Below, one piece after another: positions 1 to 26,865 of a DNA stretch of 26,865 bases. Positions within the stretch are counted from its first letter, which is position 1. Every line of letters starts with the position of its first letter. Source of the DNA: a virus; the IMG/VR virus record IMGVR_UViG_3300037628_000316, positions 1 to 26,865 of that record; one strand, 5' to 3'. The translations under genes were made by a program, and so were the position numbers. The notes beneath the pieces are model-generated. The model had not been told where the DNA came from, did not search any database, and saw only the letters and a program-made list of their open reading frames with translations.

Positions 1-1
1 T

Positions 2-85
2 AAATATACAAACATACAAGTTAAAAGAAGTGAATTAAAAAAACGCCTTAAAGAGATTAAAAATGAAGCACACGGCACTCAATAA
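2..85 (+). CDS. 3' end of an unidentified plus-strand gene (partial)
   Basis: An open frame enters from the left edge and runs 27 codons to a TAA at 83-85. The residues are rich in Lys, Arg and Glu (core SELKKRLKEIKN), as in a C-terminal amphipathic helix. The orientation matches the plus-strand genes at the right edge and converges on the minus-strand late block, so this could be the last gene of the early block if the genome is circular or circularly permuted. Nothing about its function can be read from this fragment. The other two plus frames are closed within about 36 bases, which supports this one. Confidence 0.45.
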   Translation, partial: KYTNIQVKRSELKKRLKEIKNEAHGTQ

Positions 86-134
86 AGCTCATAACCCAAA
101 AGACTTGGAACACTTTATTTCCGAGCGAGAATAA
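63..134 (+). CDS. possible 23-residue micro-ORF overlapping the preceding gene end
   Basis: ATG at 63 lies seven bases after an AAGAG ribosome-binding-like sequence and overlaps the end of the partial upstream frame by 23 bases. It gives a 23-residue peptide (starting MKHTALNKAHNPK) and stops at 132-134. The next base, 135, is the first base of the stop of the convergent minus-strand lysis gene. The overlapping start and the ribosome site are the only support; no family is recognised and it may be spurious. Confidence 0.25.
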   Translation: MKHTALNKAHNPKDLEHFISERE

Positions 135-413
135 TTAAGGGCATCTATTTAGGTAGATTTCATTGTTGTCAGCAGCAAACTTATCAAGCGCATTGATTTC
201 TTCGGTTGTTTCTATAGTGAGAAGCCCCTGAAGCTCCCTTAAAGCCTCTTTAGAGAGATTATGTTCGTTATCACCCTCATTATAGTCTACTGCCTCTGAC
301 ATGGCTTTACAGGAGATATCAGCTTGAATTGTTATCCCTTGACACGCCGCTAGATTTAATAGGGCTACTAGACTTGCGCTTACGAACATTTTTTGCAAAT
401 TCTTCTGTTTCAT
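135..413 (-). CDS. outer-membrane spanin-like lipoprotein (Rz1-like)
   Basis: A short lipoprotein of 92 residues and the last gene of the late block. The start is taken at the second of two tandem ATGs (413), six bases after AAAGG; 416 is also possible. Residues 1-23 form a signal peptide (basic MKQKNLQK, then a hydrophobic stretch), followed by the lipobox L21-A22-A23-C24. The mature part has Cys near its start and a terminal NRCP. A Thr-Glu-rich helix before a late Asn-Asn resembles the small lipoproteins in lysis cassettes of many proteobacterial phages. About 95 bases overlap the preceding membrane gene in another frame, the usual Rz/Rz1 arrangement. The likely role is outer-membrane disruption at lysis. 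The topology and nesting are seen; the function is inferred. Confidence 0.6.
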   Translation of the reverse strand: MKQKNLQKMFVSASLVALLNLAACQGITIQADISCKAMSEAVDYNEGDNEHNLSKEALRELQGLLTIETTEEINALDKFAADNNEIYLNRCP

Positions 414-540
414 CATTAGCCTTTCGGGTTGCAAGGTCAGCTTTGTTAGCCCCTGCTTCTTCGTTAGCTTTACGCTCCTGACCTCTCATCCACGCATTAA
501 TGAATGTAAACGCACCTTGTATAATCTTGAGAAAACCCAT
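319..540 (-). CDS. small membrane protein, inner-membrane spanin-like (Rz-like)
   Basis: 73 residues. A hydrophobic N-terminal segment (about residues 3-18) is followed by a highly charged, Ala-, Lys- and Glu-rich region predicted as a helix (20-56) and a Ser/Asn-rich tail. This is the layout of an inner-membrane spanin with a periplasmic helical domain, though it is short for an Rz protein. Its ATG shares bases with the stop of the holin-like gene (TAATG at 540). The downstream lipoprotein gene begins inside it in another frame. Function is inferred from gene order and topology only; it could instead be a second holin-like protein. Confidence 0.45.
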   Translation of the reverse strand: MGFLKIIQGAFTFINAWMRGQERKANEEAGANKADLATRKANDETEEFAKNVRKRKSSSPIKSSGVSRDNNSS

Positions 541-731
541 TATTCACTAGACTTTTGGTTTTCAACATAGCCGCCTAATACTTTAGCGACTTTGCGTATC
601 ATGCCTAGCACACCCTCTGCATCATCAGGAATAATCTTACCAATGCGCTCAAACAAAAGAACCGCCCCAACAATAACACCAACAAGTGCGGGGGATAGCC
701 CCACTGAATTTAAAATTGCTACAATATCCAT
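540..731 (-). CDS. holin-like small membrane protein
   Basis: 63 residues with one clear hydrophobic segment (about residues 13-33, containing SPALVGVIVGAVLLF), then ERIGKIIPDDAEGVLGMIRK and a polar tail. Small proteins with this IGK-IPDD pattern occur beside phage lysis genes. The position directly after the cell-wall peptidase and before the spanin-like pair suggests a membrane-permeabilising role. Ribosome site AAAGGA lies eight bases before the ATG. A separate promoter-like sequence precedes it (753-780), which would let its timing differ from the rest of the late block. With only one membrane segment it would be an unusual holin, so a holin-accessory role is possible. Confidence 0.5.
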   Translation of the reverse strand: MDIVAILNSVGLSPALVGVIVGAVLLFERIGKIIPDDAEGVLGMIRKVAKVLGGYVENQKSSE

Positions 732-752
732 AGTTATATCCTTTCGTGCGTT

Positions 753-780
753 ATTATATATAAATAGGTTGAAATTACAA
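753..780 (-). promoter_or_regulatory. sigma70-like promoter before the lysis membrane genes
   Basis: On the minus strand, TTGTAA (775-780, four of six matches to the -35 consensus) and a perfect TATAAT (753-758) are separated by 16 bases. The promoter lies just past the stop of the peptidase gene and would start transcripts near 746, about 15 bases before the holin-like ATG. Seen in sequence; promoter activity is inferred. Confidence 0.45.
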
Positions 781-1173
781 GTCTACAATCTCAAAGTGAG
801 GGTAGTCGTTAAATTTGTTATCTTTTAAATCCCAATCCCTGTCCCAGTCACCACCCCAACGAATAACAACACCTAGGGCAGCCCCAATACCTATAATAAA
901 GGCGGCAAACCTAATAAAGGATTCTCGGTTATTCCAATCGTAAGGGGCGGGTAAAATATCCATAGCCTTTGATGGCGAAGTGTTGTGTCTACTTAAAGGC
1001 CACGCTAGTTGTGTTTTACCCTCAACTAGCAATTCATTCTGCCTGTCTTCGCCTCTGTGACCCTCTATAACAGCAAAGTCTACTGTTAAAATTGCTATGT
1101 TCACAATAGTTTGTAAGCGTGTATCTAGCGTTGCTATGCACTCTTTAGATTTTTTACCAAATTTAAAAGCCAT
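775..1173 (-). CDS. M15 family peptidoglycan endopeptidase (endolysin)
   Basis: 132 residues, close in length to phage L-alanyl-D-glutamate peptidases such as that of T5. It should cleave the peptide stems of peptidoglycan in the periplasm at the end of infection. The zinc-site motifs are present: E37-G38-H39-R40-G41 near the start; S61-R62-H63 through M71-D72 (the SxHxxxxAxD pattern, zinc ligands H63 and D72); WGGDWD at 106-111; and PHFEI with H126 as the third ligand. There is no signal peptide, so release depends on the membrane proteins encoded just downstream. Its ATG overlaps the stop of the preceding large virion gene (TAATG). The family is secure; the exact bond cut is inferred. Confidence 0.9.
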   Translation of the reverse strand: MAFKFGKKSKECIATLDTRLQTIVNIAILTVDFAVIEGHRGEDRQNELLVEGKTQLAWPLSRHNTSPSKAMDILPAPYDWNNRESFIRFAAFIIGIGAALGVVIRWGGDWDRDWDLKDNKFNDYPHFEIVDL

Positions 1174-4109
1174 TATTCAAAAATACCCCTTACACCCTCA
1201 GCTATTGGTATAACTGGTGTTTCAGTAGGTGGCGGCAACTGTGAATTAACATTATCGAGTAATATTCTTACTTGACCGCTATCCTCTAAAAATTCTGTAT
1301 CAGTTGCTAAATTACCAGCAGCGGCTGAAATGAAAGTTAAAACCTTCTGTGGCTCCATTGCAGCAGCACCACTAACGAAAGTGTCAAATAAACCTTTAGA
1401 CATTAACAAGTTCGCAACTATTCTATTCTCAAGAATAGTTTTTACTGCATTGAGCGATAGCTGTCTTAATCCAGCAACAGCTTCGTTTGCTTGTATGGAA
1501 GTACCCGCATCAGCAACATCGCCCATAATCTCAAGTATAATCTGTGTATCCTGCAAAAACCTTTTGTCCTTTGGTGTCAACAGGTCAAATACCCCTGCAT
1601 CTTCAAATTCTTTAACCAAAGCTGAATATGACGAAGCGTTTAACTCTCTACCCGCTGAGGTTAGCTTGCTTCCCCTCTCGAATAATTCATTATATATACC
1701 CGCTCTTATCGTTCTACCAATAGGACTTTCTGCGCCGCCTTGGTTTTTAATAACAGTTTTCAATGTTTCAATAGTTTGGGTGCTTCCAGTATCAATAGCC
1801 TGGCCAACAGCCCTACCTAGCTGAGCTTGCTGTCCAACCGCTTTACTTAGCCCCAATTGATTTAACCTGTCAAAATCAGCCGCCGCTTTTCTTATTTCTA
1901 TTAGTTGTTTTGGATTGAATAATTTTCTTATATAATCAGGGTCAGCACCATCTAGTCTTGCTAATATTTGGTCTGGCTTGGCAAACAAATCACCCAATAT
2001 AAAGTTTTTAAGAGCCATCATACCCTTGCTGTTAGCCGCTGGTTGGCCTAATCCCCTAATAACTTGGTCTATGGTGTCCACATTTGAAGCACTGGCTAAA
2101 TCGAGAAATCTAGCGGCAAAGGTAGCAGGTTCATTGTTGGCGGCAGACACAAAGGCTTGTGCTACCAAAGGCAATTCTCTTATTCTAAACCTCTCAGACG
2201 CTAATCCACTTGCCTTTTGCCAAGCGGCTACAAACTCAGGGCTACTGTTTAATGGGTTATTTAAAACATCATCAAATGCTTTACTTAGTTTTGCCGCCGC
2301 TCTATTGGTTTGATTTCGTGGCATACCAATCTGCGGTACTGATAACTCACTCACTCTCTGTTTTAAAGCCAATAGTTGATCGGTAGCTGAAACCATTGTC
2401 AATTCACCACCAGCCACTAATTGCCTTAAGTCTTTTCCATCAGCTATGAATTTACGCATTTCAGCTTTTGATAATGTCCTGCCTTGGGGTGTTATAAATA
2501 CGGGGCCAAGGTCAGTCGGGTCTATATTAAGAATTTCGTCTACAACATCAGATATTTGACTATCAAGTAGCTCTAGGTTTTTAAAGTTCTCAATTCCAGC
2601 TTCGACTCTATTAATAGGTTGCCCAAACTCATCTAGTAATTCTGTATCAACCGTTGTGCTTGGTGCTGTTTTACGCAGTGGTGTGCCTGTTTTAGTACGA
2701 CGTGCAATATTCTGTAAGCCGCCAATACTAAACACTGGCTCTTCTATGTTACGAGCAATGGAATAAGCCCCATTAACCCTAGCTAATGATTCTGCATCAT
2801 ATTTAGCAAACGCTTCTAAAAGCTGATTACCACGGCTTCTTGAACCCCTTGATGCTACTGATTTTCCTGATGCTGAGTCGATAAGCACCCCAAGACCACC
2901 TTCTGTATTCATCTGCCGAATAATTCTTCTCTGTGCGCCCGCTTCAGCATCTAGTAATATTTGTCCCGATACTCCACTATCACTGATAATATCCGCCTGT
3001 TTTATGAAAATAGAATTAACCCCTGCGGTAAGTTGGTCAACATGAGACCTTAATGCTGTTGATATAGCCCGTGCCTGCCTTCCCATAATTTGTATTACAG
3101 GATTTTTGCTAACCATATCTAAGGTGGGGGTTAGTCCAAGGTTTTTAAATGCGTCTACTGCCTTGCCACCATTAGCTCTTAGCGAGAAAACAGACCCGCC
3201 TCTAACCCTTCGGGAAATAGCTTGCAATCCATGATCAAATACTAATACCCCACCGAACCCAAAAGCCCCCTTTACCGTACCTTGTGCTAACATTTCATCA
3301 AATTCTTTTAAAGAAACCCCTTCTTCACGCTCAATTAACTCTTGCCCTATGTCACCAACAAAACTTGCTACGCCCTCCATTGCGGCTCTTACAAATATTC
3401 CCCGCCCCCTTGTAAGAACAGTCACAGCCGCCGCCCCCGCTATTGTACCTAAGTCAGCAACAACAAACTCCATAACATCAGTTGCAAATTCTTTCAGGCT
3501 TTCATTTTCAGGCTCAATACGTTTCCAAACCCCGTCTGGGGTTTCTTTTAATAAAAACTCTCTTACACCTGATGCTATTGGTACTAAAACTAAAGACCCT
3601 TGAGGAAAATGTCTTTCAAAAACCCCTGCTTTTTCTTCAGGAGTTTCAGCCCTTGCAAAATCAAATCTAAACCCCGTACTAGCGTCACCAAAAGGTATAG
3701 ACCTTTGGTTTATTTGAAACCCTGTTTTTGATAAAGAATTTAACATTACATCATCATCTAAGGAAACACTGTCACCACCACGCCTACCAACCTCTTGTTG
3801 TATCTGCAAGCCCTGCTCTCTGCTAACTAAACGTGCTTCAATTTGCTCTGGTGTTTGTGGCTGTGATAACCCTCTTTCCTCAATGGGTTTCCATAGAGGT
3901 AGGTGGTGGAGAGGACTGTGCAGTTCTTGGCCTATTAACCCACCTGCACCACTTAGACGTTCTTGTCTTTTTATCACTGCAATGTCTGAGGCGGTTGTTA
4001 GGGCTTCACCTGAACGCTCAAGCACATCTTGAGTAGCACCAAGGTCGGTAGTTACACTTTCCCTAGCTTTTTTCAAGCGTTCTTCAATTTCTTCAGGAGT
4101 TAGAGCCAT
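1173..4109 (-). CDS. large internal virion / DNA-ejection-type protein
   Basis: 978 residues, the largest protein here, with no recognised catalytic motif. It is mostly predicted helical and Ala/Glu/Arg-rich. One hydrophobic, Gly/Ala-rich stretch at about 213-232 could insert in a membrane, and the protein ends in a Pro-rich tail. A short motif occurs twice near the N-terminus (TPEEIEERL at 4-12, TPEQIEARL at 86-94). It is the third of three large proteins lying between the tail genes and lysis, the place where podoviruses encode internal core/ejection proteins. Start and stop both sit in TAATG overlaps, so it is translated with its neighbours. The role is inferred from size, composition and order. 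Confidence 0.6.
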   Translation of the reverse strand: MALTPEEIEERLKKARESVTTDLGATQDVLERSGEALTTASDIAVIKRQERLSGAGGLIGQELHSPLHHLPLWKPIEERGLSQPQTPEQIEARLVSREQGLQIQQEVGRRGGDSVSLDDDVMLNSLSKTGFQINQRSIPFGDASTGFRFDFARAETPEEKAGVFERHFPQGSLVLVPIASGVREFLLKETPDGVWKRIEPENESLKEFATDVMEFVVADLGTIAGAAAVTVLTRGRGIFVRAAMEGVASFVGDIGQELIEREEGVSLKEFDEMLAQGTVKGAFGFGGVLVFDHGLQAISRRVRGGSVFSLRANGGKAVDAFKNLGLTPTLDMVSKNPVIQIMGRQARAISTALRSHVDQLTAGVNSIFIKQADIISDSGVSGQILLDAEAGAQRRIIRQMNTEGGLGVLIDSASGKSVASRGSRSRGNQLLEAFAKYDAESLARVNGAYSIARNIEEPVFSIGGLQNIARRTKTGTPLRKTAPSTTVDTELLDEFGQPINRVEAGIENFKNLELLDSQISDVVDEILNIDPTDLGPVFITPQGRTLSKAEMRKFIADGKDLRQLVAGGELTMVSATDQLLALKQRVSELSVPQIGMPRNQTNRAAAKLSKAFDDVLNNPLNSSPEFVAAWQKASGLASERFRIRELPLVAQAFVSAANNEPATFAARFLDLASASNVDTIDQVIRGLGQPAANSKGMMALKNFILGDLFAKPDQILARLDGADPDYIRKLFNPKQLIEIRKAAADFDRLNQLGLSKAVGQQAQLGRAVGQAIDTGSTQTIETLKTVIKNQGGAESPIGRTIRAGIYNELFERGSKLTSAGRELNASSYSALVKEFEDAGVFDLLTPKDKRFLQDTQIILEIMGDVADAGTSIQANEAVAGLRQLSLNAVKTILENRIVANLLMSKGLFDTFVSGAAAMEPQKVLTFISAAAGNLATDTEFLEDSGQVRILLDNVNSQLPPPTETPVIPIAEGVRGIFE

Positions 4110-5947
4110 TACTTGCTCCTACGAATAGCATCAAATTGGGATTCAAATCGTCTTGCCCTATTAATAAAATCAAGCCCTTCATTTTCACTAAACCCTAGTT
4201 GTTGTAATTTAGTGAGGGTTGCAGGTAGTGATGCAGTTTCAAAGGACATAGATTGTGTGCCTGTGCGACGCTCAAGCTCTTTACGATGACGTTGCAACAG
4301 GTTGGCCTCAACTATTACCCTAACGGCTGTAGTGGCTTGCTCTGGCGTTCTTAAGGCTTTTAGTGCGGCAATAACCTGATTGGTTAATTCACGCTCTGCC
4401 TCGGTAAACCTACCTGATTCCTCACCAGTAATTGTCGTAATGTTTTGAGCGACGAACTGCGCTATTCTAGTACGAGTTTCAGCAATAGGTTCAGATTTGA
4501 CTTCTGCACCACTTAGATTAGACAAAAACGTACCTAACGCAGCTTGCGCCCTTTCACCAAGTACAGAACCAATTGCACCTCCAAGGTTATCAGCAATAAA
4601 GCCAACCATTGATACTGAACTCGGGTTAGCCCTAATATCTCGCAAAACCTCTCCGCTACTAGCTATTCGACTGGATATATCAAATATCTCTTTGCGAAGG
4701 TCTTCGTCAAGCTTAACCCGCGCTTTAACTTCGGCTCTCTCACCTGTTGGCCCTGCACCCTGCGTTCTTGCTGAAACCCTTGCAAGAGATAGCCCTGCTG
4801 AGTCTATAACATCCTCATATTCAGGGGTTCCTTGAGTTACATTTTGACCTGTTCTATTCCCGTTTGCGTCAACAACCTCAAACACTGACCTTTGTGCGCC
4901 CGCTGATTGTTGAAGTCTATTTTCTGCGGTTGGCACATAAACAGCATTTAACAATTCCCCAATCTCAGATTGACCAATATTTTCTATTGCTTGTAATTCA
5001 CCCCTTGAAAATGCTGTAGCTATTTCAGGCGGAACACCCGCCGCTTGTAATAAAAACGGGAACCCCTGCAATTCTACTTCTGTAATAACAGGCATATTAC
5101 CACGTAAGCCGTTTCTGTCTATTAAGCCTTGGCGCAAACCCTCTTTAATTTGTGGGTCTTGATTTATAACATCAGCAACGGATTGTATTTTGGGTAAAAC
5201 AGATTGTAAATTACCACTATCCTCTATTTCTTGAATAAATTCTCGACCACCTTCTGTTTTTTCCAAGTCCTCAATACGTTCAACAGGGTTTTTACTACCC
5301 GCACCCGCAAGATAAGTAAGGGTATGTTTGTTGCGTTGTGCAAATTCCGAACCTTCGGCGGGGGTCATGCCACGTTGGTCTAAAAGATTAACAGTGGCGT
5401 TTAGTTGTTGGCCTATACGCAACTGCAATGCCGGGGAATTGCCAAACTGTCCTATATATTGTTGAATAGCTTCATTACGTCTTTCAGCGGGTACACCGTC
5501 TAAAAACTTCAAGCCACCCTCAACAGCATCTATAACCACGCCAACACTTTGCAATTCTAATTGTTGTTGTTGTATTCTTTGTTTATGACGTTGTGACACA
5601 GGACTTTCTCTACCTTCTAACCCCGCCGCTATAGAAGAAAACAAAAACCCTAATGAGCCAAAAGGATCATCCTTAAAGCTATCTGCCGCAGACTGTTCCG
5701 CTGCTACTGGTGCTGCCTCTTCTACTGGCGGGGCAATCTGTTGATTGGGGTCAACTTGTAGTGGCTCTAATGATTCAGGGGCTAATTGAACATCAGGTGA
5801 GGCCAAACCTAAACCTGATTGGTTTGCCGCTTCCTGAATAGCGTTACTAGTCAGACCTGTGGTTGAAGGTGCGCCTTGAAGCTGAGCCAAAGGAGATTGA
5901 TTTGCCAATCCTAAAGTTGGGGTAACGTTTGTATTTAAAGCCATCAT
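4109..5947 (-). CDS. internal virion protein, helical (putative ejection protein)
   Basis: 612 residues. The N-terminal 90 residues are low-complexity, rich in Gln, Ala and Pro. A short glutamine run follows at about 125-130, then a largely helical body with many Glu, Arg and Leu and no membrane segment. The region around SGEVLRDIRAN and TGEESGRFTEAE near the C-terminal third resembles conserved stretches of podovirus-like internal proteins, but no enzymatic motif is seen. Two tandem ATGs compete: 5947 overlaps the upstream stop (ATGA) and lies five bases after GGAG, while 5944 is eight bases after it. Upstream and downstream neighbours are also large virion-type proteins. Confidence 0.55.
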   Translation of the reverse strand: MMALNTNVTPTLGLANQSPLAQLQGAPSTTGLTSNAIQEAANQSGLGLASPDVQLAPESLEPLQVDPNQQIAPPVEEAAPVAAEQSAADSFKDDPFGSLGFLFSSIAAGLEGRESPVSQRHKQRIQQQQLELQSVGVVIDAVEGGLKFLDGVPAERRNEAIQQYIGQFGNSPALQLRIGQQLNATVNLLDQRGMTPAEGSEFAQRNKHTLTYLAGAGSKNPVERIEDLEKTEGGREFIQEIEDSGNLQSVLPKIQSVADVINQDPQIKEGLRQGLIDRNGLRGNMPVITEVELQGFPFLLQAAGVPPEIATAFSRGELQAIENIGQSEIGELLNAVYVPTAENRLQQSAGAQRSVFEVVDANGNRTGQNVTQGTPEYEDVIDSAGLSLARVSARTQGAGPTGERAEVKARVKLDEDLRKEIFDISSRIASSGEVLRDIRANPSSVSMVGFIADNLGGAIGSVLGERAQAALGTFLSNLSGAEVKSEPIAETRTRIAQFVAQNITTITGEESGRFTEAERELTNQVIAALKALRTPEQATTAVRVIVEANLLQRHRKELERRTGTQSMSFETASLPATLTKLQQLGFSENEGLDFINRARRFESQFDAIRRSK

Positions 5948-7458
5948 ACGCTCTCCATTTTCAGACCAAGCATATCATAATAAACCGCTTTGTAACCATT
6001 AATTGTTGTAACGGCTTTTGGATAAATCTTTTCAACCTCATTAGCCATAACACCTCTAAAGCGTTGTTTAGCCCATTTATAAGCAAATTCGTAGATATTA
6101 ATACCATCTTCAAACTCACCAACTTTTACAATATCTTTTTTGAGGCGAATATCAGATGCAAAACTTAATCCCAAACCACCTGAGCCTAAGCCAGTAAATA
6201 ATCCACCCAATCCACCAAGCACGCCTCCTAGTCCAGGGCTACTTCTTGTCTCTGTTGTTCTTGAAGAACTTCCTAATCTAAGGTTCTGAAAGTTAGCTAA
6301 CGCCCCCGCTGTATTAGCATTAATTCCAGTGGCTAATCCCAACCCTAAACCACCTGCACCTTGAACACCACCTAAAAACTGACCAGTTAACGCTAGACGG
6401 TTTTGCGCTGCTGCATCTGCTAGTTGTTGTTGGAACTGTTGATTAGCACCAAGAAGTTGTTGTTGACCACTAGCCACTTCTGAGCCGAAACCTAAACGAG
6501 AAAGGTCAAGCCCTGCACTAGCCCCTGCTAATTGACTTGTTAAACCCGCCCCTGCTTGCCCTGCTTGCGTCTGTGCGCCGCCTAACTGTCCTAGAAGTTG
6601 TTGTATCTGTAAAGGCAATTGTGCTTGCTGAGCGGCTTCAGCCGACCTTACACCACGTATTAATTGTCCCGCCTGCTCTATTCCCGCACGTTGTATCTCT
6701 CCGCCCCTATCTAAAATAGGTGTGTCGGTTGGTCTTAAGCCTCTAGCGGGGGCTAGTTCTGTGCGTAATGTTATACCCAAACGCCTAGCCAAACTATTAA
6801 TATCTTCTAGCCCTGATTCAATGGCTAAGTCAGCTTGACCCGTTATTGCTTGACTGATGGCTTCAGGGCTTTGTGCTACATTACGAAGATTTTGTAGTAG
6901 AAGGTCTTGAACCTCTTGACGACCTGCCGCACCCGCCTGTTGCTCAGACGATTGTTGCCTTAATATATCAAGCAATATTTGGTCTTGTTCTGATGGCTGT
7001 TGAGCGGCTTGCATATTCTGAAGTTGCAACTGCAATAATTGATCTTCAATTGGACGTAGCTCCAATGCTCTATCAGCTTGTGACTGACCAAGTGCTAGCT
7101 GTGACTCTTGTAATTGACGAAGTTGCTCTGAGTTAGCTTCATCTATGGCAAACGACTTTTCAGCCCTTAATCCTGTTTGACGTAATAGATCGGCTTGTTG
7201 TTTCAATAGAGTGCGATTAAACGCTGATTCTGATTGTAAAAATTCGAACTGCTCGGCAAATTGTTTAGATTGCGCTTCTTGCTCAGCAGTCTGTGAACCC
7301 ATAAAGCTCGTAAACATTTCTGTTGTAAATTGTTGTTGTTGTTGAATAGCCGCAAGCTGTTGTTGCCCAAGCTCAAGTTGTTGTTGTTGCAACGCCAATT
7401 CAGCCGCAGAAGGCGGTGGAAGATTAACTGTTGTGGTTTCTCTTGTTGAGCCACCCAT
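5944..7458 (-). CDS. Gln-rich virion protein with C-terminal S74 chaperone domain
   Basis: 504 residues. Residues 20-170 are dominated by Gln, Leu and Glu in long helical, coiled-coil-like stretches. The middle (about 280-430) is Gly/Gln/Ala-rich with repeated GLGG and LGL motifs. The last 70 residues are a peptidase S74 (intramolecular chaperone auto-processing) domain starting S435-D-I-R-L-K440. Ser and Lys are spaced five apart as in the endosialidase chaperone dyad, followed by the GVMANEVEKIYP core. S74 domains normally trimerise a fibre and then cut themselves off. Here the domain is on a coiled-coil protein placed with the internal virion proteins, so it may assemble an oligomeric ejection or tail component. 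The domain call is firm; the structural role is inferred. Confidence 0.8.
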   Translation of the reverse strand: MGGSTRETTTVNLPPPSAAELALQQQQLELGQQQLAAIQQQQQFTTEMFTSFMGSQTAEQEAQSKQFAEQFEFLQSESAFNRTLLKQQADLLRQTGLRAEKSFAIDEANSEQLRQLQESQLALGQSQADRALELRPIEDQLLQLQLQNMQAAQQPSEQDQILLDILRQQSSEQQAGAAGRQEVQDLLLQNLRNVAQSPEAISQAITGQADLAIESGLEDINSLARRLGITLRTELAPARGLRPTDTPILDRGGEIQRAGIEQAGQLIRGVRSAEAAQQAQLPLQIQQLLGQLGGAQTQAGQAGAGLTSQLAGASAGLDLSRLGFGSEVASGQQQLLGANQQFQQQLADAAAQNRLALTGQFLGGVQGAGGLGLGLATGINANTAGALANFQNLRLGSSSRTTETRSSPGLGGVLGGLGGLFTGLGSGGLGLSFASDIRLKKDIVKVGEFEDGINIYEFAYKWAKQRFRGVMANEVEKIYPKAVTTINGYKAVYYDMLGLKMESV

Positions 7459-7877
7459 TACGCTATCCTTTTTGTCAGCATGTTACCAGAGGCGCAAACA
7501 GTGCCGCCTCTATTTTTCACCATGCGCTTTAACTGTTTGTTTGAAAAAGGTATGATGCACATCATGGTTTCCGCACCGCTTAATTTTAATGTAGCCATTG
7601 CGTTAATTAAAAGCATTTGGCTTATTCTAGCCTTCTCAATTTGGTTTAATTCCTGTGAAACACACAAGAACTCAGCCCTACCTATCGGCCTACCAACCAA
7701 AACCTCTAAAGCACCCACAATAGAACCTTCCATTTCAGCCACTAACCAATGAGGATAAATGTTATGCCAGTTTAAATCATCCAAGCCCAAAAACCCCATG
7801 TTTTTGCATAGGTCAGCAATAAACTTACCTTCATCATTGTTGGCAATTCTAACTTCTATTTTGGCTCTTTTTACCAT
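7458..7877 (-). CDS. GNAT-like acetyltransferase-fold protein
   Basis: 139 residues. The beta-strand and helix pattern of the GNAT fold is visible: an N-terminal strand IEVRIAN (7-13), a central LVAEMEGSIVGALEVL (45-60) strand pair, and a helix after a loop (about 80-98) where acetyl-CoA normally binds. The usual Q/RxxGxG/A loop is not obvious (residues 76-86 lack it), so catalysis is uncertain. Small proteins like this are frequently found among the tail/internal protein genes of podovirus-like phages. Both ends share bases with neighbours (TAATG at 7877 and 7458), so it is coupled to the virion operon. The substrate is unknown. Confidence 0.65.
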   Translation of the reverse strand: MVKRAKIEVRIANNDEGKFIADLCKNMGFLGLDDLNWHNIYPHWLVAEMEGSIVGALEVLVGRPIGRAEFLCVSQELNQIEKARISQMLLINAMATLKLSGAETMMCIIPFSNKQLKRMVKNRGGTVCASGNMLTKRIA

Positions 7878-8095
7878 TATTTCTTTTTTCTCTCTTTAGC
7901 TTGAGTTTGTAAAACAGCAATGGAAAGACCCATTTCCCCTATACCTTCTTTAATATCCTTAACGTCTTCCTCAATACTTTTTATATCTTGTTCAATCGTG
8001 CTTCCTGTTTTTCTTATCAGCGGTATTATCATGTCTCTTACTAGAAACATGGCGAGAAGAAGTAAAAAAGGGGTGTTTTCGCTTAATTCTTGCAT
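7877..8095 (-). CDS. small membrane-anchored coiled-coil protein
   Basis: 72 residues. A single hydrophobic segment (about 9-27, LLLLAMFLVRDMIIPLI) precedes a heptad-like charged helix (31-66, including IEQDIKSIEEDVKDIKEGI) and a basic KERKKK end. It resembles holin-associated or spanin-like topology but lies away from the lysis cassette. It sits in a trio of small membrane or proline-rich genes between the tail fibre and the GNAT-like gene, starts two bases after the preceding stop, and its own stop overlaps the next ATG. The ribosome site is weak, so reinitiation is likely. No family is assigned. Confidence 0.6.
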   Translation of the reverse strand: MQELSENTPFLLLLAMFLVRDMIIPLIRKTGSTIEQDIKSIEEDVKDIKEGIGEMGLSIAVLQTQAKERKKK

Positions 8096-8097
8096 GG

Positions 8098-8574
8098 CTA
8101 TACATCCATCCCCAAATTAAAATTCTTAGACAAAGCAGTAAAAAAGCTAGCCCTAATATCTTTAACAGTCCAAATAACCACATGACATAATTGTCCCCAT
8201 CCTAACGCTGTAAAAGTCTTCCAATAAGCATATTTTACTTCAGCTGTTTGTGGTTCTTGAATCCAAAATGCAATATGTGCAACCATCATAACTATAAACC
8301 ACGACCCTATACCTCTTTGCCAGTTGTTTTTGGCTGACCATAAAATAAAAGAGCCTATTATCAAATCACCAATAGCAAAGAAAATCACAGGCGTTAGGTT
8401 TTGGGTCATCTCTGTATAAAAAATATTTAAAACCCACAACAAGAATAAAGCCGAGGCCACGCCCCTTCTTTTAAACCCGCCTAAACAATGTGCCATTATG
8501 ATAGCCAATAGGCTTACAAGCCCATAAGAGGCTTGCCACACATCAAGACCTATATATGCAAGTAGCCCTGTCAT
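8098..8574 (-). CDS. multi-pass integral membrane protein of unknown function
   Basis: 158 residues with four clear hydrophobic spans (about 14-32, 38-54, 61-80 and 89-105) and a possible fifth near 117-136. Trp and Tyr are frequent at the span edges, and a short amphipathic tail follows. No family is recognised. Four to five spans is more than a typical holin, and the gene is separated from the lysis genes by six virion genes. Its ATG overlaps the stop of the preceding proline-rich gene (ATGA). Possible roles are a holin-type permease, a superinfection-exclusion protein or a virion-associated membrane factor; the sequence does not decide. Confidence 0.6.
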   Translation of the reverse strand: MTGLLAYIGLDVWQASYGLVSLLAIIMAHCLGGFKRRGVASALFLLWVLNIFYTEMTQNLTPVIFFAIGDLIIGSFILWSAKNNWQRGIGSWFIVMMVAHIAFWIQEPQTAEVKYAYWKTFTALGWGQLCHVVIWTVKDIRASFFTALSKNFNLGMDV

Positions 8575-8699
8575 TTAGGCGGCTCTGGAGGAGGGCTAGT
8601 TCCACCTGATTGTATACTCACATCTGGCTCTTTCGGCGGAACTTTTTCTTCCACCTTCTTTTTAGCCTTTTCATTTGCTTCTTTTGGTAGTTCTACCAT
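8571..8699 (-). CDS. small lysine- and proline-rich protein
   Basis: 42 residues. The ATG at 8699 is chosen because AAGGAG lies eight bases upstream; the frame is open to 8753 but without a comparable ribosome site. The N-terminal half is Lys/Glu-rich and helical (NEKAKKKVEEKV); the C-terminal half is Pro-rich and ends SPPPEPPK. It may be an anchor or linker peptide. No known family. It overlaps the following membrane gene by four bases, and the roughly 100 bases before it hold no gene. Confidence 0.55.
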   Translation of the reverse strand: MVELPKEANEKAKKKVEEKVPPKEPDVSIQSGGTSPPPEPPK

Positions 8700-8798
8700 A
8701 GTCTTACTCCTTGGGACAAAATACGGTGTCCGTTTCCGCTTTAATAATATCAAAGTTTAAATCTATTTTACGTTGAACACCTGTTTCTATCAATCATG

Positions 8799-10025
8799 TT
8801 ATAGCCCCCCTGCCTCTAACCTAGACATCATATTTGCTATTAAAATATCTTTTTCTTTATCTTTAGCTTCTAGCACCTCAATTCGCTCCATTGCTTCGCC
8901 AAGAGCTTTAACTGCTTTTAGATATATCAAAGAATAATTAACACCAAGGGTAACAATCTCCTTACCTTCAGCGTCTAGCACAATCCTTGTTTCGGTAATT
9001 TCTTCAACTGCTTGGGTGATAATAATACCATTAGCATCTTTAACCTCAGCAACCGCCTCTTGAACAATAATTACCTCTTTATCAGGACTAGCACTAACAA
9101 GGGATGGGGAAATTAATTGCAGGTCTTGGGCAACCACACCTAAATGAAATTTTGAGTTAGGGTCTAAGGCATACTCTGCCTTGAGTTGGTAATTCTGCAT
9201 AATAGATGCGGTTGATTTAATATCATCCCATTGGCTATTAGCAGGGCGAAGGTTTATCTTTATTTTTATATCAGATAAAGCACCATAAGAGTTATTTGTG
9301 TTAAGCACATTACCAAGACCGTTAATTCTTAACCTCTCAACACTATTGGCAAAACACCTAATAAATTCAAAGGCATCAGTGGCGGCTCTAGCCGCATTAA
9401 TCTGACAAATAACGTTTGTTTGTGTCGCAAAATTAGCGTTTACCTTTAAAGGAATGTTATTAACTGTTTCTGTAATTTCTACTTTTCCGTCACTCAACGT
9501 AACGTCACCCCGAACTGAACCTGAGATTTCAATATCAGTAGGGAACACCCATCCAACACCATTTTTATAACTAGCGGCTAGTGTGCTATTTGTAATATCA
9601 TAAACTTCAAGTGTATCATCTGCGGTTCTATTTGCACCAAACTCCCACGCACTCGCCGCTCCCGTTGATGATAACGCTTTTATTTGGTAGGCTGCCCTAC
9701 CTCCGTTTATTGTGCTTTCTACAAGAATGTCTCGTATGCCTGCACCAGATGATGTTATAGACGCTGTGGTTGTGACTCTGCTAGAAGTCAATATCACAGC
9801 GTCATTTCCGCCGATTTTTACATCAATTTGGTCGTCAGTATCCGAAGTGATTGAGGTATCACCGTCTGCATCAAGAATAAGCTCCTGACCGTTCAAATCC
9901 TTTGCTTTGGTTGCAGGCCAACCCAAGTCTTCACCGTTATTTGTTATTTGGGTAAAAGACGAGTTAAGGTCAGAAGCGGTCAACACTTCTCCCGCAGAAA
10001 ATGTTTTAAAAGGACTTATAGACAT
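8799..10025 (-). CDS. tail fibre / appendage protein with C-terminal S74 chaperone
   Basis: 408 residues. The N-terminal stretch (SPFKTFSAGEVLTASDLNS, residues 3-21) is the kind of virion-attachment segment seen at the start of many phage fibres. A beta-rich Thr/Ser/Asp shaft follows to about 240. From S251 the sequence becomes an S74 intramolecular chaperone: S251-D252...K256 gives the Ser-Lys pair five residues apart, then HLGVVAQDLQLI and a terminal coiled coil (LGEAMERIEVLEAKDKEKD). The chaperone would trimerise the fibre and then be cleaved off. A long charged insertion (about 315-358) sits within the chaperone. The ATG follows the previous stop by one base, with GGAG upstream. Receptor recognition is inferred. 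Confidence 0.85.
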   Translation of the reverse strand: MSISPFKTFSAGEVLTASDLNSSFTQITNNGEDLGWPATKAKDLNGQELILDADGDTSITSDTDDQIDVKIGGNDAVILTSSRVTTTASITSSGAGIRDILVESTINGGRAAYQIKALSSTGAASAWEFGANRTADDTLEVYDITNSTLAASYKNGVGWVFPTDIEISGSVRGDVTLSDGKVEITETVNNIPLKVNANFATQTNVICQINAARAATDAFEFIRCFANSVERLRINGLGNVLNTNNSYGALSDIKIKINLRPANSQWDDIKSTASIMQNYQLKAEYALDPNSKFHLGVVAQDLQLISPSLVSASPDKEVIIVQEAVAEVKDANGIIITQAVEEITETRIVLDAEGKEIVTLGVNYSLIYLKAVKALGEAMERIEVLEAKDKEKDILIANMMSRLEAGGL

Positions 10026-10026
10026 G

Positions 10027-11628
10027 CTAGTTCTCCATACTTTCTGCGCCTGAACTTAAAAACGCTCCAATACCATGAATTTCAACATCTTCATTAACAA
10101 CAGCATTTGTGATTTCATATTGTATTGATCTAAATTCGCCGCCCTCTTCGCCCAAAGCACTAAATTGCTCTGAAAACAGTGCGCCACCTAATTGCGATGT
10201 TCCTAATGTAAATTGATTGGTTGATACAGTACCCAAAACATCGCTTACACCACCTTGTGATATATCAACCGCTTGTTGAGCCATAGTATCTCTTGTCCAA
10301 CCAAACGTTACGTTACCATCATTTTTAACCGCCAAACTAACTGCCGCACCACTAATAGTTTTCATTTCAGATGGGGTTGCGTAATTTAAGAATGGGGTGG
10401 CTATATCATAATTAATAGCCGTTGTTCCGTCTAAGCTTCTGCTTGAACGTCCCCATTTTCTAACAAAACCATCGTCGTGACCACCCATAATAATACGTCT
10501 ATTTGAATCGGTTGGGTCAATCACAGAAACTATACAAGCCACATTGCTGTATGCACTCCATTTTGCCCACCTAGGAAGAGTCTCACCTGTCATAAAACGA
10601 TAATCCATCATCAAAACAACATTGTTTGTGCTTGAGCCGTCAGCAGGAACGGTAATTAAAACATAACCTGCATTATCATCATTAACCGCTTGGGCTTTTT
10701 CTAACTTATTAAATGTCAAACTTTTATTCAAATAACCCCTATTAATAGCCACGCTTAGTGTATTTTCTCTAAAATCACCAAAGTCTTGTGTTGCGGTTAG
10801 AGAGCGAACAGTTCCATCTGACCACATAAACAAAACATCATCTTTAAATGGAATAGTTGTACGTTGATTTACAGCACCAATTGTATCAATAAACGTCTGT
10901 CTATCCCAATTTGCCGAAGATGTACCTGTAATTATATGTATAGAACCCTTGTAAGGCCCTTTAAACACTATCAAAGTATCTTTATGTGAAATAATTGCCG
11001 TAATCTTATCGCCATCGTTAGGGTCTATCTGAATGCTTCCTGAGCCAGTTCCAGTCCAATCTTCGGGGTCAAATGGCACGCTATAATACAAAGTTGATGG
11101 TGACGAAACAACACCTGCCGCAAATACATGGCTGTGATGCGTGGTTGAAAAAGCAAAATTAGGGGGTGAACCTGCTAAATTCTGTGCGGTAGTGCCATCC
11201 CACGACATAGGAACGTCGGCAGATGCATCATTAGAAATGATTAAAATATCATCAAAAATTGTGAAATCAGGAATTGCCCCAGAAACTTTGCCCGTAAAAA
11301 TATCACTAAAAGTTCCATCCGCATCATCTTTTTTAAACTTTGTGCCTACGGCAATAACACGGTGTTGAGTGGGTGTACCCGTAGAGCCTTGTATCCAATA
11401 ATCCACTAACCCCATGATAGCCGCACCACTTTCTAGCGCAGACGAATTAAGTTTAGTTGTGCCTTCAACTTTGTGAGGGCCGCCATCAAGTTCATAAATA
11501 ACATTTTCAGCCTTTGTTAAAAATGGAATATTTATTTGACTAGCTCTATCCACAACAACGTCAGACGAGGGGCCAAAATCAGTTGCCCACCCACCGCCAA
11601 ATAAATGTTTTACAAACTGTCTACCCAT
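10027..11628 (-). CDS. tail nozzle / stabilisation-type protein, beta-propeller-like
   Basis: 533 residues with successive beta-strand units containing aromatic-Asp/Gly turns (for example FDDILIIS, HKDTLIVFKG, FKDDVLFMWSDG and IIMGGHDDGFVRKWG), as in the propeller tail proteins that follow the adaptor in short-tailed phages (functional analogues are P22 gp10 and T7 gp12). It would form the lower tail tube or nozzle and close the DNA channel. Its start shares one base with the stop of the preceding adaptor-like gene (TAATG), and the fibre gene follows immediately, which fits the order adaptor, nozzle, fibre. The assignment rests on order and repeat-like strands, not on a diagnostic motif. Confidence 0.6.
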   Translation of the reverse strand: MGRQFVKHLFGGGWATDFGPSSDVVVDRASQINIPFLTKAENVIYELDGGPHKVEGTTKLNSSALESGAAIMGLVDYWIQGSTGTPTQHRVIAVGTKFKKDDADGTFSDIFTGKVSGAIPDFTIFDDILIISNDASADVPMSWDGTTAQNLAGSPPNFAFSTTHHSHVFAAGVVSSPSTLYYSVPFDPEDWTGTGSGSIQIDPNDGDKITAIISHKDTLIVFKGPYKGSIHIITGTSSANWDRQTFIDTIGAVNQRTTIPFKDDVLFMWSDGTVRSLTATQDFGDFRENTLSVAINRGYLNKSLTFNKLEKAQAVNDDNAGYVLITVPADGSSTNNVVLMMDYRFMTGETLPRWAKWSAYSNVACIVSVIDPTDSNRRIIMGGHDDGFVRKWGRSSRSLDGTTAINYDIATPFLNYATPSEMKTISGAAVSLAVKNDGNVTFGWTRDTMAQQAVDISQGGVSDVLGTVSTNQFTLGTSQLGGALFSEQFSALGEEGGEFRSIQYEITNAVVNEDVEIHGIGAFLSSGAESMEN

Positions 11629-12665
11629 TATCTATCTCTCAATTGGTCAAAGCCATCAGAACTTATATTTCTCGACCCGCTACCACTATAAGGTCGATTT
11701 GCTCTACTAACATAGGGCGAACGAATTGGGCGTATTTTAGGACGTGGTGAACCAACCTCTTGGTCTGAGGTCATACGTATCATAATATCCACATAATCTG
11801 ACTGTGCCGATTTCGCTCTTGCCATGTCATCTTTTTTATCACGATACCAAATATATAAAGCAAAGGCCGTAATTGCATGACGGTAACGATATGGTACGAT
11901 TGGCTCATCTGTATCTGCTGATAAGGATTCTTGTCTTACGCCTGCCGCTGAAACAGCTAGTTTATTGGTTATGAAATCATAAGGAATTAGATATTCTTTA
12001 TCAGGCGCACGATGTAGTCTAACTTTACGCACAGGAGTAGCACTACCACTAAAATCTTTATTAACAATGGTTGCTACTTCAGGGTAGCCTGTTAAATCGT
12101 TAGAGGGGTACATTCTACGAAAATCAGTTCGTGAAACTATGGGAATGTTTCTTTCGGGATTAAAAGAACGAGTATCAACAAACCGTAAAAAGCTAGCATC
12201 TAAAGCATAATCATCCTCAAAATACACATAGCTCCCATCACTAGCAACCGTATCACCGATATATTTAGTGGTTAATGTTAGTGAGGTATCACTTGCTATT
12301 GCATCAACTTCGTACACTTCATCTGTAGCATTAAGAGTTATCTTGCCCCCTGCAATGACGTTGTTTTCACTAAAATCATTTGCGGTGTTCCAAAGTGAAC
12401 TTGACCCCGTAACTGTAGTTGACCCCTTAGTTACTGCAATTGTGCCAGTAGTGTATTTTGATTTTGTTCTTAAAACAGCAGAGCTTTCCGCCCAAGGTAG
12501 CTTATATTCCGTACCCACGTGCATATCCAGCAAAGCAATGTTTATATAACGCTGGGCTTGTTGGTTAGTTGATGTAACGCCTGTTTGTTCACGAATACGG
12601 TTTACCAGATCATTATATAAATCGGCAAAGTCCTTCGGAGCTCTTGATGCATCAGTTGCTGCCAT
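11628..12665 (-). CDS. head-tail adaptor-like protein
   Basis: 345 residues. A helical N-terminal part (DFADLYNDLVNRIREQTG, then QRYINIALLDMHVG) is followed by a Ser/Thr-rich beta region with a GTIAVTKGSTTVTGSSSLW hairpin (about 74-92). Then come further strands and a basic, disordered tail ending RDR. The pattern of N-terminal helices with an inserted beta domain is common for adaptors that dock under the portal in podovirus-like phages. The ATG directly follows the previous stop with no spacing. The next gene, a propeller-like tail protein, supports the role. Moderate confidence. Confidence 0.55.
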   Translation of the reverse strand: MAATDASRAPKDFADLYNDLVNRIREQTGVTSTNQQAQRYINIALLDMHVGTEYKLPWAESSAVLRTKSKYTTGTIAVTKGSTTVTGSSSLWNTANDFSENNVIAGGKITLNATDEVYEVDAIASDTSLTLTTKYIGDTVASDGSYVYFEDDYALDASFLRFVDTRSFNPERNIPIVSRTDFRRMYPSNDLTGYPEVATIVNKDFSGSATPVRKVRLHRAPDKEYLIPYDFITNKLAVSAAGVRQESLSADTDEPIVPYRYRHAITAFALYIWYRDKKDDMARAKSAQSDYVDIMIRMTSDQEVGSPRPKIRPIRSPYVSRANRPYSGSGSRNISSDGFDQLRDR

Positions 12666-13688
12666 TTAACCACGCCCTAACTTCTTTACTAGTAAACTGT
12701 TGTAAAAAGTGGGGCTAACCACGCCGTCCCCATTAACACCTCTAGGCAAGGTTACGGCGGCTCTAGGGGTGGTTCCGCGCAACACCGCATAACAACCCTT
12801 AGAAAAGTGCAAAACGTCGTCACTTGCTGTCTGTGCGCCTAATTCAAGAACTAGATTTTGGGGTATATCTTGTGCTGTGTTGGTATCGTAGAGCTTTAAT
12901 GTTTCATCAGCATCACCTGTATCTAGTAAAGCCGCCGAGATACTATCACCCCTACCCACAAAAACATGACGATCTTTGGTTATTTCAACCGATTGCTCGT
13001 AACGTGCAGGACGAAATAACTGCGCATCATCCATTACAAAATGGTCTATTAATATCTCGCCAGTTGTGGTTGCTAAATGAACAGTCGTGCCTAACTCTCC
13101 AGATGTGATAGCACCTTGGTCAAGTGATGATACGGTAACATCTTCTGTTGGATTAGCGGAGTCGCCAAGTTGTGAGATAAATAGTCCAATAGAACCGTTG
13201 TCACTAGCTCCATCATCTATCAATACCCTTAATTCAACAATATACCATTCTCCACGGGTTAGAGCGATTGAAGAAAAACTTGTAGCTGTAAGCTCTCCAA
13301 CACCAAGATTAATCACACCTGTAGCCGCCACAACTCTAAAACCAAGGGCGGCTTCAACTGTGGCGGTTGCTTTAAGCTCAAACAAGTTCACTGTGTCATC
13401 TGCCGTTGCGGCAAAATCTTCTGAGAAATTAATTGCCATGCGGAAATATGCAGTGGCGGCGGCTGATATATCAATATCACCCTCGACCAAAATAGCATCA
13501 GCTGTGCCACCTGAAAGCGTCCAACGAGCCACATAAGCCCCATTTAAAGGAACGTGGTCTTTGTCGGTGCTTCTAGCAAGTTCTGTAAAGTGGGGAAAGT
13601 CAAGTTGTGAAGCTGTGTCTGTTCCACTATCCCATTCTGCATTAGTTCCTTGTTCGAAATTGCTTTCGAAAATAAAGGGGAAGGCCAT
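12666..13688 (-). CDS. concanavalin/LamG-like jelly-roll virion protein
   Basis: 340 residues. Residues 1-220 look like a lectin-type jelly roll: an N-terminal FIFESNFEQGTNAEW, strand NGAYVARWTL, FRMAINFSEDF, RGEWYIVELRVLIDDG and EILIDHFVMDDAQLF are typical strand and turn signatures. The last 110 residues are a separate beta-rich domain. Such folds bind carbohydrate or decorate particles. It lies between capsid and adaptor genes, so a head decoration or appendage role is possible. Ribosome site AGGAGA precedes the ATG. The fold is inferred from pattern; no catalytic residues are seen. Confidence 0.5.
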   Translation of the reverse strand: MAFPFIFESNFEQGTNAEWDSGTDTASQLDFPHFTELARSTDKDHVPLNGAYVARWTLSGGTADAILVEGDIDISAAATAYFRMAINFSEDFAATADDTVNLFELKATATVEAALGFRVVAATGVINLGVGELTATSFSSIALTRGEWYIVELRVLIDDGASDNGSIGLFISQLGDSANPTEDVTVSSLDQGAITSGELGTTVHLATTTGEILIDHFVMDDAQLFRPARYEQSVEITKDRHVFVGRGDSISAALLDTGDADETLKLYDTNTAQDIPQNLVLELGAQTASDDVLHFSKGCYAVLRGTTPRAAVTLPRGVNGDGVVSPTFYNSLLVKKLGRG

Positions 13689-13697
13689 TCTATTCTC

Positions 13698-14531
13698 CTA
13701 TAGATTATGTTCGGCAATCAGCTCCTCGGCCTCTAATTTGTTTTTAGGCCAAGTTCCTGTTGCCTCTTTAATGTTTTTAGCTAGCAAAGGAAACTTTTGT
13801 TTAAAGGAAAATTTATTTTCAACAATCTTAGGCCCACGAGCAAACTCAATTTGTTGCTTAATGACCACTCTTTGAGTTTCGTCTAATAGAGCCAGTTTGG
13901 GATATATTTCAGGAAGTTCATTCCTGATAACCTCAATATCCTCTTGTGTGAAAACAGTTTTTCGCCCCACATCATCTGACATATGAAAAGACTTACCCTC
14001 AATTTGAGCACTCGACATGTTAAGCTCTTGTGCGCCGCCGACAGGACGATACATCTCGAGATTAGCAACTTCATTTGCGTTACCATCAAGTCCATTGCCA
14101 AAGTCATGCCCACTTTCGCCCAAACGTAAGCGTAGGTTTTTCCAAGCCGCAATGTTTTCACCGTTGCGTTTGTCCCAACCCATGTGCTTATCAACAGCAC
14201 CAGCAGGGTTTTTACGCATTTCCTCTTGAGTACACATGCCATCACTAGTTATTGCATCTCGCAATTTAAGCTCAAGTTTAACAGCTTTGTCCATATCATC
14301 GCTTGCAAAAGCCTGTGGTGACTGATCTTTGAGGGCGGAAGTTAAAGAAGCTTTTTGCCTACTTTGTGAGCCAACATCGACCATTTCACGAGTATCGGGG
14401 TTTCCTAATTGGCGATCAATTGACTTAATTTCCTCTTGCAACTCCACACGTTGCTGAGGCCGCAGAAGCGGCGCATATTGCGGCTTCTTTTTTTGTGGTA
14501 CGGGTTGATCTATGATACCAAGATTTTCCAT
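13698..14531 (-). CDS. hypothetical virion-cluster protein
   Basis: 277 residues, soluble and mostly charged and helical, with a Pro/Lys-rich start (QPVPQKKKPQYAPLLRPQQR) and a central Asn/Gly-rich segment (about 140-155). The C-terminal region ends in TGTWPKNKLEAEELIAEHNL, which resembles a small helix-turn-helix or docking segment. No known family or active site. AGGAGA lies seven bases before the ATG. Because it is encoded between two beta-rich virion proteins and before the adaptor, a structural or assembly role is likely. The shifted-frame ORFs inside it are shadows. Confidence 0.5.
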   Translation of the reverse strand: MENLGIIDQPVPQKKKPQYAPLLRPQQRVELQEEIKSIDRQLGNPDTREMVDVGSQSRQKASLTSALKDQSPQAFASDDMDKAVKLELKLRDAITSDGMCTQEEMRKNPAGAVDKHMGWDKRNGENIAAWKNLRLRLGESGHDFGNGLDGNANEVANLEMYRPVGGAQELNMSSAQIEGKSFHMSDDVGRKTVFTQEDIEVIRNELPEIYPKLALLDETQRVVIKQQIEFARGPKIVENKFSFKQKFPLLAKNIKEATGTWPKNKLEAEELIAEHNL

Positions 14532-14544
14532 TAAAGTTCTCCTG

Positions 14545-15474
14545 TTAAGTTATAGCAACGATTAATACGCCACCATCAGTTCCACCAACGCCAAGTTGAT
14601 AGTTTTCGGCAATTTCACATTCTCCAGCTCCAAAGCCATCAATAGCCACAGTCACACTATCTGAGAAACGGCTATCCACAACTTGAACACCGCCCGCAAT
14701 TGTGGCTGCTGTACCATTGACACCAATGGTAATTGTGCCAGCACTAGTTAGACACCGCAGGCGACTAATAGTAAGACGGTCAGTCGCTGCGCCTGTAACA
14801 ATAGCAGCCGCCCATGTGCCTGTGGAAAGGTTGATTAATTCATCTTCCACAAGGCTGTCAACACAAGCTGTCATATTAATAGCTTCGCCCTGTGCGCCAT
14901 CTACCTCATATGTGTTATTATGAAGATAAACATTACTTGCCGCACCAAGAGCTTCAACACCCTTAGTCCCAATATTAACGACAGGCGTGACCATATCAAA
15001 TTTACAGTGATGAACATGAAGCCCATCTGCAGCAGCTGAGAAATCCAAAAATGAATCTGCCGTTACTGGTATACAGTTAAATCCAGCAATTTCAATATCA
15101 GCGGCTGTTACGTTAATACTCTGGTCGCCCGTTACCGCACCTATAGTAGTTGATTGACGTAATGGATTGCCGCCAAGAACTGCATCAAGGGACAATAGTT
15201 TTACGCCTGCCTTTGACATAGCTAAAGATGCTGTTGGTGTATGTGTTCCTGGCAAACAAATAATTACCTCTCCTGCACTTGCCGTAGCATTGCTAATGGC
15301 TTGGTCAATTGTTGCCAAAGCAACTTCGGGGCTTTGACCGTCATTACCATCTGCCGCTGTAAATGTTTGTCCATTTAATGAATAGCCGCCTGCGCCAGGA
15401 GCTACCCAGTGAATGCGACCCATAAGTGAGGGCATAACTGATGCCAACACGCCGTATTTGGTTAAAAATGACAT
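14545..15474 (-). CDS. parallel beta-helix (pectate-lyase-like fold) virion protein
   Basis: 309 residues. From about residue 50 the chain shows short repeating strands (GEVIICLPG, AGVKLLSL, ADIEIAGFNC, DGLHVHHCKF, SNVYLHNNTYEV, DRLTISRLRC and VQVVDSRFSDS), the hallmark of a right-handed parallel beta helix. The first 30 residues (SFLTKYGVLASVMPSLMGRIHWVAPG) look like a virion-docking segment. No polysaccharide-lyase catalytic residues are evident, so it may be structural rather than enzymatic. AGGAGG precedes the ATG. It follows the capsid cassette and precedes the connector genes. It could be a head fibre or a tailspike-like appendage. Confidence 0.55.
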   Translation of the reverse strand: MSFLTKYGVLASVMPSLMGRIHWVAPGAGGYSLNGQTFTAADGNDGQSPEVALATIDQAISNATASAGEVIICLPGTHTPTASLAMSKAGVKLLSLDAVLGGNPLRQSTTIGAVTGDQSINVTAADIEIAGFNCIPVTADSFLDFSAAADGLHVHHCKFDMVTPVVNIGTKGVEALGAASNVYLHNNTYEVDGAQGEAINMTACVDSLVEDELINLSTGTWAAAIVTGAATDRLTISRLRCLTSAGTITIGVNGTAATIAGGVQVVDSRFSDSVTVAIDGFGAGECEIAENYQLGVGGTDGGVLIVAIT

Positions 15475-15489
15475 ATTATATGCCTCCTA

Positions 15490-15633
15490 TTAGAGTTTAA
15501 CGCTTGTGATATTAGGAACCACAGGCGCTTTGAATTTTGGTTGTTTTGCGGGCTGCTTTAAAACGGGAGGCTTCATAGTACCGCCTGCCAAAACTTTCCG
15601 CACATCAATGTCTGTATAGTTAGGATTGGTCAT
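15490..15633 (-). CDS. small proline/lysine-rich protein (47 residues)
   Basis: A 47-residue gene starting at 15633 in a four-base ATGA overlap with the stop of the preceding gene. This junction and the filling of an otherwise empty 155-base gap are the main support. The protein starts MTNPNYTDIDVRKVLAGG; the middle is Pro, Lys and Gln rich (KPPVLKQPAKQPK). It ends 15 bases before the next ATG, whose ribosome site starts just after the stop. No known family. It is probably a minor capsid-cassette protein. Confidence 0.5.
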   Translation of the reverse strand: MTNPNYTDIDVRKVLAGGTMKPPVLKQPAKQPKFKAPVVPNITSVKL

Positions 15634-15830
15634 GAAGCCTTCCCCCTCTTGGCCTTCTTCGCCGCAATGAGGTCGTCTATATCTATGTCAATATCAGCAA
15701 TTTGGTTATGTAAATTATAAACATTTGCCTCTAATAGACTTGCCACTGTATCAGCGTGTTTTCTAACAACCTTTAAAGTTACAAGGCGTTGAACCGTTAC
15801 TTTGTCGTAGGGACTATCTTTCTTTGCCAT
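15630..15830 (-). CDS. small helical capsid-cassette protein
   Basis: 66 residues from the second of two tandem ATGs (15830), six bases after AAGGAG; the first, at 15833, is only three bases away from it. Helical, with alternating Ile/Asp (ADIDIDIDDLIAAKKAK, near the C-terminus) and a basic end. It lies directly downstream of the major capsid gene and overlaps the next small gene by four bases. No family recognised. A minor head or assembly factor is plausible but unproven. Confidence 0.55.
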   Translation of the reverse strand: MAKKDSPYDKVTVQRLVTLKVVRKHADTVASLLEANVYNLHNQIADIDIDIDDLIAAKKAKRGKAS

Positions 15831-15854
15831 CATACGCTCCTTTCGTTAGGTAAA

Positions 15855-15877
15855 CGGGGGGGGCGTTTAGCCCCCCG
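15855..15877 (-). terminator. GC hairpin just after the major capsid gene
   Basis: A seven-base stem (GGGGGGC at 858-864 paired with GCCCCCC at 870-876, all within 15.8 kb, loop GTTTA) lies eight bases past the capsid stop. No U-run follows on the minus strand, so it is more likely an mRNA-stabilising 3' hairpin or a partial terminator than a full one. It would set the high ratio of capsid transcript to downstream genes. Confidence 0.45.
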
Positions 15878-15883
15878 CCACTA

Positions 15884-16804
15884 TTAACTAACTTGATTTC
15901 CGAGAATGAATCTCCAGTCTACCCAAGCATTTGAATAGCGCATGTAAGCACGCCACTTGGCTACAAGGGTATCAAACTCTTCCTGATAGGCAAACTCAAG
16001 CGGTGTGCGGTCAATCCACATAAGCATTTCAGATTGAGCGGAACTGTCCATCATAAACCAGTTGTTTGTATCGGTTAGGTATTCCCAATCAATCAACTTA
16101 TAAGCGCCCTCGTGGACGTTTTTGTTGTTGTTGGCAGTATCTACCTTACCCATGCTAGAAACAATCTCATACGCCACTTCATAAAGCTCTGGCGGGTGAA
16201 TAATTGTATCTGGCATTACAGACATGCGACCACCACGATCATCACGGAAGCCACGCATTTGAATGCGATTAGCCGCTACTGCGGTAGCTGTAAGTGATGA
16301 AGAGGCTAGGTTGTCAAAACCTGATGAGGTATCAACGCCCCCTGCATTGGTAGTATGACTATTTGAACACAAAGCAACGCCTTCAGATTGATTAGAAAAA
16401 TAACTATCAACTGAAAAAGCATTGTTAAATATACGAGCGCCATGTTTTTGACGTGTACGATGTGCCGCAGTAGACAAGCCTGACGGACGACCATCCATAA
16501 TATGATATTGGTCATCATCAAAGAGTTTACGCTCCACCTTAAAGCCATTAACAAACTCAAGCGGTGTTGATGTCGTGTCAAAGCCTTGTACTGGTGAATC
16601 GTAGCTGATAGAACCTGAGAACTGTGAGAAATCAGCGAAAGCGCCAACTTCACTCCATGTCATATTATCCCGTCCATTAGTAGCAGGGAAAGAATAAATT
16701 TCAGGAAGCATATCAGGTAGTTGTTTGTATTTGTCATCAAAGATTTTTTGAAAACGTGGGTCTAATAAGTCGGCAAATTGACCCGATGTTGCTGGATTAG
16801 ACAT
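15884..16804 (-). CDS. major capsid protein, Mu gpT-like HK97 fold
   Basis: 306 residues. Features of the Mu gpT-like capsid family: an N-terminal FADLLDPRFQKIFDD helix, the P-domain stretch with PLEFVNGFKVERKLFDDD, and a C-terminal strand ending AWVDWRFILGNQVS. The protein builds the icosahedral head and is the most abundant virion protein. There is no obvious N-terminal delta domain, so the scaffold gene just upstream is probably a separate protein. AAGGAG precedes the ATG. Gene order scaffold, decoration-like, capsid is standard. A GC hairpin follows its stop. Confidence 0.85.
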   Translation of the reverse strand: MSNPATSGQFADLLDPRFQKIFDDKYKQLPDMLPEIYSFPATNGRDNMTWSEVGAFADFSQFSGSISYDSPVQGFDTTSTPLEFVNGFKVERKLFDDDQYHIMDGRPSGLSTAAHRTRQKHGARIFNNAFSVDSYFSNQSEGVALCSNSHTTNAGGVDTSSGFDNLASSSLTATAVAANRIQMRGFRDDRGGRMSVMPDTIIHPPELYEVAYEIVSSMGKVDTANNNKNVHEGAYKLIDWEYLTDTNNWFMMDSSAQSEMLMWIDRTPLEFAYQEEFDTLVAKWRAYMRYSNAWVDWRFILGNQVS

Positions 16805-16828
16805 TGGTTATCTCCTTTTCATCCATCA

Positions 16829-17548
16829 TTACGGGCGACCACTAAACATATGGTCACCTGCAATACAGTCAATAAAGCTATTGGTTGTACCGTCGGAACC
16901 CACATCTCTAAGTAGACCCAAGTTGTTAATAGGAATTAGTTCAGCCGCTGAAGCTGATAATGCCACAGAGCAATCAACCTGATCGAGAGTACTTGTCAGG
17001 GTGAGGCTAACGGTAAATAAAGCAAAAGGTGCTCTCAAAAATTCATCGCCAACGGCAATATCATTTGCAAAAGCAACGCTTACTGTACCCGCAGTTGAAC
17101 TAACGCTTGTAATCTTTCGTATTGCTTCAGGGCCAACATTAGCTCCTGAATAACCCCACACAGTTCCCTCATCGAAGGTTGGTGAAGACCATGCAGCCGC
17201 TGTAGTTACGGCTAAGCCTGTTGTTGAAGCTGTAGTGACTGTTTGTTTTGAAAGAGCAGTGCCGTTTGAGCTACCGCCTGACAATTTAATACGATATACC
17301 GCATCAGGGTTTACGATAACACTAACCTGAGATTCAGGGTTTGAGCCATCGGCGTTTTGTGCAGTGCCATAAGTACCCGAATCAAGTGATAACCCCACAG
17401 CATCAGCACAACTAGTTGCTGTGGACTGTGCTAAACCATTACCGCCTGCCGCTGGTTTTAACAGCATTATGTTGGCAATAGTTGTCGCCGCAATGGGATA
17501 CTTGATAATCCGTGTACTGCCACCGTTTAGTATTTGGGTGCATTCCAT
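16829..17548 (-). CDS. head decoration-like protein
   Basis: 239 residues, rich in Ala, Thr, Ser and Gly with regular short strands (SQVSVIVNPDAVYRIKLSGG, EAIRKITSVSS, TVSVAFANDI). Lys is scarce, and the chain ends CIAGDHMFSGRP. No enzymatic motif. A beta-rich protein of this size directly upstream of the capsid gene and after the scaffold is usually a head-stabilising or decoration protein. GGAG lies seven bases before the ATG. Role inferred from position and composition. Confidence 0.55.
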   Translation of the reverse strand: MECTQILNGGSTRIIKYPIAATTIANIMLLKPAAGGNGLAQSTATSCADAVGLSLDSGTYGTAQNADGSNPESQVSVIVNPDAVYRIKLSGGSSNGTALSKQTVTTASTTGLAVTTAAAWSSPTFDEGTVWGYSGANVGPEAIRKITSVSSTAGTVSVAFANDIAVGDEFLRAPFALFTVSLTLTSTLDQVDCSVALSASAAELIPINNLGLLRDVGSDGTTNSFIDCIAGDHMFSGRP

Positions 17549-17569
17549 GATTAGTCTCCAATTAAAGTT

Positions 17570-17854
17570 TCATTCAGGCATAAAGACAGCGCATTGTTCA
17601 TTCGTTGCTTTACACCCATCACATTCCCCTACGACATTTCTTAATGGTGGCCTAGTTTGCCGCTCATAACGATATGCCTTCGGGTTGAACTTTGGAGTAC
17701 ATAGATGGCACAGACAAATGCATTTTTTAAGTTCAGCCAAATCAGTGACCCAACTCGCGGCAGTAGTAATAGCTCTCCTGCCGTTATTCTGCATGGCGAC
17801 CATTTTGCCTTCATCTGTTTCCCAATACTTGGGGTTACGGATTATATTAGCCAT
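17570..17854 (-). CDS. small cysteine-rich, probable zinc-binding protein
   Basis: 94 residues from the ATG at 17854; an upstream in-frame GTG at 17863 is less likely because no better ribosome site supports it. Two Cys pairs are visible, CLCHLC around residues 47-52 and CDGC near 78-81, with a further Cys close to the C-terminus. The spacing resembles a zinc ribbon or knuckle. The start lies inside the end of the scaffold gene, so translation is coupled. No family is assigned; it may be a small head-assembly factor. Confidence 0.55.
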   Translation of the reverse strand: MANIIRNPKYWETDEGKMVAMQNNGRRAITTAASWVTDLAELKKCICLCHLCTPKFNPKAYRYERQTRPPLRNVVGECDGCKATNEQCAVFMPE

Positions 17855-18605
17855 TTGCCGCACGCTTGCTTAAGTTTTTATCTTGATACTTCAGTTCAGA
17901 TTTTACCGCATCCCAATCAGAATAAATTCCCTGATCTATTTTAGATTGATAAAATCTGCGCTGCCGTGATGTTAAGTCTTTGGGTGAACTATCGGTGACA
18001 TTATCGTCGCCACCTTCACCACCCGCGTCTTGATGGGTCATCCTATCATGGGAACCCACACTAGCAGCCTCTAAAGCTTCAATTGGCCCAAAAGCAATTT
18101 TCAACGCTAGTAACTCGGTAGCCTTATTATTTGGCTGTCCTTCTTCAATTAATTTATTGAATTGTGCTGTTACTCTGCGTCTATCGTCTGTTCCTTCAAC
18201 TATCGCTTCTGGCCTTGCGGTCATATAGCGAGTTAGTCCTGTACTCGTTAGTTCATCTTGAGCTTGTTTGCCCACGGCGTTTTTTACGCCCTGATCTATC
18301 TTTGTTTGATTCTGGTTGTCGAGAATGTTATCCATTTGCTCTTGACTTATTTTACCATCATCCAAAAATTTATTAAGCTCCTGTCGAGTAAAAACAGGTT
18401 GGGGTTTTTCGACCTCTTCAGCTTTGGCTTTCGAGGCAACTCCTAATGTATTCTTACCCTGTAAAAGTTCTGATACTTGTTCCTGCAAGGAATTTTTCTC
18501 ATCATTTACTTTTTTAAAACGATCAAAAGGTATCATTTTATCGCCTGACGAAGCGTTCTCGGAATCGCCTGAAGCGGTAGATTCCTGTGATTTTACGTCT
18601 GTCAT
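17847..18605 (-). CDS. capsid scaffolding protein
   Basis: 252 residues from the ATG at 18605, with GGAG seven bases upstream; the upstream in-frame TTG at 18617 lies in the ribosome site itself. Features fit a scaffold: an acidic Ser/Glu-rich N-terminus, the IPFDRFKKVNDEKNSLQ motif (about 25-41) opening a coiled coil, a charged helical middle, and a basic C-terminal helix (KNLSKRAANG) that usually contacts the capsid protein. It guides procapsid assembly and is lost before DNA packaging. It lies three genes upstream of the capsid protein, and a terminator separates it from the portal cassette. Confidence 0.8.
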   Translation of the reverse strand: MTDVKSQESTASGDSENASSGDKMIPFDRFKKVNDEKNSLQEQVSELLQGKNTLGVASKAKAEEVEKPQPVFTRQELNKFLDDGKISQEQMDNILDNQNQTKIDQGVKNAVGKQAQDELTSTGLTRYMTARPEAIVEGTDDRRRVTAQFNKLIEEGQPNNKATELLALKIAFGPIEALEAASVGSHDRMTHQDAGGEGGDDNVTDSSPKDLTSRQRRFYQSKIDQGIYSDWDAVKSELKYQDKNLSKRAANG

Positions 18606-18667
18606 TGGATACTCCAATCATGGCTAAGGGGCCAAGAACCCGATCTGGTGAGGATCATTACACCAAT

Positions 18668-18700
18668 AAAAAAAGCCCCAAAGCTCGAAAGCTCTGGGGC
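18668..18700 (-). terminator. rho-independent terminator with UUCG loop
   Basis: On the minus strand an 11-base stem (outer GCCCCA/TGGGGC, inner GAGCT/AGCTT with one G-T pair) closes a UUCG tetraloop and is followed at once by seven T residues (18674 to 18668). It is one of the strongest structures in the window and sits about 60 bases before the scaffold ATG, so most transcripts from the packaging/portal genes should stop here unless antitermination occurs. Confidence 0.85.
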
Positions 18701-18724
18701 CAGTTATTAGGTTTCCCTTTCGTG

Positions 18725-18752
18725 ACTATACTATAAAATTTACAAAACGCAA
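18725..18752 (-). promoter_or_regulatory. weak promoter-like sequence before the terminator
   Basis: On the minus strand, TTGCGT (18747-18752) and TATAGT (18725-18730, five of six) are 16 bases apart. A second overlapping TATAGT lies at 18730-18735. It lies between the 54-residue gene and the hairpin; transcripts would begin near 18718, only about 20 bases before the terminator stem. The -35 match is poor, so this is tentative. Confidence 0.25.
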
Positions 18753-18756
18753 GTAC

Positions 18757-18921
18757 CTAAAAAATTCTTGTCTCTTTCTCGGTTTTAATTACTCTTGGCA
18801 ATCCATCTTTAAAATGCACAGTAATATGGCCTGTCATTCGTACTTTAGCGGCTAACATAAGTGCTTCCACTATCTCAGTAGGTAAGCAATTTGCAACCAC
18901 GGCTTTAATCTTTGCTTCCAT
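18757..18921 (-). CDS. 54-residue protein resembling YezD/DUF2292-type small proteins
   Basis: A short gene starting at 18921, inside the last 17 bases of the preceding gene, with AAGG eight bases upstream of the ATG. The N-terminal half is helical (IKAVVANCLPTEIVEALMLAAKV). The C-terminal half, GHITVHFKDGLPRVIKTEKE then TRIF, is two strands and a turn closely matching the small YezD/DUF2292 pattern (GSxTxxxxDGxxxxIxxxEKxR). Function of that family is unknown. The terminator begins about 57 bases after its stop, making it the last gene of the packaging/portal transcript. Confidence 0.55.
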   Translation of the reverse strand: MEAKIKAVVANCLPTEIVEALMLAAKVRMTGHITVHFKDGLPRVIKTEKETRIF

Positions 18922-19285
18922 CTTCTAACCTTGCTAATAAATCTTTTGCCGTCTCACCGTCTTCAATAATAGCCTTTGGTAACTCAATTAAATTTGTTAA
19001 AATATTATATCTTTCATTTGATACTAAATACCCCCTTTTAAGCTGAGCCATATCTTCGTCCTTGGTTTTAACGCTTTGTAGTGCCTCAGTATAGTAGGCC
19101 ATCATAACCTCGGCCTCATCTAATGTAGACTGAATAAAACTTAAAAACATATCCCAATTGGGGTCGTTAGTAAGGTGCTTCATATTAACCGCTTGACGTG
19201 AAATGGTTTTCGCCGCAGTTACCTGTTCAGGAGATACTTTTTTTTCAGGAAGCGATGCAAGCCAATCCTTTTTATCTATGGTCAT
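18905..19285 (-). CDS. hypothetical protein after the portal gene
   Basis: 126 residues, soluble and helical with many Lys, Glu and Asp. The central stretch (around LSFIQSTLDEAEVMMAYYTEALQSVKT) and the C-terminal ARLEDGSKD suggest a coiled-coil-like helical bundle. It starts in a four-base ATGA overlap with the portal stop and its own end overlaps the 54-residue gene. No family recognised; small helical genes at this position may be head-assembly factors. Confidence 0.55.
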   Translation of the reverse strand: MTIDKKDWLASLPEKKVSPEQVTAAKTISRQAVNMKHLTNDPNWDMFLSFIQSTLDEAEVMMAYYTEALQSVKTKDEDMAQLKRGYLVSNERYNILTNLIELPKAIIEDGETAKDLLARLEDGSKD

Positions 19286-21657
19286 TGTGGGTTCCCCGAT
19301 CCATTTCCATTAAGTCCAGGCAAGGTTTGGTCTACTAATTGCCCATCTTGAACATTTGTTGGCATAGCCATTGGGTTTTCTTGTGGTGCGCCAGGCGATT
19401 GCGCCGCAGGTGAGGCATTATTCTGTCCTGCCGCCGCTTGTTGTTGCGCCTGCACTTGCTCTTGTTGCGCCCGTTGTGCCACTTGTTCCATATAAGGTTT
19501 TAGCAATTCAGCTACATGTTGCGGAGGGAGATGCCCAAAATCATCGCTTTGTATAAATTCTTGTAATTTTTGCAAATGCGCCGCAGCACCTTCAGCGGGT
19601 ACGCCATATGGTTTTTGACCCTGCGCAACTAATAACAGCACATCTTCGACAAATAATTTACGCATTGTTGCATCTGGACTAGGTGGGCTGAGATATTGGT
19701 CAGGATCTTGCCCCATGACTTTACCCCAATCCCGTTGCAAGCGATAAATACCCTCTTGGTCAATAATTCCCAACTGAAGATTAATATCTGAAATATATCT
19801 ATCCATCATTACGGTCATGGCCTGCTCAAGTGCCTGACGTGAGGTATTAAACGCATTTGCATCAAAGTCGAAAGAAAAACTACCCCTTATCTCTTGAACC
19901 GATTCAATCTTAGAATATGGCTCGTCCTCTTTTGAGCGACTTTTGGCTATTAATATTTTTTTATCTTTAGGAAGAAATATTTGATTTAATTCGTGTATCA
20001 TAGAGTAAATATCTCTTAACCCCATATAAAACCGTCTTAAAATGCGTTCGGGACGTGCCTCAGCGTTGTTTTGCATCATTGCCATGCCTGTAACAGTTCT
20101 AAGGGCTGTAGCACCGCCGGGGGGAACCCTGCCAAGTTGTTGGTCGCCCACTAACGTTAGACGCTCTTGCATATTATTTAACAATCCGATTGTATTTGCG
20201 CCCATAACACCTGCTTGATTATTCATTTGAGGAAAATGAACATCCCTTGATGGGTCCATCAAGGGATAGCCCTCACCTGGGGCTAAACGGATAACTTCAG
20301 GACGCATACCACCCGCCGCCCGATAGAAGAAAAATGGGGAATTGGTTATAGTTGTAGAATCAATCATCTGGTCATAGGTGATTTTCATGGCATCGTGTGT
20401 GCCTTCGGTTAGTTCTAGTTGACTTATGCCCCCTACACGACCTTTAATGGGAATAAAACTTGCTGTGGCTAGTGGTCTGCGTGGTTTAGGAAAGGGGTAC
20501 ATTTCTGTCATTAGTACGGCTTTAGCCACTTTTCCTGACAATTCCCTTATAACCCACCAAATAACATCTTCATCTAGCCCATCGCCATTTATATCAAAGC
20601 GGTCAAAACATGTGTATCGAGTTAATTGTTTATGGCTTTCTGCCCCTGTTTGTGGGTTTGTTTCAGTTCCACTCACCCCATCAAAGGTGTCTTTGGCTCT
20701 ATCGGTGTCATCGTGGTCTGAGCTAGGTGCAACGGCTGTTAGTCCCTTAACGTCTTCGTCTGTAAGACCATCATACCAACCCTTTTTCTGTAATCGTACA
20801 ACTTCATCAACTGTTGGATAATCTACTAAAATAACGGCTTGCGCACCTCTTGGGTTAGAAGGTGACGGTGGTTGTAAATTAGCCGCTCGCACGGGAAATA
20901 AAACCGACTCCCAATCCTTAACCATTGGTGCAGGCCCATCAAAAACATTGGCAAACTTTGTTGTCACCATTTCCACACCATTATCGTCGGTATAAAAGGA
21001 CACATCCATTTTTGAGGTGTCTTCGTTGGTTATTGACCAATCCCAAAACTCTTTTCCCTTAGACACTGTTTCCACAGCCGTTGGATAATTTTTAGAAATT
21101 ATGGCTTTAAAATATTCTTCTGGGCTAACATCTTCGGGTATTTGAGGAAACATTAGCGCGTCACTTACTTGTGCGCGTTCTTTTACCCACGGGATGAAGG
21201 CAACAAAATGCCCATCATTAGTAAAAGTTTCCGTTAATTCAGAAATAAAATTTTCACCATTCATATCAACAAACAATTGATGGTCTATAACTTGGTCTAC
21301 TTTTTCCGCACGTTCACTAGAAACCTTATCGGTTGCTCTAGCGGTAACAGGGGGGCGTGCGGACATTACGGCAATATGAAGGGTATCTTGTACCCTAAGT
21401 GATTGACCCGTCATATCTGGGAGTTTAATATCGGAGCTATCAGCCCAAGGCCAATTTTTTCCTTCCGTCCACTGTCTAAACTTAGCGTGGCGTTGCATTA
21501 ATTCAAATCTAGCTGTAGAGCGATCATTTTCCCATTTATCCGCAAATGTTTTCACACGGTTATAAATATCACCAGCTTTGAACTTAAAGGAATCTTTACG
21601 GGAGCGTCTAATGCGCACTCCATTAATGACTTCTTTTTGCTTTTTCTCTTTCGCCAC
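19282..21657 (-). CDS. portal protein
   Basis: 791 residues, in the size range of podovirus-like portals such as P22. It would form the twelve-fold ring at the head vertex through which DNA is pumped. Visible features include an N-terminal basic segment, the ENDRSTARFELMQRHAKFRQWTEG helix (about 43-66), a conserved-looking WPWADSSDIKLP stretch, a long mixed alpha/beta body, and a Gln/Ala-rich C-terminal coil (about 735-775) ending in a Gly/Asn-rich tail. It follows TerL after two small genes. Its start overlaps the previous gene by 35 bases and its stop overlaps the next by four. Confidence 0.85.
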   Translation of the reverse strand: MAKEKKQKEVINGVRIRRSRKDSFKFKAGDIYNRVKTFADKWENDRSTARFELMQRHAKFRQWTEGKNWPWADSSDIKLPDMTGQSLRVQDTLHIAVMSARPPVTARATDKVSSERAEKVDQVIDHQLFVDMNGENFISELTETFTNDGHFVAFIPWVKERAQVSDALMFPQIPEDVSPEEYFKAIISKNYPTAVETVSKGKEFWDWSITNEDTSKMDVSFYTDDNGVEMVTTKFANVFDGPAPMVKDWESVLFPVRAANLQPPSPSNPRGAQAVILVDYPTVDEVVRLQKKGWYDGLTDEDVKGLTAVAPSSDHDDTDRAKDTFDGVSGTETNPQTGAESHKQLTRYTCFDRFDINGDGLDEDVIWWVIRELSGKVAKAVLMTEMYPFPKPRRPLATASFIPIKGRVGGISQLELTEGTHDAMKITYDQMIDSTTITNSPFFFYRAAGGMRPEVIRLAPGEGYPLMDPSRDVHFPQMNNQAGVMGANTIGLLNNMQERLTLVGDQQLGRVPPGGATALRTVTGMAMMQNNAEARPERILRRFYMGLRDIYSMIHELNQIFLPKDKKILIAKSRSKEDEPYSKIESVQEIRGSFSFDFDANAFNTSRQALEQAMTVMMDRYISDINLQLGIIDQEGIYRLQRDWGKVMGQDPDQYLSPPSPDATMRKLFVEDVLLLVAQGQKPYGVPAEGAAAHLQKLQEFIQSDDFGHLPPQHVAELLKPYMEQVAQRAQQEQVQAQQQAAAGQNNASPAAQSPGAPQENPMAMPTNVQDGQLVDQTLPGLNGNGSGNPQ

Positions 21658-22054
21658 GGTCTAAAGTCCTTTCTATAGCTAAAATTCCCAACGGTTTGTT
21701 CTTAGCAAAGTCTATAACATTTTTTCGATGTATTTCCAACTGCTCGTCTGACTTAGGATTAGTCACCACCGCAGTTTGTGCAATCAGCTCCTCGTCCTTA
21801 AACGCCGCTAAGACATTATTCCAAATCACTCCGATGTTTTCATTTACCTTACTCAACATTTCTTCGTGTATGCTTAAGCGGGTAATTTTTCCATCTAACA
21901 GCAGTAAATAAACATCATAGCACTCTTTTAGTGGACTTCCTATTTTCATAGGTCTGCCCTCAAACGGATGACTATTTGGAAATGATGCATTAATCTCATA
22001 GACCTCTTTGCCCGAAAGGGCGCAACAGCCTGTCATATTTACGCTTGCGTTCAT
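21623..22054 (-). CDS. hypothetical protein with N-terminal Cys pair
   Basis: 143 residues. The N-terminal part has CCALSGKEVYEINASFPNSH then PFEGRPMKIGSPL (about 10-42), a compact beta-rich, possibly metal-binding region. The rest is helical with a basic C-terminus (GEREKAKRSH). The ATG overlaps the preceding stop by four bases (ATGA), and its own end overlaps the portal start by 35 bases. No function can be assigned. Its place between TerL and portal suggests a packaging or head-assembly accessory. Confidence 0.55.
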   Translation of the reverse strand: MNASVNMTGCCALSGKEVYEINASFPNSHPFEGRPMKIGSPLKECYDVYLLLLDGKITRLSIHEEMLSKVNENIGVIWNNVLAAFKDEELIAQTAVVTNPKSDEQLEIHRKNVIDFAKNKPLGILAIERTLDRGEREKAKRSH

Positions 22055-22290
22055 ATTTTATCTGGCAATGTGAAGTTATTTTTAGTGTGTTTTTTTCTCA
22101 GTGCAACAAGTTTTTTACTAAAACCTAAGGCTAGTTGGGAATGCAATACATCAAGTTCGTTCATATATTCTTGAACTTTGGTTAGACAGTCGGGGCAATA
22201 AATAGCAGGAACTACATGTCCTACAGGCTCTAGACTGGACATTGTATCCTCTTGTTTGCCACAACCATCACAAATATATTTATGAGCCAT
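22051..22290 (-). CDS. small Cys4 zinc-finger-like protein
   Basis: 79 residues from the ATG at 22290; an upstream in-frame TTG at 22317 is less convincing. Two CxxC pairs (C7-x2-C10 and C32-x2-C35) with 21 residues between them form a zinc-ribbon-like unit, followed by a helix (EYMNELDVLHSQLALGFSKK) and a basic tail. It overlaps the TerL end by 11 bases. It could act as a nucleic-acid-binding packaging accessory or a small regulator. Family not assigned. Confidence 0.6.
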   Translation of the reverse strand: MAHKYICDGCGKQEDTMSSLEPVGHVVPAIYCPDCLTKVQEYMNELDVLHSQLALGFSKKLVALRKKHTKNNFTLPDKI

Positions 22291-23929
22291 AAGCCCCTGA
22301 CCTTCTTCCTGCACCAATAATAGGTGCGCCGTTTTTCAACATATTAAAGTCTGGTCTATAATTACCCAAATATTTAAGCATGGTAGGGTAATCATCAAAT
22401 TTTTCTCTTGGGGTTTGTTTTACGTCACGTTCCTGATTTTTTTTATATTCGCCCCATGAATATCTTTTTAACTGATAAATTGTATTTTCGCAACGTTTAT
22501 GAATATGAAGCCGTGGTTTTCTTAAATGTGGGTCGGGCTTTAACATACCATTTACCCATGAGCGTCCCACTGAGCTATCATCTGCAAGTTCTACATAAAT
22601 TCCACATCTAGCAAATTCTTCTTGCCATGTATCGCCCCGTGTTTGTCCTGCGGGTGAGCGTCCCATATTGGGGTCAACCAATCTTAGAGATGCGTGTATT
22701 CCATATTGACGCTCAATTTCATTAATATATTCCCTCATATTCTCGGTTTGTCCTTCAAACTCACCATCAGCCACCACCCAACAATCATCATTAGGGTCTA
22801 TTGCCACCCACATAAACATATGGGGTTTACGAGGATGGGGGTCTAATAACCACACTACAGGCCAAGAGGGGCTAATATCAAATTCTTGCACATGGCAATA
22901 TGTTTCTAAATCATCAGAACCCGTTATCGGACAAATCCATCCCTCCATAGGAAGTACGTTTTTGCCTGCTTTAAACGACCAAACCTCTTCATGGTCGGTA
23001 AATCCTGGATGAATTAAATTAGAAAAGCGTATTGGTTGCCCTAAAATACGCACTCGTTTCATTTCTTCATCCCATTTATCCATTTGTTTAGCAATGGCAT
23101 CTTGGTCTAGATGGGGGTTATCGGTAGTGTAAAGCTCAAACCAGTCTATATCAGGGTCACTCGCAGCCTTGTCGTATATTTCATCATAAATCCAATCAAC
23201 AGGAATAGCGGGATCGTCAGGCCACGTCATTGCTAAAATGATTTTGCCATTAACACGCATGGTACGGGCTTGATTTTCGGTAAAAATAGGGTATGTAGGC
23301 GGTTCATCTAGCATTACAATATGATAATCTCCAGATGCAAAGTCTTCGGGATCATTGTCGTGAGACATAAATTGGATTTTTGAATGTCCTAGAACCTTTT
23401 CCCTGTCGTTAGGGTCACGACACAGCACCGTTAAGGTACGCAACTTCTCAGACCAAGACTTTTTCCAATCGCCATCAATCAAGCAATCCCTTGGAACCCA
23501 CCCCCAATGACCCTGAGAACCGCCGATAGGAGCCATACCCGTCCATTGGTTCCATTTTAGCTTAGGAAGCATAATAGGGTGCATTACGGTTGTTAGCGAT
23601 TCCACCACAATACGGGTGTTTATCGGCCCACGGAACTTTTTTTCTGATAAGTGCTTACAGCTATCAGGAAACACTCCAGTAGCACACATTACAAGCTCCA
23701 CAAGGCAAGCTTCAGACTTACCACTGCCATTTCCGCCCCCCGCTCCGATAATATGACAATCCGACGAGTGCATTCTCATGTGACGCTCAGTAATAGGTTT
23801 ATAATACTGGATTTGATTTACCTTGCGATCATCCTCAGCTAGACCCACTACCTGATTTAACAAGGCCTCAAACTCAAAATCTCCGAGCTTTCCTATGGCC
23901 TCGCCTGTTAAATCAGATAAATCAGACAT
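22280..23929 (-). CDS. terminase large subunit (packaging ATPase and nuclease)
   Basis: 549 residues. It would drive DNA into the head by ATP hydrolysis and cut the concatemer. The ATPase domain has Walker A G65-GNGSG-K71-S72, Walker B I204-V-M-L-D208-E209, and a coupling motif LAMTW near 232-236. The C-terminal RNase H-like nuclease shows acidic residues in LLDPHP (D363), LVDPNMG (D419) and FDDYPTMLKY (near 515). The start overlaps the end of the Ntn hydrolase gene by eight bases. Full length with no missing motif. Family firm; the packaging mode (cos or headful) is not decided by the protein alone. Confidence 0.93.
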   Translation of the reverse strand: MSDLSDLTGEAIGKLGDFEFEALLNQVVGLAEDDRKVNQIQYYKPITERHMRMHSSDCHIIGAGGGNGSGKSEACLVELVMCATGVFPDSCKHLSEKKFRGPINTRIVVESLTTVMHPIMLPKLKWNQWTGMAPIGGSQGHWGWVPRDCLIDGDWKKSWSEKLRTLTVLCRDPNDREKVLGHSKIQFMSHDNDPEDFASGDYHIVMLDEPPTYPIFTENQARTMRVNGKIILAMTWPDDPAIPVDWIYDEIYDKAASDPDIDWFELYTTDNPHLDQDAIAKQMDKWDEEMKRVRILGQPIRFSNLIHPGFTDHEEVWSFKAGKNVLPMEGWICPITGSDDLETYCHVQEFDISPSWPVVWLLDPHPRKPHMFMWVAIDPNDDCWVVADGEFEGQTENMREYINEIERQYGIHASLRLVDPNMGRSPAGQTRGDTWQEEFARCGIYVELADDSSVGRSWVNGMLKPDPHLRKPRLHIHKRCENTIYQLKRYSWGEYKKNQERDVKQTPREKFDDYPTMLKYLGNYRPDFNMLKNGAPIIGAGRRSGAYGS

Positions 23930-24362
23930 CGTTTAAACTCAACACATCAACGCCAAGTCCGCAATTTCTATCAAGTTTAATTGCCAATTCTACAGCCTCT
24001 CTTGGTGATTTACCCAATGTCATAGCAGATAAAGCGAAATCACCTCCTGAACCACCTATGAAAAAAGGTAAGTTAATTTTTACAAAATCATGCTTTAAAA
24101 GATGTTGTATGCCATGCTTTTTTGAAATTGTCATAAAATCATATCCTACATCTTTTTCGTCAGGCCTGTCATCTAAAGTTGCCTCTTTTTTTACATATAA
24201 TTTAAACCACTCAATTAATCTTTGTCCATAATCTACGTCGCCAGCGATTCCTACAATATATTCACCAACTATAAAAACCTTACAAACAGGAAACGACTGT
24301 CCAAACATCCGAGCCTTACGGTCTGCCGCCATTGTTACTCCGTCAGTTGCAATTACCGTCAT
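23922..24362 (-). CDS. HslV/proteasome-like N-terminal nucleophile hydrolase
   Basis: 146 residues, slightly shorter than bacterial HslV. After removal of Met1 the N-terminal Thr2 (MTVIATDGVTMAADRK) is the expected nucleophile. D14 in AAD and K28 in CKVFIVGE match the positions of the catalytic Asp and Lys of the Ntn fold, and IGGSGGDFALSA (102-113) is the conserved GSGG turn. It should be a threonine-type peptidase. Similar free-standing genes occur next to terminase genes in other podovirus-like phages. No HslU-type ATPase is in the window. AAGAGG lies eight bases before the ATG, and the gene overlaps TerL by eight bases. A head-maturation role is inferred. Confidence 0.85.
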   Translation of the reverse strand: MTVIATDGVTMAADRKARMFGQSFPVCKVFIVGEYIVGIAGDVDYGQRLIEWFKLYVKKEATLDDRPDEKDVGYDFMTISKKHGIQHLLKHDFVKINLPFFIGGSGGDFALSAMTLGKSPREAVELAIKLDRNCGLGVDVLSLNDV

Positions 24363-24405
24363 ATTAAATACCTCTTTTTAATTTCGCTGATTTACTATTG
24401 TTTTT

Positions 24406-24411
24406 ATTATA
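24406..24411 (-). promoter_or_regulatory. TATAAT box upstream of the Ntn hydrolase gene
   Basis: A perfect TATAAT on the minus strand, 44 bases before the Ntn hydrolase ATG, in the 110-base gap after the TerS-like gene. The following bases (AAAAAC) match those after the TATAAT at 24916-24921 (TAAAAC). No -35 hexamer is visible; the equivalent region is GC-rich (GGGCGG). It may be an activator-dependent promoter, but AT-rich gaps give such boxes by chance. Confidence 0.25.
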
Positions 24412-24472
24412 TAATACTCTACATACTGCCGCCCTTATCCGTCTTTGGGTTATGCCACATCGACGTTTAATC

Positions 24473-24847
24473 CTACCCATCAATTATCTCACCCTCAATC
24501 ACAGGAACCGATATCCCTCGCATCCTAGCCTGCTCCAAAATAATAGGCAACAACTTATTAATCGTACGCCTATCATCATTAGAAACAATCTGCGTCGGCT
24601 CACCCATCAATAACTGACGCCTGTCAAACATAACCTTAACTAAATCAGATAACTGCTTAACACTCGCATCACGCAAAGTCGCCTCATCTAAAAAATGTAA
24701 CGCCAAACTCAAACGCTTCTCTATATCAGACAATAAACTCTCGGTCGTCATCTTCTTCTGAGCATCATAACCAACCAGAGGAGCCTCTACCAACGCACCC
24801 TCCCCACGCAATGCTGCGACACTTACATCTAAATCATCCTCTGACAT
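24473..24847 (-). CDS. terminase small subunit-like protein
   Basis: 124 residues and the first gene of the late block. An acidic N-terminus precedes a helical core (SLLSDIEKRLSLALHFLDEATLRD, then VKQLSDLVKVMF). The segment DRRQLLMGEPTQIVS (75-89) and the terminal IEGEIIDG occur in small helical proteins encoded directly upstream of terminase genes. Small terminase subunits bind the packaging site and stimulate the large subunit. No helix-turn-helix is clear. AAGGA lies eight bases before the ATG. An unrelated regulator or early structural protein remains possible, so the call rests mainly on position. Confidence 0.5.
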   Translation of the reverse strand: MSEDDLDVSVAALRGEGALVEAPLVGYDAQKKMTTESLLSDIEKRLSLALHFLDEATLRDASVKQLSDLVKVMFDRRQLLMGEPTQIVSNDDRRTINKLLPIILEQARMRGISVPVIEGEIIDG

Positions 24848-24881
24848 ATCTAATTCCTTTATCTAACCATAACCCTTTTCT

Positions 24882-24909
24882 AAAAAAAATTCAAAAAAAA
24901 TTTAAAAAA
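24882..24909. promoter_or_regulatory. phased A-tracts (probable bent DNA)
   Basis: Three A-runs on the plus strand (882-889, 893-900 and 904-909 of the 24-kb block) have centres about 10 to 11 bases apart, so their curvature should add up. They lie in the 5' leader of the TerS-like gene, directly downstream of the late TATAAT box. Bent DNA is typical near promoters, origins and packaging sites; which applies here is unknown. Confidence 0.5.
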
Positions 24910-24915
24910 GTTTTA

Positions 24916-24941
24916 ATTATAAGCCTCAGGGTGGGACCCCT
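24916..24941 (-). promoter_or_regulatory. candidate late promoter with GC-rich inverted repeat upstream
   Basis: A perfect TATAAT (24916-24921, minus strand) lies 69 bases before the TerS-like ATG. No TTGACA-like hexamer exists at the right distance; that place is taken by a GC-rich inverted repeat (AGGGT-GGG-ACCC, 24928-24939) in otherwise AT-rich DNA. This layout is typical of activator-dependent phage late promoters, with the repeat as a possible binding site. A cos-type site is an alternative reading of the repeat. Confidence 0.4.
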
Positions 24942-24955
24942 CGCATACGAACACG

Positions 24956-24978
24956 CCCCCACCACCCATGCCCAACCC
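24956..24978 (-). other. G-quadruplex motif on the late strand
   Basis: Read on the minus strand there are four G-runs: GGG (978-976), loop TT, GGG (973-971), loop CAT, GGG (967-965), loop TGGT, then GGGGG (960-956). This fits the canonical G3+N1-7 rule with short loops. It lies about 110 bases upstream of the TerS-like gene in AT-rich surroundings. If transcribed as late RNA it could fold; as DNA it could mark packaging or a replication block. Confidence 0.6.
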
Positions 24979-25012
24979 AATATTCAGCCACATATTTACC
25001 CCTATATCAGGT

Positions 25013-25038
25013 CATAATTTAACATAATAGTAATTATG
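25013..25038. promoter_or_regulatory. three CATAAT hexamers at 10-bp steps (operator-like)
   Basis: CATAAT at 25013-25018 and 25023-25028, then its reverse complement ATTATG at 25033-25038. The starts are exactly 10 bases apart, one helical turn, and the last two form a perfect inverted repeat with a four-base spacer. This is the pattern expected for a cooperatively bound regulator facing one side of the helix. The binding protein is unknown. Confidence 0.5.
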
Positions 25039-25215
25039 CGGTTGCAAAACTGGTTGTTATCAATGACTTAGCTAAAAACGCAATGCTCGCTCCTTTAAAT
25101 AGTGCCAGTGAGGTTATAAAAGCAGCTCTCGGCCTTTTCCTCATGTTAACCACATTTGATGTGCGTGTGTGATTTCGAGATGTAAGTGCCTAACCGACAC
25201 GATTACCCCCTCACG

Positions 25216-25236
25216 CTATTCTAAACCTATTCTAAA
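25216..25236 (+). repeat. tandem 10-bp direct repeat
   Basis: CTATTCTAAA occurs at 25216-25225 and 25227-25236, an 11-base period. It ends just before an inverted repeat and promoter-like hexamers, so it may be a binding site for an early-gene regulator or an origin-type iteron. Only two copies are seen. Confidence 0.5.
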
Positions 25237-25241
25237 GCGTT

Positions 25242-25284
25242 ATTAACATCTCTTTGTGTTAATTCTAATAGCTCTCTATATAAA
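25242..25284 (+). promoter_or_regulatory. inverted repeat overlapping a weak early promoter
   Basis: A perfect 7-base inverted repeat (ATTAACA 25242-25248, TGTTAAT 25257-25263, spacer 8). Its right arm overlaps a -35-like TTGTGT (25254-25259). TATATA lies 17 bases downstream (25277-25282) with TATAAA overlapping at 25279-25284. A protein bound to the repeat would cover the -35 element, which fits a repressor operator. Confidence 0.4.
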
Positions 25285-25314
25285 GGTATATGTGTGGTAT
25301 GTGTATATCGCATG

Positions 25315-25343
25315 TTGAATTGTCTTTAGGACGCCTTCATAAT
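25315..25343 (+). promoter_or_regulatory. early promoter (sigma70-like)
   Basis: TTGAAT (25315-25320, four of six) and CATAAT (25338-25343, five of six) are separated by the optimal 17 bases. It would start transcription near 25350, giving a leader of about 130 bases to the lipoprotein gene. It is the best plus-strand promoter in the region. Confidence 0.55.
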
Positions 25344-25423
25344 AACTGGAACGCTTAGAAAAGTTTCGTTTAAATTCAATACATTATATCTTTTCTTACC
25401 CTATTTGTCAAATAAAGCTTGTA

Positions 25424-25449
25424 TTAAGTGTAAGTACGCCTTACATTAA
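25424..25449 (+). promoter_or_regulatory. extended inverted repeat in the early leader
   Basis: TGTAAG (25429-25434) and CTTACA (25440-25445) flank the spacer TACGC and are themselves flanked by TTAA on both sides, with one extra base on the left. It lies 16 bases before the AAAAGGAG ribosome site of the lipoprotein gene. As DNA it is operator-like; as RNA its short hairpin could affect translation. Confidence 0.45.
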
Positions 25450-25480
25450 CAATTAGAAAACATCAAAAGGAGAACTTACT

Positions 25481-25831
25481 ATGAAGTATTTAATATTAAC
25501 ACCACTACTATTAACAGCATGTGCCTCTACTGCACTATATCCTAGTCAAGCTGATATGGATAGAACATGCAATCAAGTAGTTAACGCATCTTATGATGCT
25601 AAGTCAGAGCTTAACCGCCGTACGAACAAAAGCAACGCCGTGAATTTAGGTGTAGCAGGTGGATTGGCTCTTGGCGCATTAACTCTTATGCCCTTGGTCG
25701 CAGTTGTCCTACCTGTTTACTACGGATTTGATTTAGCAGTAGACCCTTTTAATAAAGGTGAGGCTAGGCATGAGTTCAACAATAACATGCGGTTGGGCTT
25801 CGACATGAAGTGTGTTGAAGAAGATAGATAG
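25481..25831 (+). CDS. predicted lipoprotein with a central membrane segment
   Basis: 116 residues, the first gene of the early block. Signal peptide residues 1-13 are followed by the lipobox L11-T12-A13-C14. The mature N-terminal part is polar with C30. Residues about 54-82 form a Gly/Ala/Leu-rich hydrophobic segment (LGVAGGLALGALTLMPLVAV), and the C-terminal part has C111, so C30 and C111 could pair. AAAAGGAG lies eight bases before the ATG. Phage lipoproteins expressed early sometimes block superinfection at the cell envelope. That role is a hypothesis: no known exclusion family is recognised and the topology is unusual. Confidence 0.6.
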   Translation: MKYLILTPLLLTACASTALYPSQADMDRTCNQVVNASYDAKSELNRRTNKSNAVNLGVAGGLALGALTLMPLVAVVLPVYYGFDLAVDPFNKGEARHEFNNNMRLGFDMKCVEEDR

Positions 25832-25840
25832 GATAAAATA

Positions 25841-26251
25841 ATGACTAATTTTGAAATAGAAAAATATAATTATGTTATAAGTAGCAGAACTGACTTTAAT
25901 AAAAATTGTATGGTTGATGGTCTAAAGGCTAGAATATCTGACACACAATATAAATATGTACTTTATGGCCCTACAAATGATAGTGATGGTTATCTTTTAG
26001 TTGGTAATGACCCACAGTTATTAAATAATGAGGCTATGGAGTTTTTTGAATTACCAAGAGCATTAATAAACCTAACTTTATCTGATGTAAAAAAACTTTC
26101 ACGTATATTTGAGGGACTTAAAACTTATAGGAAGCTCTTCAATGATGCCGGGTCAATTAATGATTTAAAAGCTATTGCGGATGCTAATTTTATATACACA
26201 GATAAACAATTAGAACATTTAGAACAAACCTTTTTTAATGATAGTGAGTAA
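25841..26251 (+). CDS. hypothetical early protein
   Basis: 136 residues, acidic and Asn-rich, with no membrane segment or signal peptide. Predicted mixed alpha/beta: an N-terminal strand region (FEIEKYNYVISS), a Gly/Asp turn at YGPTNDSDGYLLVGND (about 43-58), and a helical second half (LSDVKKLSRIFEGLKTYRKLF). It starts nine bases after the lipoprotein stop, so the two are probably co-transcribed. No family recognised. Base composition is more AT-rich than the late genes. Confidence 0.55.
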   Translation: MTNFEIEKYNYVISSRTDFNKNCMVDGLKARISDTQYKYVLYGPTNDSDGYLLVGNDPQLLNNEAMEFFELPRALINLTLSDVKKLSRIFEGLKTYRKLFNDAGSINDLKAIADANFIYTDKQLEHLEQTFFNDSE

Positions 26252-26331
26252 TTAGACCTGAGGACGGATTAGGTTTCAGCCTTCTAGCCTAACTATTAAC
26301 ACTAACACCCATTAGGGCAGAGGAGAGAGAC

Positions 26332-26637
26332 ATGAGAAATATGAATGAGGCTGAGAAACTTAATAAGGGCTTAGGAGATGTCTACAACAAACAAATAGTT
26401 GATGGAGTAAAACATAAGTTCCCACGCCAGTATTTCATGGGCGAAAGTGTAGATGATTGGTCAGACGTTTTCTTTGACGGAGTAATATACGATACCCACG
26501 CAGAGAGCTTAGATATGCTTGCTGGAGATATTTTAGTTACTGTGTACGGTACTAAAATGCAAAGAGGTTTTTGTACTACTGATACATCCAAACAATATGG
26601 CAGTTTTATACTACAAGCTCCATATATTGCTAAATAA
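26332..26637 (+). CDS. hypothetical early protein
   Basis: 101 residues, soluble, with many aromatic and acidic residues (SVDDWSDVFFDGVIYDTHAE near the middle) and a C-terminal strand pair (GDILVTVYG and YGSFILQAPY). GGAGAGAG lies close before the ATG at 26332; a second ATG two codons later is less well spaced. An 80-base gap with a weak inverted repeat (TTAGG...CCTAA) separates it from the preceding gene. No function can be inferred beyond its position in the early block. Confidence 0.5.
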   Translation: MRNMNEAEKLNKGLGDVYNKQIVDGVKHKFPRQYFMGESVDDWSDVFFDGVIYDTHAESLDMLAGDILVTVYGTKMQRGFCTTDTSKQYGSFILQAPYIAK

Positions 26638-26707
26638 AAAGCCGTGGAGAACGTACCACCACATACCTACTAAGAATATTCCACTTAACCGCCCGAAAGG
26701 AAAAGGA

Positions 26708-26865
26708 ATGGACTATACAACATTAAATAAAATCAGAAAACATTCACCATGTGAAGATGGCTGGACTAAATTACTCAGCTCTTTAGGTAAAACTAAAGCT
26801 GATAATGTTCGTTTATCTTACAAGCATATTCTAGAAATTAATGGTTTTGAGGATGCTCTATGGAC
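26708..26865 (+). CDS. conserved phage hypothetical protein (partial, truncated by window edge)
   Basis: The first 52 codons of a gene that runs off the right edge, after a purine-rich AAAGGAAAAGGA ribosome region. The visible part has a distinctive pattern: IRKHSPCEDGWTKLLSSLGK, then TKADNVRLSYKHILEINGFE and DALW. Small phage proteins with CxDGWxKLLxxLGKTxADxxxL and ILExNGxxDALW are widespread hypotheticals in phage and prophage early regions. Function is unknown. The reading frame is clean and the motif makes the gene likely real. Confidence 0.65.
   Translation, partial: MDYTTLNKIRKHSPCEDGWTKLLSSLGKTKADNVRLSYKHILEINGFEDALW

Follow-up and report, generated by a model that had tools for sequence, protein, structure and literature searches.

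A G-rich tract ahead of phage terminase genes is one part of a conserved composite DNA element, with a dif-like site beside it in several phages

A compact G-rich tract lies on the late (minus) strand just upstream of the terminase genes in a 26,865-nt viral DNA (IMG/VR record IMGVR_UViG_3300037628_000316; the whole stretch is here called the window), which raises the question of whether it acts as a G-quadruplex (G4) or belongs to a larger signal. The late operon on this strand encodes a small-terminase-like (TerS-like) protein, an HslV-like peptidase, the large terminase subunit (TerL), two small proteins, and a portal protein (Pfam SU10_portal) (Table 1). The TerS-like protein has no above-threshold match in Pfam or PHROGs; under that label, given in a first-pass annotation of the sequence, it has homologues standing directly before TerL in relatives (31–46% identity). 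The tract matches, by regular expression, the canonical G4 pattern (four runs of at least three G, loops of 1–7 nt), with runs of 3, 3, 3, and 5 and loops of 2, 3, and 4, exactly at the place and on the strand where that annotation had reported it; the distance to the ATG of the TerS-like ORF (24847), estimated there as about 110 bases, is 109 nt. Its G4Hunter score is 2.17, and the top-scoring 25-nt stretch of the entire 26.9 kb begins at 24956. The further claim that such a motif is unlikely by chance also holds: when the 634-bp intergenic region was dinucleotide-shuffled, 0.35% of the shuffles produced a canonical G4 (P ~0.0035), and the figure was 2.2% when shuffling was confined to the G-rich 213-bp part; for a short-loop G4 at any position of the window, the chance level is 3%. 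The window has a second canonical G4 (23488–23513) inside terL; this one consists of the codons of the conserved TerL motif GxxGHWGWVP and is therefore codon-driven.

Table 1. Features around the G-rich tract and in the late operon, in window coordinates.
Feature	Position	Strand	Sequence or remarks
Sigma70-type promoter, predicted	25383–25411	minus	TTGACA-17-TATAAT; 12/12 consensus match; aimed at late operon
Motif X, IHF-like	25058–25070	minus	TAAGTCATTGATA; fits YAANNNNTTGATW
dif-like XerC/XerD site, putative attP	25017–25044	minus	CAACCGCATAATTACTATTATGTTAAAT; 28 bp
Motif W	24970–24980	minus	TTGGGTTGGGC; 5' part of G-rich tract; conserved
G-rich tract	24956–24978	minus	GGGTTGGGCATGGGTGGTGGGGG (exact sequence, read 24978→24956)
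Motif B	24931–24940	minus	GGGGTCCCAC; core GGGTCCC
A4 tract	24912–24915	minus	after motif B at conserved spacing
Three A-tracts, possible intrinsic bend	24882–24909		11-bp phasing; sequence and direct repeats, spacing 11
TerS-like protein	24473–24847	minus	124 aa; first late-operon gene
Large terminase subunit	22280–23929	minus	phrog_6672 match; many relatives

The G-rich tract is one part of a previously undescribed, conserved DNA element before the packaging genes of a tailed-phage family. This element spans ~150 bp and comprises, in order, an IHF-like motif (TAAnnCATTGATA), a G/C tract (GGGTTGGGC or CACCCCCC), GGGTCCCA, and then an A4 tract. Searches with TerL yielded about 80 related contigs, and k-mers upstream and downstream of TerL were compared across 55 phage (TerL) groups; the upstream:downstream counts were 14:1 for GGGTTGGG, 15:0 for CACCCCCC, 6:0 for AGGGGTCCCA, and 5:0 for TGGGTTGGGC. 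Order and orientation of the motifs are fixed: X (TAAnnCATTGAT) comes first, W (GGGTTGGG) or A (CACCCCCC) second, and B (GGGTCCC) last, commonly ~27–38 nt beyond W or A. Upstream of TerL, GGGTCCC occurs on the late strand at 19 loci and on the other strand at 3, compared with 4 and 2 downstream. Oriented motif pairs are present upstream on the late strand at 11 loci (W/A..B), 10 loci (X..B), and 9 loci (X..W/A), and are absent from the opposite strand and from both strands downstream (~575 kb of controls). In addition, 14 of 22 islands have AAAA at +8 to +38 after B, against a null mean of 1.7. L002, the closest of the divergent relatives (72% in TerL), aligns with the window over a conserved block, TAAGnCATTGATA – 13 nt – CGCATAAT...TATTATG, which corresponds to a dif-like XerC/XerD site preceded by the IHF-like motif. 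Taken alone, an 11-mer common to the window and L002 was not significant (P 0.16), and it became meaningful only when the 55 phage groups were added. The position of the element upstream of the terminase genes is conserved, and in most relatives it stands at the start of the late operon; blastn against GenBank phages returned no element resembling that of the window.

The element extends beyond this terminase family. A scan of IMG/VR with the pattern GGCACACCCCCC-N5-35-GGGTCCCR (A..B) returned 11 contigs, six of which carry a TerL of the window's family. Three more have a terminase of another family as the next large-terminase gene found, located downstream in the same orientation, and a fourth contig (L180) encodes a protein closely homologous to one of these terminases. 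On the sequences compared, the element recurs in front of unrelated terminases. The combination TGGGTTGGGC..GGGTCCCRC, also tried as an IMG/VR probe, was discarded: beyond the window's own phage it returned unrelated coding matches only.

Between motif X and the G tract lies a site that fits the dif consensus (PMC2731167), i.e., 28 bp made up of a XerC arm, a 6-bp centre, and a XerD arm. All 18 conserved core positions are matched (18/18), the maximum over 20 shuffles of the window being 15. Of 385 alphaproteobacterial genomes, 13 have this pattern, each in a single copy, and none has its reversed control, so that the pattern is specific for chromosomal dif. Sites scoring at least 15/18 are found upstream of terminase in seven further relatives (L002/L009, L003, L004, L010, L092, L112, and L179), giving 8 of 32 related loci against none in shuffles. 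The element and a dif-like site occur together in the window, L002, L010, and L112; in L010 (L099), five copies of the TAAnnCATTGAT motif are present at 400–1200, two of which flank the dif-like site in inverted orientation. L066 carries the element without a dif-like site, and therefore the element is not simply an attachment site; the near-identical phage G010 has an integrase. No tyrosine integrase or serine recombinase (PF00589, PF00239) was found in the dif-bearing records, several of which are incomplete, and the association between dif-like sites and integrase absence is not significant (P ~0.05 in the first 18 records, weaker in later data). A plasmid-prophage with a Xer resolution site was considered and set aside, as eight records contained no ParA-type partition gene (PF13614). 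The dif-bearing G015 circularises through a 144-bp end overlap. Searches for bacterial prophages gave only two short contigs, both lacking dif-like sites, and no phage integrated at chromosomal dif was seen in ~780 sampled genomes. At the level of titles and abstracts, the literature yielded no description of a dif-like attachment site in a tailed phage. A 36-codon ORF (MRKRPRAAFITSLALF...; 25038–25144, minus strand) terminates within the dif-like site of the window; no homologue of it was found.

The reading that we favour, tentatively, is that the element serves packaging, as its initiation or terminus site (pac, cos, or terminal-repeat boundary), and has a Xer attachment site next to it. 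We infer this role from the linkage to terminase genes across families, the IHF-like composite architecture, the phased A-tracts of the window, and a contig (L095) that ends inside the element core, the only contig end there. The G-rich tract would represent the W segment of a double-stranded element whose duplex motifs the terminase would recognise, and IHF, together with the phased A-tracts, would bend the DNA. The first-pass annotation had suggested that the tract could mark the packaging start; this part of the proposal gains from the location of the tract within an element conserved before terminases, including those of other families, and the emphasis on a G-quadruplex is its weaker part. 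Contig ends show no significant excess that would locate a cos site. Several near-complete relatives close into circles (end overlaps of 127–168 bp) and contigs pass through the element unbroken; thus, the sampled DNA shows no sign of a fixed cos break. The dif mimic, which adjoins the element in the window phage and several relatives, suggests recruitment of host XerC/XerD: these enzymes could circularise the genome or integrate it where the phage has no detected integrase, as in IMEX (integrative mobile elements exploiting Xer) and Jorvik. If this combined reading is true, the element would provide a sequence signature of packaging starts for a large group of uncultivated tailed phages, recurring before unrelated terminases, and Xer-dependent lysogeny, described in the literature consulted for filamentous and tailless phages, would reach tailed phages.

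Two known kinds of system come closest: Xer-exploiting elements and, given the putative packaging role, packaging sites. Known IMEX include CTXphi, VGJphi, TLCphi, and GGI (PMC5357621), and Jorvik is a Xer-using tailless phage of Rhodobacter capsulatus (PMC10589892). The likeness lies in a dif-like site on phage DNA and the lack of a detected integrase in the dif-bearing records, such that host XerC/XerD would serve. However, the IMEX phages named are filamentous or tailless and membrane-containing, and GGI is a genomic island, whereas the window derives from a tailed dsDNA phage; moreover, unlike in IMEX, its dif-like site adjoins a terminase-linked element and is known here from sequence, no integrated copy having been found. 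In phage P1, loxP is close to pac, and packaged ends could carry the site in the terminal redundancy and then circularise. The window resembles P1 in having a site-specific recombination site near a putative packaging start; P1 encodes Cre, whereas the window phage would rely on host XerCD, and headful packaging would be hypothetical here. It is possible, although unlikely, that integrase-less tailed phages place a mimic of host dif inside the packaging-site element, by which each packaged genome would bear the site in its terminal region and host XerC/XerD would both circularise the incoming genome and integrate it at dif. This arrangement would amount to an analogue of P1 lox-pac run by host recombinases, set in a widespread undescribed packaging element.

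Lambda cos consists of cosN plus cosB, the latter with an IHF site. The element shares with it a GC-rich core and an IHF-like site, both ahead of the small terminase gene; however, the lambda IHF site lies between cosN and terS, whereas the IHF-like site of the window is on the far side of the core, and the nick site and R-type repeats of lambda cos are without demonstrated counterpart in the element. The closest cultivated relatives by TerL (~24% identity) are Jasminevirus (Arthrobacter phages Jasmine and Brad) and Microbacterium phage Shocker, whose physical ends lie upstream of terminase. They differ in having direct terminal repeats of 484–1549 bp (Jasmine, L157/L158, 1330 bp; Brad, L161/L162, 1549 bp; Shocker, L159/L160, 484 bp), and motifs W, A, and X–B were not found in these ends.

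The main rival to a packaging site is control of late-operon transcription, since the predicted sigma70-type promoter upstream would read through the region, and the location of the element at the start of the late operon also suits a transcriptional role. The element would then be an IHF-assisted promoter or a leader site that pauses or modifies RNA polymerase, and the G-runs of its non-template strand would favour R-loops, or else a G4 within the leader RNA. The promoter would give a leader of ~530 nt, and a canonical G4 is present on the late (non-template) strand in 6 of 15 homologous islands and on the other strand in none of the 15. Nevertheless, C-runs on the late strand replace the G-run pattern in several islands, no promoter or terminator was found at any fixed place by eye or by scan (nor any intrinsic terminator, tRNA, or Rfam element), and the RNA folding of 24848–25000 is ordinary (z -0.94). 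We regard control of transcription as rather unlikely.

The first-pass annotation had raised the possibility that the G-quadruplex itself is functional, folded in the DNA or in the late mRNA. Folding in the late-mRNA leader is possible, since transcripts from the predicted promoter would run through the tract, and both the high G4Hunter score and the frequency of late-strand canonical G4 in the islands, compared with 1% of GC-matched windows, would fit such a role. This enrichment, however, is inflated, because the islands were picked partly through G-run motifs. An initial check covered the 700 bp preceding terS in each of 15 other relatives; a single one had a G4, 675 bp upstream. The annotation had suggested that the G-runs be compared among relatives, and here the outcome is divided: of the 15 partly motif-selected islands, six have a canonical G4 and nine do not, so the conserved unit is probably not the G4 itself. 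The L066 island has the same TGGGTTGGGC and GGGTCCC motifs, yet is unable to form a G4, and L002 has only GGGTTGGGC; contig G001, which is 99.99% identical to the window, keeps the motif and is uninformative on conservation. Conserved duplex motifs rich in G-runs would fit these data better than a conserved fold. Because the tract is one part of a conserved element beside a dif copy, its four-stranded folding is probably incidental, and its G4-forming potential mostly a by-product of conserved G-runs. We therefore consider a functional G-quadruplex improbable.

A phage replication origin composed of the IHF-like site, the G tract, and AT-rich phased A-tracts appears more doubtful still. The GC skew turns at ~25 kb and AT-rich A-tracts come after the element core, as such an origin would predict; however, divergent transcription accounts equally well for the turn in skew, and the element is linked to terminase genes rather than to replication genes. 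It is highly improbable that the G-runs encode glycines in a small ORF (24993–24913; MWLNIGLGMGGGGVFVCEGSHPEAYN) with an AGGGG ribosome-binding site: its start and Shine–Dalgarno sequence are plausible and codons do account for the second G4 of the window, but the ORF was rejected, as it has no homologue in Pfam or phage records and shares no frame with the aligned L002 island, and the conserved parts are DNA motifs at variable spacing. A functionless chance cluster of G-runs, such as shuffles of the G-rich part occasionally yield, merits equally little credence, because independent phages share the W motif and its distances from X and B, with not one instance in controls.

G001, a longer contig of the same phage (40.2 kb), extends the known genome to 44.1 kb or more, and its early region encodes SSB, a Rad52-type annealase, RusA, a LexA-type DNA-binding protein, and a C5 methylase. 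The window ends at a 165-bp repeat (97%) in the early region, shared between window 26701–26865 and positions 3309–3473 of contig L018; this is part of a repeated gene of the phrog_18326 type, the full-length copy of which (L018, 2924–3466) matches an Imm5-like Pfam family. In the late operon, the peptidase gene between terS and terL (23922–24362, minus strand) is of the HslV/proteasome type (phrog_1040), and a 74-bp duplication (98.7%) around its start (window 24312–24385; L018, 693–767) lies near the other end of G001. Among the relatives, the TerL gene of L014 is interrupted at 286–665 by an in-frame-looking insert that resembles an intein, and a sequence similar to this insert precedes the TerL match in L013 (1–420).
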